NCBI RefSeq assembly: GCF_013002705.1
Contig: NZ_JABEND010000011.1
Location: 1-64,000 of the forward strand
Length of the DNA: 64,000 nucleotides
DNA from: Nakamurella aerolata
Lineage (GTDB): Bacteria > Actinomycetota > Actinomycetes > Mycobacteriales > Nakamurellaceae
Direction of reading: 5' to 3'
The notes below the pieces were generated by a model, which saw only the letters and a list, made by a program, of their open reading frames with translations, was not told the origin of the DNA and did not search any database. Within the stretch, counting starts at the first letter, position 1. Each line of letters begins with the position of its first letter. Made by a program: the position numbers and the translations under genes. Positions 1-64,000 of the stretch are shown here, in pieces.

Positions 1-271
1 GACGGCAGCCCCGCTACCCTGAACCATGCTCGTGGCCTCGCTGCTGGACGTTGTGAGAGACCAACAGCATGCGCGGCCACGAGCCCTACCTCAGGCTGCC
101 GCCCCGCTCAACGTCCAAGGGCCCGTAAGCTCGACTTATAGGGCTCTTCACAGATGACGGTGTAGGGGCAGCTATCTGAACCGCTCGTGGTGGGCTCGTT
201 GCTGGGTTGGTAGACGGTGATCAGGGTCGATAAGCACGTGCGGCGGCACTCCCGCAAGGGCGACAAGTTGG
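1..271. other. Non-coding left edge with inverted repeat
   Basis: I see no convincing gene here. A 10-bp inverted repeat (GCTCGTGGCC near 29-38, GGCCACGAGC near 73-82) is visible. The stretch from about 139 (GGGCTCTTCACAGATGACGG) resembles the terminal repeats of ISL3-family insertion sequences, but no transposase or second end lies in the window. It may be the edge of a mobile remnant beside the accessory island. Confidence 0.3.
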
Positions 272-2086
272 TCACGTGCGAATGAGACTGTTCAAAAAGT
301 CCTGCGTTTCATGGTCTGTCGAGAACAAGAGTGTTCCTACCATTCCCCGGGTGAGAAGCACTTTGTAGACGTTGCGTACTAATCGATCGAACTCGCTATC
401 GGAAACGCGTCCGCGGCTCCGGAAGTCAGGATCCTTGTTGTACTCCCGACGGCTGACCCAGCGGCCGGCCCGCCACACGAGGTCGGGGCCGAAGATCAAA
501 CCGTTCCAGTCATATTCGAATCCCTGAGCCGTGTACACGCATCCGATTTGGTTGAACCCGTCAGGTTCGGTGGCCCACAGTGAAGCTGGGGGAGCACCGG
601 GTACGGCACGTTCACCTTTTAAATTCCACGGGCGCGCCCATTCACCGATCGTGACGTCGGGTACTAGGGTCTTGTCGGGACGGGGATCACTCCACGGCCA
701 GCAATAGCCAGCCGTCATACGGGCACTGAATCCGCGCTGTCGGGCCACGCTGAGCCTAGCCTCCAATTCAATAGGAGAGTTGACTACGTCGACTTGAAAC
801 TGCCCGTCCGAAACCCATCGATATGGCTGCCCATTGTTCAACTGCAAAAGATTGTTTGCCCACTGAACATAAGCCTCGCTCCCTCCGCATCGAAACTGAG
901 CATCCAAGGGTACTTCGTGCACTCCCAGGCCAAGCGATTTGGCGTGCGCTCGGATGTCCCGTGGTGTGCCAAGCTCTCCTGGGCGAACTACTTGATTCTC
1001 ATCGAGTAGGAAAACCGGCGTCCGGGCGGCAGAGATGAGCTCGTCCAGCTGTGGCCGCCCAGTGCGGTGCTCGGCCTTCGTCCATCGATTGGCCGACGTC
1101 TCACGGATGCGGTGTGCTTCGTCGAGAATGAGAACGTCCAGCCCATTCCTTTCCGCCGCGATAAAGGAGTTGAAGTACTTAAACAGGCTAGCGGCCTTGG
1201 AACGCTTCTGTCCGGTAACGCGACGCAACGTCTCGGTGAATGATCTAGATCCGGTAGCATGGACAACAGTTCGTCCTTTCGCTGCGAGAGCACCCATGAC
1301 CGACAGTGCGATGACGCTCTTTCCGCTTCCTGGTCCCCCGGTCACGATGATCACCGATTTGGTATCGCCAGCTCTTGCTCGCTCGACTGCATGTAGTACT
1401 AATTCGTAAGCCACCGCTTGTTCGTCCAGGAGGACAAACTGTTCGCGATGTGCTATCTCATCGGCAGCTACTGACAACAACTGGCGGGATGGCTCGACGG
1501 TGGATCCCAGGAGTCGATCCGCTGCCGATGCGCCGCCTTCTGTGGTTGAGAGCCGAGATAATAGGTACTCTGCAAACCGTCCACGGTCGGCGCCCGTGAA
1601 CAATCGCCCATAGTTGGTCGGTAGTCGACCGGACAACGCCAGTGCCACATCTTGACCTGCATTGTGTAGGTAAGCCGCGCCACTGACTGCTTGCGGCGTG
1701 TCGTGCAGAGCAGCAGTGAAATCAAGCAGGTATTCGCAGTACGCCTCGACTTGTGACGCAGGGTGCTGACGTGGACCACCTCGCACTCCGGGAACTGTAA
1801 CCAACTCAGTCGAGTCTTCATAAGGAAATGCGTCTGACCACTGTTTCAATTCGACAACGACGTACGAGTCTTCACCAGTTCGCGGATGTACTCCCGCCAG
1901 TACGACATCAGCACGCTTGCTTGTTAGCGGAAGCCGGTACTCGACGAGCACTTCGACCTTTCCGAGTCCCGCGGAAATCAGGTCGCCCAACAGGATTGGC
2001 ACACTTTTGTTCCATGACCGAATCTCGCTTAGGGCAGGCGATCGCCCGGTGTGGCGCCGAAGCTGATCGGTCAAGAAGCGCTCCAC
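272..2086 (-). CDS. DUF2075 helicase with N-terminal PD-(D/E)XK-like nuclease
   Basis: Protein of 604 aa with a GTG start. The first ~110 residues hold a restriction-endonuclease-like pattern: RADVVLAG (candidate Asp) followed by YVVVELKQW (E-x-K). A superfamily 1-like NTPase of the DUF2075 (Schlafen-AAA related) family follows, with Walker A GGPGSGKS near residue 250, Walker B LILDEAH near 320 and a DENQVV motif. This is consistent with a nucleic-acid translocase/nuclease. It diverges from the MazG-type gene across about 180 bp. Base composition is visibly lower in G+C than the rest of the window, which suggests recent transfer. A defence role is inference; the DUF2075 assignment is firm, the nuclease call moderate. 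Confidence 0.85.
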   Translation of the reverse strand: MERFLTDQLRRHTGRSPALSEIRSWNKSVPILLGDLISAGLGKVEVLVEYRLPLTSKRADVVLAGVHPRTGEDSYVVVELKQWSDAFPYEDSTELVTVPGVRGGPRQHPASQVEAYCEYLLDFTAALHDTPQAVSGAAYLHNAGQDVALALSGRLPTNYGRLFTGADRGRFAEYLLSRLSTTEGGASAADRLLGSTVEPSRQLLSVAADEIAHREQFVLLDEQAVAYELVLHAVERARAGDTKSVIIVTGGPGSGKSVIALSVMGALAAKGRTVVHATGSRSFTETLRRVTGQKRSKAASLFKYFNSFIAAERNGLDVLILDEAHRIRETSANRWTKAEHRTGRPQLDELISAARTPVFLLDENQVVRPGELGTPRDIRAHAKSLGLGVHEVPLDAQFRCGGSEAYVQWANNLLQLNNGQPYRWVSDGQFQVDVVNSPIELEARLSVARQRGFSARMTAGYCWPWSDPRPDKTLVPDVTIGEWARPWNLKGERAVPGAPPASLWATEPDGFNQIGCVYTAQGFEYDWNGLIFGPDLVWRAGRWVSRREYNKDPDFRSRGRVSDSEFDRLVRNVYKVLLTRGMVGTLLFSTDHETQDFLNSLIRT

Positions 2087-2268
2087 CCAGGTGTCCGTGC
2101 GGACCAGGTCATGACAAGTCTGCGGCGGAGCGGCGAAGTAGCGTCAAGTCAGTCCCCAGGGCAGCACGAATATTCGTGCGGGTGGGGGACTGTCCGCGCT
2201 CGGATGCCCGTCGGGCCGCTTCCAGTCATGATAAGGGTGCACGAGCCTGGCCGTGCCATGCTGGGTGT

Positions 2269-2619
2269 GTGTCGGACCTCGAGAAGTTGAGCGCGAGCAT
2301 CCACGAGTTCGTCGAGGATCGGGACTGGGGGCAGTTCCACGATCCGAAGAGCCTGCTGATCGCCTTGACCGGCGAAGTTGGCGAAGTAGCTGAGTTGCTT
2401 CAGTGGCTTCCTGCGGATCGCGCGGCGGAGCTTGTTCGTGACGCCCCGCTCAGCGGCCAGATCCGTGACGAGCTAGCGGACGTGTTGATCTACCTAATCC
2501 AGCTGGCAGAGGCATGTGGTGTCGAGCTGGTGGCGGCAGCAACTGCAAAACTCCGGGCGGCCATCGATCGTTACCCTGCTTCCGAGCACCGGGGGGTTGC
2601 GCCGAATCGGCCGTCGTGA
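2269..2619 (+). CDS. MazG-like nucleotide pyrophosphohydrolase
   Basis: Protein of 116 aa from a GTG start. I chose this start because homology begins at SDLEKLSASIHEFVEDRDW; the frame is open further upstream but has no family resemblance. It has the all-alpha NTP pyrophosphohydrolase metal-binding signature: GEVGEVAE (ExxE) early and RDELADVL (ExxD) in the next helix. The family hydrolyses (d)NTPs to NMPs plus pyrophosphate, and short members prefer dCTP-like substrates. It is divergent from the DUF2075 gene and co-directional with the Rad50-like ATPase 130 bp downstream. Nucleotide depletion or house-cleaning in a defence island is plausible but unproven. Confidence 0.85.
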   Translation: MSDLEKLSASIHEFVEDRDWGQFHDPKSLLIALTGEVGEVAELLQWLPADRAAELVRDAPLSGQIRDELADVLIYLIQLAEACGVELVAAATAKLRAAIDRYPASEHRGVAPNRPS

Positions 2620-2748
2620 TGAGGGGCTTGTGGAGGAGTCGGAGCCGGTGGCGGCCGGCGCCGCAAGCTGCTTGGGCATGCAGGTCGGCGGAGAAGCCGC
2701 GATCATGGATTCTGCGATCACCAGTCGGGGCCCCGATGAGGAGGCAGC

Positions 2749-5187
2749 GTGGCCGAGGACCAGCTCAAGGACGTGGTGATCGGCCGCGCGCTGGCTGATG
2801 AGTCGCTGAGCGAGGACGTGCAGTACGTCATCCTGGCGGCGTTGGAGAGTGCGGACGAGCTGGCCGCGGTGCTGCACGAAGGTACGGCCAAACAGCAAGC
2901 GACCAAAGAGCGGCTCACCGCGCCGGCGCCGGCCGAAGTGGAGGCGACCGGGACGTTCATCAGGTCGATCACGGTGCAAGGATTCCGGGGGATCGGGGAG
3001 CAGATCAGGCTGAGTCTGCCGGGACAACCGGGGCTGGTCGTCGTCGCGGGCCGCAACGGATCCGGCAAGTCGTCGCTGGCCGAGGCGCTGGAGATGGCAC
3101 TCACCGGCGTCAACAAGCGGTGGGAGACCAAGAACAAGAACGACGTGTGGAGCCGGGCCTGGCGCAACCTGCACGCCGGCGTCGCCCCAGAGGTGCGTGT
3201 CGTCGTCACCGAAGAGGGCACCGGCAGCGTCACCATTGGGATCGACTGGTCCTCCGATGCGGCCGCACCGGTGTCAGATCAGACCCGATGGGTCGACCGC
3301 ACCGGGCACAAGCGCGCGCCGTTCGAGGCGCTCGGGTGGCAGCGTGCCCTCGAGTTGTACCGGCCGCTGCTCAGTTACGACGAGCTCGGCAGCATCCTCG
3401 AAGGGCAGCCGAAAGACTTCTACGACCAACTGTTTCGGCTACTCGGTCTGGAACAACTCACCGAGGCGATCGGCCGCCTCGACGATGAGGTCCGGCAACT
3501 CAAGGTCCCCGAATCGACGTTCCGGGCAGCCAAGAGTGAGGCGAAGAGTGTGCTGCAGGGCGTGGACGATCCGAAGGCGCAGACGCTGGCCAAGGAAGTG
3601 AACCGGAACGTTCCACACCCCGAGGAGATCCGTCCGACTGTTGTGGCCGGGGCGGGGGAGTCGGTGCCGGCAGCGTGGCGGGTCGCCGCGGCGCTCACGG
3701 TGCCGTCCGCGGACGACGTCGACGCCGCTACCGGCGAACTGGAACGGGCGCTGGCGGCTGTGGCCGATCAGACCGACGCGCAACAGACGCTCGCGGCCGA
3801 TCAGCTGCGCCTGCTGGAGGCCGCAATGGGGTTCCACCGTGACCACGGCGACGGCAGCTGCCCGGTCTGCGATACCGGACAGTTGGACGCAGAGTGGTTG
3901 CAACAGGCCAAGAATCAGGTGAGTGCCGCCAGAACCGCCAGCAGTGCGCTGGCTGCGGTGCGTACCCGGCTCGATGAAGCCCGGTCGGTCGCACGACGAC
4001 TGATCGAAGGCATCGCCGTCGTCCCACAGCACTCGGAGTTGACGACAGCGCCAGCCGCCGCTGCCGCGCACAAATCAGCGACGGCCTTGCTCGACGTGGA
4101 CGATCGACAACTGCTGCGTGACCTACCGCAGGCGCTGACGGACGTCCGCGACAGCTACGCCGCGCTGGCTGCGGAGGCGGTCCAACTCAGTGAAGCCAGG
4201 CGTGACGACTGGACGCTGGCCGTTGAGGTGCTTGCCCGCTGGTTGACGGCCGCCGACGAGTTCCTGGTCACCGCCGGGGCCCGACAGCGAGCGACCGCAG
4301 CGCAGAAGTGGTTGAACGACAACGCTGAACAGATCCGCAACGAGCGACTCAAGCCGATGTCGGATCGCTCTGGCGAGATCTGGTCGGTGCTGCGGCAGGA
4401 GAGCAACGTCCAACTCGGCGACATCAAACTGAGCGGCGCCAAGAACCTTCGCCGGGTGACTCTCAGCGCGGCGGTGGACGGCAGCGACACCGAAGCGTTC
4501 AGCGTGATGAGCCAAGGCGAACTTCACGCGCTGGCACTGGCGGTCTTCCTGCCGCGAGCCACCGCTGCCGCAAGCCCGTTCCGGTTCGTCGTGCTGGATG
4601 ACCCCATCCAGGCGATGGACCCATCAAAGATCGATGGTTTCCTGCAGGTGTTGATCGATTTGGCTGAGCATCGACAAGTGATTGTGCTGACGCACGACGA
4701 TCGGCTGCCGGCGGCGATCCGCCGCCAGAACGTGCCGGCCCGCATGTACGAGGTCAGTCGGCAGTCCGGCTCGCGGATCAGCATCACCGAGGCCACCCGT
4801 CCAGCCACCCGGTTGTTGGACGATGCCAAGGCACTGCTACGGGACGGCAACGTGTCCAACGAGGTGAAGAGTCGTGTCATCCCAACGCTGTGTCGAGAGG
4901 CGGTGGAAGCCGCAGCTCGAGATGTGTTTGCCACCAAGGCATTAGCGATAGGGAAGTCGCTTGACTGGGTGGAGCAGACGTGGACCGAGGCGAAGACTAC
5001 TCGTTCGCGCGTCACGCTCGCGCTGCATCTCGATGCCACGGCAGACATCTCCAGTTGGGTGAAGGGGTACCGGGAGGGCTCGCTCCGGGTAGCGGCCAAA
5101 GGAGTTCATGAGGGTGCGCAGCACGTCCAGAACGCTGTGGACGATACGAAACGAACGATCGAAGATCTGCGAAAGCTGTTGCTGTGA
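2749..5187 (+). CDS. Rad50/SMC-like AAA ATPase with HEPN-like C-terminus
   Basis: Protein of 812 aa; GTG start with GAGGAGG just upstream. A short helical N-terminus (~1-65) precedes a RecF/Rad50-type ATPase split by a helical insert. Walker A GRNGSGKSS lies at 101-109, a CPVC pair near 371-374 resembles a zinc hook, the ABC-like signature VMSQGELHALAL is near 586 and Walker B FVVLDDPIQAMD near 612, followed by LTHDDR. The last ~130 residues form a separate helical domain with R780-x6-H787 (RVAAKGVH), which matches the Rx4-6H pattern of HEPN RNases. The stop overlaps the next start (GTGA), so the two genes are translationally coupled. ATPase: firm. HEPN: inference. An antiphage ATPase-effector pair is the likely role. 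Confidence 0.85.
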   Translation: MAEDQLKDVVIGRALADESLSEDVQYVILAALESADELAAVLHEGTAKQQATKERLTAPAPAEVEATGTFIRSITVQGFRGIGEQIRLSLPGQPGLVVVAGRNGSGKSSLAEALEMALTGVNKRWETKNKNDVWSRAWRNLHAGVAPEVRVVVTEEGTGSVTIGIDWSSDAAAPVSDQTRWVDRTGHKRAPFEALGWQRALELYRPLLSYDELGSILEGQPKDFYDQLFRLLGLEQLTEAIGRLDDEVRQLKVPESTFRAAKSEAKSVLQGVDDPKAQTLAKEVNRNVPHPEEIRPTVVAGAGESVPAAWRVAAALTVPSADDVDAATGELERALAAVADQTDAQQTLAADQLRLLEAAMGFHRDHGDGSCPVCDTGQLDAEWLQQAKNQVSAARTASSALAAVRTRLDEARSVARRLIEGIAVVPQHSELTTAPAAAAAHKSATALLDVDDRQLLRDLPQALTDVRDSYAALAAEAVQLSEARRDDWTLAVEVLARWLTAADEFLVTAGARQRATAAQKWLNDNAEQIRNERLKPMSDRSGEIWSVLRQESNVQLGDIKLSGAKNLRRVTLSAAVDGSDTEAFSVMSQGELHALALAVFLPRATAAASPFRFVVLDDPIQAMDPSKIDGFLQVLIDLAEHRQVIVLTHDDRLPAAIRRQNVPARMYEVSRQSGSRISITEATRPATRLLDDAKALLRDGNVSNEVKSRVIPTLCREAVEAAARDVFATKALAIGKSLDWVEQTWTEAKTTRSRVTLALHLDATADISSWVKGYREGSLRVAAKGVHEGAQHVQNAVDDTKRTIEDLRKLLL

Positions 5188-5597
5188 AAAGCCTTCGACT
5201 GCTGGACCTGGCGGAACAGGTACTCGACGGTGAGGTCAGTCTGGGTCCGCGCGGCCCCCGCGTTGCCGCGGTGATGACCCGTTCGGCTTTCGAAGACTGG
5301 GTGCAGTGGATGTGCGCCGGATGGATGGGCCAGGGTAGGTGGCCGACGATGCGTTCGCGCCTGATCGTGCTCCGTACCCTGCACGATCGGTCCATCGGTG
5401 CCGACGCCGAACGCCTCTGGCATGGCCTCAGCCGGGCGTGCCACGTCCACGCATACGAGCTTCAGCCGGCCGCCACCGAAGTAGTTGCCCTGCACAAGGC
5501 GACCCGCACGTTGCTGGGTCAGTCGATTGCGCGTGCCACAGCCGTGTCCGCGCCGCTTCCCGCCGCCGCGTTCATCCGGCACGACAACGCCTCATAG
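5184..5597 (+). CDS. Small HEPN-like partner of the Rad50-like ATPase
   Basis: Protein of 137 aa that begins in a 4-bp overlap with the ATPase gene, so the two are almost certainly made together. No signal peptide or membrane segment. It is predicted mainly helical and Trp-rich in the centre (EDWVQWMCAGWMGQGRW). The segment SRACHVHAYEL contains R84-x4-H89, matching the HEPN RNase motif spacing, although the residue after Arg is Ala rather than the usual polar one. I do not recognise a named family. It could be the toxin/effector or the sensor half of the pair. The frame ends just before the convergent helicase remnant. Confidence 0.75.
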   Translation: MKSLRLLDLAEQVLDGEVSLGPRGPRVAAVMTRSAFEDWVQWMCAGWMGQGRWPTMRSRLIVLRTLHDRSIGADAERLWHGLSRACHVHAYELQPAATEVVALHKATRTLLGQSIARATAVSAPLPAAAFIRHDNAS

Positions 5598-5599
5598 CC

Positions 5600-5938
5600 T
5601 CAGGGGCGTAGCAGAATCGGGGAATGCTCTCGACCGAGCAACAGCGTCGTGAACTCTTCCTGCCGGTTCTGGCCGAACGCGAGCCTGTACATCGCTAGGT
5701 CGCGCTTGACGCGCTCCAAGACTGCCTCGTCCCTGCTGAACGGGAACTGATAGATGGTCCGATCGATCTTGGCGTCGCCGTCGTAGAGCCATGCACCGTA
5801 CATGCGATCGCGTTGCTCCGATCTGTTCTCTGCCAACCGAAATGCAAGACTCCACGGATGCTCCGAGCCGGCGGTCCGCAGCACCTCCCTGCCGAGCTCT
5901 GCGGCGACATTTCGGTCTACTGGCCCATCAGACCACGC
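5600..5938 (-). pseudogene. C-terminal remnant of a large helicase
   Basis: The open frame begins directly after the stop of the upstream nucleotidyltransferase. It runs about 18 codons before the first possible start, a GTG at 5884 with no spaced ribosome site. The text (AWSDGPVDRNVAAELG, HPWSLAFRLAENR, RDLAMYRLAFGQNRQEEF) resembles the C-terminal tail of large SNF2/COG0553-type helicases found in phage-defence clusters, where a YRLxxGQxxQE motif closes the protein. No helicase motor motifs lie upstream. I read it as a 5'-truncated relic. The family assignment is from memory of the motif. A short independent gene from 5884 (94 aa) is the alternative. Confidence 0.5.
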
Positions 5939-6670
5939 TTACACCGTGGACTGGGCTTGTGCCTTCGCGACCAGTCGGAGCACCGTCGCGCGGCCGATCC
6001 TTGCATGTCGGGCGGCCGCCTCGTGCCGTCGATGCAGTTGGGTCCGCCGCCGCACGCAGAACTCGCGCAGCTGCGCCGGCACCACGTCGTCCGACGCTGC
6101 ATTCAACGCAGCCGACTTGGTGAGCAGCTCGCCGCGGTCGAGTGCAGCGTGAAGCCGGGCGGCGCTGGTGGTGGCGAGGTCGATGTGGTCGGCACGAAGC
6201 CACCACCAGGGCCGGGAGACGGCCCATGCCCAGAACCCGGTGAGTTCAGCGAGAGCGGCGCGACGGACGTCGTCAACAGAGGGAGCGGCAAACACCGTGC
6301 TCGGCGCCGGCCCGACGACAGCGCGACCGTGGGCGGGCAGCTCCGCCAACATCATCAGCGAGAGTCGACGACAGATCAGTTTTCGATGGGTCCAGGTGAG
6401 ATGGCGGACCGAGTTCGCCTCCGCCGATGCAAGCGGTACTGGGCCGGCGTCGAATCCGGGCAGCGCGTCAGCCGACACGTAGACGCAACCCAGCCATGTA
6501 CCGCGCAGCGGCCCGGCTACCAGCCGTCGGTCCCACGAGCGATGCAGCCGGCGCAGCTTTCGGCGCGCCGTCGTGAGGTCACCATCGACGACGGCAAGGA
6601 GGTCGATATCGCTCACCCTTGGCACGAAGTCGCCGGTGGCTACTGACCCGCTGATCCAGACAGCCGACAA
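5939..6670 (-). CDS. AadA-like nucleotidyltransferase
   Basis: About 243 aa from a TTG. It has the nucleotidyltransferase-fold signature GSVATGDF followed by SDIDLL (two metal-binding Asp), then a helical C-terminal half as in aminoglycoside adenylyltransferases and related DUF4111-type proteins. The annotated start sits only eight residues before the GS motif. The frame stays open about 30 codons upstream (to a TGA near 6787) with coding-like text but no ATG or GTG, so the true N-terminus is either a rare start or has been lost. Substrate unknown. Family firm, resistance function not implied. Confidence 0.75.
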   Translation of the reverse strand: MSAVWISGSVATGDFVPRVSDIDLLAVVDGDLTTARRKLRRLHRSWDRRLVAGPLRGTWLGCVYVSADALPGFDAGPVPLASAEANSVRHLTWTHRKLICRRLSLMMLAELPAHGRAVVGPAPSTVFAAPSVDDVRRAALAELTGFWAWAVSRPWWWLRADHIDLATTSAARLHAALDRGELLTKSAALNAASDDVVPAQLREFCVRRRTQLHRRHEAAARHARIGRATVLRLVAKAQAQSTV

Positions 6671-6889
6671 CGATGCGCGGGACCGGCCAGTCCCATCGGG
6701 CTGATTCAGTGTCGTTGTCAGATCGCGGCGAAGGTTTCGATCAAGGAGTTCGGGTCCGCCGGGCGGGGCTGCTGATCGTCACGCGGACGTCGCATAGCTA
6801 CATCTTCTCAGCTGACCGGTTGATCCGCGTCCGACGACTCGTCCTGCTGCAAGGTTCTGGCTCCAACGAGAGAATGCTGAGAGGGCGGA

Positions 6890-7825
6890 TTGCTGGCGGA
6901 CGAGTGGCTGCACGTTGCCACGCGGTCGACATGGCGGCTCCAGGTGACCGCGGGCTTCCCCGAGCGGTTGGCCGAATGGCTCGATACCTTCGATGACGCG
7001 GTGGAGTTCGCGCCGGCAACGCCGGTGCAGGTGGAACGATTCTCGTCGGGGTGGGAGCGGCCGGCGCCGGAGTCGCTCACTCAGCTGTGGTTGGAGTTCG
7101 GGTCGTGCCGCTTCGACGGCGAGGCAACACTGCTGGGCACCAGCTTCGTGCTGCACACCATCCATGGTCTGGACGACACCGAGCATGGGATCGCGGCGAC
7201 CCGGCAACGTCAGCCGGTGCTGGAGCGGGCCGGCCTGATCCCGGTGGTCGACGACGCCGGCGGGACCGAATTCGGGTGGTCGCGCCGCGACGGGTCCGTC
7301 GTCGCGGTGCGTCCCGATGGGCGGATCGAGCCACTGTTCGAATCGATCGAGCAGCTATGGGACCAAGTGAGCGTTCGGGAGTGGGATACCTCGCAGGCCG
7401 CGGTCTCTGCGGCAGCCGAACCAGACGCCGTTGATGAGCCAGAACCCTTGGGGCAAGTGACGTTTGCGGCGGTTCGGCACGAGTTCGGCCACCACCTGTG
7501 CATCATCACCGATACCGATCCCGGCGAGGTTTACCAGGGCTCGTTGGACGAGCGCGGCCTCGGTAGGACGGACTCAGCCCTGTCGCTCGCCACCGCCGAC
7601 CGAGAGGTGACGGTGACGCTGGCCACGCAGGCGCAAGCACCGGCCGAGACGCCGGGAGTGCAGCTGGTTTGGGAAGGGAAGCGCGATGCGCCGACGGGGG
7701 AGATCGGCGTCATGACCACAAACGGATTGATCTTGATGTACTGCCCGTCGCCACCGCGAGCCCGCATCCGGCTCTGGGTCAACGAGATCCCCGAGCCCGA
7801 CCGGATTCTGGTTGTTGTCGGCTGA
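6890..7825 (+). CDS. SUKH-like (SMI1/KNR4) hypothetical protein
   Basis: About 311 aa from a TTG start preceded by GAGGGCGGA. The N-terminal half contains PESLTQLWLEFGSCRFDG and later IPVVDDAGGTEFGW. That pattern is seen in SMI1/KNR4 (SUKH) domains, which often act as immunity proteins. A Glu/Pro linker near 170-185 leads to a second, mixed alpha/beta domain with no family I recognise (HLCIITDTDPGEVY). No signal peptide or TM segment. No partner toxin gene is adjacent. It is convergent with the MNIO cassette. Gene call good, family call weak. Confidence 0.65.
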   Translation: MLADEWLHVATRSTWRLQVTAGFPERLAEWLDTFDDAVEFAPATPVQVERFSSGWERPAPESLTQLWLEFGSCRFDGEATLLGTSFVLHTIHGLDDTEHGIAATRQRQPVLERAGLIPVVDDAGGTEFGWSRRDGSVVAVRPDGRIEPLFESIEQLWDQVSVREWDTSQAAVSAAAEPDAVDEPEPLGQVTFAAVRHEFGHHLCIITDTDPGEVYQGSLDERGLGRTDSALSLATADREVTVTLATQAQAPAETPGVQLVWEGKRDAPTGEIGVMTTNGLILMYCPSPPRARIRLWVNEIPEPDRILVVVG

Positions 7826-7885
7826 TCCACACGACGGTGTCGGCCCACCGGTGAACGGTAGGTCCGCTCGGTGGTGGAGTTGTGC

Positions 7886-8176
7886 TCAGTCCCCGCCGCC
7901 TCCACCGCAGGACGATCCGCCGCCGCACGATGAACTGCTGCAGGAACTGCTGCTGCACGACGAGCCACTGCATGATGAGCTGCTGCAACCGGAGTGATGG
8001 CTGCCGTCGCTGCTGCAACTGGAGGAGCAGCTGCTCCCCACATACCCGGCACCGGCCGCGCTACCGCGGCGCATCCGCCGCCGCCTGCCGCCAGAACGGG
8101 AGCCGCGCGTCACCGAGATGATCGCGCCGATCACCCCGAGGACGGCGACGAAGATGAACAGTCCCGTTCCGCTCAT
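7886..8176 (-). CDS. Membrane-anchored Ser/Gly/Cys peptide, candidate MNIO substrate
   Basis: Protein of 96 aa. ATG 8176 was chosen because it overlaps the stop of the preceding gene (ATGA) and has AAGGGAG 6 nt upstream. Residues 5-22 form one TM helix, then a basic stretch (RRRRMRR, 31-37), then a tail made almost only of Ser, Gly and Cys. The eight Cys are at 50, 54, 64, 69, 74, 79, 84 and 90; five are in exact 5-residue register as SSSSC-type units. The C-terminus is GGGGGD. It is last in an operon with a DUF692/MNIO enzyme. MNIOs oxidise Cys in ribosomal peptides, so this is the likely precursor. It resembles the Cys/Gly-rich tails of TIGR04222 membrane proteins, also linked to DUF692 genes, but is much shorter. 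Confidence 0.85.
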   Translation of the reverse strand: MSGTGLFIFVAVLGVIGAIISVTRGSRSGGRRRRMRRGSAAGAGYVGSSCSSSCSSDGSHHSGCSSSSCSGSSCSSSSCSSSSCGGGSSCGGGGGD

Positions 8177-8634
8177 TGCCGTGCTCCCTTCGTTGTCGTT
8201 GCCGGTGGGACGAGCGCCAGGTGCCAGACGGTTCCACCGATCCCGACCGCGAGGACGCGCCGGCCGTTGACCATGGCCAGCGCGTATCGGCGGCGGCCGT
8301 CGTGAACGGCGTGCAGCCGCAACCACTGCGTCGCCGAGCGGTCGGCGTCCGCTGCCAGCCAGTCGACGAAACTGGTGAGATCAGTGTGCGCGCAATCGGT
8401 TTGCCGATGCACGGCGTATCGCCCGAACCTCTGCCGAGCGTCAGCGAGATGGACCAGCTCGGGTGCCAGCGACCGCACCGCGGCCCAGCGTTTGGCGATC
8501 AGCACCGTGGTGGTCATGGCGCTGCCGGCGGGGTCGAAGCCGGCAGGGATCCGCCCGGCAAGCAGGTCGGTGAGGACGGCATGTTCCCGATCACGCAACT
8601 GGGCGCGTTGGTCTGGCAGCTCTTGTGTCGTCAT
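8173..8634 (-). CDS. Conserved MNIO partner protein
   Basis: Protein of 153 aa coupled to both neighbours by ATGA overlaps (upstream at 8631-8634, downstream at 8173-8176). No TM or signal. The N-terminal half (LRDREHAVLTDLLAGRIPAG, FDPAG, LIAKRWAAVRSLAPEL) has the 'helical then KR...P' pattern I associate with proteins encoded beside DUF692 enzymes in actinobacteria. The C-terminal half (QWLRLHAVHDGRRRYALA) is a likely small beta domain. By position it matches the MbnC/TglI-type partner that delivers the peptide to the oxidase. That role is inference from the operon; I do not recognise a named Pfam family. Confidence 0.8.
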   Translation of the reverse strand: MTTQELPDQRAQLRDREHAVLTDLLAGRIPAGFDPAGSAMTTTVLIAKRWAAVRSLAPELVHLADARQRFGRYAVHRQTDCAHTDLTSFVDWLAADADRSATQWLRLHAVHDGRRRYALAMVNGRRVLAVGIGGTVWHLALVPPATTTKGARQ

Positions 8635-9494
8635 CGGGGCGTTCCCGCCGGCTGCTGCAGCGCCGCGATCAGCCGGGCGAACTCGCCCGCCACGGCGTCG
8701 ACGGTGACGTCGCTGTCGCGTTCCAGCAGGACGCCAGGAGGCCAGCCGCCGTACAACGCCAGTAGCTCGCCGAGCAGATCGACCGCCGGGGCAATCATGT
8801 TGTGCCCGTGGGTATCCAGATACAACCCGCTGTCGAACTCGCCCCCCGCGATGTGCACGTACGCCACCGCTGCAAGGGGAAACCGGCGCAGCTCGGCACC
8901 GGCGTCGCCACCGGACGCGGTGGCGCTGGCGAACAGGTTGGCAACGTCCAGCACCAGACGCACGCCGGTGCGCTCCACCAGCTCTGCCAAGTAGTCACCC
9001 TCGGCGAACTCGTTCTCTGGCCATTGCACCAGTGCCGCGATATTCTCGATGGCCAGCGGCACCGGCAGCTGCTCCTGCGCGCGAGTGACGTTGGCGCACA
9101 ACACATCCAAGGAGTCTCGGGTGCGTGGGGGAGGAAGCAGGTGGCCGGCCTCCAACACGTCGCCGTGTATCGGATCCGGCCCGTCGGCGGCTCGCACGAA
9201 CGCCAGGTGCTCGCTGACCAGCGGGCTCGCCAGCTCGGTGGCGAGGTCGGCCAGTCGGCGCAACCGAGTTGAATCGGGAGCATCCGCGCCACCCAACCCC
9301 AGCGTGACGCCGTGCGGCACCACCGGTACCCGGGTGGCGAGATCGAGTAGCTGCGGCGCCAGTGCGCCAGGTCGGTGGTTCTCCGCCACGATCTCGCTGA
9401 ATCCGAGCCGGCCCGCCTCGGCCTGCGCAAGCAGATACTCGGCCAGCGGCGGCCGCCAGGCGACCGCCGCCCCGCGCAGCGAGCTGTGGCTCAT
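8631..9494 (-). CDS. DUF692 multinuclear non-heme iron oxidase (MNIO)
   Basis: Protein of 287 aa, full length for the family, a TIM-barrel related to MbnB and TglH. Candidate metal-binding positions visible in order: H61 (PHGVTLGLGG), H96 (SEHLAF), E150-N151 (AIENIAALV), D183/N186 (LDVANLF), H214 (YVHIAGGE), D228 and H231 (LDTHGHNM), and Glu in LLERD. Members use two or three iron atoms and O2 to remodel cysteine in precursor peptides. It is first in a three-gene operon with overlapping stops and starts. No Shine-Dalgarno precedes the ATG, but a TACTCT box sits 7 nt upstream, so the mRNA is probably leaderless. Confidence 0.92.
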   Translation of the reverse strand: MSHSSLRGAAVAWRPPLAEYLLAQAEAGRLGFSEIVAENHRPGALAPQLLDLATRVPVVPHGVTLGLGGADAPDSTRLRRLADLATELASPLVSEHLAFVRAADGPDPIHGDVLEAGHLLPPPRTRDSLDVLCANVTRAQEQLPVPLAIENIAALVQWPENEFAEGDYLAELVERTGVRLVLDVANLFASATASGGDAGAELRRFPLAAVAYVHIAGGEFDSGLYLDTHGHNMIAPAVDLLGELLALYGGWPPGVLLERDSDVTVDAVAGEFARLIAALQQPAGTPR

Positions 9495-9501
9495 AGCCAG
9501 G

Positions 9502-9507
9502 AGAGTA
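9502..9507 (-). promoter_or_regulatory. -10 box of the MNIO operon (leaderless)
   Basis: TACTCT on the minus strand, 7 nt before the ATG of the MNIO gene, with no ribosome-binding site in between. This fits the TAnnnT pattern of leaderless actinobacterial transcripts. No clear -35 is visible. Confidence 0.45.
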
Positions 9508-9575
9508 GGGCAGCGCCGGGCATCATGGGGCGGTTCGGCCCAGGCAACCTCGGTCGCGAGACCGGCGCTGCATCA

Positions 9576-9619
9576 GCGCGGAAGATCGTGTCCCGTAGTC
9601 GGTGGTCAATCTTCCGCGC
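9576..9619. repeat. Dispersed hairpin repeat, copy A
   Basis: Arms GCGCGGAAGATCGTG and the partly matching GGTCAATCTTCCGCGC enclose a short loop (CCGTAGTCGG-like). The right arm has diverged inside. Same family as the copies near 9941, 10264, 10663, 13520 and 38977. Confidence 0.8.
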
Positions 9620-9940
9620 AGACGCCTGTTTCGCGGAAGCGCCACAGCCGCCACGACCTGGCAGCCGTTGCCGCCCACTCCGCGAGTGAAGTGCACGCTG
9701 AACTTCAGGTGCCTCACCCCGAGCACTCCGCTCGGGCTTCCGCGGAAGCACCGCGGCTGCCAGCTGGCTGCCGTTGTCGCCCACTCCGTGGGTGAAGTGC
9801 ACGCGGAACTTCATGGGCCGGGGCCGGCCGAGAGCTCCGCTGGCGCTTCCATGGAAGCGCCTTCGCGCCCACGGGGACGGCAACCGATGCGTGCGCCGTC
9901 ACCTGGGCTGCGCTATGCGGCGACAGCGCCGTGTCTCAGT

Positions 9941-9980
9941 GCGGAAGATCGTCTCCTGTAGTCGGTGGTCAATCTTCCGC
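9941..9980. repeat. Dispersed hairpin repeat, copy B
   Basis: GCGGAAGATC ... AATCTTCCGC around a central GTAGTCGGTGG. It is preceded, like copies C and D, by a shared GCGCCGTGTCT module. Confidence 0.75.
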
Positions 9981-10263
9981 CCAGACGCCGTACAGAACGG
10001 CTCGAATCTGATCCTTCTCGGCCACCCAGGTTCCGCGGAAGCGTGGCGGACGCCAGCCGTTGCCGCCCACTCCGCGGATGGAGTGCACGCGGAACTTCAT
10101 TGGGCGGGGACGGACGAGCACCCCGCCCGCGCTTCCGCGGAAGCGCCTTCCCGCTCACGGCCACCGCAGCCGATGCGTGCGCCCCGACCTCGCTGCGCTA
10201 CTCGGCGACCTGGGCTGCGCTCGGCGACCTAGCTGCGCTACGCGGCGACCGCGCCGTGTCTGA

Positions 10264-10307
10264 GCGCGGAAGATCGTGCCCGGTAGTCGGTGGCCAATCT
10301 TCCGCGC
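10264..10307. repeat. Dispersed hairpin repeat, copy C
   Basis: GCGCGGAAGATCGTGCC ... CCAATCTTCCGCGC with the same loop core (GTAGTCGGTGG) as copies A and B. Confidence 0.78.
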
Positions 10308-10662
10308 AGACGCCTAGGCTTCCGCGGAAGCGCCGCCGTACAGACCGACTCGAATCTGATCCTTCTCGACCACCCCGTGCTTCCGCGGAAGCGCCGCAGC
10401 CGCACCACCTGTCAGCCATTGGCGCCCACTCCGCAGGCGAAGCGCCAGCGGAACTTCATGTGCCTCGCCCGAGCACCCCGCCCCCGCTTCCGCGGAAGCG
10501 CTTCGCGCTCGCCTTCACGGACGAAGCGCGGTGAGGCTTTCGGCGGCCTGCGCCGGCCGGGCGCTCCGCCCGTGCTTCCGCGGAAGCGCGCCTGCACACT
10601 CGACGCCATCGCGTGGTACCTGTCCAACCGGCTGCGCTGCGAAGCGGCCGCGCCGTGTCTGA

Positions 10663-10705
10663 GCGCGGAAGATCGTGCCCCGTAGACGGTGCACGATCTT
10701 CCGCG
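10663..10705. repeat. Dispersed hairpin repeat, copy D
   Basis: GCGCGGAAGATCGTGC and GCACGATCTTCCGCG are near-perfect arms around CCCGTAGACGGT. This copy has less arm decay than copies A-C. Confidence 0.8.
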
Positions 10706-11034
10706 GGGAAGCAGGTCGGCGAGGCAGTGTGACGGTAGGTGGCCGTCTATCACCAATCTTCCGGCCGGGCGCGGATCAGCGATCCGGATCGCCAGGGACG
10801 AGGATCCGACCCGGAATCACGCGCACGCGAACCTAGCCACGTTGGGGCCGGGTGGGGGTCCTGGCACCGCGTGGTGCCGAGCGCGGACTCGCGACCACGG
10901 CATCCAGGCCGGTACCTGCTTCCGCGGAAGCGCGGCTGGTGGCAAGACACCGGGGCCACGGGCGTGCCCGGGCCGGTCCGTGCTTCCCGGGGGAGCACGA
11001 TGCTCGGTGCCGCCGGGTCAGCGGGTGGGTGGTG

Positions 11035-12177
11035 TCAGCGGGTGGGTGGTGGCTGCTTGTAGTTCGGGTCGTTGACCAGTTGTACCCGCAGCTCCCATGT
11101 CTTGACCGCGGTCTGGGCGGTGCGCTGCAACGGGATATCCCCTTGATCACCGGTGTTCGCCTCCCAGTGCGCGTTCCAGTGCACCACTGCTCGCACCGGC
11201 CAGGTTCCCGACCCGCCGGTGCGTTCCGGGATGGACCGCCACCGGAAGGTGTACCCACACGGCGGAGCCCACGTTTTCGCATCCTCGGGCAGTGTCGCGA
11301 TCGGCGGGGCCGGCTCGCCCGGCCCGGCACAGGAAACGGTCGCCGGGTCGGTGGCGCCCTGGTCCGGGTCGCCCTTGGGTTCGCCCATGGTCCAGTCCAC
11401 CGATTCCAGCCGGGTGGTCATCGTGACGGTCACTCCGCGGAAGGTCAACGAGGCGGTCTGGGCACCGGGATCGTTCACCGACAACCACTGCGGGACCTTC
11501 ACGATGATCTCGTCCCACTTCATCGGCCCGATACTGATCTGCTGCTGCGGCACCTGCTGCTGCAGATCCTTGAACAACTGATACGCCAACACCCGCGGAT
11601 CCGGCGGCGGCGGTGGTGGTGGGGCTGGTGCACGCCGCGCCGGCTGACCCGGCACCACCGGCTCGGCATACGGCAGAAACGTGTAACCCGCCGTCTGCCA
11701 GTCGACTAGTTTGTTGGTGTCGAACGTCAACGCAACCTTGCAGTCCATCCGATACAGATCGCCCTTACCGGCTGTGCCTTGCACCTTGTACCGGGCGAGA
11801 TCTGCGGGTGTCCGAGTGGGGACATAGCTGAGATCGCAACCATCGTCGCGGCTCGGTTCGCTATCGGACTCGGCTGTCGAGTCGTTTGTAGTTGCTCCGA
11901 CATCTGTTGTGCTGCTGGAATCACTCTCGGTCTCGTCGCCGAACAATGGTACGCCGGCAGAAAGGTCGTATTCGCGCGGCGTGGGTGGCGGCTCGACGAC
12001 GGTTTGACCGTTGATCGTGATGTCAACTTCGGCCTTGCCGAATGCTCCATTATCCTCGATGTCCACCGTCTCCTCGGGTTTCGGCTCGGTGCCAGGTTTG
12101 GCATTCGCAGCAGGCAGCGGAGAGGCGATCGCAGTCGCGAGTGCCAGGGCGATGGCCGCTGTAGTCAGCGCTCGCAC
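11035..12177 (-). CDS. Secreted protein of unknown function
   Basis: Protein of 380 aa; GTG start with AGGGG 5-8 nt upstream, overlapping the end of the lipoprotein gene by 13 bp, so the two form an operon. Residues 1-26 are a clear Sec signal peptide ending ANA. An acidic, low-complexity region follows, then a Pro/Gln-rich linker (RRAPAPPPPPPPDPRV). The conserved-looking C-terminal domain (IGPMKWDEIIVKVPQWL, CGYTFRWRSIPERTGGSGTW, TWELRVQLVNDPNY) is probably beta-rich. Similar signal-peptide proteins beside a lipoprotein occur in other actinobacteria, but I know no function. No catalytic motif is visible. Confidence 0.8.
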   Translation of the reverse strand: MRALTTAAIALALATAIASPLPAANAKPGTEPKPEETVDIEDNGAFGKAEVDITINGQTVVEPPPTPREYDLSAGVPLFGDETESDSSSTTDVGATTNDSTAESDSEPSRDDGCDLSYVPTRTPADLARYKVQGTAGKGDLYRMDCKVALTFDTNKLVDWQTAGYTFLPYAEPVVPGQPARRAPAPPPPPPPDPRVLAYQLFKDLQQQVPQQQISIGPMKWDEIIVKVPQWLSVNDPGAQTASLTFRGVTVTMTTRLESVDWTMGEPKGDPDQGATDPATVSCAGPGEPAPPIATLPEDAKTWAPPCGYTFRWRSIPERTGGSGTWPVRAVVHWNAHWEANTGDQGDIPLQRTAQTAVKTWELRVQLVNDPNYKQPPPTR

Positions 12178-13127
12178 GATAGGCCCCTGTTCGTTATGGC
12201 GCTTATCTTCCAGGTATCGCCTTCTCGATGAGCGTACGCCCGGACGACAAATTCGTCCGACTTGCTGTTGATGTGAGTCTGCCGTGCTTTCGTGTCGACG
12301 TATCCGAACTTTGATTGATCTATGCAGTCCGTGAACGAAACATCGGGGCGGTCGCCAATCTCTGCACGCCAGTAGATCCGGTGGGAGACTGATCCGACGT
12401 TCCGCAGTCCTTGTTTTTGAGACTCTTGGGTGCCCAGAGAGTAATAGTCGAGCGCCTTGTTTATGGTGAACTGAGAAAAAGTTGAACGGATTTTGTCCGG
12501 CGGAATTTTGTCGAACGTCTCGTACAGGTGCCAGGTGTTCAGCCAGGCGGTTTCGATTTCGCGGCGGTTTTTCGCTTCGGTGTCGGAGATCGGCTCGTCG
12601 GGTGCTACCAGGGTGACCTTCTCACCGCCCGGCCCGGTGGTCTGGACGTCCGACAGCTTGGCCGTGCTTGAGGTGCTCGCTGGCCCGGTGGTCGTTCCTG
12701 CGGTCGGGCCGGTGCCTGTTCCGGTCGATGGGGCGCTGCTGGAACCAGAACCAGAACCAGAACCAGAACCGGACCCAGAGCCGATGCCGGGCCGGCTGGG
12801 TGAGCGTGGGGTTCCGGTCGAACGCGTGCTGCTGGATTCGGCTATCGAGCCGGGCGCCGAATCGGATGCGGCTGGAGGATTGCCTGCGGGGGGATTGTTG
12901 CTGTGATCGGTGGGGTCGGCGGACAGGCCGGGGCCGGGGATGCCTCCGCCGAGTCCGGAGCTCATGGTGGCGAACGTCGGGGTGGTGTTGGCGCTTGGCG
13001 AGTTGCTGGTGCAGCCGGCGGCGAGGGACAACACGACGACCGCGCCGACCACGGCCGCCCGGCGGCGGGGCCGCCCACCGCGACCGTCACCGACACCCCT
13101 GCCGCGCGAACCTCTGAGACCGACCAC
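12165..13127 (-). CDS. Lipoprotein with SG-repeat linker
   Basis: About 320 aa from a GTG at 13127. The frame is open to an earlier start at 13295, but the upstream text is repetitive, and 13127 gives a normal Arg-rich n-region before the hydrophobic stretch and lipobox LSLAAGC. After the lipid Cys comes a long Ser/Gly/Thr/Pro spacer, including a run of seven SG dipeptides encoded by a CCAGAA-type hexamer repeat near 12740-12775. The C-terminal domain (NRREIETAWLNTWHLYETFD, SHRIYWRAEIGDRPDVSFTD, YAHREGDTWKISAI) resembles small cone-shaped NTF2-like extracytoplasmic domains. It is upstream of, and overlaps, the secreted-protein gene. Function unknown. Confidence 0.75.
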   Translation of the reverse strand: MVGLRGSRGRGVGDGRGGRPRRRAAVVGAVVVLSLAAGCTSNSPSANTTPTFATMSSGLGGGIPGPGLSADPTDHSNNPPAGNPPAASDSAPGSIAESSSTRSTGTPRSPSRPGIGSGSGSGSGSGSGSSSAPSTGTGTGPTAGTTTGPASTSSTAKLSDVQTTGPGGEKVTLVAPDEPISDTEAKNRREIETAWLNTWHLYETFDKIPPDKIRSTFSQFTINKALDYYSLGTQESQKQGLRNVGSVSHRIYWRAEIGDRPDVSFTDCIDQSKFGYVDTKARQTHINSKSDEFVVRAYAHREGDTWKISAITNRGLSCER

Positions 13128-13519
13128 CCCGACGCCTGCGCCCTTGGTGCCTGCGCCCTTGATGCGTGCGCCTGTGATGCGTGTGCCCCTGATGGTGTGT
13201 GGTGGTAGCACTGCGAACCCCGTTCCGACCGACCGACCTGCCCGGACACTCCCCGAAGCAGGGGAGCGCCTGGAAGCAGCAGATCCTGACAACAACAGAC
13301 AGTGTGGGGGCCGTCAACCCCTCGACGCCGGACTTGTACACAACCGGCAGGTCACTGACCTGCGCAGAAACCAACGCCTCGGCTCTGCCTCCGCCACCCG
13401 CACCGGGGTGTCCACTCAGCCGCCGGACAAGCGCCGCCGGACCAGCACGGGTAGCAGCAGGGCCTCCGATCGGACAGCGGTGCCCGGTGCCACCTCGCCG
13501 GCGGTCCACCCCTGCGCTT

Positions 13520-13563
13520 GCGTGGAAGATCGTGCCCCAAAGTCGGTGCACGATCTTCCGCGC
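13520..13563. repeat. Dispersed hairpin repeat, copy E
   Basis: GCGTGGAAGATCGTGC and GCACGATCTTCCGCGC form a 16-bp stem with one mismatch around CCCAAAGTCGGT. It is outside the main repeat block, in the gap upstream of ftsZ. Confidence 0.85.
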
Positions 13564-13660
13564 TGTGACACTGCCGTCCCAGCAGTGGCGCGAAACCTGC
13601 CCCAACAAGCCCGCCCCAAAACGCCGCCTCAACAACGCCACCGGCGACCGCGGCGGCCGG

Positions 13661-13745
13661 CAACCGCGGCCGCCGACAACCGCGGCCGCCGGCAACCGCG
13701 GCTGCTACCGGCAGCCGGACGGTTGCCCGCAGCCGGACGGTTGCC
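13661..13745. repeat. Short tandem repeats upstream of ftsZ
   Basis: Three 16-bp units of CAACCGCGGCCGCCGA type (13661-13708), the last diverged, followed by two units containing GCAGCCGGACGGTTGCC (to 13745). The whole 13128-14051 gap has no recognisable gene. In particular no FtsQ-like frame is present. Confidence 0.7.
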
Positions 13746-13897
13746 GGCCACCCCAAGGGCCCGGCGCCCCGAGTCGAAGGTCGGGTCAACGGAAAGGGAA
13801 AGAACACCAGAATGCTGGCGGTCAAGTATTTCGCGGCCACCCGGCGCGTCATCCACGCTCCGACGACGCCCACCCCTACCTTCATATCCAGCACTAG

Positions 13898-13930
13898 TTG
13901 ACATAACTATAAGGGTCTGGTTGAGGTTGA
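13898..13930 (+). promoter_or_regulatory. Candidate ftsZ upstream control element
   Basis: TTGACATAACTATAAGGG followed by TTGAGGTTGAGGG. TTGACA matches a -35 hexamer, and TAACTAT or CTATAAG could be part of an overlapping -10. The composition is abruptly AT-rich against its surroundings and resembles the conserved stretch seen before ftsZ in other actinobacteria. No mapped start supports it here. Confidence 0.4.
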
Positions 13931-14051
13931 GGGTTCGCCACGCGGGGAAGCGCAGCGGGTTTCTCAGCAGCAAAGACCGGGCCACCAGCACGCAGGCAGC
14001 AGGCAAGCAGGCCAACACCAAACAGGCCACACAAGGAAGGTCCCGGTCATC

Positions 14052-15317
14052 ATGACGCCTCCGCACAACTACCTCGCCGTCATCAAGGTCGTCGGCATCG
14101 GCGGCGGCGGCGTCAATGCCGTCAACCGCATGATCGAGGTGGGGCTCCGCGGCGTGGAGTTCATTGCGATCAACACCGACGCCCAGGCGCTGCTGATGAG
14201 CGACGCCGACGTCAAGCTCGACGTCGGCCGCGACCTCACCCGCGGCCTCGGCGCCGGCGCCAACCCCGAGGTCGGCCGCAAGGCCGCCGAAGACCACCGC
14301 GCCGACATCGAGGACGCGCTCAAGGGTGCCGACATGGTGTTCGTCACCGCCGGCGAGGGCGGCGGCACCGGCACCGGCGGGGCGCCCGTGGTGGCCAGCA
14401 TCGCGAAAAGCCTTGGCGCGCTGACCATCGGCGTCGTCACCCGACCGTTCACCTTCGAGGGCCGGCGCCGCGGCGGCCAGGCCGAGGACGGCATCAAAGA
14501 ACTCCGCAACGAGTGCGACACCCTGATCGTCATCCCCAACGACAGGCTGCTGCAGCTCGGCGACCAGGGCGTCAGCCTGATGGACGCCTTCCGCTCCGCC
14601 GACGAGGTGCTGCTCAACGGTGTTCAGGGCATCACCGACCTGATCACCACACCCGGCCTGATCAACGTCGACTTCGCCGACGTCAAGAGCGTGATGGAGG
14701 GCGCCGGCACCGCGCTGATGGGTATCGGTTCCGCGCGTGGCGAGGGCCGCGCCGTCGACGCCGCACAGAAGGCCGTCAACTCGCCGCTGCTCGAGGCCAG
14801 CATGGACGGCGCGCACGGCGTGCTGCTGTCCATCGCCGGCGGCTCCGACCTCGGCCTTTTCGAGATCAACGAGGCCGCATCGCTGGTGCAGCAGGCCGCG
14901 CACGAAGAGGCGAACATCATCTTCGGCACCGTCATCGACGACTCGCTGGGCGACGAGGTGCGGGTCACCGTGATCGCCGCCGGTTTCGACTCGACACCGT
15001 CGACGCTGCCGCCGCAAAGATCGGAACACCGGGGCGGTGCGGAAGCAGGGCAGGGACGTGGCCCGATCGCCGACGCCAGCGCCGGCCAGGTCCGCCAGCA
15101 ACAGCAGCGGGACCCGCTGAACGCCTACACCAACGGCGGAAACCGCAACGGCGGCAACCCGAATGGCGCTCACCCGCAGGGCCAGCAGCCCGCCCAACAG
15201 GGTCAGGCCGGGGCCGCGCCGTACACCCCGCCGACGCCGCCGGCCACCCCGCCGCAACGCCAGGGCGCCGACATGCCGGACGACGATGTCGACGTCCCGC
15301 CGTTCATGAAGCGCTGA
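14052..15317 (+). CDS. ftsZ: Cell division GTPase FtsZ
   Basis: Protein of 421 aa; ATG preceded by AAGGAAGG. It is the tubulin-like GTPase that polymerises into the Z ring at midcell. Visible features are [17 protein letters not shown], the tubulin signature [11 protein letters not shown], the T7-loop region [11 protein letters not shown], a Gln/Asn/Pro-rich spacer from ~325 and the C-terminal peptide [10 protein letters not shown], which binds SepF in actinobacteria. pgeF and sepF follow. Upstream, ftsQ and the mur genes that normally precede it are replaced by repeats and an opposing lipoprotein operon, so it must have its own promoter. Confidence 0.98.
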
Positions 15318-15401
15318 CCTCACACGCCGACCACGCCGAGGATGCCGAGCACGCAACAGTTCACCCCGGCGGGTAACAATGGCCAGCATGGGCGGAAACG
15401 G

Positions 15402-16178
15402 ATGACCGACACGGCCGGGGACGCAGGCACCGGCACCACCGGCACCGAAGTCGATCCGCGCCCGCGCCGGGTCCGGCGGATCGTCACCACCCGAGCCGGC
15501 GGGGTGTCGCAGCAGCCGTACGACAGTTTCAACCTCGGCGGCGGCGTCGGCGACGACCCGGAGGCGGTGCAGACCAACCGCACCCGGCTGGCCATCGCCG
15601 CCGGGCTCACCCCGGACCGGCTGGTCTTCATGCAGCAGGTGCATGGCACCAGGGTGGTGCCGGTCGACCGACCCGGCCCGCTACCTGGCACCGACGGCAT
15701 CGTCACCGACCGGGCCGACCTCGGGCTTGTCGTCCTGGTGGCCGATTGTGTCCCGATTCTGGCCGTGGACCCGGCCGCCGGCATCATCGGTGCCGCGCAC
15801 GCCGGCCGCCGCGGCGCCGCGGATGGCATTGCGCTGGAACTGATCTCGGCGATGCGTGACCTAGGCGCCGACCCGCGCGCCATCGATGTGCTGCTGGGAC
15901 CGGCAATTTGCGGCCGCTGTTACGAGGTGCCGGCCGACATGCAGGCCGACGTGGAACGGGTGCTGCCCGGCAGCGCCGTCGACACCGACTCGGGCACACC
16001 GGGTTTGGATCTGCGCCGGGGCCTTGCCAGGCAACTGCAGGACGCCGGGGTCGGCGCGGTCGCGGTCGATCCACGTTGCACCCGTGAGGATTCCGCGCTC
16101 TACAGCCACCGCCGCGCCACCGCCGCCGGTGCCACCACCGGTCGGCTCGCCGGCCTGGTCTGGATGCCCAGTCGGTAA
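15402..16178 (+). CDS. pgeF: Peptidoglycan editing factor PgeF (YfiH, DUF152)
   Basis: About 258 aa from ATG 15402, which has GGGCGGA 5 nt upstream; an in-frame ATG at 15342 is possible. It is a laccase-fold (cytokine-like, Cu/Zn-binding) cytosolic enzyme thought to remove Ser-containing muropeptide errors. Family landmarks: RAGGVSQQPYDSFNLG, MQQVHGT, ADCVPILAVDPAAG, AAHAGRRG (usual W replaced by R), GPAICGRCYEV and a C-terminal R-x-G type end. In most actinobacteria a YggS/PLP protein gene sits between pgeF and sepF. It is missing here. Confidence 0.93.
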   Translation: MTDTAGDAGTGTTGTEVDPRPRRVRRIVTTRAGGVSQQPYDSFNLGGGVGDDPEAVQTNRTRLAIAAGLTPDRLVFMQQVHGTRVVPVDRPGPLPGTDGIVTDRADLGLVVLVADCVPILAVDPAAGIIGAAHAGRRGAADGIALELISAMRDLGADPRAIDVLLGPAICGRCYEVPADMQADVERVLPGSAVDTDSGTPGLDLRRGLARQLQDAGVGAVAVDPRCTREDSALYSHRRATAAGATTGRLAGLVWMPSR

Positions 16179-16444
16179 GTCGCCCAGCGCGACTGGACCG
16201 CAGCGCGCCGCCGGCTGGGCAGCAGCGCGCCAACGGCTGGACCGCCGGGCGACCGTTGCGCGCCCAATGGTTGGGCAGCCGCGCGCCAACGGCTGGATCG
16301 TTGGCTGGCCACCTGCTGCACAGCCGCATCCCAACCAGCACAGCGCAAATGCACACGGTGACGCTGCGTGTCGCAGCCCGATCACCCGGCGGTCGCGGAT
16401 TAGCGTGAGTCACACCAGCCACAGCCGGACCCGAAGGGAACACG
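16179..16444. repeat. Short direct repeats between pgeF and sepF
   Basis: A 266-bp gap with copies of a GCGCGCCAACGGCTGG-type motif near 16223 and 16280 and related fragments. No gene is visible. The usual yggS gene would be expected at this site. Confidence 0.5.
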
Positions 16445-17302
16445 ATGAGCACGTTGCGCAAGATGGGGGCTTTCCTCGGGCTGGTCCCGGACGACGCCCG
16501 CTACGGCGGCGACCGCGCTCGGGACAACGGCGGCGACGCCGACGGCTACGACCAGCATTCCGATTACGCGGCAGCGGATTACAGCGCATCGGACTACCGG
16601 GCACAGGGCTACGACGCGCACGACTACACCGCCGAGTACGACGATGCCGGCGACTACCGCGGCACCGGCTACGGCACTTCCCGTGACGCTGACAACTACG
16701 GCGACTACCGCGACGGTGTCGACGGTCACGGTTCCGGTCGGGCCGACTCGACCTACTCGCGCAGCCGCTACGGCAGCGACGGCGACACCGCCGACGACTA
16801 CCAGTACGGATCTTCCGACTCCTACCGCTACACCGACGCCGGCTACCGAGATGCCAACGGGGACACCGCGATCGACGACGCCGCCGCACCGGTGTCACGC
16901 CGCGCCGACCCCCAGCCGGCGGGCAGCACCGCAACATTGTCGGCCAGGTCCGACCGCCGCGACGCCGGCCGCGATGCCGGCCGCAGTACCGACCGCGGCG
17001 CCGGCGATCAGGACTTCCGCACCCAGGGTGCGCTGGCGGTGCAGCCGGAGCCGTACCAGCACCCGGTCGCCGAGACCGCGAGCAAACCGGTCACCGTCAC
17101 GCTGACCGGGTTCGCCGACGCCCGCCAGGTCGGCGAGACCTACCGCGACGGCACCGCGGTGATTCTGGACATGACCGATCTGACCGACGCCGAAGCCCGC
17201 CGGATGGTCGATTTCGCCGCCGGTCTCGCGTTCGCCGTGCACGGCAGCATCGACAAGGTCACCACCAAGGTGTTCATGCTGCACCCACCCGCCGCGTCGT
17301 GA
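16445..17302 (+). CDS. sepF: Cell division protein SepF
   Basis: Protein of 285 aa; ATG with AAGGGAAC upstream. The N-terminal amphipathic helix MSTLRKMGAFLGLVPDD targets the membrane. The C-terminal SepF domain (~205-285: KPVTVTLTGFADARQVGETY, AVILDMTDLTDAEARRMVDF) binds the FtsZ C-terminus. Between them is an unusually long disordered linker of about 180 residues, full of Tyr-Asp pairs (SDYAAADYSASDYRAQGYD) and then Ser/Arg/Asp. It anchors FtsZ to the membrane in bacteria lacking FtsA. Confidence 0.95.
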   Translation: MSTLRKMGAFLGLVPDDARYGGDRARDNGGDADGYDQHSDYAAADYSASDYRAQGYDAHDYTAEYDDAGDYRGTGYGTSRDADNYGDYRDGVDGHGSGRADSTYSRSRYGSDGDTADDYQYGSSDSYRYTDAGYRDANGDTAIDDAAAPVSRRADPQPAGSTATLSARSDRRDAGRDAGRSTDRGAGDQDFRTQGALAVQPEPYQHPVAETASKPVTVTLTGFADARQVGETYRDGTAVILDMTDLTDAEARRMVDFAAGLAFAVHGSIDKVTTKVFMLHPPAAS

Positions 17303-17330
17303 ACCGGCCGGGCCGCGCTAGCGTCCCGGA

Positions 17331-18086
17331 GTGACGTTCTGGCAGTGCCTCGCCGTGTTCGCCGCCGGCATCGCCGGCGGCGGCATCAACACCGTCGTCG
17401 GATCCGGCACGCTGATCACCTTCCCGGTACTGCTCACCGTCGGGCTGCCACCGGTGACGGCCAACGTCTCCAACACCGTCGGGCTGTTCCCCGGTTCGCT
17501 GACCGGCGCCTGGGGCTACCGCGCCGAACTCGCCGGCCTGCGCACCCTGGTGCTCCGGCTGGCCAGCGCCTCCATGCTCGGCGCCATCGGCGGCGCGATC
17601 CTGCTGCTCACCCTCCCAGCCGAGGCGTTCAACGCGATCGTCCCAGCGCTGATCATCCTGGCGCTGCTACTGGTGGTGTTCGGCCGCAAACTCAACGCCC
17701 TGCTGGTCGCCAAGACCCGGCACCGGCCCGGCGCCGAGGTCACCGTCGCGCTCTGGGTGCTCACCCTGTTCACCGGCGTCTACGGCGGCTACTTCGGCGC
17801 CGCCCAGGGCATCCTGCTGATGGGCTTCTTCGGGGTGCTCCTCGACCTGTCGCTGCAGCGCCAGAACGCCGTGAAGAACGTGCTGTCCGGGCTGGTCAAC
17901 CTGGTCGCCGCCGTGGTGTTCATGTTCACCGCGCACGTCGACTGGGCGGCCGCGGGGCTGATCGCCGCCGGATCGGTGATCGGCGGCCTGCTCGGCGCCA
18001 GAATCGGCCGCCGCCTGCCGCCCGCGGTGCTGCGCGGTGTCATCGTGGTGGTTGGCATCGTCGCCGTCATCAAACTGCTGAGCTGA
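17331..18086 (+). CDS. TauE/SafE family sulfite/organic anion permease
   Basis: Protein of 251 aa from a GTG start. Multi-pass membrane protein with about eight TM segments in two pseudo-repeats. Family hallmarks are GGGINTVVGSGTLITFP in TM1 and the second-repeat GVYGGYFGAAQGILLMGFF. Substrates of characterised members are sulfite, sulfoacetate or similar anions. It sits within the division cluster 28 bp after sepF, so it may be co-transcribed, but a division role is not implied. Confidence 0.93.
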   Translation: MTFWQCLAVFAAGIAGGGINTVVGSGTLITFPVLLTVGLPPVTANVSNTVGLFPGSLTGAWGYRAELAGLRTLVLRLASASMLGAIGGAILLLTLPAEAFNAIVPALIILALLLVVFGRKLNALLVAKTRHRPGAEVTVALWVLTLFTGVYGGYFGAAQGILLMGFFGVLLDLSLQRQNAVKNVLSGLVNLVAAVVFMFTAHVDWAAAGLIAAGSVIGGLLGARIGRRLPPAVLRGVIVVVGIVAVIKLLS

Positions 18087-18402
18087 CCGGCCAGCCACCC
18101 GACCTCCGCAGCGGACGGGAACCTGCGGCGTCCGTCAGACGTGCAGTACTCGACCGACCCGAAGACCCGATCCGAACCGACCCGAAACCAACCCGAACCC
18201 ACCGGACTCGACCACAACCCACGGCCCAGGCACCGCACCATCACAGCCACCCGAAATACCGTGGTGCCGGCCACCGTTCCAACAACAGCACCCTTCCAGC
18301 AACAGCGCCGTTTCACCAACAACACCGTTTCACCGACAACACCACCAGCAGAACCCCAGCCGGCCGCATCGGCACCGGCAGCGCCTGAACTCGGAGGACT
18401 GA
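18087..18402. other. G-poor, A/C-rich intergenic spacer
   Basis: From about 18145 to 18370 the + strand is strikingly poor in G and rich in A and C, with GACCCGAAACC- and CAACAACACC-type motifs. A P/T-rich reading frame crosses it but runs out of frame into yggT, so I do not call a gene. A long single-stranded, weakly structured leader for yggT is one possibility. Confidence 0.5.
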
Positions 18403-18702
18403 GTGAACATCTTCTGGCAGTTGCTCTACCTGGCGCTGTGGCTGCTGCGCTGGGTACTGCTCGCCCGGATCGTGTTCGACGTGGTGCGGATCTTCGCCAA
18501 GACCTGGCGGCCCTCCGGCGCCGCCGCCGTGCTGCTGGAGATGCTGTACGCGATCACCGATCCGCCGATCCGGCTGCTCCGCCGCATCATTCCGCCGATC
18601 CGCATCGGCGGGGTAGGGTTCGACCTCAGCGTGATGGTTTTGCTGATCGTGTTGCTGATCGCGATGCCGATCGTCGCCGGCGCTGCGGTGCGCAGCCTGT
18701 GA
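18403..18702 (+). CDS. yggT: YggT family membrane protein
   Basis: Protein of 99 aa; GTG start with GGAGGA 5 nt upstream. Two TM regions, at about 5-27 and 75-95, flank a conserved loop. The landmark ITDPPIRLLRRIIPPIRIGG is typical. YggT proteins lie between sepF and divIVA across Actinobacteria and in E. coli are linked to osmotic tolerance. An auxiliary role at the division site or cell pole is inferred from synteny. Confidence 0.94.
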   Translation: MNIFWQLLYLALWLLRWVLLARIVFDVVRIFAKTWRPSGAAAVLLEMLYAITDPPIRLLRRIIPPIRIGGVGFDLSVMVLLIVLLIAMPIVAGAAVRSL

Positions 18703-18909
18703 CGCCAGCGGGATCGACAGCGGGATCGAGGTGCCATGGTCAGGGTGGGTGACGACAATGGCGTACGTTGTGTCTCGCACTTCGGAGCGCGGCGGTCCGG
18801 CGTAGCGCACGTTCCCGCCCGTTGTGGACTGCACCCGATCGGTGAGACCGTCATCAAGACCGCGGCACCGAACCGACGGTAACCCGACACAGTTGACAGG
18901 AGCGCCATC

Positions 18910-19935
18910 ATGCGGCTGACGCCCGCTGACGTGCACAACGTTGCCTTCAAGAAGCCCTCCATCGGTAAGCGTGGGTACGACGAGGACGAGGTTGATGCCT
19001 TTCTCGATCTGGTCGAGGCCGAACTCAGCCGGCTGATCGAGGAGAACAACGAGCTGACCAACCGGCTCAAGGCCTACGAGAGCGGCGAGCTCACCCCGGC
19101 GGGCAAGGCCGGTGGCAACGAGTCCGCCGCCGGCGGTTCCGGCGTCAGCTTCGGCAAGGACGGCGACTCTGCCGACGCCGCGGACGGCAAGGCTGCCGAC
19201 AGTGCCGACGCCGCCAAGGCGCACGAGGCCGCCGAGCAGACCATCCGCAGGGACGAGGCCGCCGCTGTGGCTGCCGCCGACTCCGGCCAGTCCGCCGCGC
19301 AGCCGGTTGCCCAGCAGGCGCCCGCCAACCAGCAGGCCCAGGCCCAGCCCCAGCAGAGCCAGCCGGCCGCCGGCCAGGCTGCTGCTGGCCAGGCGGGGCA
19401 GCCCGCTGCCGGTGCCAGCCTGGCCGAGCACCACGTGCACGCGGCCCGGCTGCTCGGTCTGGCCGAAGAGACCGCGCAGCGCCTCACCAGCGAGGCGCAG
19501 GCCTCCGCCGACCAGACCCGCAACTCCGCGCAGGCCGAATCCGAGAAGCTGCTCACCGACTCGCGCAACCAGTCGGAGAAGATGCTGTCGGACGCCAAGA
19601 ACCAGGCGGAGCAGACCGTCACCGCCGCCCGGCAGCAGGCCGAGGCCATCACCCGCGACAGCCAGCTCAAGGCCGAGGCGATGGACCGGGAGGCGCAGCG
19701 CAAGTACGACGAGGTGATGACCCGCCTCACCGAGCAGCGCACCAGCCTTGAGAAGAAGATCGACGATCTCCGCACCTACGAGCGGGAGTACCGCAGTCGG
19801 CTCAAGGGCTGGATCACCGAGCAGCTGCAGCAGCTCGACGACGGCGGCTCCAACGCCGCTGCTGGTGCCAACGCGGCAGCCGGCTCCAACACCAACAGCA
19901 CCGCCGGCGCGGCGCAGGGCAACCAGCAGCGCTGA
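18910..19935 (+). CDS. wag31: DivIVA/Wag31 polar growth scaffold
   Basis: Protein of 341 aa; ATG with CAGGAG 9 nt upstream. The N-terminal lipid-binding domain ([39 protein letters not shown]) recognises curved membrane. A long Ala/Gln-rich linker (residues ~60-180) precedes a second coiled coil ([15 protein letters not shown] to [13 protein letters not shown]), with repeated SRNQSEKML-type heptads. The C-terminal tail is Asn/Ala-rich. It recruits cell-wall synthesis to the poles. The linker is longer than in mycobacterial Wag31. Confidence 0.95.
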
Positions 19936-19950
19936 GCACGGCAGTCACCG

Positions 19951-19985
19951 AGTGCGGCGGGCGAATTCACTTCGCCCGCCGCACT
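19951..19985 (+). terminator. Strong hairpin after divIVA
   Basis: Perfect 15-bp stem AGTGCGGCGGGCGAA / TTCGCCCGCCGCACT with loop TTCAC, 15 nt past the divIVA stop. No U-tract follows (ACTATGTGTG). It is a likely U-poor actinobacterial terminator or 3'-end stabiliser separating divIVA from the ileS leader. Confidence 0.7.
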
Positions 19986-20019
19986 ACTATGTGTGAAGAC
20001 AACTACACCTGACCAACGG

Positions 20020-20300
20020 CGTTGACCCGGCCATCACCGGCGAGCCCTCGGAAGAACACCCCATGGGGCGCGCGCCACCAGGGGTCAGTAGAACCGAGCG
20101 GGTCCGGCCCGTCACAGCCGGCAATCAAGCGGCCCGAGTATCAGCAGTACTCCGACTCGGGCAAGCGGGGTGGTACCGCGGGAGCGTCAGCGTTCTCGTC
20201 CCTGCACGGCGGCACCGAGGGCAACCTCGGCCGCCGCAACGGTGAGGCACCAGCCTCCCGGCAGCGACGAGACAGGCGACAACAGCGGTACGACAAGGAG
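20020..20300 (+). promoter_or_regulatory. T-box riboswitch leader of ileS
   Basis: The T-box sequence GGGGTGGTACCGCGGG is present at about 20167-20182, followed by the CGTCCCT-type partner near 20197. Upstream, CCATCACCGGCGAGC (from 20031) then CTCGGAAGAAC matches the short Stem I of actinobacterial ileS T-boxes, with ATC at 20033-20035 as the isoleucine specifier. There is no terminator with a U-tract, and the ribosome site AAGGAG at ~20297 precedes the ATG. The switch therefore probably works on translation: uncharged tRNA-Ile would free the ribosome site. Confidence 0.88.
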
Positions 20301-20305
20301 TTCCG

Positions 20306-23300
20306 ATGGTCAGCCCCGACCACCCCGAGTCATCGGCAGCTACTCAGCGCACGGTTCCGGCTGCCCAGAACCCGTCAGGCCAGAGCGAGCCTGCAGCGGT
20401 CAGCGCCCATCCCGACTTCCCTGCGCTGGAACGGCAGGTGCTCGACTTCTGGGACGCCGATGGCACTTTCCAGGCCTCCATCGACCAGCGTCCGGCGGGG
20501 AAGAACGGGGACAACGAGTTCGTCTTCTACGACGGGCCGCCGTTCGCCAACGGGCTGCCACACTACGGCCACCTGCTCACCGGCTACGTCAAAGACGTTG
20601 TACCGCGCTACCAGACCATGCGCGGCAAGCGCGTCGAGCGCCGATTCGGTTGGGACACCCACGGTTTGCCCGCCGAGCTGGAGGCGATGGATCAGCTCGG
20701 CATCAAGACCAAGGACGAGATCCTGCAGCTGGGCATCGGCGCCTTCAACGACGCCTGCCGTGCCTCGGTGCTCAAGTACACCAAGGAGTGGCGCGACTAC
20801 GTGACCCGGCAGGCCCGCTGGGTCGACTTCGACCACGACTACAAGACGCTGAATCCGGAATACATGGAATCGGTGATCTGGGCGTTCAAGAAGCTCTACG
20901 ACTCCGGGCTGATCTACGAGGGCTTCCGGGTGCTGCCGTACTGCTGGAACGACCAGACGCCGCTGTCCAACCACGAGCTGCGGATGGACGACGACGTCTA
21001 CCAGATGCGTCAGGACCCGGCCGTCACCGTCGGATTCCGGCTGCACGGCAAGGCTTCCGACACCGCTAGCGGCGCCGGCACCGACGACCCGCTGGACGGT
21101 GCGCATGCGCTGATCTGGACCACAACGCCGTGGACGCTGACCGCGAACCTTGCGGTGATGGTGCATCCTGACGTCGACTATCTGGTGGTGGAGTCGTCGA
21201 AGCCGACCGGAACACCGGAACGCTATGTGATCGCCGAGGCCAGGGTCGGTGCCTACGCCCGCGAGCTGGGTGAGCTGGTCGAGACCGGGCCCGCCGAGAA
21301 CAGTGCCGCCGCCGACAGCGCTGACCCGAGTGCCGACGGTGCCGACACCACGGCAGGTACCGACAGCGCCGCGGGTGCCGAGGGAGCGCGGGTGTTGTTG
21401 CGGCTCAAGGGTTCTGAGCTGCTCGACCGGCAGTACACCCCGCCGATGTCGTACTACGCCGGCCACCCGCAGGCACACAGGGTGGTTGCGGCCGATTTCG
21501 TCACCACCACCGACGGCACCGGGCTAGTGCACTCGGCCGGCGCGTTCGGCGAAGAAGACAAGGTGGTGACCGACCGCGAGGGCATCGAACCGGTGATCCC
21601 GGTCGGCCCGGACGGCGCGTTCCGTTTCCCGGTGGTCGATTACGAAGGTTTGCTGGTCTTCGACGCCAACCTCGAGATCATCGACCACCTGAAGAACGCC
21701 ACCCGCGGGAGCGGCGACAGCGGCGCGGTGAACCCGGGAACGGTGTTGCTGCGCAGGGAAACCTACGATCACAGCTACCCGCACTGCTGGCGCTGCCGGC
21801 AGCCACTGATCTACATGGCGGTGTCCAGCTGGTTCGTCGAAGTCACCAAGTTCAAGCAGCGGATGGAGGAGCTGAACCAGCAGATCACCTGGGTGCCGGA
21901 GAACGTCAAGGACGGCCAGTTCGGCAGATGGCTGGAGAACGCGCGCGACTGGTCGATCACCCGGAACAGATTCTGGGGCAGCCCGGTGCCGGTGTGGAAG
22001 TCGGACGACCCGCAGTATCCGCGGATCGACGTGTACGGCTCGTTCGCCGAGCTGGAACGTGACTTCGGCACCCTGCCCAGGCGCGTCGACCCGGAGACCG
22101 GTGAGGAAAAGCCTGACCTGCACCGGCCTTTCATCGATCGGCTGACCCGGCCGAACCCGGACGACCCGACCGGCAACTCCACCATGCGCAGGGTCGAGGA
22201 CGTGCTGGACGTGTGGTTCGACTCCGGTTCGATGAGCTATGCGCAGGTGCACTACCCGTTCGAGCATGCCCAGTGGTTCGAGCATCACTTCCCGGCCGAC
22301 TTCATCGTCGAGTACATCGGGCAGACCCGCGGCTGGTTCTACACCCTGCACGTGCTGGCCACCGCACTGTTCGACCGGCCGGCGTTCAAATCCGTGCTGT
22401 GCCACGGGATCGTGCTGGGCAGCGACGGGCAGAAGATGTCGAAGTCGCTGCGCAACTACCCGGACGTCTACGAGGTGTTCGACCGCGACGGCGCCGACGC
22501 CATGCGCTGGTTCCTGATGAGCAGCCCGATCCTGCGGGGCGGCAACCTGGTGGTGACCGAGGAGGGCATCAGGGAGGCGGTGCGGCAGGCCCAGCTGCCG
22601 CTGTGGAACGCCTGGTACTTCTTGAACCTGTATTCGGGCACCTCGGGGCACCGCGGCGAGCGGCGCACCGACTCGGCACATGTGTTGGACCGCTACGTCC
22701 TTGCCAAGACGGCGGAGCTGCGCGACCAGCTGACCGAGCTGATGGACGGCTACGACATCGCTGGTGCCTGCGCCGCGGTGCGCTCGTACCTCGAGGTGCT
22801 GACCAACTGGTACATCCGGCGGTCGCGGGAGCGATTCTGGAACGACGACACCGACGCCATCGACACCCTGTACACGGTGCTCGAAGTGGTCAGCCGGTTG
22901 ACCGCACCGCTGCTCCCGATGGTCACCGAGAGCATCTGGCGGCCGCTCACCGGCGGCCGGAGCGTGCATCTCACCGACTGGCCGGCAGCCGACGAGTTGC
23001 CGCATGATGCGGAGCTGGTGGCGGCGATGGACCAGGTGCGGGCCGCGGCGTCGACGGCATTGGCGCTGCGCAAGGCGAACAAGCTGCGGGTCAGGCAACC
23101 ACTGGCCGCGCTTCGCGTCGCGCTGACCGATCCGGATGCGCTGCAACCGTTCTCGGCGTTGCTGGCCGACGAAGTCAACGTGCGTGAGGTGCGGCTGGAC
23201 GAGCTCCGCGACGACGACGCGCAGGTCACCCGCCGGTTGACCGTGAACGCGCGGGCCGCCGGTCCGCGCCTGGGCAAGCAGGTGCAGCAGGTGATCAAGG

Positions 23301-23887
23301 CCGCCAAGGCAGGTGACTGGACGGTGACAGCGCCGACAGACTCCGCGACCACAGTAAGCGCGACCACAGTAAGCGCGACCGGCGATGCGGTGGGCACCGA
23401 ACAGGTGACGGTCGGCGGCATCGATCTGCAGCCGGGGGAGTACACCCTCGAGCTGGTGGGCGCCCAGTCCGGTACTGATGGGTCAACCGGAGCCGCCGCC
23501 GCGGCGGTTGGGATGCTGCCCGGCGGCGGGTTCCTGGTGCTGGACACCGCACTCACCGACCAGCTGCGCGCCGACGGCGACGTCGCCGACCTGGTGCGGC
23601 TGGTGCAGCAGGCCCGCAAGGACGCCGGGCTCGAGGTGTCCGATCGCATCACGCTCACCCTTGATGTGCCGGATGCGTTGTGGCAGCAGGTGTCCGAGCG
23701 CAGCGAGCAGGTGGCGGCCGACACCTTGGCCACCGCCGTCGAGCGTGGTTCGCTCGCAGCCGGACAGGGTGTGCTGACCGGTACCGTCGCCGATGCCGGC
23801 GCAGTCAAGGTCGGTGTCGCCACAGCGATCCAGCCGGGGGCAGGTGCCACCGCGGCAGTGCAAGACCAGCCCAGCCACCAGGCTTGA
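20306..23887 (+). CDS. ileS: Isoleucyl-tRNA synthetase
   Basis: Protein of 1193 aa; ATG with AAGGAG 5 nt upstream. Class I synthetase charging tRNA-Ile. HIGH-type motif [13 protein letters not shown] near 85, editing (CP1) domain from ~200, KMSKS motif [11 protein letters not shown] near 712, anticodon-binding helices from ~790. Longer than usual (about 1040-1070 aa). Extra length comes from an Ala/Asp/Ser run in the editing domain ([17 protein letters not shown], ~331) and a C-terminal Thr/Ser/Ala insert near 1010-1035 with a duplicated [10 protein letters not shown] coded by a 15-bp direct repeat. Controlled by the T-box leader above. Confidence 0.97.
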
Positions 23888-23950
23888 CCGGGTCCTGTCC
23901 TCGCGGGGCGGCGCTGTGGGGACCAGGGCGCCGGGTCCGCCGCTGGCGGC

Positions 23951-24997
23951 TCAGCCGCGCCGTAGCTCGGGCAGCACCTCGGACCCGAACTCCTTGATCA
24001 TGTCGGCGTAGTGCGGGCCCATGTTGGCAACGTAGATCTCGTCGAAGCCGGCGTCGACAAACGGTTGGTAGGCGCGCAGGTGAGTGGCGGGGTCGTTGCC
24101 GAAGCTGGTGGACTCGGCGATCATCTCCTTGGTCACCAGCTCTGACGCCTGCTCGAAGTGCTGGGGCGAGGGCAGCACCTGGCTCAACTCTCCGGGCACC
24201 CCGCTGTTCGGCCAGATCCGGTACGCGGCGGCGACGGCCTCGTCAACGCTGTCCGCCCAGCCAACCTTGAATCCGACCTGGGTGAGCGCATCGGTTCCCC
24301 TTGCCTGCTTGAACTCTCGCACAGATTCACCGTCAGGGGTCGTGGTGATGAAACCGTCGGCGGCACGGACGGCGACCTCGCGCGCCTTGGGTCCGAACGC
24401 ACTCATCAGAATCGGCGGCGGAGTATCCGGAAGGGTGTAGATGCGAGCGGTGTCCACCGTGTAGTGCTTGCCCTGGTGGCTGATCACCTCGCCGCTCCAC
24501 AGCTTGCGGATCACCTCGATCGCTTCCTCCAGCATCTCAAGGCGAACCGCGGTGTGCGGCCATACGGTGCCAAGGATGTGTTCGTTCAGAGCTTCGCCGG
24601 AGCCGACGCCGAAGCGGAAACGGTTCTCTCCCAACAACACTGCTGATGTGGCCGCCGCCTGCGCGATCACCGCGGGGTGGGTGCGGACGGTCGGGCAGGT
24701 GACAGCCGTCGTCACCGGAAGGTGGCACACCTGGCTGATCGCGCCGATTATCGACCACACGAGCGGGCTCTCGCCCTGCGCGTCGGTCCATGGGTGGAAG
24801 TGATCGGATATCCACAGCGCGTCGAAGCCGGCCTCCTCGGCCAGCCGCGCCTGTTCGATCAGCTGGGCCGGTGAGTACTCCTCGCAAGAGAGGAAGTATC
24901 CGAACCGGGTCTCCCCGGCTGCCCGTGCGGTTCTTTCCGGGTATCGCGGCTCGCCGCTGTCGCCTGCGGTTTCCGGTGCGGACTTCGACGTTGTCAT
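23951..24997 (-). CDS. LLM-class F420-dependent oxidoreductase
   Basis: About 348 aa from ATG 24997, chosen for GGAGG 6 nt upstream; an earlier in-frame start lacks one. Luciferase-like TIM barrel related to F420-dependent glucose-6-phosphate dehydrogenase and the TIGR03557 group. Landmarks: SDHFHPW, NRFRFGVGSGEALNEHILG, MLEEAIEVIRKLWSGE, ILMSAFGPKA. This implies the host makes coenzyme F420. Substrate is not predictable from motifs. It is convergent with ileS and transcribed toward it. Confidence 0.92.
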   Translation of the reverse strand: MTTSKSAPETAGDSGEPRYPERTARAAGETRFGYFLSCEEYSPAQLIEQARLAEEAGFDALWISDHFHPWTDAQGESPLVWSIIGAISQVCHLPVTTAVTCPTVRTHPAVIAQAAATSAVLLGENRFRFGVGSGEALNEHILGTVWPHTAVRLEMLEEAIEVIRKLWSGEVISHQGKHYTVDTARIYTLPDTPPPILMSAFGPKAREVAVRAADGFITTTPDGESVREFKQARGTDALTQVGFKVGWADSVDEAVAAAYRIWPNSGVPGELSQVLPSPQHFEQASELVTKEMIAESTSFGNDPATHLRAYQPFVDAGFDEIYVANMGPHYADMIKEFGSEVLPELRRG

Positions 24998-25190
24998 CGC
25001 TGGCCTCCGATCAAGGTGGGCTACAGATTGCGACCGGCGTGACAACCAGAGACGTGCCGATCACCGAACCGGTGCCCAGCTGGCGGGTGCGGTAAACCTC
25101 TACACGCACTGCGCCGGGTAACGATCATGCCTGGCCCGCTCTCGCGCAAAGCCGAAGGGATGGCTTACACACCGGGCAGCAGACAGGACC

Positions 25191-26084
25191 TCAGTGCGCA
25201 GGGGTACCGGTGAGCCGCGCAACGCTGCCGGTGAGAGTGGGCGTCAACGAGGCATTCAGCCGCAGCCCGGCGAACTCGTCACCGCGGGTGCCGCCGCGGT
25301 TCACGATCGCGACTTCAGTGCCGGCCCGGCCGGCCCGCCGGACGAACCGAAGACCCGACTGCACCGTCAGCGAAGACCCCAGCACCAGCACCCCGGCGGC
25401 GGCGTCGACCAGCCGATAACACCGGTCCACCACGGGTTTCGCCACGTTCTCGCCGAAGAACACCACGTCGGGTTTCAGCGGCCCGCTGCACACAAGGCAG
25501 TCGGCGAGCCGGAAGTCGGCGGTGTCGTCCAGCTCCACGTCGCCGTCAGGGCGCTGCGTCAGCCCAGCATGCCGCTCGGCGAAGCCGGGGTTCAACGCGG
25601 CCAGCCGGCGATGCAGATCGAGCCGGCGGGACAGTGCTCCGCAGGCCAGGCAGACCACTCTGTCGATCCGGCCGTGCAGGTCGATCACGGCGGCGGCGCC
25701 GGCTCGTTGGTGCAGCCCGTCGACATTCTGGGTGATCACCGCACCGGCGGCACCCAGCCGCTGCAGCGCGGCGACCGCGCCGTGGCCCGGGTTCGGGTCA
25801 GCCCGAGCCATCCGGCCCCAGCCGAGGTGACTACGTGCCCAATAACGTTGCCGCGCAACGGTTCCGGAACGGAACTCGGTAATCGTCATCGGCATCCGTG
25901 CCGGTGCGTGCGGCCCGCGATAGTCGGGAATGCCGGAGTCGGTGCTCATCCCGGCCCCGGTCAGCACCAGCGCAGGACCGTCCAGTCGCCGCAACCAACC
26001 GGCCAGCTGGTCCGCGGCGGCCTCGGCGTCGGTGGTGCGGTGAGACCCCGCAGCGGCGTCGAAGCCTGTGACGGGCGCTGCCAT
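25191..26084 (-). CDS. Sir2-family NAD-dependent protein deacylase
   Basis: About 297 aa from ATG 26084, 7 nt after the stop of the upstream regulator frame, so probably co-transcribed with it. NAD-binding motif GAGMSTDSGIPDYRG, catalytic-loop motif TQNVDGLHQRAG, and two zinc CxxC pairs (CLAC and CLVC) are all present. GSSLTVQSGLRF and IVNRGGT follow. It removes acyl groups from lysines, giving nicotinamide and O-acyl-ADP-ribose. The nearby AcuC/Pat operon (30.4-34.6 kb) encodes a zinc-type deacetylase and an acetyltransferase, so this region carries both deacetylation chemistries. Confidence 0.93.
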   Translation of the reverse strand: MAAPVTGFDAAAGSHRTTDAEAAADQLAGWLRRLDGPALVLTGAGMSTDSGIPDYRGPHAPARMPMTITEFRSGTVARQRYWARSHLGWGRMARADPNPGHGAVAALQRLGAAGAVITQNVDGLHQRAGAAAVIDLHGRIDRVVCLACGALSRRLDLHRRLAALNPGFAERHAGLTQRPDGDVELDDTADFRLADCLVCSGPLKPDVVFFGENVAKPVVDRCYRLVDAAAGVLVLGSSLTVQSGLRFVRRAGRAGTEVAIVNRGGTRGDEFAGLRLNASLTPTLTGSVARLTGTPAH

Positions 26085-26091
26085 CGGCCGC

Positions 26092-26762
26092 TCAGACCGG
26101 CCGGACGCTGATGCCGTGGGCGATGTCGTCGCTGAGCTCGGTGCTGTGCGCGCCGGAAATCGCCACCACCGCACCGTCCACCATGCCGAGTTCCACCGTG
26201 ACCCCGGGCCGGACGTCGCCGTCCTGGAGAATGGCCATCACGTCGGGTTGGTCCTGCACTGCCTCGATGATCCGGCGCACCTCGTACCGGCCGGGGGTGG
26301 TGGCGGCCTTGTCGGCGGTGATCAGATCGCGGTGCGTCTCGGTGACCGGTTCCGCGGTCGACGCCAACTCGGCCATCCCGGGAATCGGGTTGCCGTAGGG
26401 ATCCAGCTGCGGACCAGCCGGCGCTCAACGTCGTCGCTCATCACGTGCTCCCAGCGGCAGGCCTCGACGTGCACGTCGGCCCATTCGAGACCGATCACGT
26501 CCTGCAGCAGCCGCTCGGCGAGGCGATGCTTGCGCATCACGGTGGTGGCCCGCTCCCGCCCCAACTCGGTGAGCTCGAGGTGCCTGTCGTTCTCCAACAC
26601 CAGCAGCCCGTCCCGCTGCATCCGCGCGACCGTCTGCGACACTGTCGGCCCGCTCTGGCTGAGCCGCTCGGCGATTCGCGCCCGCAGCGCCGGAATGCCC
26701 TGCTCCTCGAGCTCGAAGACCGTCTTCAGGTACATCTCCGTGGTGTCGACCAGATCGTTCAC
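26092..26762 (-). pseudogene. DtxR/IdeR-type metalloregulator split by a frameshift
   Basis: From a GTG at 26762 the first ~117 codons encode the wHTH and dimerisation domains ([72 protein letters not shown]). IdeR/DtxR-type metal ligands are present, including Cys in EACRWEH. After VERRLV the homologous text continues only in another frame ([16 protein letters not shown] to GISVRPV*, 26092 to ~26410). The PYGNPIPG linker sits about five residues too close, so the lesion looks like a small deletion rather than one miscalled base. The original protein would be ~225 aa and repress iron or manganese genes. Functional status is uncertain. Confidence 0.8.
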
Positions 26763-26972
26763 CCGAGGTACCCCATTTCCGTTGACGTGCCTGTCGGTAG
26801 CCAGCAGCCCGCCGGTGCGGATCTTGCGGGTTGCTCCAGGACGCCGGAGGTTCGACTCCGGCATTGGTGCCGACGCGCCGGGTATCCGGCTGTCACTGCC
26901 GGCGCCCCCGCGCGTCTTTCGATAATGAGTCTACCGATCTGCGTCACCCGCGATCCAGCCGCCGAGGTCGAT

Positions 26973-27905
26973 TTACAGGTGTCCGGTGGAGCGGACGCGA
27001 ACGCTCAGCGCCGCGCAGCCGACGACGGCCGCGCCGCCGATCACCGTCGCTACCGTCAGCGGTTCGCCCAGCAGCAGAGCGGCCCAGCAGATGCTGAGCA
27101 CCGGCTGGATCAGCTGCACCTGGCTGACCTGGGCCATCGGCCCGATCGCCAGGCCGCGGTACCAGGCGAAGAAGCCCAGGTACATGCTGACAACGGCGAG
27201 GTAGCCGAACGCGGCCCATTGGGTGGCCGAGCCGGTGGGTGGCTGCCGGTTGATGCTGACGACGGTCAGCGCCAGCATCACCGGAGCGCACAGCACCAGC
27301 GCCCACGAGACGGTCTGCCACGCGCCGAGTTCCCTTGCCAGCAACCCGCCTTCGGCGTACCCCACCGCGGCGGCCAGGACCGCGCCGAACAGCAACAGGT
27401 CGCCGCCGCCGAGCGACCCGAGCCCGCCGCCCTGCACAGCGGCAAAGACCACGGCGGCCACCGCACCGAGCCCGGCCAGCATCCAGAACGATCGCGGTGG
27501 ATGTTCCCCGGTGCGCAGCACGGCCAGCGCGGCGGTGGCCGCCGGCAGCAGCGCAATCACCACGGCACCGTGACTGGCCGGGACGGTGGTGAGGGCATAG
27601 GAGGTGAGCAGCGGGAACCCGACGACGATGCCGGCAGCGATCACCGCCAGCCGCGACCACTGGGCACCGCGGGGCAGTCGCTGCCGGGTGACCGCGAGCG
27701 CGAGCGCGGCCAGCATGGCGGCAATCACGGCGCGGCCGCCGGCGATGAACAGCGGCGAAAGGCCCGTGCCGTCGGCGCCGACCGCGACCCTGGTGAACGG
27801 CACCGTGAACGAGAAGGCCGCGACGCCGAGCAGGCCGCACCACAGTCCGGTCCGATTCGATAGCGGTGTCGCTCTCGTGCCGATAGCGCTACTGTCCAGG
27901 TTCAT
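26973..27905 (-). CDS. EamA/DMT-superfamily transporter
   Basis: Protein of 310 aa from ATG 27905. Ten-TM drug/metabolite transporter with two EamA repeats (WCGLLGVAAFSFTVPFTRVA to LAVLRTGE, and GGGDLLLFGAVLAAAVGYAE to LLLGEPLTVATVIGG). Probably exports an amino acid or small metabolite. It diverges from the MocR gene with start codons overlapping by two bases, the usual layout for a transporter controlled by its neighbour MocR regulator. Confidence 0.92.
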   Translation of the reverse strand: MNLDSSAIGTRATPLSNRTGLWCGLLGVAAFSFTVPFTRVAVGADGTGLSPLFIAGGRAVIAAMLAALALAVTRQRLPRGAQWSRLAVIAAGIVVGFPLLTSYALTTVPASHGAVVIALLPAATAALAVLRTGEHPPRSFWMLAGLGAVAAVVFAAVQGGGLGSLGGGDLLLFGAVLAAAVGYAEGGLLARELGAWQTVSWALVLCAPVMLALTVVSINRQPPTGSATQWAAFGYLAVVSMYLGFFAWYRGLAIGPMAQVSQVQLIQPVLSICWAALLLGEPLTVATVIGGAAVVGCAALSVRVRSTGHL

Positions 27906-27918
27906 GTCTGACGATAGC
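27888..27918. promoter_or_regulatory. Candidate MocR operator over both starts
   Basis: Imperfect inverted repeat GCTACTGTC (27888-27896) and GACGATAGC (27910-27918), 7 of 9 positions matching, spans both start codons. GATAGCG also recurs at about 27869 and 27882. With no intergenic space, bound regulator could block both genes. Confidence 0.4.
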
Positions 27919-29394
27919 AGTGGTCGGATCGCGGACGATCTCCGTGGTTGGCTGCGGACCGCAACTCCCGGCGAGGCGTTGCCGTCCACCCGGACGCTGG
28001 CGGCCCGGCACAAGGCCGGTCCGGTCACCGTGCAGCGCGCCATCCGGCGGCTGGTCGCCGAAGGACTGGTCGAAACCCGCCCGGGCGCAGGGGTTTTCGT
28101 GGTCGAGCAGGCTCTTCCCGGTCGGTACCGGGTGGCCGATCTCGGCTGGCAGACCGCGGCGCTCGGCGCCCCACCGGCGCAGTTGCCTGATCTGCCGACC
28201 GCGCTGCGCACCCAGCCGGACCAGAGCGGCTCGGGTATCGCGCTGCACTCCGGATATCCCGCACCTTCACTGCTACCGGAGAAACTCGTCCGCGCCGCGC
28301 TCACCAGGGCAGCGCGCGGGGCTTTCGCACTCGGCCGCGCCCCGGCCGCCGGACTGCCGGAGCTGCGCGCCGCCTTCGCCGCCGAATTGACCAGCCACCG
28401 CTCGGCCGGATCCGCAGGCGGCCAGGAAGCGCCGCCGACGGCGGCGGACGTGCTGGTGGTGCCGGGCAGCCAGAACGCGCTCGGCAGCATCTTCCGGTCG
28501 CTGGTCGGTGCCGGCCGGCCGCTGCTGGTCGAATCGCCCACCTACTGGGGCGCGCTGCAGGCCGCCGCTCGCAGCCTGGTGACGCCGGTGCCGGTACCGA
28601 GCGACCACCGCGGACCCGATCTGGCGCAGCTGGAGCGGGCCTTGCGGCAGACCGGTGCCCGCGCCTTCTACGCCCAGCCGACCTTCGCCAACCCGACCGG
28701 CGCGTGCTGGTCGCCAGCGGTACGTGCGCGCGTGCGTGAACTGTTGCGCGCCAACGGCGCGTTCCTCGTCGAGGACGACTGGGCGCGCGACTTCGGCTTC
28801 GGCGCCGCTGCGGCCGCGGGGGAGACTGCCGCGGGGTTGCCGGCACCCCCGCCGATGGCCAGCAACGACGGTGACGGCCGGGTGGTGTACCTGCGCTCGT
28901 TGACCAAGAGCGTTTCGCCCGCGGTTCGAGTGGCCGCGGTGATCGCCCGCGGGCCGGCCAGGGAACGCATCAAGGCCGACACCCAGGCGGAGAACATGTA
29001 CGTCAGCCCGCTGCTGCAGGCGGCGGCACTGGACGTGCTGGTGCACCCCGGCTGGCGCACCCACCTGCGGTCGGTGCGCAGGCAATTGCTGCAGCGGCGG
29101 GAGCTGCTGGTCGACGCCGTCCGCAGCCAGCTGCCGGCGGCCAGGTTGACGGCCATACCCCAAGGGGGACTGAACCTTTGGCTGCAGCTACCCGAGCCGG
29201 TCGAGTCGGATCGACTGGTGTCGGACTGTGAAAGGGCCGGGGTGTTGATCGCGCCGGGTGGTGAGTGGTTCCCGGCCGAGCCGCCAGGAGCCTTCCTCCG
29301 GCTGAACTTCTCCGGCCCCAACCCCGAGCGCTTTCCCGAGGCCGTCAGCGTGATCGCGGCGGCGCTCGCCGAGCAGGGGCTACCGGTGCGGTGA
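27904..29394 (+). CDS. MocR-type PLP-dependent transcription regulator
   Basis: Protein of 496 aa from ATG 27904. The N-terminal GntR winged helix (IADDLRGWLRTA, LPSTRTLAARHKAGPVTVQRAIRRLVAEGLVETRPGAGVFV; residues ~8-70) is fused to a fold-type I aminotransferase-like domain (~130-495). The PLP Lys is in YLRSLTKSVSPAVRV, and the cofactor Asp/Asn region in QPTFANPTGACWSP. MocR proteins sense PLP or an amino acid derivative. It likely controls the divergent EamA exporter and itself. Confidence 0.94.
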   Translation: MSDDSSGRIADDLRGWLRTATPGEALPSTRTLAARHKAGPVTVQRAIRRLVAEGLVETRPGAGVFVVEQALPGRYRVADLGWQTAALGAPPAQLPDLPTALRTQPDQSGSGIALHSGYPAPSLLPEKLVRAALTRAARGAFALGRAPAAGLPELRAAFAAELTSHRSAGSAGGQEAPPTAADVLVVPGSQNALGSIFRSLVGAGRPLLVESPTYWGALQAAARSLVTPVPVPSDHRGPDLAQLERALRQTGARAFYAQPTFANPTGACWSPAVRARVRELLRANGAFLVEDDWARDFGFGAAAAAGETAAGLPAPPPMASNDGDGRVVYLRSLTKSVSPAVRVAAVIARGPARERIKADTQAENMYVSPLLQAAALDVLVHPGWRTHLRSVRRQLLQRRELLVDAVRSQLPAARLTAIPQGGLNLWLQLPEPVESDRLVSDCERAGVLIAPGGEWFPAEPPGAFLRLNFSGPNPERFPEAVSVIAAALAEQGLPVR

Positions 29395-29425
29395 GGCTGG
29401 CCTCCGACGCTGCCGCACCGGCACA

Positions 29426-30427
29426 ATGCACGTCATGAGCAGCGCTACCCGGCCCACTCCCGACCGCGAACCGACCGCGGGTCCGGGACCCGACGCCGAC
29501 CGCTCGCCGCTGATCACCGCGCAGCAGCTCAGGACGCGGCTCGATGACGGGCTGCCGCCGGTGCTGCTGGACGTGCGCTGGACCCTGGCCGGCGCGCAGC
29601 GATCCGACTACCTCGACGCCCACCTGCCGGGCGCCAGGTTCATCGATCTGGACACCGAACTCGCTGAGCCGCACCACCAACCGGTCGACGAGCGCGGCCG
29701 TCATCCGCTGCCGCAACCGGACCGGTTGCAGCGGGCGCTGCGCGCCGCGGGGGTGCGCACCGACAGCCCGGTGGTGGTCTACGACGCCCGCAACGGGCTG
29801 GCCGCCGCCAGGGCCTGGTGGTTGCTGCGCTGGGCCGGCCACCCCGATGTTCAGGTGCTGGACGGTGGGCTGGCCGCGTGGACGGCCGCCGGTGGCCCCA
29901 CCGAGACCGGCGAACCAGGACCGATCGAGCCCGGCGACGTCACCGTGCGGGGCGGGCAGCTGCCGGTGGCTGAGCTGGACGAGGTGATCGCGGTCGCCGA
30001 GGGCGCCGGCACCCGACCCGGTGCCGCGGCACCGGCGGTGCTGCTCGACGCCCGCGCGCCCGAGCGATACCGCGGTGAGCGGGAACCGATGGATCCGCGG
30101 CCGGGACACATTCCCGGCGCGATCAACCTGCCGATGGCTGACCTGATCGACAGTGACGGCCGGATGCTGCCGATACCCCAGCTGCGGCAAAGGTTTTCGG
30201 CGGCGCTCACTCGTGCTGCCGGGACCGATCGGGGCGGGGCGGACAGTTCCGAGACCGCACCGAAGCTACCGCTGCCGATCGCCTCCTGCGGCTCAGGGAT
30301 CACCGCCTGCCACACCGTGTTGGCCGCCGAGGCGGCCGGTATCGCGATGGCCATGTTTCCCGGCTCGTACTCGGGCTGGTGCGCCACCGGCCGCGTTGTC
30401 GGCACCGGCGAACCGCAGGCGGGCTGA
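29426..30427 (+). CDS. sseA: Two-domain rhodanese sulfurtransferase
   Basis: Protein of 333 aa; ATG 29426, or 29435 if the start is MSSATRP. Thiosulfate/3-mercaptopyruvate sulfurtransferase with an inactive N-terminal rhodanese domain (LITAQQLRTRLDDGLPPVLL, YLDAHLPGARFIDLDTEL) and a C-terminal catalytic domain whose active-site loop is CGSGITAC. The CGSGxT form is typical of mercaptopyruvate-type enzymes. Ends 1 nt before acuC, so co-transcribed with the acetylation genes. Confidence 0.9.
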   Translation: MHVMSSATRPTPDREPTAGPGPDADRSPLITAQQLRTRLDDGLPPVLLDVRWTLAGAQRSDYLDAHLPGARFIDLDTELAEPHHQPVDERGRHPLPQPDRLQRALRAAGVRTDSPVVVYDARNGLAAARAWWLLRWAGHPDVQVLDGGLAAWTAAGGPTETGEPGPIEPGDVTVRGGQLPVAELDEVIAVAEGAGTRPGAAAPAVLLDARAPERYRGEREPMDPRPGHIPGAINLPMADLIDSDGRMLPIPQLRQRFSAALTRAAGTDRGGADSSETAPKLPLPIASCGSGITACHTVLAAEAAGIAMAMFPGSYSGWCATGRVVGTGEPQAG

Positions 30428-30428
30428 G

Positions 30429-31790
30429 ATGGCGTCCGATGGTGCTGTGCCAGATGGTGCTGTGCCCGGCCCGGCTGTGCCCGATCGCGCGGCGTCCGAT
30501 CGTGTCGTGCCCGACCCCGCCGTGCCCGACCCCGCTGCGCCTGATCCCGACGTGCCCGCCGGGCCCGATCGCCCCACGCCGCGCGGCACTCGCGCCCCGC
30601 TGGTGATCTGGGACGACAAGATGCTGGGCTACGACTGGGCCGGCGCCCATCCGATGAACCCGCTGCGCTGGGAGCTGACCTGGTCGCTGGCGCGGGGTCT
30701 CGGGGTGCTGGACCAGGTGGAGCTGACGGCGCCACGGCCGGCCACCGACGACGTCCTGGCCGGAATTCACACCCGCGGCTACATCGAGGCGGTGAAGGCG
30801 GCATCGGCCGATCCGGCGAGCGCGGCCTTCCGGTTCGTCGGCGGCGGCTCGCACGGCATCGGCACCGACGACAACCCAGCGTTCGCCGGCATGCACGAGT
30901 CGTCGGCGTTGATCGCCGGCGGGTCGGTGCTGGCGGCCACCGCCATCGCCCGCGGCGAGGTGGACAGGGCGGTGAACATCGCCGGCGGACTGCACCATGC
31001 GATGGCCGATGCCGCCGCCGGTTTCTGCGTGTACAACGACGCCGCCCTTGCCGTCAAAGCGTTGCTGGACAACGGCATCGAGCGGGTGGCCTACGTCGAC
31101 GTCGACGTCCACCACGGCGACGGCGTGCAGGCCGCCTTCTACGACGACCCGAGGGTGCTCACCGTCTCCATCCACGAGACGCCGCTGGCGCTCTGGCCGG
31201 GAACCGGCTGGCCGACCGAGGTCGGTCGCGGCGCCGCCGCCGGCACCGCAGTGAACATCCCGGTGCCGGCCGGTACCTCCGATCCGTTGTGGCACCGGGC
31301 CTTTCACGCCGTGGTCCCCTCGGTGCTGCGGGCCTTCCGACCACAGGTTCTGGTGACGCAGCACGGTGCTGACTCGCATGCCGAAGACCCGCTGGCCGAT
31401 GTCAACCTCTCCGTCGACGGGCAGCTGGCCAGCTACCGGGCGCTGCGCACGTGGGCGGAGGAGTTCGCCGACGGCCGCTGGCTGGCGCTGGGCGGCGGGG
31501 GCTACCAGCTGGTGCGGGTGGTGCCGCGGTCGTGGACGCATCTGCTGGCGACGGTGGCCGACCGCGACATCGACCCGCGCGTTGCCACCCCGCTGCAATG
31601 GCGGCAGCAGGCGAAAGCGGCCCGCCCCAACGTGTTGCCGCCCACCGCCATGACGGACGGCCATCCCGGTGGCGTCGATGTCCCGTTCTGGGACGGGGAA
31701 CGGCACACCGCGGTCGACACCGCCATCGACCAGGTGCGCCGCGCGGTGTTCCCGCTGCACGGTCTCGACCCGTTCGATCCGAGGGACTGA
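30429..31790 (+). CDS. acuC: AcuC-type zinc protein deacetylase
   Basis: About 453 aa from ATG 30429, just past the rhodanese stop. Class I/II HDAC-fold enzyme. Motifs are NIAGGLHHAMADAAAGFCVY (catalytic His pair), YVDVDVHHGDGVQ (zinc Asp/His) and LVTQHGADSHAEDPL. AcuC deacetylates acetyl-CoA synthetase and other proteins. The first ~50 residues are a low-complexity (A/V)-x-P-D repeat encoded by 15-bp-like repeats, so translation may start later, near TPRGTRAPLVIW. It is followed by the acetyltransferase 3 nt downstream: writer and eraser in one operon. Confidence 0.93.
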   Translation: MASDGAVPDGAVPGPAVPDRAASDRVVPDPAVPDPAAPDPDVPAGPDRPTPRGTRAPLVIWDDKMLGYDWAGAHPMNPLRWELTWSLARGLGVLDQVELTAPRPATDDVLAGIHTRGYIEAVKAASADPASAAFRFVGGGSHGIGTDDNPAFAGMHESSALIAGGSVLAATAIARGEVDRAVNIAGGLHHAMADAAAGFCVYNDAALAVKALLDNGIERVAYVDVDVHHGDGVQAAFYDDPRVLTVSIHETPLALWPGTGWPTEVGRGAAAGTAVNIPVPAGTSDPLWHRAFHAVVPSVLRAFRPQVLVTQHGADSHAEDPLADVNLSVDGQLASYRALRTWAEEFADGRWLALGGGGYQLVRVVPRSWTHLLATVADRDIDPRVATPLQWRQQAKAARPNVLPPTAMTDGHPGGVDVPFWDGERHTAVDTAIDQVRRAVFPLHGLDPFDPRD

Positions 31791-31793
31791 CCG

Positions 31794-34586
31794 ATGTCGA
31801 CCGATCACCCGCAACCCGACTCCGCCGGCGCCGGGCACCGCGCAGAACCGCCGGTACCCGCTGGGCCGCCGGCGTCGGGGGAAGCGCGGCCGCCCGAAGA
31901 CCAGCCGGTGCCGGGCGGATCGAGCAGTGAGCCCGGTTACCCTGCGCACTGGGAGGCGGACGTGGTGCTCGCCGACGGCGGCGTCGTGCACCTGCGCCCG
32001 GCCCGTCCGGCCGACACCGAAGCGTTGCGCGACATGCATTCCCGGATGAGCGACCGCAGCCTCTACCTGCGGTACTTCAGCGCGGTGGCCAAGGTGAGCG
32101 ATGCCCTGCTCGCAGTGGTCACCAACGTCGACCATCGGGATTCGGTCGGCCTGGTGGCCCAGCTCGGTGACCAGGTGATTGCGGCAGGCACGTACCATCT
32201 CGACCCGGCGCGGCGCACCGCTGAGGTTGCCTTCGCGGTGCAGGACGACCAGCAGGGCCGCGGGCTCGGCTCCATCCTGCTCGAGCACCTGGCAGCGGCG
32301 GCGGGGGAGCGCGGCATCCGCCGGTTCACCGCCGAGGTACTCGCCGAGAACCGTTCCATGCTCAGGGTTTTCACCGACGCGGGTTACCAGGTGAGCCGGG
32401 AGTTCGACTCCGGGGTGGTCGAGGTCGCGTTCGACATCACGCCGACGGCCGAGTCCAGGGCGGTGCAGGTGTCCCGCGAGCAGCGCGCCGAGTCCCGGTC
32501 CATCGCCCGGTTGCTGAGCCCGCGATCGATCGCCGTCATCGGAGCATCGAACGACCCGACCAAGCTCGGGCACGCGGTGCTGAAGAACCTGCTGGCCGGG
32601 CCGTTCACCGGGCCGGTCTATCCGGTGCACCCAGGAGAGCTTGAGGTGCAAGGGATCCGCGCCTACCCGTCGGTGTTGGACATTCCCGGCGATGTCGACG
32701 TCGCTGTGGTCACGGTGCCGGCCGGTTCGGTGCAGGAGGTGGTGCGTGGCTGCCGCGACAAGGGGGTGCACGGCCTGGTGGTGGTGACCGGAGGCTTCGC
32801 CGATACCGCGACAGCGTCCGGCCCGGCGGGCGGCGCCGCCGCGCAGCGCCGGCTGGTGTCGCTGGCCAGGCAAAACGGCATGCGCGTGCTCGGGCCGAAC
32901 TGTCTCGGCATGCTCAACACCGACCCTGCGGTCGAGATGAACGCCACCCTGGCGCCGGTGCTGCCGCCGGCCGGTCGGATCGGATTCTTCTGCCAGTCAG
33001 GCGCTTTGGGCATCGCGGTGCTGGCCGACGCTGCCGCCCGCGGGCTGGGGCTGTCCAGCTTCGTCTCGGCCGGCAACCGTGCGGACGTCTCCGGCAACGA
33101 CCTGATGCAGTACTGGTTGTCCGACGACCGCACCGAGGTGGTGTTGTTGTGGCTGGAGTCGTTCGGCAATCCGCGCAAGTTCGCCCGGTTGGCCAGGACG
33201 CTGGCGCGCAGCAAACCGCTGGTGGCGGTGAAGTCAGGTCGACACGCGATGCTCACCCCTGGGCTGGCCGCCAGCTCGGTGAGCCTTTCCGACGCCACCG
33301 TCGAGACAGTGTTCGCACAGAACGGGGTGATCCGCACCGACACCCTGACCCAGGCGTTCGATGTGGCGCAACTGCTTGCCACCCAACCGGTTCCGCGGAC
33401 CGACGCGGTTGCGGTGATCGGCAACTCCACCGCACTGGGGCTGCTCGCGGCCGATGCCTGCCTTGACGCCGGCCTCACCGTTGCCGGCGGTGCGCCGACC
33501 GACCTTGGCGTCAACATGACGCCGGACGAGCTGGCCACCGCGGTGCGCGCGGCCATTGCCGACCCGACGGTCGGCGCGATCGTCGTGGTGTACGTCCCGC
33601 CCGTCGCGGTACCCGGCACCGCGCAGGCCAAGGCGCTGCGCGAGGTCGCGATGGGATCACCGGTACCGGTGGTCTCCACCTTCCTGGCCGCTGAAGGCTT
33701 GGTACACCAGCTTTCCGAGATTGCCGACGACGGCAGAGCCGCCCGCGGATCGGTGCCGTCGTTCCGCACCCCGGAGCGCGCGGTCGCCGCGTTGGCCCTG
33801 GCAGCGCGATATGGCCGCTGGCTGGAGCGACCACACCTTGAGCCGACCCGGCCGCCGGGCATCGACACCGCGGCGGCGCGGGTGCTGGTCGACTCCTGGC
33901 TGCCGGCGTCCGCACCGGCCGACCTGACCGACCAGCAGCTGGCCGAGCTGCTGGCCGTATACGGCATCGAGCTCGCCGAGTTCGCGGTCGCGGACAGCGC
34001 CGCCGACGCCGTCACCGCCGCGACCAGAATCGGATATCCGGTGGCACTCAAGGCTTTCGACCCGATCAGCCGCGACGTGTTGGCCGGCGGGGGAGTGCGG
34101 CCGGCGCTACGCACCGATGCACAGGTGGCCGCCGCCTACGACGTGCTGGCCGAACTGGCCGGATCGCACGTCTACGTGCAGCAGATGGCCGCGCCGGGGA
34201 CGGCGTCGGTGTCGACGGTGTTCGGGCTGACCGCCGACCCGTCGTTCGGTGCGTTGGAGTGGTTCGGCATCGGCGGGGTGACGACAGACCTGTTGGACGA
34301 CAGGGCTTATCGCGCTGTCCCGCTGTCTGAGGTGGACGCGGCGGACCTGATCGCCGCGCCCAGGGCCGCACCGTTGTTGGACGGTTACGGTGGCCGCCGC
34401 CCGGTGGATCGCTCGGCGCTGCAGGATGTCGCGTTGCGCTTGTCCGCACTGGCCGACGATGTGCCCGAGCTGCTCGACCTGCGGCTGCGGGTGCTGGCCG
34501 GGCCCGCCGGCGTGACGGCGATTGGCGCCACCGGCTCGCTCGGCCCCGCGCCGGCCCCACCCGATCAGCGTCGCCGGCTGCGCTGA
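31794..34586 (+). CDS. Pat-like protein acetyltransferase (GNAT fused to NDP-forming acyl-CoA synthetase domain)
   Basis: Protein of 930 aa. The order is a disordered N-terminus, a GNAT domain (~50-220: VHLRPARPADTEALRDMHSR, acetyl-CoA loop QGRGLGS), a CoA-binding domain (~235: SIAVIGASNDPTKLGHAVLK), a succinyl-CoA-ligase-like domain (SAGNRADVSGNDLMQYW) and a C-terminal ATP-grasp (GYPVALKAFDP, VYVQQMAAPG). In the position of the phospho-His of true ADP-forming synthetases (usual SHTGA) the text is LAASSVSLSD. The CoA-ligase part is therefore probably sensory, as in Pat enzymes that acetylate acetyl-CoA synthetase. The gene lies directly after acuC. Confidence 0.92.
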   Translation: MSTDHPQPDSAGAGHRAEPPVPAGPPASGEARPPEDQPVPGGSSSEPGYPAHWEADVVLADGGVVHLRPARPADTEALRDMHSRMSDRSLYLRYFSAVAKVSDALLAVVTNVDHRDSVGLVAQLGDQVIAAGTYHLDPARRTAEVAFAVQDDQQGRGLGSILLEHLAAAAGERGIRRFTAEVLAENRSMLRVFTDAGYQVSREFDSGVVEVAFDITPTAESRAVQVSREQRAESRSIARLLSPRSIAVIGASNDPTKLGHAVLKNLLAGPFTGPVYPVHPGELEVQGIRAYPSVLDIPGDVDVAVVTVPAGSVQEVVRGCRDKGVHGLVVVTGGFADTATASGPAGGAAAQRRLVSLARQNGMRVLGPNCLGMLNTDPAVEMNATLAPVLPPAGRIGFFCQSGALGIAVLADAAARGLGLSSFVSAGNRADVSGNDLMQYWLSDDRTEVVLLWLESFGNPRKFARLARTLARSKPLVAVKSGRHAMLTPGLAASSVSLSDATVETVFAQNGVIRTDTLTQAFDVAQLLATQPVPRTDAVAVIGNSTALGLLAADACLDAGLTVAGGAPTDLGVNMTPDELATAVRAAIADPTVGAIVVVYVPPVAVPGTAQAKALREVAMGSPVPVVSTFLAAEGLVHQLSEIADDGRAARGSVPSFRTPERAVAALALAARYGRWLERPHLEPTRPPGIDTAAARVLVDSWLPASAPADLTDQQLAELLAVYGIELAEFAVADSAADAVTAATRIGYPVALKAFDPISRDVLAGGGVRPALRTDAQVAAAYDVLAELAGSHVYVQQMAAPGTASVSTVFGLTADPSFGALEWFGIGGVTTDLLDDRAYRAVPLSEVDAADLIAAPRAAPLLDGYGGRRPVDRSALQDVALRLSALADDVPELLDLRLRVLAGPAGVTAIGATGSLGPAPAPPDQRRRLR

Positions 34587-34715
34587 CCGGCCGGCATCCC
34601 GGTTGAACGCCACCACCTGCGCTGACCGCAGGGTTCAGATCCCGCTCGGACGCCCTCTACCGGCCACCGATCTCCCGGCGAGCACGAATTCCCAGGCGAG
34701 CACAAAGGTTTCGGT

Positions 34716-34755
34716 ACGTCACAACCGTTTCAGAGCGCTGGAACGGTTGTGACGT
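34716..34755. repeat. Perfect 14-bp inverted repeat
   Basis: ACGTCACAACCGTT (34716-34729) and AACGGTTGTGACGT (34742-34755) around a 12-nt loop. It lies in the convergent gap between the Pat gene and sigA. No T-run flanks it on either strand, so it could be a protein-binding palindrome or a U-poor terminator for the rhodanese-acuC-pat operon. Confidence 0.75.
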
Positions 34756-34803
34756 GCGAATCGGCGTGTGCTCGCGGGGCGATGTGCTCGCCGGCATTGG
34801 GCA

Positions 34804-34843
34804 ACACAAAAGGCCGGGTCCGTCGCGATGACGAACCCGGCCC
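34804..34843 (-). terminator. Rho-independent terminator of sigA
   Basis: On the minus strand GGCCGGGTTCGTC pairs with GACGGACCCGGCC (12 of 13) and is followed at once by TTTTGTGTT. It is about 170 nt past the sigA stop. A classic stem plus U-tract. Confidence 0.85.
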
Positions 34844-35010
34844 CTCTCGGATCGGACGGTGCTCCGTCCGGTGCAGTTGTGAAATGCGGTGCTCGGGCCA
34901 ACAGGTCGATCAGCTCAAATCTGTCAGCTCGAACCGATCGCGTTGTGGCGCTCGGTGCGCTACGAGTCCAGCCCTACCGAGCCCAGCCAACTCGGCAAGA
35001 CTCAGCCGGC

Positions 35011-36270
35011 TCAGCTCGCATAGGCGCGCAGGGCGTCGGAACGCTCGCCGGTGCGCAGCTTGCTCATCGACTCGCGTTCGATCTGGCGCACCCGCTCGCG
35101 GGAGATGCCGAACACCCGGCCGATCTCGTCAAGGGTGTGCGGACGCCCGTCGGTGAGGCCGTAGCGCAGCCGCACCACGGTGCGCTCCCGCTCGTCGAGC
35201 GTGTCGAGCACCTTGTCGATGTCGTCGTGCATGAACCCGGCGACCACTGCCGCCTCGGCGGAAGCCGACTCTGTGTCTTCGATGAAGTCGCCGAGCGGCG
35301 CCTCCTCGTCGGCACCGACGGGCATGTCCAGCGACACCGGATCGCGGGCGTGGTCCATCAGCTCGTTGATCCGGTCGACGTCGATGCCGGACTCCTCGGA
35401 CAGCTCCTCGAGGGTGGCGTCGCGGCCGTACTGCTGGTGCAGCTCGCGCTTGAGCCGGGACAGCTTGTTGACCTGCTCCACCAGGTGCACAGGCAGCCGG
35501 ATGGTGCGGCCCTGGTCGGCCATGCCGCGCGAGATCGCCTGCCGGATCCACCAGGTTGCATAGGTGGAAAACTTAAATCCCTTGGCGTAGTCGAACTTCT
35601 CGACAGCGCGGATCAGACCGAGGTTGCCTTCCTGGATCAGGTCGAGCAGCGGCATGCCGCGGCCGGTGTAGCGCTTGGCCAAAGACACCACGAGGCGCAG
35701 GTTCGCCACCAACAGGTGCTGGCGGGCCCGGTTACCCTGCCGGACGATGATTCGCAGGTCGGCCTTCTTCTGCGCGGACAGTCGCTTGGCGGTGTTCAGC
35801 TTGTGGGCGGCGTAGAGGCCGGCCTCGATCGACTTGGCCAGCACCACCTCTTGCTCGGCGGACAGCAGTGCCGTCTTGCCGATGCCGTTCAGATAGACGC
35901 GCACCAAATCGGCGGCCGGGCTCTGTGCATCAAGGTCGGCCGCGATCTGCGCCTCGGTACGGGCGTCCAGCTCGACGGCTGCTGTCATCTCTTCCCCCTC
36001 TGCCTTCTTGGTGGCCTTGCTACTGGTCGCCTTGGCGGCGGTCTTGCCGGCGGCGGTCTTGCTGCTGGTGCGCTTGGCGCTCTTGCCCTTGCTGGACGAG
36101 CTGCCGGTGGACGCGGTGCCGGAATCGGCCTTCTTCGCCGGCTTGCTCGCCGTGTCGCCGGCGGCACTGCCAGACAGGTCTTTGGTGATCACCTTCGCGG
36201 ACGTTGCTTCGGACGACGCCGACGCCGACCGCGCGGTTCGCTTCTTCTCGCTCAATACCGGAGCGGACAT
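35011..36270 (-). CDS. sigA: Principal RNA polymerase sigma factor (SigA/HrdB)
   Basis: Protein of 419 aa; ATG with GGGAGCC upstream. The Lys/Ala/Ser-rich N-terminus (~20-90) is typical of actinobacterial primary sigmas. Region 1.2 [20 protein letters not shown], region 2 [20 protein letters not shown] and [16 protein letters not shown] (-10 recognition), region 3 [12 protein letters not shown], region 4 [20 protein letters not shown] and [17 protein letters not shown] (-35 recognition). It directs housekeeping transcription. A clear terminator follows. Confidence 0.97.
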
Positions 36271-36751
36271 GTGGGGCTCCCTTCATCACGCCTACCTGAC
36301 AACGCTGCGACGCTCGATTTCGTTCCCAAGTGCCGCTGCTCCAGCAACCCCGACGGCGCTGAATCGAAGTGGTGAAACGGTTGTGCAACCTCGTTGGTGC
36401 TGCGTTGCTGCTGCCGCGCTGACACTGGACGAAACCGGCCTCTTCGCTGACTTGACGCTTCCCGCCGGTGCCTGCGTTGCGCATTACTCAAGAGCATCAG
36501 GCGTGGGGGGCGGTGTGCCTCCGATGGGAACGCCATGAGAATGCCAACCGCCGCCGGCGCTGCGGCATTCCCGGTGGTGGTAGGGCTACCGGTCGGTGCC
36601 GGGCTGGTGTCGCTGTGCGGCACCGGAATGGAGTGCCGCACTTCGCCGGCGCCGACGCCGCCGCGATGTTGTCCGGACGACTGCCCCCAATGTGATCGGA
36701 TGGGAGGTAAAAGGCTTTGGGGTACAACAGGTTTGCGCCTCCGTGCTGCGG
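36271..36751. other. sigA upstream region without a gene
   Basis: About 480 bp between the end of dtd and the start of sigA, both on the minus strand. It presumably holds the sigA promoter(s). I cannot fix a -35/-10 pair with confidence, and short frames here look like noise. Confidence 0.5.
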
Positions 36752-37207
36752 TCACCGCCCGCTGGTGACCTCGACAAGGACGGTGAATGGTCCGTCGTTG
36801 ACACTGCTGACGGCCATCTCCGCGCCGAAACGTCCCTCGGCGACCGGAACGCCCCGTTGTCGCAGCAGCGAGATCACCGTGCCGACCAGTGGCTCGGCCT
36901 GCGCCGCTGGCGCGGCGGCCGACCAACTGGGACGCCGGCCCTTGGCGGTGTCGCCGTACAGCGTGAACTGGCTCACGATCAGCATGCCGGTTCCGGCGGT
37001 TTCGGTGGATCGTTCCGGGCCGCCCGGCTCGGCCGGCGGCAGGATGCGCAATCCATGCAGTTTGTCCGCCATCCTGGCTGCTTCGGCCACAGTGTCGTCG
37101 ACGTGCACCCCCAGTAACACCAGCAGGCCTGGGCCGTCGAGCGCACCGACCAACTCGTCGCCGACCCGCACGGACGCCGATGTGACTCGGCTCACTACGG
37201 CTTTCAT
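36752..37207 (-). CDS. dtd: D-aminoacyl-tRNA deacylase
   Basis: Protein of 151 aa, normal length. Hydrolyses D-amino acids mis-attached to tRNA. Landmarks: MKAVVSRVTSASVRVGDE, catalytic-site loop MLIVSQFTLYGDTAKGRRPS, and SVNDGPFTVLVE (the NxGPxT motif). Its ATG overlaps the TGA of the methyltransferase gene (ATGA), so the two are translationally coupled. Confidence 0.97.
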   Translation of the reverse strand: MKAVVSRVTSASVRVGDELVGALDGPGLLVLLGVHVDDTVAEAARMADKLHGLRILPPAEPGGPERSTETAGTGMLIVSQFTLYGDTAKGRRPSWSAAAPAAQAEPLVGTVISLLRQRGVPVAEGRFGAEMAVSSVNDGPFTVLVEVTSGR

Positions 37208-38952
37208 TCGGCTACCGGTCCCGGTGACGTTCCGGTACCGGATCGGCCCGCCGCGCCGTCGCCGTCAGCATCGTTAGTACCGGCGGCGGCACCGGCACCG
37301 GCACCGTCACCGTCACCATCAGCACCGGCACCGGCGGCATCGTCAGCACCGTCGCCGTCGGCACCGTCGGCGGCGGCACCGGCAGCACCTTCAGAGGTGT
37401 CCTCGACCAGCAGCAGACCGCGGCCGACCGCGGTGCGCACCGTCGGCAGCATCGCCTGAGTCAGGGCCGCTTCGTCGACACCGTTGGCGCCGGCCAACAG
37501 CTCGAGCAGCAGCCGCAGCGGCAGCTGCCCGGTGCAGCCGGCCAGCAGTGAGCGGCCCCAATCGTCCAGCTGGAGGTGAGCGCCGGGGCTTTGCCGCTCC
37601 AGCATCCGCAGCACTGTCGTCCAGCCGTCGTGCCCGGCGAGCGAGCGTTCGGTGAGCAGCGCGTCGGGTGCCAGCCGCAGCCGCAGGTCCAGCAGCTCGT
37701 CGTCGCTGCGCGTCACCAGCAGCCGGCGGGCGGCCAGGAACGCTTCGGCCGCCGCGCCGGTGACCTCTTCACCGGCCGCGGTGATCTCGTCAAGCACCTG
37801 GTCGGGTTGCCGTGCGGCCGCCTCGGCGTCGGTCAACTTGCGCAGCGTCACCACGCCCATACCGATGCCGCGCACCCCGGACCGTTCGAAGTAGTCGAGC
37901 CACTCGGCGCCGGTCCGGGCCGCGGTGGTGCGGTCCTCGCCGGCGTCGGCCAACCACATCGAGATGTAATGGGCCGGGTCGGCGAACTCGCGCTGTACCA
38001 CCCAGGCGTCGCAACCGGTGCCGCCCACCCACGATCCGATCCGGCCGCGCCAGTCGTCGTCGCCGAAGACCAGCCAGTTGGCCAGCACGGTGGCGACCCC
38101 GCCGGGGTTGAGGTGCTCGGGTATCCCGCGGATCAGCTGTTCGCAGACGGCGTCGCCTGCCATTCCGGAGTCACGGTAGATGTAGCTCTGCTCGCCCGTT
38201 CCGATGACGAACGGCGGATTCGACACGATCAGGTCAAAGCGTTGTCCCGCAACGGGTTCGAACAGGCTCCCCGAGCGCAGGTCCCAGTGCTGGCCGTTCA
38301 GTCGGGCGGTCGCGGCGGCCAGCGCCAGCGCCCGCGGGTTGGTGTCGGTGGCGACGACGCTGTCGGCATGCTCGCCGATGTGCAGCGCCTGGATACCGCA
38401 GCCGGTGCCGAGATCAAGCGCCGTCCGCACCGGGGTGCGGATCACCGCGCCGGCCAGCGACATCGACGCCGCCCCAATCCCGAGCACATGGTCGTGCCGC
38501 ACCGGCCCTGGGCGGGTGTCGGAGTCGAGATCGGACACCACCAGGTACTCGTGGTCGGCGCGGCCGTCGGCGTCGGTGGCGGCGTGCGGCCGGATGTCGA
38601 CGGCGGCCCTGAGCAGTTCACCGTCCGGCTCAAGGACCCCGGTCACGACGGCCCGCTCGACACCGAGGCTGGGCAGCGCCGCCGCCACCTCGGCGACCGG
38701 CTCGCTGGTGCCCAACAGAAACAGTCGAACCACCGTGGCCAGCGGACCCGGCGCGGCGGCGGTGGCGCGCAGCGCCGGCCAGAACTCGCCGCGGGCCATC
38801 GCACCGTTGGCAGACGCGCCGAGCAGGGACGGCACCCCGACGGCGTCGTAACCGGCCGCGCGCAGGTCGGCACCGAGCGCGTCGACGGCGTCCAGATCGG
38901 TCAGTGGCTGTGCGGTGCTGGCAGTGGAAGGTCGCGGCGCCTGGGAGTTCAC
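37204..38952 (-). CDS. Class I SAM-dependent methyltransferase with NPPF motif
   Basis: Protein of 582 aa from GTG 38952; a TAGGGT box 7 nt upstream suggests a leaderless transcript. The SAM motif LDLGTGCGIQALHIGEHAD and the catalytic NPPF in DLIVSNPPFVIGTGEQSYIY indicate an N-methyltransferase of the PrmC/RlmG-like group, acting on rRNA or protein glutamine. An N-terminal helical domain (~1-150) and a C-terminal helical region follow the actinobacterial pattern. The last ~65 residues are a repetitive Ala/Gly/Asp tail coded by GCACCGGCACCG-type repeats. Target unknown. Confidence 0.88.
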   Translation of the reverse strand: MNSQAPRPSTASTAQPLTDLDAVDALGADLRAAGYDAVGVPSLLGASANGAMARGEFWPALRATAAAPGPLATVVRLFLLGTSEPVAEVAAALPSLGVERAVVTGVLEPDGELLRAAVDIRPHAATDADGRADHEYLVVSDLDSDTRPGPVRHDHVLGIGAASMSLAGAVIRTPVRTALDLGTGCGIQALHIGEHADSVVATDTNPRALALAAATARLNGQHWDLRSGSLFEPVAGQRFDLIVSNPPFVIGTGEQSYIYRDSGMAGDAVCEQLIRGIPEHLNPGGVATVLANWLVFGDDDWRGRIGSWVGGTGCDAWVVQREFADPAHYISMWLADAGEDRTTAARTGAEWLDYFERSGVRGIGMGVVTLRKLTDAEAAARQPDQVLDEITAAGEEVTGAAAEAFLAARRLLVTRSDDELLDLRLRLAPDALLTERSLAGHDGWTTVLRMLERQSPGAHLQLDDWGRSLLAGCTGQLPLRLLLELLAGANGVDEAALTQAMLPTVRTAVGRGLLLVEDTSEGAAGAAADGADGDGADDAAGAGADGDGDGAGAGAAAGTNDADGDGAAGRSGTGTSPGPVAE

Positions 38953-38959
38953 CTGCCTG

Positions 38960-38965
38960 ACCCTA
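38960..38965 (-). promoter_or_regulatory. -10 box of the methyltransferase-dtd operon
   Basis: TAGGGT on the minus strand, 7 nt before the GTG start, with no ribosome site between. It fits a leaderless promoter. The hairpin repeat at 38977 lies immediately upstream, where -35 contacts would fall. Confidence 0.5.
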
Positions 38966-38976
38966 GTGACCGGCCC

Positions 38977-39024
38977 GATCGCGGAAGATCGTGCACCAAA
39001 CTCGGTGCACGATCTTCCGCGATC
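38977..39024. repeat. Dispersed hairpin repeat, copy F (perfect)
   Basis: A perfect 20-bp stem, GATCGCGGAAGATCGTGCAC and its reverse complement, around CAAACTCG. It is the best-preserved copy of the family seen at 9.6-10.7 and 13.5 kb. It sits between two divergent genes and could influence both promoters. Confidence 0.92.
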
Positions 39025-39087
39025 TGGCCGGCGACGGCCCACCCGCTGACCGACCGGGCCCACCCGCGGCGTGCCATGCTGAATCGC

Positions 39088-39750
39088 ATGACTGCCACCT
39101 CGATGTTCCTGACCGGCAACGACGCCGCGGACCAGCTGCTGGCCGGCGACGGCAATGCGCTGCTGCTCGGCATGGTGCTGGATCAGCAGGTGCCGATGGA
39201 GAAGGCGTTCAGCGGGCCGGCGGTGATCGCCGAACGGATGGGCGGGACCCTCGACGTTGCCGCGATCGCGGCGGCCGATCCGGAGGAGTTCGCGGCGCTG
39301 TGCGCGCGGCCGCCGGCGGTGCATCGGTTCCCCGGATCGATGGCGGGGCGGCTGCAGGCGGTGTCGCGGGTGCTGATGGACGACTACGACGGCAACGCCG
39401 AAAACCTTTGGAGCACCGCAGATTCCGGTGCCGAGCTGAAGCGCCGGCTGCAGGCGCTGCCGGGCTTCGGCCCGCAGAAAGCGGCCATCTTCGTCGCGCT
39501 GCTGGGTAAGCAGTACGGCGTCACCCCGGACGGCTGGCGGCAGGCGGCGGGGGACTACGGCGCCGATGGCAGCCGGATTTCGGTGGCCGACGTCACCGAT
39601 CCGGAGTCGCTGCAGCAGGTGCGCGCCGCCAAGAAGGCGGCGAAGGCCGCCGCGAAAGCCGCCAAGCCTGCGAAGGCGGCCGAGCCCACCACGAAGGCCG
39701 CCAAACCCGCAGCCAAAACCACAGCAACTGCCAAGAAGGCCAAAGCCTGA
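39088..39750 (+). CDS. HhH-GPD family DNA glycosylase with Lys/Ala tail
   Basis: About 220 aa from ATG 39088; a CATGCT box 6-12 nt upstream fits leaderless start, and ATG 39076 is also in frame. Helix-hairpin-helix LPGFGPQKAAIFVALLGK, followed by VTPDGW with an acidic residue. The N-terminus LLLGMVLDQQVPMEKAFSGP is typical of the short actinobacterial base-excision group. The last ~45 residues are AAKKAAKAAAKAAKPAKAA-type, like histone H1 or mycobacterial HupB tails, and probably bind DNA non-specifically. Substrate base unknown. Confidence 0.9.
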   Translation: MTATSMFLTGNDAADQLLAGDGNALLLGMVLDQQVPMEKAFSGPAVIAERMGGTLDVAAIAAADPEEFAALCARPPAVHRFPGSMAGRLQAVSRVLMDDYDGNAENLWSTADSGAELKRRLQALPGFGPQKAAIFVALLGKQYGVTPDGWRQAAGDYGADGSRISVADVTDPESLQQVRAAKKAAKAAAKAAKPAKAAEPTTKAAKPAAKTTATAKKAKA

Positions 39751-39760
39751 GGTTGCCTAC

Positions 39761-40126
39761 CTACCCGGCCGTCGATGAACGGTGCTCGGCCGGGTCCGGT
39801 GCGTCAATCACCTCGGCCGACGGCGGCAGTTCGACGGTGCGGCCCGGCAGCGCGTTCTCGTGATTGATCACGCCCACCGGTGCCTTGCGGGTGCGGCGGG
39901 AGGGCCGGTCGTTGGCGATCAGCACCGCCATCCACGGCAGCGGGATGGAGATCAGGATGATCAGCAGCGCCAGCCACCAGATGTGCATGAACGCCACCGC
40001 GAGCAACAGGCAGGGAATCCGCAGCCCCATCATCAGCAGATAGCGTCGCCGACGGATGCGGAGCTGGTCGTCGTACGAGAGCTCCGCCCCGGTGATCACC
40101 TGCGGCTGTTCACTGTGCGCTGGCAC
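39761..40126 (-). CDS. DUF3099 membrane protein
   Basis: Protein of 121 aa. Two adjacent TM segments (about 29-68: LLMMGLRIPCLLLAVAFMHI, then LLIILISIPLPWMAVLIAN) follow a basic YDDQLRIRRRRY stretch. The C-terminus is polar. Conserved in actinobacteria with unknown function. Convergent with the glycosylase, 10 bp between stops. The 40127-40268 gap upstream contains a GGGACATGGCGAGCCCG direct repeat and no gene. Confidence 0.9.
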   Translation of the reverse strand: MPAHSEQPQVITGAELSYDDQLRIRRRRYLLMMGLRIPCLLLAVAFMHIWWLALLIILISIPLPWMAVLIANDRPSRRTRKAPVGVINHENALPGRTVELPPSAEVIDAPDPAEHRSSTAG

Positions 40127-40268
40127 GGTTTCGACGGTACTCGCCGCAGGCGGTCGCCGTCAGCCCGGCGGGACATGGCGAGCCCGGGACATGGCGAGCC
40201 CGGCGGGAGATGACGAGCCCTGCTGCACCCGGAAGACCCGGCGGGTGTGGCTGGCCGGGCCGGGCGGT

Positions 40269-40742
40269 TCAGCGTGAGCGGCGCTGCCACCAGCGCCGCC
40301 GCGGGGCGGGTTCCGGGCGCCCGGCGGCCAGCGCGGCCTGCTGCTCGGCGGCCCTGCGATCGCGTTCGGCCTGCCAATCCGCCACCAGTTCGTCGGCGTC
40401 CAACTGCCGCATCACCAGCGGCGGGGCAGAGGTCGGCACCCTGATCTCGGCGGCGATGCGCTGGTTGAGGTCGTCGATCAGCGCCCGCACCTTCTGTTCG
40501 TTGCGCTCGCGGGCCAGCCGGGCCGGCAGGTCGTGCGCTTCCTTGCGCAGCTGCAGCGACAACGGCAGAAAGGATGATCCGGACTCCTCGGCGGCGGCGT
40601 ACCTGCGCAAGAAGTCGTCGCCGCCGGTGTGCTCGGGCAGCGGTTTGCCGGCACCGGGCAGATTGTCGAAAGCGCCGCGCTCGGCCGCTTCCCTGATCGC
40701 CTGATCGACCGGTGACTCGCGGTGCGGGTGTGCTGCCATCAC
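40269..40742 (-). CDS. DUF1992 (DnaJ-homolog, J-domain-like) protein
   Basis: Protein of 157 aa. The start GTG overlaps the TGA of the TetR gene, and an ATG follows at 40739. N-terminal signature SPVDQAIREAAERGAFDNLP and GAGKPLP is diagnostic of DUF1992. The middle is helical (AARYAAAEE-like to LNQRIAAEIRVP) and the C-terminus basic (RRRWWQRRSR). Some eukaryotic relatives are called DNAJC28. Cellular role unknown. Confidence 0.9.
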   Translation of the reverse strand: MMAAHPHRESPVDQAIREAAERGAFDNLPGAGKPLPEHTGGDDFLRRYAAAEESGSSFLPLSLQLRKEAHDLPARLARERNEQKVRALIDDLNQRIAAEIRVPTSAPPLVMRQLDADELVADWQAERDRRAAEQQAALAAGRPEPAPRRRWWQRRSR

Positions 40743-41305
40743 CCCAGATTAGGGCCGCCGGCGACCTCTTCAGCGGACGGCGCGGTCTCCGGGTCGGTGA
40801 GCCACTGGAATGCGACCCCGATCAGCTGCGAGTAGTAGAACGATCCGACCCTGTGCACGTCGGCGGCGCTGCTGTTCTCCGCCGTCACTCCGGCGAAGGA
40901 GCGGGCCAGCGCCACCCTGGCGCCGTCGCCGCGCTCGGCCAGGCCGCTGCGGATCTCCTCGTCGTGCTGAGCCAAGACCAGTGCCTCGAAGTTGACGAAC
41001 CACAGGTCGCGCCGCTCGGTGATGGAGTCGATCACCTGCTGCCAGCGCTGGGCGGTAGACCCACCGGCACCGTCCAGCGCCGCGAAGATCACCTCACCCC
41101 ACTGGCTGTTCAGCTCGAACAGCGCTTGGTTGAGCAGCCGCTCCTTCGACCCGAAGTGGTAGTTGATCGAGGCCAGGTTCGCGCCGCTCTCGGCCACCAG
41201 ATCCCGCACCGTGGTGGCGGCATATCCGCGCTGCAGCAGGCAGCGATGGGCCGCGGTGAGCAGTCGATCCTTGGTGGGCGCCTTGGCTTTTGCGGATGTG
41301 GCCAC
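40739..41305 (-). CDS. TetR/AcrR family regulator
   Basis: Protein of 188 aa. The N-terminal HTH (KDRLLTAAHRCLLQRGYAAT, LVAESGANLASINYHFGSKERLL; residues ~10-58) is followed by a helical ligand-binding domain. It is divergent from the decayed ABC exporter and co-transcribed with the DUF1992 gene. It probably repressed the exporter in response to a substrate. A palindromic site lies about 20 nt upstream of its start. Confidence 0.93.
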   Translation of the reverse strand: MATSAKAKAPTKDRLLTAAHRCLLQRGYAATTVRDLVAESGANLASINYHFGSKERLLNQALFELNSQWGEVIFAALDGAGGSTAQRWQQVIDSITERRDLWFVNFEALVLAQHDEEIRSGLAERGDGARVALARSFAGVTAENSSAADVHRVGSFYYSQLIGVAFQWLTDPETAPSAEEVAGGPNLG

Positions 41306-41324
41306 CGTCGCAGTCTAGCAACTT

Positions 41325-41355
41325 GTGTTTTAAACACTCGTTTCATACAGTCGTT
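41325..41355. promoter_or_regulatory. Candidate TetR operator
   Basis: GTGTTT-T-AAACAC (41325-41337) is a perfect small palindrome in an AT-rich patch. It overlaps AAACACTCGTTT and is followed by a related CAGTCGTTT. It sits between the TetR gene and the ABC genes, where autoregulation would act. Confidence 0.5.
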
Positions 41356-41480
41356 TACGCACGGCGGCAGAAGCCTGGCCAACCAACCTCCCACAGCAGG
41401 AGCGTGTTTGCACGACTCACTCACTTCCAGCCGCACCCGGAGCGCAGCAGGGTTCCGCATCCGGGGCTCCGCCGGCGCTG

Positions 41481-42005
41481 GCGCTACGGGGCCTGACCTG
41501 CACCTATCCGGGCAATCCTGAACCCGTGCAGGCGCTGCGCGGCATCGACCTGGAGATCCCAGCCGGCAGCTTCACCGCGGTGATGGGGCCGTCCGGCTCC
41601 GGCAAGACCACGCTGCTGCACTGTGCAGCCGGCCTGCAGCAGCCCACCGGTGGGTCGGTGGTGTTGGCCGGCAAGGAACTGGTGTTCGCCGACGAACCCA
41701 CCGGCGCGCTCGACCTACGCAGCGCTCGCGAGGTGCTGGCTCTGCTGCGGGGCCTGGCCGATGCCGGGCAGACCATCGGCATGGTCACCCACGACCCGTC
41801 GGCCGCCGCCTACTCGGACCAGGTGCTGTTCCTGGCCGACGGCAGCATCGTCGACCGCCTGCCGAAGCCGAACGCCGGTGCGGTCGCCGCCCGGATGGCC
41901 TCCCTGGTGGAGCGCGTCGAGTCCGCGGCTGGCGCCGGAGCCGATGCCGCCGGTGAACCCGCCGCAGCGTTCACTTGGCGCGCTCGGCTCGCCCAAGGGG
42001 AGTGA
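41481..42005 (+). pseudogene. ABC transporter ATPase with internal deletion
   Basis: MacB/LolD-type ATP-binding protein. Homologous text begins at ALRGLTCTYPGN (41481), but no ATG or GTG precedes it in frame; the first usable start is GTG 41526. Walker A MGPSGSGKTTLLH is intact. Straight after GGSVVLAGKEL the text jumps to VFADEPTGALD, so about 85 residues carrying the Q-loop, the LSGGQ signature and most of the helical domain are missing in frame. The H-loop (MVTHDPSAAAYSD) remains. A protein without the signature cannot hydrolyse ATP normally. Confidence 0.85.
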
Positions 42006-42010
42006 GCGTG

Positions 42011-43360
42011 ATGTTGCGAATCACCTTGCGGTCAGCGGTCTTTCACCGAAGCGCCTTGCTGGCAACGGCCATTGTCAGCATGTTCGGCACCGTCCTGGTG
42101 TCCGGCATGGCTGGCCTGCTCGCCACCGGGCTCAGGCCGGACGTCGCCGCCGCCGACCGGCCGTTTCTCACCCAGTTCCCGGTGATCCTCGGCAGCTGGA
42201 TCGTCGGCATCGTGGTGTTCGCCGTGTTGTCCACCGTCGGTGTCACGCTGGACGGCCGGGTCGACGAGATCACCGGCCTGCGGCTCACCGGGGCGACCCC
42301 GAAACAGGTCCGCCGGATGGTCGGCGTCGACTCGGCAGGGGTCGGCCTGCTCGCCGCCATTCCTGGCGTGGCGGCCAGCTAACTGGTCGGCTGGCTGATC
42401 GTCGGGCAGACCCGCAGCGCCGGCGTCATCGGCGACGCCACCAGCTACGCTCCCGGCCTCGCGCTGCCAGCACTCGCGGGCGCGATCATGGTGCTGGCCA
42501 CCGGATTCGGCGGTTACTTCGGTTCCCGCGCGGCCGCCGAGCGCAGCCCCGTCGGCGCCCCGGAATCGGGCAAACGCCGGGCCGGCGGTGGCCGCACCAG
42601 GCGAATCACCGCCGCCGTGTTCATCGCCGCCGGGCTCGGCTCGTCGGCCACCGCCCTCGCGACCGACCCGATGACGGTCTACGGCACCGCCGCCACCGGC
42701 CCCGGTTGTGTGCTGGTCGCTGTCGGGCTGGCACTGCTGGCCCGCGAGCTGTTGGCCGGAGCCAACCTGGTACTGCGCGCGATCCCGGTCGGAAAGCGCT
42801 CCGCCGCAGGACATTTGGCCCGGATCAACCTTCGGGTCGCGCCCGAGCGGATACGCCCGGTTGTCACGTTCCTGACGTTGTTCGTCGGGGTGGCGGCTAG
42901 CACGCTCAGCATGCAGGCGATCGAGAACTCCGCGAACGGCGCCGACGACAGCGGCGGTATCGGCCAACTGATGGCGTCGATCAACTACCTGGTGGTCGGG
43001 CTGATCGCCGCGTTCATGGCGATCGCCCTCACCAACAACGTGATCTCGTCGATCCGCAGACGGGGCAAGGAGTTTGCTGCCATGTCGTCCGTCGGTGCGA
43101 CCGCACCACAGCTCCGGAGAATGCTCACCTGGGAGATGGCGGTCGCGGTGCTGGTGTCGGTGACCGTCGGCTGCGTCGGCGCCATGCTGTCGGTGATCCC
43201 GTTCGCAATACTGAAGAAAGGCGGTGCCGCCGCGGCTTTCGCGCCGGTACCGTACGTCGCCGTCGTGCTGGTCGGCGCGGTGGGCAGCCTGCTCATCGCC
43301 AGGTGGGCAGCCCGCGGGCCCACGGCGGGCGCGGCGACAGCGGCCGCCGCCATCGCCTGA
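42011..43360 (+). pseudogene. FtsX-like ABC permease interrupted by a stop codon
   Basis: The frame starts at ATG 42011 with AAGGGGAG upstream, has an in-frame TAA at 42380-42382, and continues in the same frame to 43360. The first part (MLRITLRSAVFHRSALLATA) carries the first TM. The second part holds the FtsX domain (FVGVAASTLSMQAIENSANG, SSIRRRGKEFAAMSSVGATA) and later TM segments. Read through, it would be ~449 aa. With the deleted ATPase, this exporter is almost surely inactive. Confidence 0.88.
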
Positions 43361-43462
43361 CGCCCCTGCCAGCCCTGCCTGCCAGCCCTGCCTGACGCCG
43401 CCGGGCACGGGTGTTCCGGCGCGGTTAGCCTGGCGGAGGCGCAATCACAGTCAGGAGGCGGC

Positions 43463-44128
43463 ATGGCAAAGATCGTGATCATCGGCGGGCACGGCAAGGT
43501 GGCGTTGCTGGCGGAACCGCTGCTGGTGGACGCCGGGCATCAGGTGACGGCGCTGATCCGCAACGTCGACCAGGCCGATGTGGTGGCCGGCACCGGTGCC
43601 ATGCCGGTGGTGGCCGACGTCGAGAACCTGGACACCGACGCCATCGCCGAGCTGCTGCAGGACACCGACGTGGTGATCTGGTCGGCCGGGGCCGGTGGCG
43701 GCGACCCTGAGCGCACCTATGCCGTCGACCGGGATGCGGCGATCCGCGCGATGGACGCAGCCAAGCAGGCCGGCGCCGACCGTTTCGTGATGGTCTCGTA
43801 CTTCGGTGCCGGCCCCGAACACGGTGTGCCGGAAGGTGATTCGTTCTATCCCTACGCGCAGGCCAAGACCGAGGCCGACGAGTATCTGCGGCAGACCGAC
43901 CTGCGTTGGACGATCCTTCGTCCCAGCCGGCTCACCCTCGACCCGCCGACCGGCAAGATCGACGTCACGGCGAGCGACCCGCAGTCGGTCAGCCGCGGTG
44001 ACGTTGCCGCCGTGGTCGCCACCACCGTCGATCTGGACGCCACTGTCGGCAGGACGATCGAGTTCAACTCCGGAGACGTGTCCGTCTACCAGGCGCTCGC
44101 CGGGCTGGCCGAGCGGACGGACTCCTGA
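43463..44128 (+). CDS. Atypical SDR NAD(P)-binding protein
   Basis: Protein of 221 aa; ATG with CAGGAGG 7 nt upstream. The Rossmann motif IVIIGGHGKVAL (GGxGKV), then VVIWSAGAGGG, and YPYAQAKTEADEYLRQTDL (Y-x3-K) match the YwnB/YtfG-like group that binds NAD(P) and often acts as a redox or quinone reductase or a nucleotide sensor. No membrane segments. It is monocistronic or leads the LOG gene 36 bp downstream. Confidence 0.92.
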   Translation: MAKIVIIGGHGKVALLAEPLLVDAGHQVTALIRNVDQADVVAGTGAMPVVADVENLDTDAIAELLQDTDVVIWSAGAGGGDPERTYAVDRDAAIRAMDAAKQAGADRFVMVSYFGAGPEHGVPEGDSFYPYAQAKTEADEYLRQTDLRWTILRPSRLTLDPPTGKIDVTASDPQSVSRGDVAAVVATTVDLDATVGRTIEFNSGDVSVYQALAGLAERTDS

Positions 44129-44164
44129 CCGGATCGTCCGCGGCGCCCGGCTAACCTGCTGTGC

Positions 44165-44722
44165 GTGCACATCTGCGTGTTCCTGTCCGCCGCCGACCTC
44201 GACCGCCGCTACACCGACGCCGCCACGTCCCTTGGCCGGGAGATCGCGGCCGGCGGGCACACGCTGGTGTGGGGCGGCAGCGACGTCGGCCTGATGCGGG
44301 CGCTCGCCGATGCCGTGCACGACGCCGGTGGCCGGCTGCTCGGCATCTCGGTGGAGTTCCTGGAGAGCAAGGCGCGCGTGGTCCAGCCGCCGGACCAGAT
44401 CGTCGTCAGCAAAGATCTGGCCGAGCGAAAAGCGTTGCTGCTGGCCCGTAGCGACGCCATCGTGGTGATGGTCGGCGGCACGGGCACCCTCGACGAGGCC
44501 ACCGAAATCATTGAGCTGCGCAAGCATGCGCTGCACGACAAGCCGGTCGTGTTCCTGAACACCGACGGCTTCTACGACGGGCTGCGCCAGCAGTTCGCCA
44601 GGATGGACGCCGAAGGATTCCTGCCGGTCAGGCTGGAGCGACTGGTCGCCTTCGTCGACCGGCCCGAGCAGGTGCTGCCCGCCATCACCGAGGCCATGGA
44701 ACGCGCGGAAACGCCGACCTGA
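44165..44722 (+). CDS. LOG/TIGR00730-like Rossmann protein
   Basis: Protein of 185 aa from a GTG. Similar to cytokinin riboside 5'-monophosphate phosphoribohydrolases (LOG): HICVFLSAADLDRRY, LVWGGSDVGLMRALADAVHD, and VGGTGTLDEATEIIELRK in place of PGGxGTxxE. The Pro of the signature is Val and the usual SSS/GG region is altered, while the catalytic Glu is kept. It may hydrolyse a different nucleotide. Family moderately firm. Confidence 0.85.
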   Translation: MHICVFLSAADLDRRYTDAATSLGREIAAGGHTLVWGGSDVGLMRALADAVHDAGGRLLGISVEFLESKARVVQPPDQIVVSKDLAERKALLLARSDAIVVMVGGTGTLDEATEIIELRKHALHDKPVVFLNTDGFYDGLRQQFARMDAEGFLPVRLERLVAFVDRPEQVLPAITEAMERAETPT

Positions 44723-44744
44723 CGCTCGCTCCTACACTTGCTGC

Positions 44745-44975
44745 ATGACCAGCACCGAGATTCTGGAAAAGCCGGTAGACCAGGGCACCGACGACACCCC
44801 GGAGATGTTCCACTACGTCCGGAAGAACAAGATCGCCGAGTCAGCGGTGATGGGCAACTTCGTGGTGGCGCTGTGCGGTGAGACTTTCCCGGTCACCAAA
44901 TCGCCCAAGCCGGGCTCCCCGGTCTGCCCTGAGTGCGAGCGCATCTACAAGCAGCTGCCCGCCGGTCGCGACTGA
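44745..44975 (+). CDS. DUF3039 domain protein
   Basis: Protein of 76 aa. Contains FHYVRKNKIAESAVMGNFVV, ALCGETFPVTKSPKPG and CPECERIY: one Cys plus a CPEC pair that probably bind zinc. Conserved single-domain actinobacterial protein, commonly found next to YihY or helicase genes. Function unknown. Confidence 0.93.
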   Translation: MTSTEILEKPVDQGTDDTPEMFHYVRKNKIAESAVMGNFVVALCGETFPVTKSPKPGSPVCPECERIYKQLPAGRD

Positions 44976-45083
44976 GCCGGCCGCGCCCGACCCCGGCGCC
45001 CCGACCCCAGCGTTTCGGACGCCCAGCGCTCCGATCCCCGCGCCCCGGCGCCGGTCAGTGAAACGCTTGCCGCTGGCGCCGGC

Positions 45084-46457
45084 TCAGGCCCGGTCCGGCT
45101 GACCGGCACCGCCGGCCCCGGCCGGTTCCGCGGCGTCGGCAGCGGCCGCCGCGTCCGCAGCGCCCGGGGCGGCAACCGTGTCCGGATCGGAGCGCAACTG
45201 CCGCCAGCGCCGCATCGCCCGGCGCGACCGCTTCGGCGGGAAGTACTCAAGCAGCGCGTTGTTGAACTGCGCGCCGGAGATGATCGACATGCTCACGAAG
45301 TAGTAGAACAGCAGGTACACAACGGGGACGGTGAGCGCCCCGTACGAAAGACCGTGGGTCGACACATACGACACGTAGATGCGCAGGCCGGTCGAGGTCA
45401 CCAGGAACACCGCGGCCGCCAGCACCGCGCCCGGAAGCCCGCGCCGCCACGGATGCTTGTGCTTCGGCGCGACCTTGTACAGCGTCGTCACCAACACCAC
45501 AAGCACCACCGCGAGGGTCGGGTAGTAGGCGATGTTGATGATGGTGGAGACGGTGTCGTGCACGTCCGAGGGGAACAGATTGGTCAGCGTTGTCGGGCCG
45601 ATCGCCGCCAGCGGCAGCAGCACGATGCCGCAGACCAGGCCAACCAGGTACAGACCCAGCGCGAAGAACCGCTCCACCGCCGGGTGCCGCACCTCGTGCT
45701 GGCAGTACGCGATGGTGATCGCCTCGACAAAGGCGCTCATCGCCGACGACCCGGCCCACAGGCTGATCAGGAAGCCGACCGACACCACATCGGCTCGTCC
45801 TTGGTGCAACAGGTTGCTGACGTTGTCGCGCAACAGGTTGTCGAACACCTCGGGCGAGAACACCGTCTGCAGCGCACGGTTGACCTGGTCCTCGATCTGG
45901 TTGATGGTGTCCGGCCCGAACCAGCCGGCGATGTAGCCGGACATGCCGAGCAGCGCCAGCAGCAGCGGTGCCGTCGACATCGCGCACCAGAAGCCGCATT
46001 GCGCGCTCCAGCCGAAGATCGAGTCGTCCCAGATCTTGCTGAGCGTCCGCTTCAAGACTTTGCGTCCGCGGTGCGAGGTCAGCTCGCCCGGCTTGACCGG
46101 GATGGGACCGGTGGACGGCAGGTGCCACGACACCTGCCGGTTGGAACCCTTCGGCCCGACGACGAATCCGCCGGTGCCGAGCTGATCTGCAGCGCCGTCG
46201 CCGGGCTCGGCGCCGGTGTCCAGCGCGATGGTCGGGGCGTCCTCCAAACCCACCCGTCCCGCCGGCCCGGCGGGATCGGCCTGATCGGTCCCGGGGCGCT
46301 GGCCGGCTTCGGCGCGCGCCGGCACCCGCTGCAGCGCCACCGTCGGGTTCTCGTCGGCGGGGGACAGCGCGGACGTGGGCGGGTCGGTCAGCTGACCGCC
46401 GTCACCGCTGCGTCGCCCAGCGGGCGAGCGTCGGGGCGGTTCTCCCACGGAAGTCAC
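45084..46457 (-). CDS. YihY/UPF0761 (BrkB-like) membrane protein
   Basis: Protein of 457 aa from GTG 46457; no ribosome site, with a CATCCT box 7-12 nt upstream suggesting a leaderless start. A polar N-terminus of ~130 residues precedes six TM helices. Landmarks: WSAQCGFWCAMSTAPLLLAL, LISLWAGSSAMSAFVEAI, YKVAPKHKHPWRRGLPGA and YFVSMSIISGAQFN. The Ala-rich C-terminus (AAPGAADAAAAADAAEPA) is low complexity. Once misnamed ribonuclease BN. Function unknown, possibly transport. Confidence 0.92.
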   Translation of the reverse strand: MTSVGEPPRRSPAGRRSGDGGQLTDPPTSALSPADENPTVALQRVPARAEAGQRPGTDQADPAGPAGRVGLEDAPTIALDTGAEPGDGAADQLGTGGFVVGPKGSNRQVSWHLPSTGPIPVKPGELTSHRGRKVLKRTLSKIWDDSIFGWSAQCGFWCAMSTAPLLLALLGMSGYIAGWFGPDTINQIEDQVNRALQTVFSPEVFDNLLRDNVSNLLHQGRADVVSVGFLISLWAGSSAMSAFVEAITIAYCQHEVRHPAVERFFALGLYLVGLVCGIVLLPLAAIGPTTLTNLFPSDVHDTVSTIINIAYYPTLAVVLVVLVTTLYKVAPKHKHPWRRGLPGAVLAAAVFLVTSTGLRIYVSYVSTHGLSYGALTVPVVYLLFYYFVSMSIISGAQFNNALLEYFPPKRSRRAMRRWRQLRSDPDTVAAPGAADAAAAADAAEPAGAGGAGQPDRA

Positions 46458-46773
46458 ACATCCCAGGATGCCAACTGCGCGCCGCGATGACGATCAGACA
46501 CCCCAGGAGCCGGCCAAAGTTGTGCTGAAAGTTGTGATCTCGCAGTCACCTTGCCGCCGGCCGACACCCCGCGACCAGCACCTCGGCAGCCGCCGGTATC
46601 GGACCCGGCGCGGCGGTGGCCGGCACCGTCGTCGGGCGCCGGTAGGGTCGCTGACGGCGCTGTGACGGGCCGGCCGAACTACCGCCGGCCGGACCCCGTC
46701 GCGGCGCCGCGTCATCGGGCCGAAGCATCGGCGGAGCAAGCGACACCGGCATTCGGACGGCAGCGGGAAAGAG

Positions 46774-48624
46774 GTGAGCGGGTCAGTGACAGCGGCTCGC
46801 GCCGGCCTGCTGCCGGACATCGATCTGGCGCGGCTGCGACCGTGGCAGCGCGCTGCCATCGAGGCCTACCACGCCGCCTGCGGCCAGGGCGGTCGCCGCG
46901 ACTTTCTGGTGACGGCGACACCCGGCGCCGGCAAGACCACCTTCGCCCTGGCGCTGGCCTCTCGGCTGGTCGCCGCCCGCGCGGTGGACCGGGTGATCGT
47001 GGTCTGCCCGACCGATCATCTGCGCACCCAATGGGCCGACGCGGCCGCCGCCTTCGGGATGCGGCTGGACCCGACGCTGACCAACGCGCAGGGCCCGGTG
47101 CCCGGCGGCGCGCTCGGGTACGTCACCACCTACGCCCAGGTGGCCGGCCGGCCGGCGATCCACCGCGCCAGGGCGCTCAAGCTGCGCACGCTGGTGGTGC
47201 TCGACGAGATTCACCACGCCGGCGACGGGTTGAGCTGGGGCGAAGCGATCGCCGATGCGTTCGCCGACGCCGAACGCCGGCTCAGCCTGACCGGGACGCC
47301 GTTCCGTACCAGGGCCGACGAGCGGATCCCCTTTGTCGACTACGCCGTCGAGTCCTCGGCCGACGGACAGTTGTTGCGTTCCAAGGCGGATTTCGGGTAC
47401 GGCTACCGAGAAGCGTTGGCGGACAAGGTGGTTCGTCCTGTGGTGTTCGCCGCGTACAGCGGGGTCACCCGGTGGCGCAACAGCGCCGGCGAAGTGATCG
47501 CGGCGCAGCTGGGCCAGGCCGGGACCAACTCGGTGGAGCAGGCCGCATGGCGCACCGCTCTGGACCCGTCGGGTGGCTGGGTGCCGCACGTGATCGCCGC
47601 GATGGACGACCGGATCTCGCACCTGCGCGCCGCCGGTATCCACGACGCCGCCGGTCTGGTGCTCGCCTCCGACCAGGACGACGCCAGGGCATACGCCAAG
47701 GTGGTCAAGAAGATCACCGGCACCGCGCCGGTGCTGATCCTGTCCGACGATCCCAAGGCGTCGGCGAAGATCGAGAAGTTCCGCACCTCGACCGACCGGA
47801 TCGCGGTGTGCGTCCGGATGATCTCCGAGGGTGTCGACGTGCCGCGGGCGGCCTGCCTCGCCTGGATGACGAGCTACCGGACGCCGCTGTTCTTCGCCCA
47901 GGCCGTCGGCCGCGTGGTCCGGGCCCGCGCGGCGCAGGAGACCGCGACGGTGTTCCTGCCGGCGGTGCGGCCGCTGCTGGCGTTGGCCGCAGAGCTGGAG
48001 AACGACCGCAACTACGTGATGTCCCCGCCGCCGAAGGCGCCGGCCGACGACCTGGCCGACCCGCTCGATCTGGTGGTGGACGAGTCCGAACCCGATACGG
48101 CACAACGGGAATCGCTGGAGTCGCAGGCCGAGTTCGCGCACGTGCTGCACTCCGGCAAGGCCGTCACCGCCGAGCCGCTGGCGCCGGGGGAGGCCGTCGA
48201 GCTGTCCGAGGACGAGCAGGACTTCCTCGGGCTGCCGGGGCTGCTCACCCCGGAACAGATGGCGCAGCTGCTGGCCCGCAGGGACGCGCAGCTGCGGCAG
48301 CGGGTGGACGCCGCCGCCCGTCGGCGGGACGACGACGACACACCGGCCGGCGGTGCCGGCGGGGCCGAAGCGAGCCAGGGGCATCAGGACGGCGGGGCCG
48401 GGGCGCCCGACAGCGGCATGGTGGCCTCGGCGACCGGTTGGCGTGCGGCCGCCGAACTGCGCCGCGAGGTGAACCAGCTGGTCGGCCGGATCGCCGCCCG
48501 CACCGGTGATCCGCACGCCAAGGTGCACGCGCTGCTGCGCCGAGCGGTGCCGGGGCCGGCGTCCGCCGCGGCCAGCGCCGAGGTACTGCGGGAACGCCGC
48601 GACCACCTGCTCGGGCTGCTGTAG
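46774..48624 (+). CDS. DEAD/DEAH-box superfamily 2 helicase
   Basis: Protein of 616 aa from a GTG, with GAAAGAGG just upstream. Motif I VTATPGAGKTTF, motif II VVLDEIHHAG, motif III LSLTGTPFRTRADE and motif VI QAVGRVVRAR are present, placing it near the Rad25/UvrB-type SF2 group (COG1061). A C-terminal extension of ~170 residues is acidic and low complexity before a final helical part. Common in actinobacteria. Probable DNA translocase or repair role. The 46458-46773 gap to the divergent yihY gene holds nothing I recognise. Confidence 0.93.
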   Translation: MSGSVTAARAGLLPDIDLARLRPWQRAAIEAYHAACGQGGRRDFLVTATPGAGKTTFALALASRLVAARAVDRVIVVCPTDHLRTQWADAAAAFGMRLDPTLTNAQGPVPGGALGYVTTYAQVAGRPAIHRARALKLRTLVVLDEIHHAGDGLSWGEAIADAFADAERRLSLTGTPFRTRADERIPFVDYAVESSADGQLLRSKADFGYGYREALADKVVRPVVFAAYSGVTRWRNSAGEVIAAQLGQAGTNSVEQAAWRTALDPSGGWVPHVIAAMDDRISHLRAAGIHDAAGLVLASDQDDARAYAKVVKKITGTAPVLILSDDPKASAKIEKFRTSTDRIAVCVRMISEGVDVPRAACLAWMTSYRTPLFFAQAVGRVVRARAAQETATVFLPAVRPLLALAAELENDRNYVMSPPPKAPADDLADPLDLVVDESEPDTAQRESLESQAEFAHVLHSGKAVTAEPLAPGEAVELSEDEQDFLGLPGLLTPEQMAQLLARRDAQLRQRVDAAARRRDDDDTPAGGAGGAEASQGHQDGGAGAPDSGMVASATGWRAAAELRREVNQLVGRIAARTGDPHAKVHALLRRAVPGPASAAASAEVLRERRDHLLGLL

Positions 48625-51237
48625 CTAGCCGCGGCTGACCTGGTCGTCCGCAGGCGGTGGCGCGCTGCCGGACGGTGGGGCGCTGCCGGACGGTGGTGCG
48701 CTGCCGGCTGGAGGCGCGCTGCCGGACGGATGCTTGTGCTGCGGCGGCGGATCGGGGATGTGCGCGGTCTTCCGCAGCGTCGGCGCCGTGAGGTAGGCGA
48801 TCTCCACCAGAACCGCTCCGCCGAGGCCGACCAGCAGCGACTGCACGGCCAGCCCTGACGGCAGGTCGAAGTCGAAGAAGGTGCGGGCGAACGGCAAGGT
48901 CAGCGCGAGCACCCCGATGGCGATCATCGACCCGATCAGCGCCGCCTTCCACAACCGGAACGGCCGGGCCAGCACGATCAGGATCCAGAAGAACACCACG
49001 AGCAGCGCGACGGTGGCGCCGGTACCCGGCTGCCAGCAGGCCCGGTCAAGGATCTCCTGGTGCTTGTCCGCCGGCACGCACAGGTCGGAGAACTGCGCCC
49101 GCGGCACCCCGTAATGGGCGTTCGCCAGCAGGTACGACACCACAACGGCAAGGCCGGCGATCAACCCGGCCGGGATGCTGAACCGCAGCACTCGCTTCAA
49201 GAAGCCGGGAACGTAGCGGCGCTTGTTCGGGCCGAGCGCGAGGAAGAACGCTGGGATGCCGATGGTGATGGCGCTGACCAGCGTCAAATGCCGCGGCAGG
49301 AACGGGAACGGCAGTACGAACAGCGCTGCGGTGACGATGGCCACCAGGCTCATCACGTTCTTGGCCAGGAACAGGTTCGCCACCCGCTCCACGTTGCCGA
49401 TCACCCGCCGGCCTTCGGCCAGCACCGATGGCAGGTGCGAGAACTTGCCGTCCAGCAGCACCAGCTGTGCGACGGTCTTGGTGGCCTGTGCGCCGTTGCC
49501 CATCGCGACGCCGATGTCGGCGTCCTTGAGCGCCAGCGCGTCGTTCACGCCGTCGCCGGTCATCGCAACGACCCGGCCCTGGGACTGCAGCGCCAGCACC
49601 AGCGCCCGCTTCTGCTCCGGCGAGACCCGCCCGAAAACCGTTGTGGTTCGGGCGATCTCAACCAGTTCGGCCGGATCGTCCGAGATGGTGCGGGCGTCCA
49701 CCGGTTTGTCGACGGTGAGCCCGACCGAGCGGGCGATGGCCGCGACGGTCTGCGGGTTGTCGCCGGAGATCACCTTGATCTGCACGCCCTGCTCGTGGAA
49801 GTAGGCCAGGGTCTCGGCGGCGTCCGGCCGGATCTGCTCGGTCAGGGTGACCAGCGCGGCGGGCTCGAGCGACGACGGCAGCTGCGGCCCGTTCACCTGT
49901 TCGGTGGTGGTGGCCAGCAGCAGCACCCGCCGGCCGGTGCGGGCCAACTCGCTGACCCGCTGCCGCAACGGGCTGTCGGACGGCAGCAGCACGTCGGGGG
50001 CGCCGAGCAGCCAGGTGCCGTTACCGCCGAAATCGGCGCACGACCACTTGCGGGCAGAGTTGAACGGCACCGAGCTGACCCGGTGCCAGCCCTGCGGCGC
50101 GGCGATCGCGTGCTGCACCGCCTTCAGCGTGCCGTTGGCGTTCTCGTCGTCGGCCAGCGCACCGAGCGCCTGCCGGTAGTCCGAATCGGCGAACCCGTCG
50201 ACCGGGTTCACGTCCTCGAAGACGATGTCGCCCACGGTCAGCGTTCCGGTCTTGTCCAGACACACCACGTCGACCCTGGCGAGGCCCTCGACCGCCGGCA
50301 GCTCCTGCACCAGCACCTGCTGGCGGGTCAGCTTCACGGCGGCCAGCAGGAACGCCACCGAGGTGAGCAGCACCAGGCCCTCGGGCACCAGGCCGACAAG
50401 GCCGCCGGTTGACCGGATCACTACCTGCCGCCAGCCCTGATCACCGACCACCCTGATCTGCGAGATGATCTGCAACGGCAGCGCCAGCACGATCACCCAG
50501 GTGATCCACTTGAGCAGCTTGTTGACCGACTCCTGAATCTCCGAGCGCACCCTGGTGAACTTGCGCGCCTGCTCGGCGATCTTGTTGGCATAGGCGTCCT
50601 GCCCGACGGCGGCCGCGACGAAACGCCCGGAACCGGCCACCACCGCGGTGCCGGACATCAGCTTGTCGCCGGGGCTCTTGGGCACCGCATCGGATTCGCC
50701 GGTCAGGTTCGATTCGTCGAGCTCAAGGCCGTCGCCGGAGCGCAGCACGCCGTCTGCGGGTACCTGGTCGCCGGTGCGCAGCTCGATCAGGTCGCCGAGG
50801 ACGACGTCCGCCACCGGGATCTCGCTGAGGTTGCCGTCCCGGATCACCCGCGCGGTCGGCGCGTTCAGCAGGGCCAGTTTGTCGAGTTTCCGCTTGGCCA
50901 GGTACTCCTGCACGATGCCGATCAGCGAGTTGACCACCAGGATCACGCCGAACAGCCCGTCGGCGATCGAACCGGTGGCAAGGATCAGCACGAACAGCGC
51001 GCCGAGGATGGCGTTGAACCTGGTGAAGACGTTCGCCTTGACGATCTCCCACACCGTGCGCGACGAGCCGGACTCCACCGCGTTGGTGTGCCCGGCGGCG
51101 ACCTGCTGCTGCACCTGGTCCGCGGTGAGGCCGGTGGCCGGGGTGTCTGGCGCGTCGGGTGCGTCGGCGACGGGGGCAGCGGGAGAGTGGCCGGCCAGGT
51201 CAGAGGGCGGCGGGAGCGGAGCGGTCACATCAGACAT
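48625..51237 (-). CDS. P-type cation-transporting ATPase (CtpE-like)
   Basis: About 870 aa from ATG 51237; the in-frame start 36 nt earlier seems less likely. Actuator TGES in ESNLTGESDAVP, phosphorylation motif CLDKTGTLTVGD near residue 326, hinge GDGVNDALALKDADIGVAMG, and ~8-10 TM helices. Overall text (NSLIGIVQEYLAKRKLDKLA) is closest to mycobacterial CtpE, implicated in Ca2+ uptake; substrate assignment is tentative. The C-terminus is a SGSAPP-type repeat, coded by a tandem repeat at ~48660-48730. Confidence 0.9.
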   Translation of the reverse strand: MSDVTAPLPPPSDLAGHSPAAPVADAPDAPDTPATGLTADQVQQQVAAGHTNAVESGSSRTVWEIVKANVFTRFNAILGALFVLILATGSIADGLFGVILVVNSLIGIVQEYLAKRKLDKLALLNAPTARVIRDGNLSEIPVADVVLGDLIELRTGDQVPADGVLRSGDGLELDESNLTGESDAVPKSPGDKLMSGTAVVAGSGRFVAAAVGQDAYANKIAEQARKFTRVRSEIQESVNKLLKWITWVIVLALPLQIISQIRVVGDQGWRQVVIRSTGGLVGLVPEGLVLLTSVAFLLAAVKLTRQQVLVQELPAVEGLARVDVVCLDKTGTLTVGDIVFEDVNPVDGFADSDYRQALGALADDENANGTLKAVQHAIAAPQGWHRVSSVPFNSARKWSCADFGGNGTWLLGAPDVLLPSDSPLRQRVSELARTGRRVLLLATTTEQVNGPQLPSSLEPAALVTLTEQIRPDAAETLAYFHEQGVQIKVISGDNPQTVAAIARSVGLTVDKPVDARTISDDPAELVEIARTTTVFGRVSPEQKRALVLALQSQGRVVAMTGDGVNDALALKDADIGVAMGNGAQATKTVAQLVLLDGKFSHLPSVLAEGRRVIGNVERVANLFLAKNVMSLVAIVTAALFVLPFPFLPRHLTLVSAITIGIPAFFLALGPNKRRYVPGFLKRVLRFSIPAGLIAGLAVVVSYLLANAHYGVPRAQFSDLCVPADKHQEILDRACWQPGTGATVALLVVFFWILIVLARPFRLWKAALIGSMIAIGVLALTLPFARTFFDFDLPSGLAVQSLLVGLGGAVLVEIAYLTAPTLRKTAHIPDPPPQHKHPSGSAPPAGSAPPSGSAPPSGSAPPPADDQVSRG

Positions 51238-51328
51238 TGTTCCGTACCGGCGGAGGAGCGAGTACCGACTCAAGTAGACAACTGCACCTGACTTTGGGTG
51301 CGCGATGATTCCGCTGGGTGGGTTGCCC

Positions 51329-51420
51329 GGGTCAGGACGTATCCGTCGGGTCAGGACCAGTCCGCTGGGTCAGGATCTATCCGTCGGGCCAGGACGTGTC
51401 CGCCGGGTCAGGAACGCGCC
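51329..51420. repeat. 19-bp tandem repeat, 4.8 copies
   Basis: Units GGGTCAGGACGTATCCGTC, GGGTCAGGACCAGTCCGCT, GGGTCAGGATCTATCCGTC, GGGCCAGGACGTGTCCGCC and a partial unit. The last unit supplies the stop codon of the adjacent membrane-protein gene. Confidence 0.9.
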
Positions 51421-51929
51421 AGCGCGACGATCGCGCCGATCAGTGCGACCAGCGTGCCGGCCATCCCGAGAAACCAGCCGACCTGGGTCTGCGCCAGCAT
51501 GGCTTGGATGCCGGTGCCGCTGAGCCCGCCCTGCACCAGCCAGAATCCGCCGCCGGCCAGCGCTGCGGCCGTCATCAGCATGGCGAAGGTGCCCGGCGGC
51601 AGGTGATCGATCCTGGCGAACATCATCAGCGCGAACAGCACGCTGGCGACGCCCACCACCGACAGCGTCGGAATCGAGTAGACCGCAACGATTTTCGACC
51701 AGCTCGGGTCGGCGGTGATGTTCCGGCCGATGGTGAACAGATCCCACCCGGTGATGGACCCGAAGCCGCGCAGGGTTCCGTCGGCGGGCTTCCACGGCAG
51801 CAGCAGCGACACCGCGGCGGCGGTCCCGCCGATCAATAGCAGGAAGCCGGCGACGAGGTCGGGCCGGACGGCCGAGAACGATCGGCCTGCCTGATGGCTC
51901 GGCGCGCGCGCCGCTGTGCTGATGCTCAC
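51408..51929 (-). CDS. Four-TM membrane protein of unknown function
   Basis: Protein of 173 aa from a GTG start. TM segments at roughly 26-46, 84-104, 112-132 and 146-168. A loop between TM1 and TM2 contains LPWKPADGTLRGFGSITGWD, which is probably extracytoplasmic. No catalytic motif or family I recognise. Its stop codon lies inside the 19-bp tandem repeat, so copy-number change could alter the C-terminus. Confidence 0.75.
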   Translation of the reverse strand: MSISTAARAPSHQAGRSFSAVRPDLVAGFLLLIGGTAAAVSLLLPWKPADGTLRGFGSITGWDLFTIGRNITADPSWSKIVAVYSIPTLSVVGVASVLFALMMFARIDHLPPGTFAMLMTAAALAGGGFWLVQGGLSGTGIQAMLAQTQVGWFLGMAGTLVALIGAIVALARS

Positions 51930-52011
51930 CTGGTGATTGTCGCTCGTTGCCGTCGACTGCCGCGGGTATTCGGTGCGAGCGTCGCGGGTATTCGGTGCGG
52001 GCGGCCGGCGG

Positions 52012-52215
52012 TCAGACTTCCCTGGCCTCCTGCCGGGAGTCCTGCAGTTCGGCGTCCATTTCGGTCAGCCGAGCGCTGTGCTCGGCGGCGTGGTGGCCAC
52101 AGAAGAGCAGCTCACCGCCGCCGGAGAGGACGGCACGGACAACGGCGGCGGCCCCGCAGCGATCGCAGCGGTCGGCTGCGGTCAGCGGCTTGCGTGGGGC
52201 GAGTGTTGCGGTCAT
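52012..52215 (-). CDS. DUF7455 small zinc-ribbon-like protein
   Basis: Protein of 67 aa. ATG 52215 is set by GGGAGGA 5 nt upstream; the longer frame has no family support. CDRCGA and CGHH form a probable zinc site. The short C-terminus is acidic/helical (RLTEMDAELQDSRQE). Conserved in actinobacteria, often near sigma-factor genes. Function unknown. Confidence 0.85.
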   Translation of the reverse strand: MTATLAPRKPLTAADRCDRCGAAAVVRAVLSGGGELLFCGHHAAEHSARLTEMDAELQDSRQEAREV

Positions 52216-52729
52216 CGTGTCCTCCCGTCGTCGGTGCCGGCGAACCGGCGGGTACTGAACCTGCCGGCGAACCGACTGGTGTGAACCGGGTACTGCTGCG
52301 ACGTCGCTGCTGGCTGCCCGGTTCCGGCTGGTTCTGCTCCGGTGTTGCGTCCCGGGTCGGTGGCGCCGCTGATCCCATGCTGCCATCTGGTTCCGACCAC
52401 CCGATGCTGATCCGGCCGCGATTCGCTGGCGGCGAAACGTGATCCCACGGTGTGGACGCGGTTGGCGGACCGGCCAACCGGAGTTGACGTGTTGCCCATG
52501 AGCGCAACCCGGCGCCGGGGCTTAACATCGGGCCACTCGACCGGCCGCGCCGGTCGCGGCGGCAAAGGGGTGGGATTCGGCGGGACCTCCGGCCCTGGCG
52601 CAGCAGGAAGCACAGCGACACCGTGAACACAGGTGCACTGGGCAGACCAGCCGGCACCGACGCAGGTGGGACTGGCCGATCGCGGATCGGCCATCAGCGA
52701 TGCGAGCGACGCGAGAAGGAGCGGCCGGC
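52216..52729. other. cydA upstream region
   Basis: About 510 bp between the divergent DUF7455 gene and cydA with no gene. A direct repeat of TGCCGGCGAACCG occurs near 52229 and 52261. TTGACG near 52485 and TTAACAT near 52522 could belong to promoters, but spacing is poor. I see no full Rex-type palindrome. Confidence 0.45.
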
Positions 52730-54226
52730 ATGGACACCCTGGGGATTGCCCGCTGGCAGTTCGGGATCACCACCGTCTACCACTACCTTTTCGTGCCGAT
52801 CACCATCGGGCTTGCGCTGTTCGTCGCCATCATGGAGACCACCTGGCTGCGCACCCGCAATCCCGATCATCTGCGGGTCACCAAGTTCTTCAGCAAGTTG
52901 TTCCTGGTCAACTTCGCGATCGGTGTGGTCACCGGCATCGTGCAGGAGTTCCAGTTCGGGATGAACTGGTCCAGCTACTCGCGTTTCGTCGGCGATGTCT
53001 TCGGGGCGCCGCTGGCCATGGAGGCGCTGCTGGCGTTCTTCATCGAGTCGACCTTCCTCGGTCTGTGGATCTTCGGCTGGGACAAGTTGCCGCCCAAGAT
53101 TCACGCCGCCTGTATGTGGATGGTGGCGTTCGGCACCATGGCAAGCGCGTACTTCATCCTTGCTGCCAACTCGTTCATGCAGCACCCGGTCGGCATCGAG
53201 CTGAACCCGGATACCGGGCGGCCGATGCTCAACGACATCGGCGCCGTGCTGTTCCAGAAGCTGCAGCTGATCACCTTCTCGCACGTGATGACCACCGCGT
53301 GGATGACGACAGCGGTGCTGATCGTGTCGGTGAGCGCCTGGTTCATGCTGAAGAAGCGCGAGACCAAGGTGTTCCGGCCGCTGGTCAAGGGTGGGCTGTG
53401 GGCGCTGCTGGTGGCCAGCCTGCTGACCTTCGTCACCGGCGACCTGCAGGGCAAGGTGATGACCGAGGTGCAGCCGATGAAAATGGCTGCGGCGGAGGCG
53501 CTTTACCACGACGCCGACGGTGCCTCCTTCTCGCTGATCTCCATCGGCACCCTCGACAGCAGCGAAGAAGTCTGGGCCATCCGGGTGCCGAAGGTGTTGT
53601 CGTTCATGGCAACCGGCAACCCGAACGGGCACGTCGAGGGCATCAACAACGTGCAGCAACGCTACGAGCAGCTGTACGGCCCCGGCGACTACAAGCCCAA
53701 CATCCCCGTCACCTACTGGATGTTCCGGTTCATGATGGGTGCCGGCTTTGCGCTGCTGGCCTTCTCGATCGTCGGGCTGTGGTTGATGAGACGCGGCCGA
53801 ACACCCAAGAAGAAGGTGGTGTGGCACCTGGCCATCATCGCCTTCACCGCGGCGCTCATCGGCAACTCGACCGGCTGGATCTTCACCGAGATGGGCCGCC
53901 AGCCCTGGACGGTGGTCGGCATGTTCGAGACCAAAGACTCGGTCTCGCCCAGTGTCTCGCCAGGGACGGCGCTGATATCGCTGATCTCGCTGACGCTGGT
54001 GTACGCGGTGCTCGCGGTGATCGAGGTCGGCCTGATGCTGAAGACCATCCGCAAGGGCCTGCCGGACGAGGAAGAGGCTCTGCGCAGCCTCGGCAAACGA
54101 AACCCGTTGTCCGACAGTGCCTCCGGTGGATCGCGCGACGGGGACGGCCCGGACGACCCCGACTCCGCCGGCGGTGCGGGCGGAACGAAGAAGGATGCCG
54201 ACGATGTGCTGGCCTTTGCCTACTGA
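52730..54226 (+). CDS. cydA: Cytochrome bd oxidase subunit I
   Basis: About 498 aa from ATG 52730, with AAGGAGCGG upstream. Quinol-oxidising heme subunit of the bd terminal oxidase. Heme ligand His in TTVYHYLFVPITIG, heme-d region LLAFFIESTFLGLWIFGWDK, second His in LITFSHVMTTAW, and GRQPWTVVGMFETKDSVSP near the end of the short Q-loop form. About nine TM helices. The C-terminal tail is charged and Gly/Asp-rich. Supports respiration at low oxygen. Confidence 0.97.
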   Translation: MDTLGIARWQFGITTVYHYLFVPITIGLALFVAIMETTWLRTRNPDHLRVTKFFSKLFLVNFAIGVVTGIVQEFQFGMNWSSYSRFVGDVFGAPLAMEALLAFFIESTFLGLWIFGWDKLPPKIHAACMWMVAFGTMASAYFILAANSFMQHPVGIELNPDTGRPMLNDIGAVLFQKLQLITFSHVMTTAWMTTAVLIVSVSAWFMLKKRETKVFRPLVKGGLWALLVASLLTFVTGDLQGKVMTEVQPMKMAAAEALYHDADGASFSLISIGTLDSSEEVWAIRVPKVLSFMATGNPNGHVEGINNVQQRYEQLYGPGDYKPNIPVTYWMFRFMMGAGFALLAFSIVGLWLMRRGRTPKKKVVWHLAIIAFTAALIGNSTGWIFTEMGRQPWTVVGMFETKDSVSPSVSPGTALISLISLTLVYAVLAVIEVGLMLKTIRKGLPDEEEALRSLGKRNPLSDSASGGSRDGDGPDDPDSAGGAGGTKKDADDVLAFAY

Positions 54227-54325
54227 CCGCTTGGTTGCCGGCCGGCCGCTTACCGACCAGCCGCACACCGAGCAGTTGTTGCCCGCCCTGTTGATGACCG
54301 TCGTGCCGATGGTGAAGGAAACGCC

Positions 54326-55465
54326 ATGACCTTGAACGAGCTCTGGTTCGCTCTGATCGCGGTGCTGTGGATCGGCTATTTCGCGCTGGAGGGCTTCGAC
54401 TTCGGCGTCGGCATGCTGCTGCCTCCGGTAGGACGGACACCGCGCGGCCGCCGGGTGCTGATCAACACCATCGGCCCGGTGTGGGACGGCAACGAGGTGT
54501 GGCTGATCACCGCCGCCGGCGCCATGTTCGCGGCCTTTCCGCTCTGGTACGCCACCCTGTTCTCCGGGGCGTACCTGCCGTTGTTGGTGATCCTGCTGTG
54601 CCTGATCGTCCGCGGCGTCGCATTCGAATACCGCGGCAAGGGCTCAACCTCGCAATGGCGGCGGAACTGGGACATCGCCATCACGGTGTGCTCGCTGCTG
54701 CCATCGATCTTGTGGGGCATCATCTTCGGCTCGATCATCCGCGGCGTTCCGCTGGATGCCGAGCACGAGTTCACCGGCAGTCTTGGCGACTACTTCGCCC
54801 CGTTCTCGCTGCTGACCGGGCTGCTGACGTTCCTGTTGTTCGCATTCCACGGAGCGGTGTTCCTGCGCTTGAAGACCACCGGCGAGGTCCGCGCCAGGGC
54901 GCTGCGGGTCGCGCTGCCCACCGGCATGCTCGGTGCCGTCGCCTATCTCGCGATGGTGATCTGGATGCAGACGTTCCGGGACGGGATCGGCGGAATGCAG
55001 CTGGGGGCAACCTCTTTGGTGGTCGGGCTGGTTGGCGTCGTCGCGATGGCCGCCGGCGTCGTCCTGGCCAAGGCCGGTCGCGACGGCTGGGCCTTCACCG
55101 CCACCGCCGCCAGCGTGGTTGCTTGGGCCACATCGATTTTCACCGCGCTGTACCCGATGGTGATGCCGTCGAGCAGCGATCCGGCGGGCACCCTCACCCT
55201 GGTCAACGCGGCGTCCGGGCACTACACCCTGAAGGTGATGAGCTGGGTCGCGCTGTTCCTGGTGCCCTTCGTGCTGGCGTACCAGGCCTGGACCTACTGG
55301 GTGTTCCGCAAACGCATCTCCACCAAGCAGATTCCGCCGACTCCTGGTGAGGCCCAGGATCATCACCCCGACGACGATCCGATCGACCCGACCGATCCGT
55401 CCGGCCCGAATCGCAGCGAGCGCAGTACCTCCGGAGCCGGTGCGGCTTCCTCCGGCGGGTCATGA
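54326..55465 (+). CDS. cydB: Cytochrome bd oxidase subunit II
   Basis: Protein of 379 aa; ATG with AAGGAAAC upstream, 99 bp after cydA. Landmarks: LWFALIAVLWIGYFALEGFD, FGVGMLLPPVGR, GPVWDGNEVWLI and YRGKGSTSQWRRNWD. Eight TM helices. The polar C-terminal extension of ~50 residues is longer than usual. Its stop overlaps the cydD start (ATGA). Confidence 0.97.
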   Translation: MTLNELWFALIAVLWIGYFALEGFDFGVGMLLPPVGRTPRGRRVLINTIGPVWDGNEVWLITAAGAMFAAFPLWYATLFSGAYLPLLVILLCLIVRGVAFEYRGKGSTSQWRRNWDIAITVCSLLPSILWGIIFGSIIRGVPLDAEHEFTGSLGDYFAPFSLLTGLLTFLLFAFHGAVFLRLKTTGEVRARALRVALPTGMLGAVAYLAMVIWMQTFRDGIGGMQLGATSLVVGLVGVVAMAAGVVLAKAGRDGWAFTATAASVVAWATSIFTALYPMVMPSSSDPAGTLTLVNAASGHYTLKVMSWVALFLVPFVLAYQAWTYWVFRKRISTKQIPPTPGEAQDHHPDDDPIDPTDPSGPNRSERSTSGAGAASSGGS

Positions 55466-57351
55466 GATCTGTCGAGCCGGCGCTGCTGCGCCGTGCCCCG
55501 GCCGTCCGGTCGCTGCTGGTCGGATCCGGCCTGGTGGCGGCAATCGGGACGGTCGCCGTCATCGGGCAGTCATGGGCGCTGGCCCGGTTGCTGGCCACCG
55601 CGCTCGCCGGCACCCTCGATTCCGCGTCGGTGCTGAGTGCAGCGCTGCCGGGTGCCGGCCTCTCGACCGGCACCACGATGATGATCCTCGCGGGTTGCGT
55701 GCTGGTGCGAGTGGTGACGGCCTGGGCCGGCGAGCGGATGGCCGGCCGGGCCGCGGCCGACGCCGCCGGCCAACTGCGCGCCGAAGTGTTGAATGCGTTG
55801 GCGCGCGGGCAGAGTCGCTATCGCTCGGCCGCCGCCAGTACCAGGCATCAGGTGTTGCTGACCAGCGGCCTCGACGGCATGCAGGCTTATCTCAGCCGGT
55901 ACCTGCCGGCGCTGGTGCAGGCCGCGCTGATCCCGCTGGCCGTGCTACTGGTGCTGGTGCTGGTTGACCCGTTGTCGGCGCTGATCGTGCTGGTGACGCT
56001 GCCGCTGATCCCGCTGTTCATGGCGCTGATCGGCTGGTTCACCCAACGCGAGACGGCGGCATCGCTGCGGCGAGCGGAGACGCTGTCCGGCCGGTTCGCC
56101 GACGTCGTCGCCGGGCTGCCGGATCTGGTGGTGCTCGGCCGGGTCAAGGCTCTGGCGACCGCGGTCGGCGATGCCGCCGAACGGTATCGGACAGCGACGC
56201 TGGCAACGCTGCGGATCGCGTTCTTGTCGGCAATGGCGCTCGAGCTGCTGGCGACCCTGTCGACGGCGCTGGTCGCCGTCACCGTCGGCCTGCGGTTGGT
56301 GCACGGCGGTATCGCCGTCGACGTGGCGCTGCTGGTGCTGCTGCTGGCGCCGGAGGCGTACCTGGCGCTGCGGTCGGTCGGGACGCGCTTTCACGCCGCT
56401 GCGGACGGCGTTGCCGCCGTCACCGCGGCGACCGAGTTGCTGGACAGGGCGCCGATGCCGGCGGGGGAACGCACCGATGTGGCCGCGCCGCCGGCGCTGC
56501 GTACCAGCAAGGTCGGGTTGACCTTCCCGGACGGCCGCCGGCTGGCGCTGCCGGACGTGTCGGTCCCGGCCGGGGCGATCACCGTGGTGCGCGGCGCCTC
56601 CGGATCGGGGAAGTCGACGCTGCTGAACCTGTTGGCGCGCCTGGATCTTGCCGATACCGGACGCACCGAGACCACCCTGCCCGCCAAGCGGGGGTCCGGC
56701 GCTGGTGGACCGGCCGGCGAGTGGCCCGGGGAGCGGGTTGATGAGCAGGCAGGGCAGTGGATCGACCTGGCCGACGTGTCCGGTGAGCAGTGGTGGGCGC
56801 AAGTCGGCTGGTGCGGGCAGCGGCTGCCCGGCGACGACAGCGGCACCCTGCGTGAGTTGCTGCTGGCCGGTCGCGGCGGGAGCACCGAGCCGACACCGGA
56901 ACGGTGGCAGCGGGTGCTGGACGGTTGCGCACTGACCGACGTCGTTGCCGAGCTGCCCGACGGCCTTGACACCCGCCTGGGACGCGGGGTGCGGGAACTG
57001 TCAACCGGCCAGCGCCGCCGGGTGGCGCTGGCCGCCGCGGTGCTCTCCGATCGCCCGCTCGTGCTGCTGGACGAGCCGACCGAGGCGCTGGACGCCGACA
57101 CCGAAAACCATGTGGTGCAGGCGCTTCCGGCCATGGTGGCCGGGCGCACCGTGGTGATCACCAGCCATCGTCCGGCCCTTGAGTCCGCTGCCGACCAGCT
57201 GATCGACCTCAGCTCCGCCGACCCGACAGCCGCCGGGCCGCAGGCGTCCGGCGAAGCTGCCGAAACGGCGCGTGATGCTGTGCCGCCAGCGGCGTCGACA
57301 ACGCAACCTGCTGTGGCGCAGCAGATCTCCCAACCCGCGGGTGTGCGATGA
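55462..57351 (+). CDS. cydD: Cysteine/glutathione ABC exporter subunit CydD
   Basis: Protein of 629 aa, TM domain plus ATPase in one chain. Starts in a 4-bp overlap with cydB. Walker A VVRGASGSGKSTLLN, variant signature LSTGQRRRVALAAA and Walker B LVLLDEPTEALD. With CydC it exports cysteine and other thiols needed for bd-oxidase assembly. A Gly/Glu-rich insert (KRGSGAGGPAGEWPGERV) interrupts the nucleotide-binding domain after the Walker A helix. Confidence 0.95.
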   Translation: MRSVEPALLRRAPAVRSLLVGSGLVAAIGTVAVIGQSWALARLLATALAGTLDSASVLSAALPGAGLSTGTTMMILAGCVLVRVVTAWAGERMAGRAAADAAGQLRAEVLNALARGQSRYRSAAASTRHQVLLTSGLDGMQAYLSRYLPALVQAALIPLAVLLVLVLVDPLSALIVLVTLPLIPLFMALIGWFTQRETAASLRRAETLSGRFADVVAGLPDLVVLGRVKALATAVGDAAERYRTATLATLRIAFLSAMALELLATLSTALVAVTVGLRLVHGGIAVDVALLVLLLAPEAYLALRSVGTRFHAAADGVAAVTAATELLDRAPMPAGERTDVAAPPALRTSKVGLTFPDGRRLALPDVSVPAGAITVVRGASGSGKSTLLNLLARLDLADTGRTETTLPAKRGSGAGGPAGEWPGERVDEQAGQWIDLADVSGEQWWAQVGWCGQRLPGDDSGTLRELLLAGRGGSTEPTPERWQRVLDGCALTDVVAELPDGLDTRLGRGVRELSTGQRRRVALAAAVLSDRPLVLLDEPTEALDADTENHVVQALPAMVAGRTVVITSHRPALESAADQLIDLSSADPTAAGPQASGEAAETARDAVPPAASTTQPAVAQQISQPAGVR

Positions 57352-59336
57352 GCGTCAGTTCGGAGCGGGAACCTTCGTCATCGGCGGCGGCAACTGGGGC
57401 TGCTGGGTTGGGGTTGGCAACCGCAGCGGGGTCGGGGGCGGCCGCCGCGGCAGCGGGGGAGACCGGTGCGGTCGGGCTGGGCCGGCTGATGCGCCTGCTG
57501 CGGCCGTGGCGGCGGCAGCTGCTGATCGCGCTGGTGGCGGCGGTGGGTGCGGCGTTCTGCGCGGTGGCGCTGACCGGAACCGCTGCCTGGCTGATCGCGA
57601 CCGCCGCCGGGCAGGTGCCGGTGCTGACGCTGATGGTGGCGATCGTGCTGGTGCGGGCCTGCGGTGTCGGGCGCGGGGTGCTGCGTTACGTTGAGCGGCT
57701 GACCGGGCACGCCGCGGTGCTCACCATGTTGGTGACGGTGCGCCGGCAGCTGGTCGGCGGGCTGGCAGATCGGTTGCGGCACGGGCGATTGGCGCTGACC
57801 GACGCCGGCGCGCTGACCCGGGTGAACACCGATGTCGACGAGCTGCAGGACGCCTTCCTGCGGGGTGTGCTGCCGTACCTGGCGTCGCTGGTGGTGTGTG
57901 CGGCCGCGACCGTGGTGTCCGGCATCATCTATCCGCTGGCCGGGCTGGTGCTGCTGGTCGCGATGCTGCTGTCGATGATCGCGGTGCCGCTGTTGACTGC
58001 CCGCGCAACCGCGGCCGATCAGCGTGCGCTGGTGCGGGCCAGGGCCGAGCGCGACACCGAGGTGGCAACGCTGCTGGCGGCTTCCGACGGCATGATCATC
58101 GACGACCGTTGGCGGCAGGGGGTGGACCGGCTGTCCACCGCCGAACAGCGGCTGCAGGGTGCGCGGGACTCCGAGAACCGGCGCAGCGCACTGACTTTGG
58201 CGCTCGCCGTTGCGGTGACCGGACTGGCCTGCGTGCTGATTGTTGGTGCCGGGTTGGGGGCGGTGCGGAGCGGGTCGCTGAGCCCGGTGCTGCTGGCCGT
58301 CGTGGTGCTGCTTCCGCTGTCGCTGACGGACCTGGTGGCCGCCGCCGGTGACTGTGCCGCGGCCCTTGGCCGCACCAAAGCGGCCGCGGCCAGGGTGCTT
58401 GGGCTGCTCGACACCTCGGCAGCGGACCAGGGTTCCGGCGTGGGCGGCGCGGGCGGGCGCGGTGTGGGCGGGGGCCCTGCCGGTGCGGGCAGCGCTGGTG
58501 GGAGTGGTGCGGGCGTGGGCGGTGCCGTTGTGGACGGCGCCGGTGCGGGCGGGAGCGGTGCCGTTGTGGACGGTGCCAGTGTGGACAGCGCCGGTGGGAG
58601 CACTGCCGGCGCGGTCGACGGTGCGGTGGCCGGCTCGGCGGTATCTCGGGCGGCCGAACGCCTCCCCGAGCCGGCGCGCATGCCGGTGGTGCAGTTGCGG
58701 GACGTGGCGGTGCGTTGGCCCGGTGCGGAGGTCGACGCGGTCAGCGGTGTCACGTTGACGCTGGGTCCGGGTCGACGGGTCGTGGTGTTGGGGCCGTCGG
58801 GCTCTGGCAAGTCGACGCTGTTGGCCTTGTTGCTCGGTTTGCTGCCGTTGTCCCGCGGGAGCATCAGCGTCGACGGCCAGGAGGTGGCCGGCCCCGGGGA
58901 CCCGCTGCCGGATGGACTGCTGCCGGCCGCATGGCTGTCCCCGCAGGCGCACCTGTTCGACTCGACCATCGAGCGAAACCTGTTGCTGGCAAGCTCTTCG
59001 GGCGGGACCGCGTCGAAGGAAGAGCTGGAAAAGGCTTGCCGCGCAGCCGGTCTGACCAACTGGATCAAAACCCTGCCCGATGGCCTACAGACCGCTGTCG
59101 GCCCCGGTGGGCTCGCGGTGTCGGGTGGGGAGCGGCAGCGCATCGCGCTAGCCAGAGCGCTGTTGGCCGACCGGCCGCTGTTGCTCGCCGATGAGCCCGC
59201 CGCGCATCTCGACGCCGCCACCGCCGATCACGTGACCGCGGCGGTACTGGCGCCAGACCCGGTGCGCTGCACGGTGTTGGTGACCCACCGCGAGTCCGAC
59301 GCCGACCTGGCCGATGAGGTGCTTCGGTTGTCCTGA
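57348..59336 (+). CDS. cydC: Cysteine/glutathione ABC exporter subunit CydC
   Basis: Protein of 662 aa, overlapping cydD by 4 bp; last gene of cydABDC. TM domain with YVERLTGHAAVLTML, Walker A LGPSGSGKSTLLALL, signature VSGGERQRIALARALL and Walker B LLLADEPAAHLD. Between TM and ATPase domains lies an ~80-residue Gly/Ala/Ser/Val linker (VGGAGGRGVGGGPAGAGSAG) built of GGTGCGGGC-type repeats, much longer than in other CydC proteins. Confidence 0.95.
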   Translation: MSVSSEREPSSSAAATGAAGLGLATAAGSGAAAAAAGETGAVGLGRLMRLLRPWRRQLLIALVAAVGAAFCAVALTGTAAWLIATAAGQVPVLTLMVAIVLVRACGVGRGVLRYVERLTGHAAVLTMLVTVRRQLVGGLADRLRHGRLALTDAGALTRVNTDVDELQDAFLRGVLPYLASLVVCAAATVVSGIIYPLAGLVLLVAMLLSMIAVPLLTARATAADQRALVRARAERDTEVATLLAASDGMIIDDRWRQGVDRLSTAEQRLQGARDSENRRSALTLALAVAVTGLACVLIVGAGLGAVRSGSLSPVLLAVVVLLPLSLTDLVAAAGDCAAALGRTKAAAARVLGLLDTSAADQGSGVGGAGGRGVGGGPAGAGSAGGSGAGVGGAVVDGAGAGGSGAVVDGASVDSAGGSTAGAVDGAVAGSAVSRAAERLPEPARMPVVQLRDVAVRWPGAEVDAVSGVTLTLGPGRRVVVLGPSGSGKSTLLALLLGLLPLSRGSISVDGQEVAGPGDPLPDGLLPAAWLSPQAHLFDSTIERNLLLASSSGGTASKEELEKACRAAGLTNWIKTLPDGLQTAVGPGGLAVSGGERQRIALARALLADRPLLLADEPAAHLDAATADHVTAAVLAPDPVRCTVLVTHRESDADLADEVLRLS

Positions 59337-60057
59337 AGTGTCTGCGTGGCTGCCCGTGGCGCGAGCCGATCTGCCTGGCGCGAGCCGATCCGCTTGGCGC
59401 GCGGCCGCTGCCTGCCGAGAGTCCGCTGCCGGGCCGAGCTGGCTGATTCGCCAGGTGCGGCGTGCAGCCCGTTGATGCCAGCGGCAGGCGTTGACCGCTT
59501 GGGGAGGGCGGTCACAACGACCGCTGGGCGCTCCAGGGCTACGACAGCATGACCAGGCGGGCGCTGTCAGTCTCTGGTGGGCTCAATGGGCTAGACCTGT
59601 TGCGTCGGTGCACCTTGGCGGCGCTGTCGACCTGCTGGCAGGGTGCGGTTACATCGATTGCTGGCGCGGCCGGTGCGGGCAAATTGGCGGTGTCGCAGCG
59701 CTTCTCGTGCGCCGGCCGCCGTGCCGTCTCGCCGTCTCGCCGCCGATGCAGCGTGCCTGTCACCGCTGGTGTGGAGTGGGGCGTGCCCACGTGATTTCGA
59801 GTGCCGAGTATTCGCTGACGATGAATTCTGTTGTCACCCACTGCCGGAGGGCGCCGTAGCTGCTGCTCGGGTGCGCCAATGCCGCTGGCGTTGGCGAAGG
59901 GTGACCCGTTGACGCTAGGGCGCGCCGTAACGGCGGGCCCGTGTCGCGTCGGCCTGCGGATTGTCGTTGCGACAACGTTTCGGGCACCGGTTTCATCCGA
60001 TCGGCGGATCGAACATGCGTACTAGAAGAGGTAATCTGGGTGTGTCACAAGGGGGTG
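59337..60057. other. Gap between cydC and the HNH gene
   Basis: About 720 bp without a gene I can support. TGGCGCGAGCCGATC occurs twice near 59357-59390 with a third partial copy. The last 100 bp are more AT-rich and hold the promoter of the next gene. Confidence 0.5.
60032..60037 (+). promoter_or_regulatory. -10 box before the HNH gene
   Basis: TAATCT, 20-26 nt upstream of the start, fits an actinobacterial -10 hexamer in an AT-rich patch. The -35 is unclear. Confidence 0.4.
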
Positions 60058-60063
60058 ATGTTG

Positions 60064-62112
60064 ATGCTCAACTGGAAGCCGGTTCAGGTTGGCGCTGCGG
60101 GGGTTTCGCACGCGGGGTTCCAGCGGTGGTGTACGGCGTTGGGGGTGCTGCAGCCGGGGTCGGGTTTGGTGGCGCATCTGGAATCCCGCCCGCCCACAGC
60201 GGCTTTGGTCGCCGAGCGGGGTGACTCGCCTGCGGTGCCCGTGCCCGCGCCCTCCACTGACGCCGACCCCGGTCAGGACAATGCCGACTCCGGGGACGCC
60301 GACAGTGGTCGCCCTGATGCTGCCGCGCGTAGCGCCGACACGGACTCGGCGAACGGTGCCGCTGATGCCGGTGTTGCGGGGGTGGTGTTGCATGGGAATG
60401 TGTTGCTGGATTCGGTGGTGGCTCGGGAGCGGGTGATCTGGCATTTGCAGGCGCTGAACGCTGCCGACCTTGGCGAGTTGGCCCGGAGCTATGTGGGGGT
60501 GCGGGAGTTCCTGGACACCGAAGTCGCCGGGGCGTTGATCATCTCTGAGCGTGCCGCCGCCACCCAGATCACGATCGCGGAGCAGCTGCGGAAACTTCCG
60601 GTCACCTGGGCGGCGTGGAACGCCGGGGAGATTGATCTACCGAAAGTCCGGTATTTGGCCGAACAAGTCGAACACCTCGACGAGGCCACCGCGCGTCGGT
60701 TGGAGGAGCGGATCTATCCCTCCGCTGTGGGGAGGCCGATGGGGTTGTTCCGCCGTCAGGTCCGGCGGGTGTTGCTCGGGTTGAGCCCCGACCACGCCCG
60801 GGAATCCCATGAGAAGGCCGTCGCGCAGCGGGGCGTGTCGTGTGTGCCGGGTGAGGATGGGATGGCGCAGCTGGTGTACTACGGCCCTGCGCAAGAGGTG
60901 GAGGTGGTGTGGCGGGTGTTGACCGTGATGGCCGACACCGCGAAAACCCCCGACGACCCCCGCGGGATCGATGCCCGCCGCGCGGACTGTCTGGTCGACC
61001 TGTTCCACCACGTGGTCGAGCAGGGCCTGCCCGGCGGTGCCCAGCTGACCGCGAGGCAGCGGTCGAGGGTGCGGTTGCAGGTGACGATGCCGTACACCGT
61101 GCTGACCGGCGGTATCGAGGTGTGTGAGTTGGACGGGTACGGGCCGATCACCGCCGCCCAAGCCCGAACCATCCTCGCCCGCACCCACACCGGCACACAG
61201 ACGAGTGCAGGTATGGGTGGGCGAGAAGTGAACCAGGGCAACAACAATGGAAGCGCTCGACGGCCCGGCAGTGACGGTCGAGCCGGCCGAAGACCCGACC
61301 CTTCCGATCAACCCGGCCGATCCGATCAAGCCGGCCGCAAACCTGGCCCGTCCGAGGGGCCCGGCCGAAGACCGGATGTGTCGAGTGAGACGAGTCGAAG
61401 ACCAGGCACTCCCCATGGAACAGACAGCAGACCCAGCGGCAGTGGGCAAAGATCGAATAAAGCGACGGGTAGTGCGACGGGCAGTAGGTCCGATCTCGGC
61501 TGTGACCTGCTTGTGCAGCGGTTGGTGTGTGATCCCTTGGACGGGTCGTTGCTGGATGCCACCCGGATCGCGGGGTATGTGCCGCCGGAATGGCTCGCCG
61601 AACAGATCCGCACCCGGGACCGCACCTGCGTGGCACCGGGCTGCCGGCAACCCGCCGCCCGCACCGAGATCGACCACCGCGTCCCGTACCAGGCCGGCGG
61701 AGCGACCAGCGCGGACAACCTGAACCTGCTGTGCAAACACCACCACCGCGCCAAAGACGGCGGCGGCTGGACCCTCACCCGCACCGCCGGCGGTAGCTAC
61801 CACTGGACCTCACCGCTGGGCCGCACCCACACCAGAGAACCCGAAACCTGGTGGCAACCAACAGGTCCTGCGTCGGATCCGGGTGGCCGGTCGGCGGCGG
61901 CGCTCAGTCAGGCCGCGGACCGGTCGGCGACACGCGGTACGCCGAGCGAATCGGTAGCGTCCGAACAAGAGGCAGGGGAGCAAATGGGCGGAACGCGGGA
62001 CAGCAGTGACCAGGGCCCCGCCACTATTTGCCCCGCTGAATCTCTTGCGCCGCAATCGGATCAAGCTGAGCCAGGTGCGCCTGACCAGAACGATGACCTC
62101 CCGCCGTTCTGA
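60064..62112 (+). CDS. 13E12/DUF222-family HNH endonuclease
   Basis: About 682 aa from ATG 60064, which has AAGGGGG 8 nt upstream; ATG 60058 is also in frame. The DUF222 helical domain (~110-350, LARSYVGVREFLDTEVAGAL, AWNAGEIDLPKVRYLAEQVE) precedes a disordered Arg/Pro/Ser/Gly linker (~380-480) and a C-terminal HNH domain near 535 (CVAPGCRQPAARTEIDHRVP, NLNLLCKHHHRAKD). These multi-copy actinobacterial genes (REP13E12 in mycobacteria) behave like repeated, possibly selfish elements. Cleavage activity is inferred from intact HNH residues. Confidence 0.92.
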   Translation: MLNWKPVQVGAAGVSHAGFQRWCTALGVLQPGSGLVAHLESRPPTAALVAERGDSPAVPVPAPSTDADPGQDNADSGDADSGRPDAAARSADTDSANGAADAGVAGVVLHGNVLLDSVVARERVIWHLQALNAADLGELARSYVGVREFLDTEVAGALIISERAAATQITIAEQLRKLPVTWAAWNAGEIDLPKVRYLAEQVEHLDEATARRLEERIYPSAVGRPMGLFRRQVRRVLLGLSPDHARESHEKAVAQRGVSCVPGEDGMAQLVYYGPAQEVEVVWRVLTVMADTAKTPDDPRGIDARRADCLVDLFHHVVEQGLPGGAQLTARQRSRVRLQVTMPYTVLTGGIEVCELDGYGPITAAQARTILARTHTGTQTSAGMGGREVNQGNNNGSARRPGSDGRAGRRPDPSDQPGRSDQAGRKPGPSEGPGRRPDVSSETSRRPGTPHGTDSRPSGSGQRSNKATGSATGSRSDLGCDLLVQRLVCDPLDGSLLDATRIAGYVPPEWLAEQIRTRDRTCVAPGCRQPAARTEIDHRVPYQAGGATSADNLNLLCKHHHRAKDGGGWTLTRTAGGSYHWTSPLGRTHTREPETWWQPTGPASDPGGRSAAALSQAADRSATRGTPSESVASEQEAGEQMGGTRDSSDQGPATICPAESLAPQSDQAEPGAPDQNDDLPPF

Positions 62113-62185
62113 ACACCCGCGGGACTGCCCGACCCCTACCGTGCTCGCTGGCCGTGGGAACGGTCGGCCGGTCAGCAGTCGAGAA

Positions 62186-62289
62186 CGCTCGACCGGCCAG
62201 CCATCGCAGCGGCAATCGCTGGGCCGGTCAGCAGCCGAGAGCGCTCGACCGGCCAGCCATCGCAGCGGCAAACGCTGGGCCGGTCAGCA
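62186..62289. repeat. 56-bp direct repeat, two copies
   Basis: CGCTCGACCGGCCAGCCATC-type unit at 62186 and again at 62242, with a partial copy just upstream. Directly follows the HNH gene. Confidence 0.75.
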
Positions 62290-62330
62290 AGCTCAATTGG
62301 AACGCCGGGCAGGTCAGCAGCGGGAACGCC

Positions 62331-62509
62331 TGGCCTGCAATGGGAACGCCGGGCCCGTCAGCAGCGAGGCACGGTGGACCGGTCGACAGTGGAAACGACT
62401 GGCCTGCAATGGGAACGCCGGGTCGGTCAGCAGCGAGGAGACGGCCGGCTGGCCGGCAGTGGAAACGTCTGGCCTGCAGCGGGAACGCCGGGCCGGTCAG
62501 CAGCGGGGG
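62331..62509. repeat. 69/70-bp tandem repeat, 2.6 copies
   Basis: Units starting TGGCCTGCAATGGGAACGCC at 62331 and 62400, and a partial at 62470, all containing CCGGTCAGCAGC-type cores shared with the 56-bp repeat. The whole 62113-62719 gap looks like degenerate repeat amplification without a gene. Confidence 0.8.
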
Positions 62510-62719
62510 ACGCCCGGCGCGAACCCTGGCGCACCGGTTTGCAGGTAGGCGTCCGACACCCAGAGGCCGTCGGCCGTGCGATCCCAAATGTCGGTGCCGT
62601 ACGCGGCCGGCCCTTTCTGCTGGCACACCACCGGCACCATGTCGCCCTTGGCGTACGCCAGTGTGTTCAGCTGCTCAGCCTGCAGACGAAGCCATCTCTA
62701 GTGCGTCAACCCCAGCCGC

Positions 62720-63676
62720 TCAGCCAGCCGGCAGCCGAAGGCGTTGCCGCGCAACGTCGATGATGTCCTGTGCGGGAGTGCGCACCTGCGCGGCAGCGGT
62801 ACCCGACACCGCGCCCTGCTGGTCAAGATTGCTCTGCTGGTCAAGATAGCCCTGCTGGTCAAGATAAGCGCGCACCAGCCGAGCGCCGGCCGCGTAACCG
62901 GCTCCGGTGGGCAACCCCACCGGCTCGGCCCCGAACAGCCTGGCACTCGCATCACCATGCACCCACGCGGTGAAGTTCTGCATGCCGGTCACGTCGAGCC
63001 CACGTGCCACCGTCTGCAGCACAGCGTCGTCGACACGGGTCTCCGGAGCCACGAAGTGGGTGTAGCCGGTGTCCCCGTACAACTCTGCAGCGAACTCGTC
63101 GGCGAGCCCCTCGGAGATCACCTGCTCGCCGACCGTCACGGTCGCGGGATTCCACACCACACCGCCGGGGCTGTACCGCACGTTGTGATGCAACTCGTGG
63201 GCTGCGATGGCCTCCAGTCGCCCCAACACAGTCTCGTTGGGCCACACCGTGATGGCGATGTAGCCGCTGATCCCGCCGAACGCCGACAAGCCCTGCACTT
63301 CGCGGGTGAAGTGATCGTTGCCAGGGTCGCCGACCACCAACAGCACCGTCAGATCGGGGATCGCCGCTTCCGGATCGGCAGCGTGCAGCGCGTCGATGCC
63401 GCGCTCTAGACCCGCCCGGATCCGTTGCCAGGCATCAGCATCGGTCAGCAACCGCACCGCTGTACGGTTCCGCGCAGAGTCGTCGTCGGAGTCGCGGTCG
63501 ATCGGAAAGCCGAAACTCTGCAGGTGCGCCTGCACCAGGTCGGTCTGCCCTGGGAAGTACCGATACATCCCGGCCATCGGCTGCCACAGCTCGCGCAATA
63601 GCTCGGGCCGTTCGGCGGCGGGTGCGTCGAGGATGTTCAGCATGGCGGGGCCGGAGTCGATCACGGTGAGGTTCAT
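62720..63676 (-). CDS. DUF2268 zinc metalloprotease-like protein
   Basis: About 318 aa from ATG 63676; TACCGT 8 nt upstream supports a leaderless start, and ATG 63682 is the alternative. The zinc motif IAAHELHHNVRY (HExxH) and downstream Glu in VISEGLADEFAAELYGD are those of the DUF2268/YjaZ family of putative Zn-dependent proteases. No signal peptide, so cytosolic. Near the C-terminus YLDQQ-type units repeat three times, coded by 18-bp repeats at ~62816-62868. Substrate unknown. Confidence 0.9.
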   Translation of the reverse strand: MNLTVIDSGPAMLNILDAPAAERPELLRELWQPMAGMYRYFPGQTDLVQAHLQSFGFPIDRDSDDDSARNRTAVRLLTDADAWQRIRAGLERGIDALHAADPEAAIPDLTVLLVVGDPGNDHFTREVQGLSAFGGISGYIAITVWPNETVLGRLEAIAAHELHHNVRYSPGGVVWNPATVTVGEQVISEGLADEFAAELYGDTGYTHFVAPETRVDDAVLQTVARGLDVTGMQNFTAWVHGDASARLFGAEPVGLPTGAGYAAGARLVRAYLDQQGYLDQQSNLDQQGAVSGTAAAQVRTPAQDIIDVARQRLRLPAG

Positions 63677-63884
63677 GGACATGGACGGTAGGCACTCACG
63701 TGGAGGAAGGGTCAACCCAGCCGGCCGCTCCACCGGCGAAGGCCGCCAGCGTGCACCAGGCGCCATCGGCGGCGCAGTCGGCGGCCGACGCCGGGCTGAT
63801 CGTCCCCGGGTCGCCGCACGGCAGCGCGGCGACCCGGGAACCATCAAACTGGCCCGCGGATTACTGTGCCGTCACCGTCGCCCC

Positions 63885-64000
63885 TCACTGACCGGCCTCG
63901 CCCCTGGCGGTGTCATTCTTGCGCACCACCAACGTCTTCCAGGCGATGGCTGCGACCAGGTAGCAGCCAGCATCGACCAGGATCGCCGCGACCGACCACA
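63885..64000 (-). CDS. Membrane protein, C-terminal part only
   Basis: A minus-strand frame enters from beyond the window and stops at 63885. The visible 37 residues are one hydrophobic helix (WSVAAILVDAGCYLVAAIAW) and a basic tail (KTLVVRKNDTARGEAGQ). The pattern fits the last TM of a small integral membrane protein. Family not recognisable. Confidence 0.6.
   Translation of the reverse strand, partial: WSVAAILVDAGCYLVAAIAWKTLVVRKNDTARGEAGQ

Follow-up and report, generated by a model that had tools for sequence, protein, structure and literature searches.

The TglHI and MbnBC holoenzymes, each formed by an MNIO and a partner protein, act on soluble substrates. PMC12452194 describes these substrates as lacking signal peptides; the iron ligands of TglH are H71, H107, E151, D184, N187, H216, D229, H231 and E258 (PMC10880893). 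The bufferins, the captophorins and the oxazolin (EGKCG) peptides likewise belong to systems of an MNIO, a partner and a Cys peptide (PMC12452194, PMC13097082). Bufferins carry Sec signal peptides, the partners of the bufferin-type systems are DUF2063 (PME-type 1) proteins (PMC12452194), and for relatives copper binding and thiooxazole groups on 5-residue Cys repeats are described, each such group costing about 4 Da per Cys and absorbing near 305 nm (PMC13097082). In the DAG-RiPPs, an MNIO-modified peptide ends with a membrane anchor, a lipid acquired via the lipoprotein pathway (PMC12636315). In actinobacteria, TIGR04222 membrane proteins adjoin an MNIO and have Ser/Gly-rich tails with regularly spaced Cys, which are predicted to be extracytoplasmic and are considered possible MNIO substrates; PME-type 2 partners are also described and predicted in at least 10% of the TIGR04222 clusters (PMC12452194).

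The sequence-only reading of the window, which is the whole 64-kb stretch of Nakamurella aerolata DNA analysed here, had joined a DUF692 enzyme, a partner and a 96-aa peptide by two ATGA overlaps. The coordinates and the minus strand proved correct, and the translation confirmed a peptide with one hydrophobic helix, a basic stretch and a Ser/Gly tail holding eight Cys. The features are the following:

8631-9494, minus strand: MNIO (DUF692, PF05114) enzyme, 287 aa, assigned by Pfam match
8631-8634, minus strand: ATGA overlap of the MNIO stop and the partner start
8173-8634, minus strand: partner protein, probable PME-type 2, 153 aa, assigned by AlphaFold2 model and VIA-align
8173-8176, minus strand: ATGA overlap of the partner stop and the peptide start
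7886-8176, minus strand: putative short precursor peptide, 96 aa, with one TM helix, a basic stretch and a Cys/Ser/Gly tail, assigned by homologues and family alignment
8108-8176, minus strand: hydrophobic helix of the peptide, residues 1-23, with no charge ahead of it
8063-8107, minus strand: basic juxtamembrane stretch, residues 24-38, net charge +8, which predicts the C-terminus inside
7889-8062, minus strand: Ser/Gly/Cys tail, residues 39-96, containing DGSHHSG, found in varied forms in many family members

In the peptide, hydrophobic residues 1-23 are followed by RGSRSGGRRRRMRR and then by the Ser/Gly tail, with Cys at positions 50, 54, 64, 69, 74, 79, 84 and 90; the five at 64-84 follow one another at intervals of exactly 5 residues. 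Compared with Pfam, the peptide gave nothing at E≤1, and with NCBIfam one sub-threshold match (E=0.21). All six Ser codons are used, a mix that triplet slippage would not produce; together with the selection reported below, it excludes slippage or a chance ORF as the origin of the tail. The G+C content of the cassette (69.5%, versus 68.8% for the window) gave no compositional sign of transfer, and a simple promoter and terminator scan yielded nothing above chance. On the 5' side of the MNIO, a stretch without clear genes (9578-10932) contains eight clustered palindromes TTCCGCGGAA together with repeated GCGGAAGATCGTG motifs. A plus-strand ORF convergent with the cassette (6890-7825) showed a sub-threshold SMI1/KNR4 (SUKH) match (E=0.00059).

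The MNIO matched Pfam PF05114 (MbnB_TglH_ChrH) with E=1.3e-63 and 215.2 bits (cut-off 25), and is a member of the MNIO superfamily. The alignment to 3BWW/TglH, in which the first two His ligands were placed via 3BWW and not TglH, matched all nine TglH ligands, the predicted iron ligands of the window MNIO being H61, H96, E150, D183, N186, H214, D227, H229 and E258. These nine residues were identical in 30/30 peptide-linked MNIO rows, save for a gap at E258 in one row. The cassette thus shares its enzyme family and iron ligands with TglHI and MbnBC, at low sequence similarity. Among the curated maturases, the two top families were those of bufferin and HvfB, and the best-scoring one was the NCBIfam bufferin maturase NF050167 (E=1.5e-46), at 158.9 bits against the cut-off of 310 that, with a DUF2063 partner, defines a bufferin (BufABC) system. 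A fusion of MNIO and partner was rejected as the general form, the partner motif being absent from the MNIO frame in 21 other loci (L027-L044, L046-L048). In locus L002 (192-1244), the MNIO frame extends into partner-like sequence (AAGFDPERIRVQADALAAKR), missed by the partner motif, and is possibly a natural fusion.

The 153-aa partner matched no Pfam family at E≤1 and no NCBIfam entry, and a DUF2063 match at E≤0.1 was found in none of the 31 partners. Its AlphaFold2 model, built from 31 sequences, had a pLDDT of 88.6 and consisted of helices followed by three strands. When the model was compared with 839 chains by VIA-align, MbnC ranked first (Z 5.6, 81 aligned, rmsd 3.2) and TglI second (Z 4.4, 143 aligned, rmsd 8.6), both Z values lying below 8. 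Foldseek returned nothing at E≤0.001, and MNIO partners were absent among the 50 rows listed. Although each Z value is weak by itself, both top ranks fell on MNIO partners, which is unlikely to be due to chance. The fold, as predicted by the model, probably corresponds to a PME-type 2 protein, with a helical part and a short three-strand, RRE-like end.

The first relatives came from a search with the partner in the host's order, where two Tsukamurella-like genomes proved to encode the same three genes. Patterns were then derived from the alignment of three MNIOs (that of the window and the two Tsukamurella-like ones), and the scan of genome contigs with them returned 154 stretches, 39 encoding relatives, in 38 loci; the same type of scan in viral contigs returned 50 stretches and no MNIO relative. 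In 33 of the 38 loci, a share that is not a prevalence because the patterns were built from three family members, the MNIO was 52-63% identical to that of the window. These 33 loci belong to Nocardioides, Williamsia, Tsukamurella, Aeromicrobium, Mycobacteroides, Flexivirga, Metallococcus and Jongsikchunia; the Mycobacteroides set includes two records titled Mycobacterium sp., one further record is titled Kitasatospora, and the set holds near copies (Williamsia muralis twice, and the nearly identical 'Kitasatospora' record). The cassette of this last record (L055, titled Kitasatospora arboriphila NRRL B-24581) is nearly identical to that of Williamsia muralis, and the assembly is probably mislabelled or contaminated. 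In the five other loci, the MNIO was at most 48% identical to that of the window. A TIGR04222-type protein is encoded closely upstream of the MNIO in L081-L084 and about 1.3 kb downstream in L085; profile tests of eight TIGR04222-type neighbours (those of L082 and L084 and six of other loci) all gave scores above the cut-off.

A mechanical search for short ORFs with a helix and a Cys/Ser/Gly tail returned the cassette peptide as sole match in the 64-kb window. Across the 38 loci (331 kb), 36 matches lay on the MNIO strand at a distance of at most 1.3 kb, and one elsewhere; three of these 37 (in L081 and L082, and the far one in L085) belong to the ends of longer TIGR04222-type proteins. In 27/33 loci, the MNIO thus has an intact gene for a short peptide on its strand and no more than 1.3 kb away, that is 26 by the mechanical rule (28 loci with matches minus L081 and L082) plus L058, which falls under the Ser/Gly threshold. 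Eight loci (L051, L053, L054, L055, L057, L059, L069 and L086) have two peptide genes. The profile of the 31-peptide alignment was weak, giving the peptide of the window itself only E=5e-5, a second match in the same genome, read as a stray, E=0.079, and strays elsewhere, and it was therefore left out of all counts. NCBIfam matches of single peptides (best E=0.00022, 'lectin'; seven families with 1-2 members each) were set aside, since they look like low-complexity chance.

The genes occur in three orders: MNIO-partner-peptide, MNIO-peptide-partner (six Tsukamurella loci) and peptide-MNIO-partner (four Aeromicrobium and one Jongsikchunia loci), the peptide being 3' of the MNIO in 22/27 loci. 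The partner gene is present at the MNIO locus in 30/33 cases. In the remaining three, all from Nocardioides (L050, L052 and L058), the partner was found elsewhere in the genome with E about 1e-50, directly followed each time by a peptide gene of the same family; in N. albus, one contig carries both partner and MNIO, some 19 kb apart, and in N. luteus the distance is about 5 kb, the third genome being that of strain YR527. These partner-peptide pairs apart from the MNIO are in L124 (8036-8688 and 13765-14917), L126 and L128, and N. luteus has a second peptide gene beside the MNIO. In two Nocardioides genomes, the MNIO is separated from partner and peptide alike, which speaks against the cassette reading proposed below. 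Altogether, the peptide is intact in 29/33 genomes (27 beside the MNIO, 2 beside a partner elsewhere) and is present, intact or shortened, in 33/33, four of them with the shortened form. Conserved co-occurrence of the peptide with DUF692, on which the sequence-only reading had staked its claim, was thus borne out, the trio travelling together through about nine genera in varied gene orders. Comparison of the sequences establishes that MNIO, partner and short one-helix Cys/Ser/Gly peptide make up a conserved cassette of three genes. When flanking ORFs of at least 100 aa were screened, no other family occurred in more than 5 of 12 groups, antisense shadow frames aside; no third conserved neighbour, copper-related or other, that would tie the cassette to a metal was found in this screen, in which neighbours were compared without profile annotation. 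In fifteen Williamsia, Tsukamurella and Jongsikchunia loci (among L051-L087), the cassette occupies a shared chromosomal site. The genes ahead of the cassette at this site encode what we take to be ferredoxin-like and aminotransferase-like proteins.

The cassette resembles the TIGR04222 systems in being actinobacterial and in combining an MNIO with an adjoining membrane-anchored protein whose Ser/Gly-rich tail has regularly spaced Cys. It differs in that a TIGR04222 protein contains a domain of 229 residues and has several helices, whereas the cassette peptides have one helix, in the predicted side of the tail, which is the opposite one, and in its MNIOs, which form a separate clade. The domain (cut-off 43 bits) matched neither the window peptide, nor those of L058 and L064, nor any of the 31 aligned peptides, and a TIGR04222 protein above the cut-off is encoded in only 5/33 cassette genomes. 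From the EGKCG class, the cassette shares one Cys per 5-residue repeat, here SSSSC, and Gly following Cys (PMC13097082, PMC12452194). In contrast to the bufferin-type systems, it has no DUF2063 match and no Lys-Cys motif, and in contrast to the DAG-RiPPs its peptide is anchored by a transmembrane helix and not by a lipid. The peptide had been called a new type of RiPP precursor. A membrane-anchored precursor is still the best reading, but the principle is not new, Ser/Gly/Cys membrane tails being already in print as possible MNIO substrates (PMC12452194), and what is new is the short family. The precursor search described in that paper took ORFs preceding MNIO genes; its 'adjamnio-V' group of very small proteins, whose genes follow those of MNIOs, may contain some peptides of this family, and its main text does not name Tsukamurella, Williamsia, Nocardioides or Aeromicrobium (PMC12452194). 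No other description of a short one-helix peptide family was found in the open-licence literature on TIGR04222, PME-type 2/adjamnio and actinobacterial MNIOs.

In two trees, the peptide-linked MNIOs formed a single group (SH-aLRT 98) that contained none of the outside rows; both trees were made by a quick method without bootstrap, the program warned of long branches, that of the window included, and most of the outside rows were judged TIGR04222-linked by eye, part of them by profile. An MNIO was found in 4 of 16 genus-mates of the host, all four outside the peptide group; for the TIGR04222 neighbours of these four MNIOs, two were seen directly and three confirmed by profile. The partner was absent at E≤0.001 from all 16 genus-mates, and the genome of the window encodes no TIGR04222 protein. 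This suggests that the cassette MNIO is not the usual MNIO of the genus, and the tree, with the lack of the cassette in genus-mates, indicates either acquisition of the cassette by transfer or its rare survival in this species. Partner matches at E≤0.001 occurred in 26/397 genomes of the host's order, only three of them, the own one included, below 1e-10. In the phylum sample, the partner profile matched 17/396 genomes (own 1e-51, the others 2e-16 or weaker), and the fetched flanks of these matches held no further short peptides with an N-terminal helix. The cassette is rare. Two genus-mates without an MNIO match encode peptides of 56-62 residues (L129, 1501-1671; L130, 1492-1680) with a helix, a basic stretch and a Gly/His/Asp tail without Cys; the profile matches are weak and their kinship to the cassette peptide is uncertain.

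We propose, with a probability of roughly 0.55, that the locus is a minimal RiPP-like cassette in which tail Cys carrying thiooxazole-type groups would form a tethered metal ligand at the inner membrane face, likely for copper buffering. The modification and its type, the metal and the physiological role are what we infer; the partner fold and the topology are predictions. The MNIO and the partner would assemble into a holoenzyme in the cytoplasm, in the manner of MbnBC and TglHI. The peptide, seemingly without a typical Sec signal peptide or a conventional leader, would insert via its N-terminal helix as a reverse signal anchor, its N-terminus facing outwards and its basic stretch and Cys tail facing the cytoplasm, so that the tail would remain where the enzyme is. 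The closely spaced Cys-Gly/Ser sites would be oxidised to thiooxazole-type groups as in the bufferin and captophorin relatives, and the product would remain tethered at the inner membrane face, where it would act as a multivalent soft-metal ligand and most likely buffer copper. That the peptide is the substrate of the MNIO is very likely, and a thiooxazole-type product is plausible, copper buffering being the weakest step.

The topology was judged from the charges flanking the helix. Ahead of the helix, the net charge was 0 or -1 in 31/31 aligned peptides, with no positive charge and, unlike the bufferins with their Sec signal peptides, no N-terminal charge before the helix. In the 15 residues after it, the mean charge was +4.4, and the C side was more positive in 29/31 peptides, the C-flank being neutral in the other two. 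The positive-inside rule is an established basis for reading topology from flanking charge, and applied to these flanks it predicts an N-out/C-in orientation; an outside N-terminus with a cytoplasmic Cys tail is plausible, the side of the tail having been left open in the sequence-only reading. Against this, the tail might be exported, the helix serving as an uncleaved anchor or a signal peptide and the product as an extracytoplasmic metal trap like the bufferins. The Sec signal peptides of bufferins and the extracytoplasmic prediction for the similar TIGR04222 tails (PMC12452194) speak for export, as does a Lys at position 2, before the helix, in two of three Nocardioides peptides found later and not among the 31 aligned; it weakens the charge argument for those two, though in both the helix is also followed by a strongly basic stretch. 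The flank charges in the aligned family point the other way, and we regard export as unlikely.

Selection on the tail bears on the site of modification. The tail dN/dS ratio was 0-0.21 in 8 pairs of close relatives, corresponding to purifying selection; in each pair the number of Cys was equal and the tail was no less conserved than the remainder of the peptide. In the 31 peptides, 90 of 117 spacings between tail Cys were of 4-6 residues, and Gly or Ser came next after all 147 tail Cys having a following residue, a value that none of 2000 shuffles reached (mean 136.5, maximum 145). His occurred beyond residue 30 in 26/31 peptides. These constraints, and the action of the two best-scoring maturase families on Cys, argue against a second alternative, in which the peptide is the MNIO substrate but Cys is not the modified site, or not the sole one. 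Here the aromatic-Gly segment that links the basic stretch to the tail (WFFGG, YFGG, GYTGYSG, GYVGS) would be modified or serve as recognition element, the Cys tail being accessory. An aromatic residue is nevertheless present at positions 36-75 in 31/31 peptides, and some MNIOs are reported to be active on Asp, Asn or Phe (PMC12452194).

The Mycobacteroides group also favours such a non-Cys site. In four of its six loci (L071, L072, L073 and L076; around 5255-5425), the peptide stops after 56 residues with 0-1 Cys, retaining the helix, the basic part and GYSGA, the Cys tail being gone; the sequence past the stop corresponds to that past the full-length form in L075 and L078. The MNIO iron ligands are intact in these four loci, and the dN/dS values among them (four pairs compared) were 0.06-0.075 for the MNIO, 0.09-0.12 for the partner and 0.11-0.29 for the short peptide. 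The MNIO and the partner are thus under purifying selection despite the lost tail, and the Cys tail is perhaps not the sole substrate: in these genomes there would be either another substrate, or the juxtamembrane segment itself would be a target. The tail-less peptides are the main evidence against a simple account of an enzyme for the Cys tail. Weighed against the constraints on the tail, a site other than Cys as the general explanation seems to us improbable. Returning to the thiooxazole-type cassette, we tentatively extend it to a RiPP family without removable leader or export, in which the product is a one-helix protein with a cytoplasmic thiooxazole array and the tail-less 56-residue form implies a second, non-Cys juxtamembrane target; this is possible, though doubtful.

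Cys-rich peptides are able to bind metals unaided, and four genomes retain the MNIO and the partner without the Cys tail, but an unmodified membrane metallothionein-like peptide merely sharing an operon with an MNIO that acts on something else is very improbable given that the association is fixed across changing gene orders, that partner and peptide stay together even where the MNIO lies apart, and that every one of the 33 genomes encodes the peptide, intact or shortened.

Whether and how Ser/Gly/Cys membrane tails are modified is a question left open by PMC12452194, and the cassette is the smallest system that we found for it. Compared with a multi-helix TIGR04222 protein of 300 residues, a substrate of 96 residues that comes with its enzyme and partner ought to be much simpler to express and to weigh. 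A cytoplasmic tail, if true, would remove the problem of premature export raised in PMC12452194, and would place metal buffering at the inner face of the membrane and not outside.
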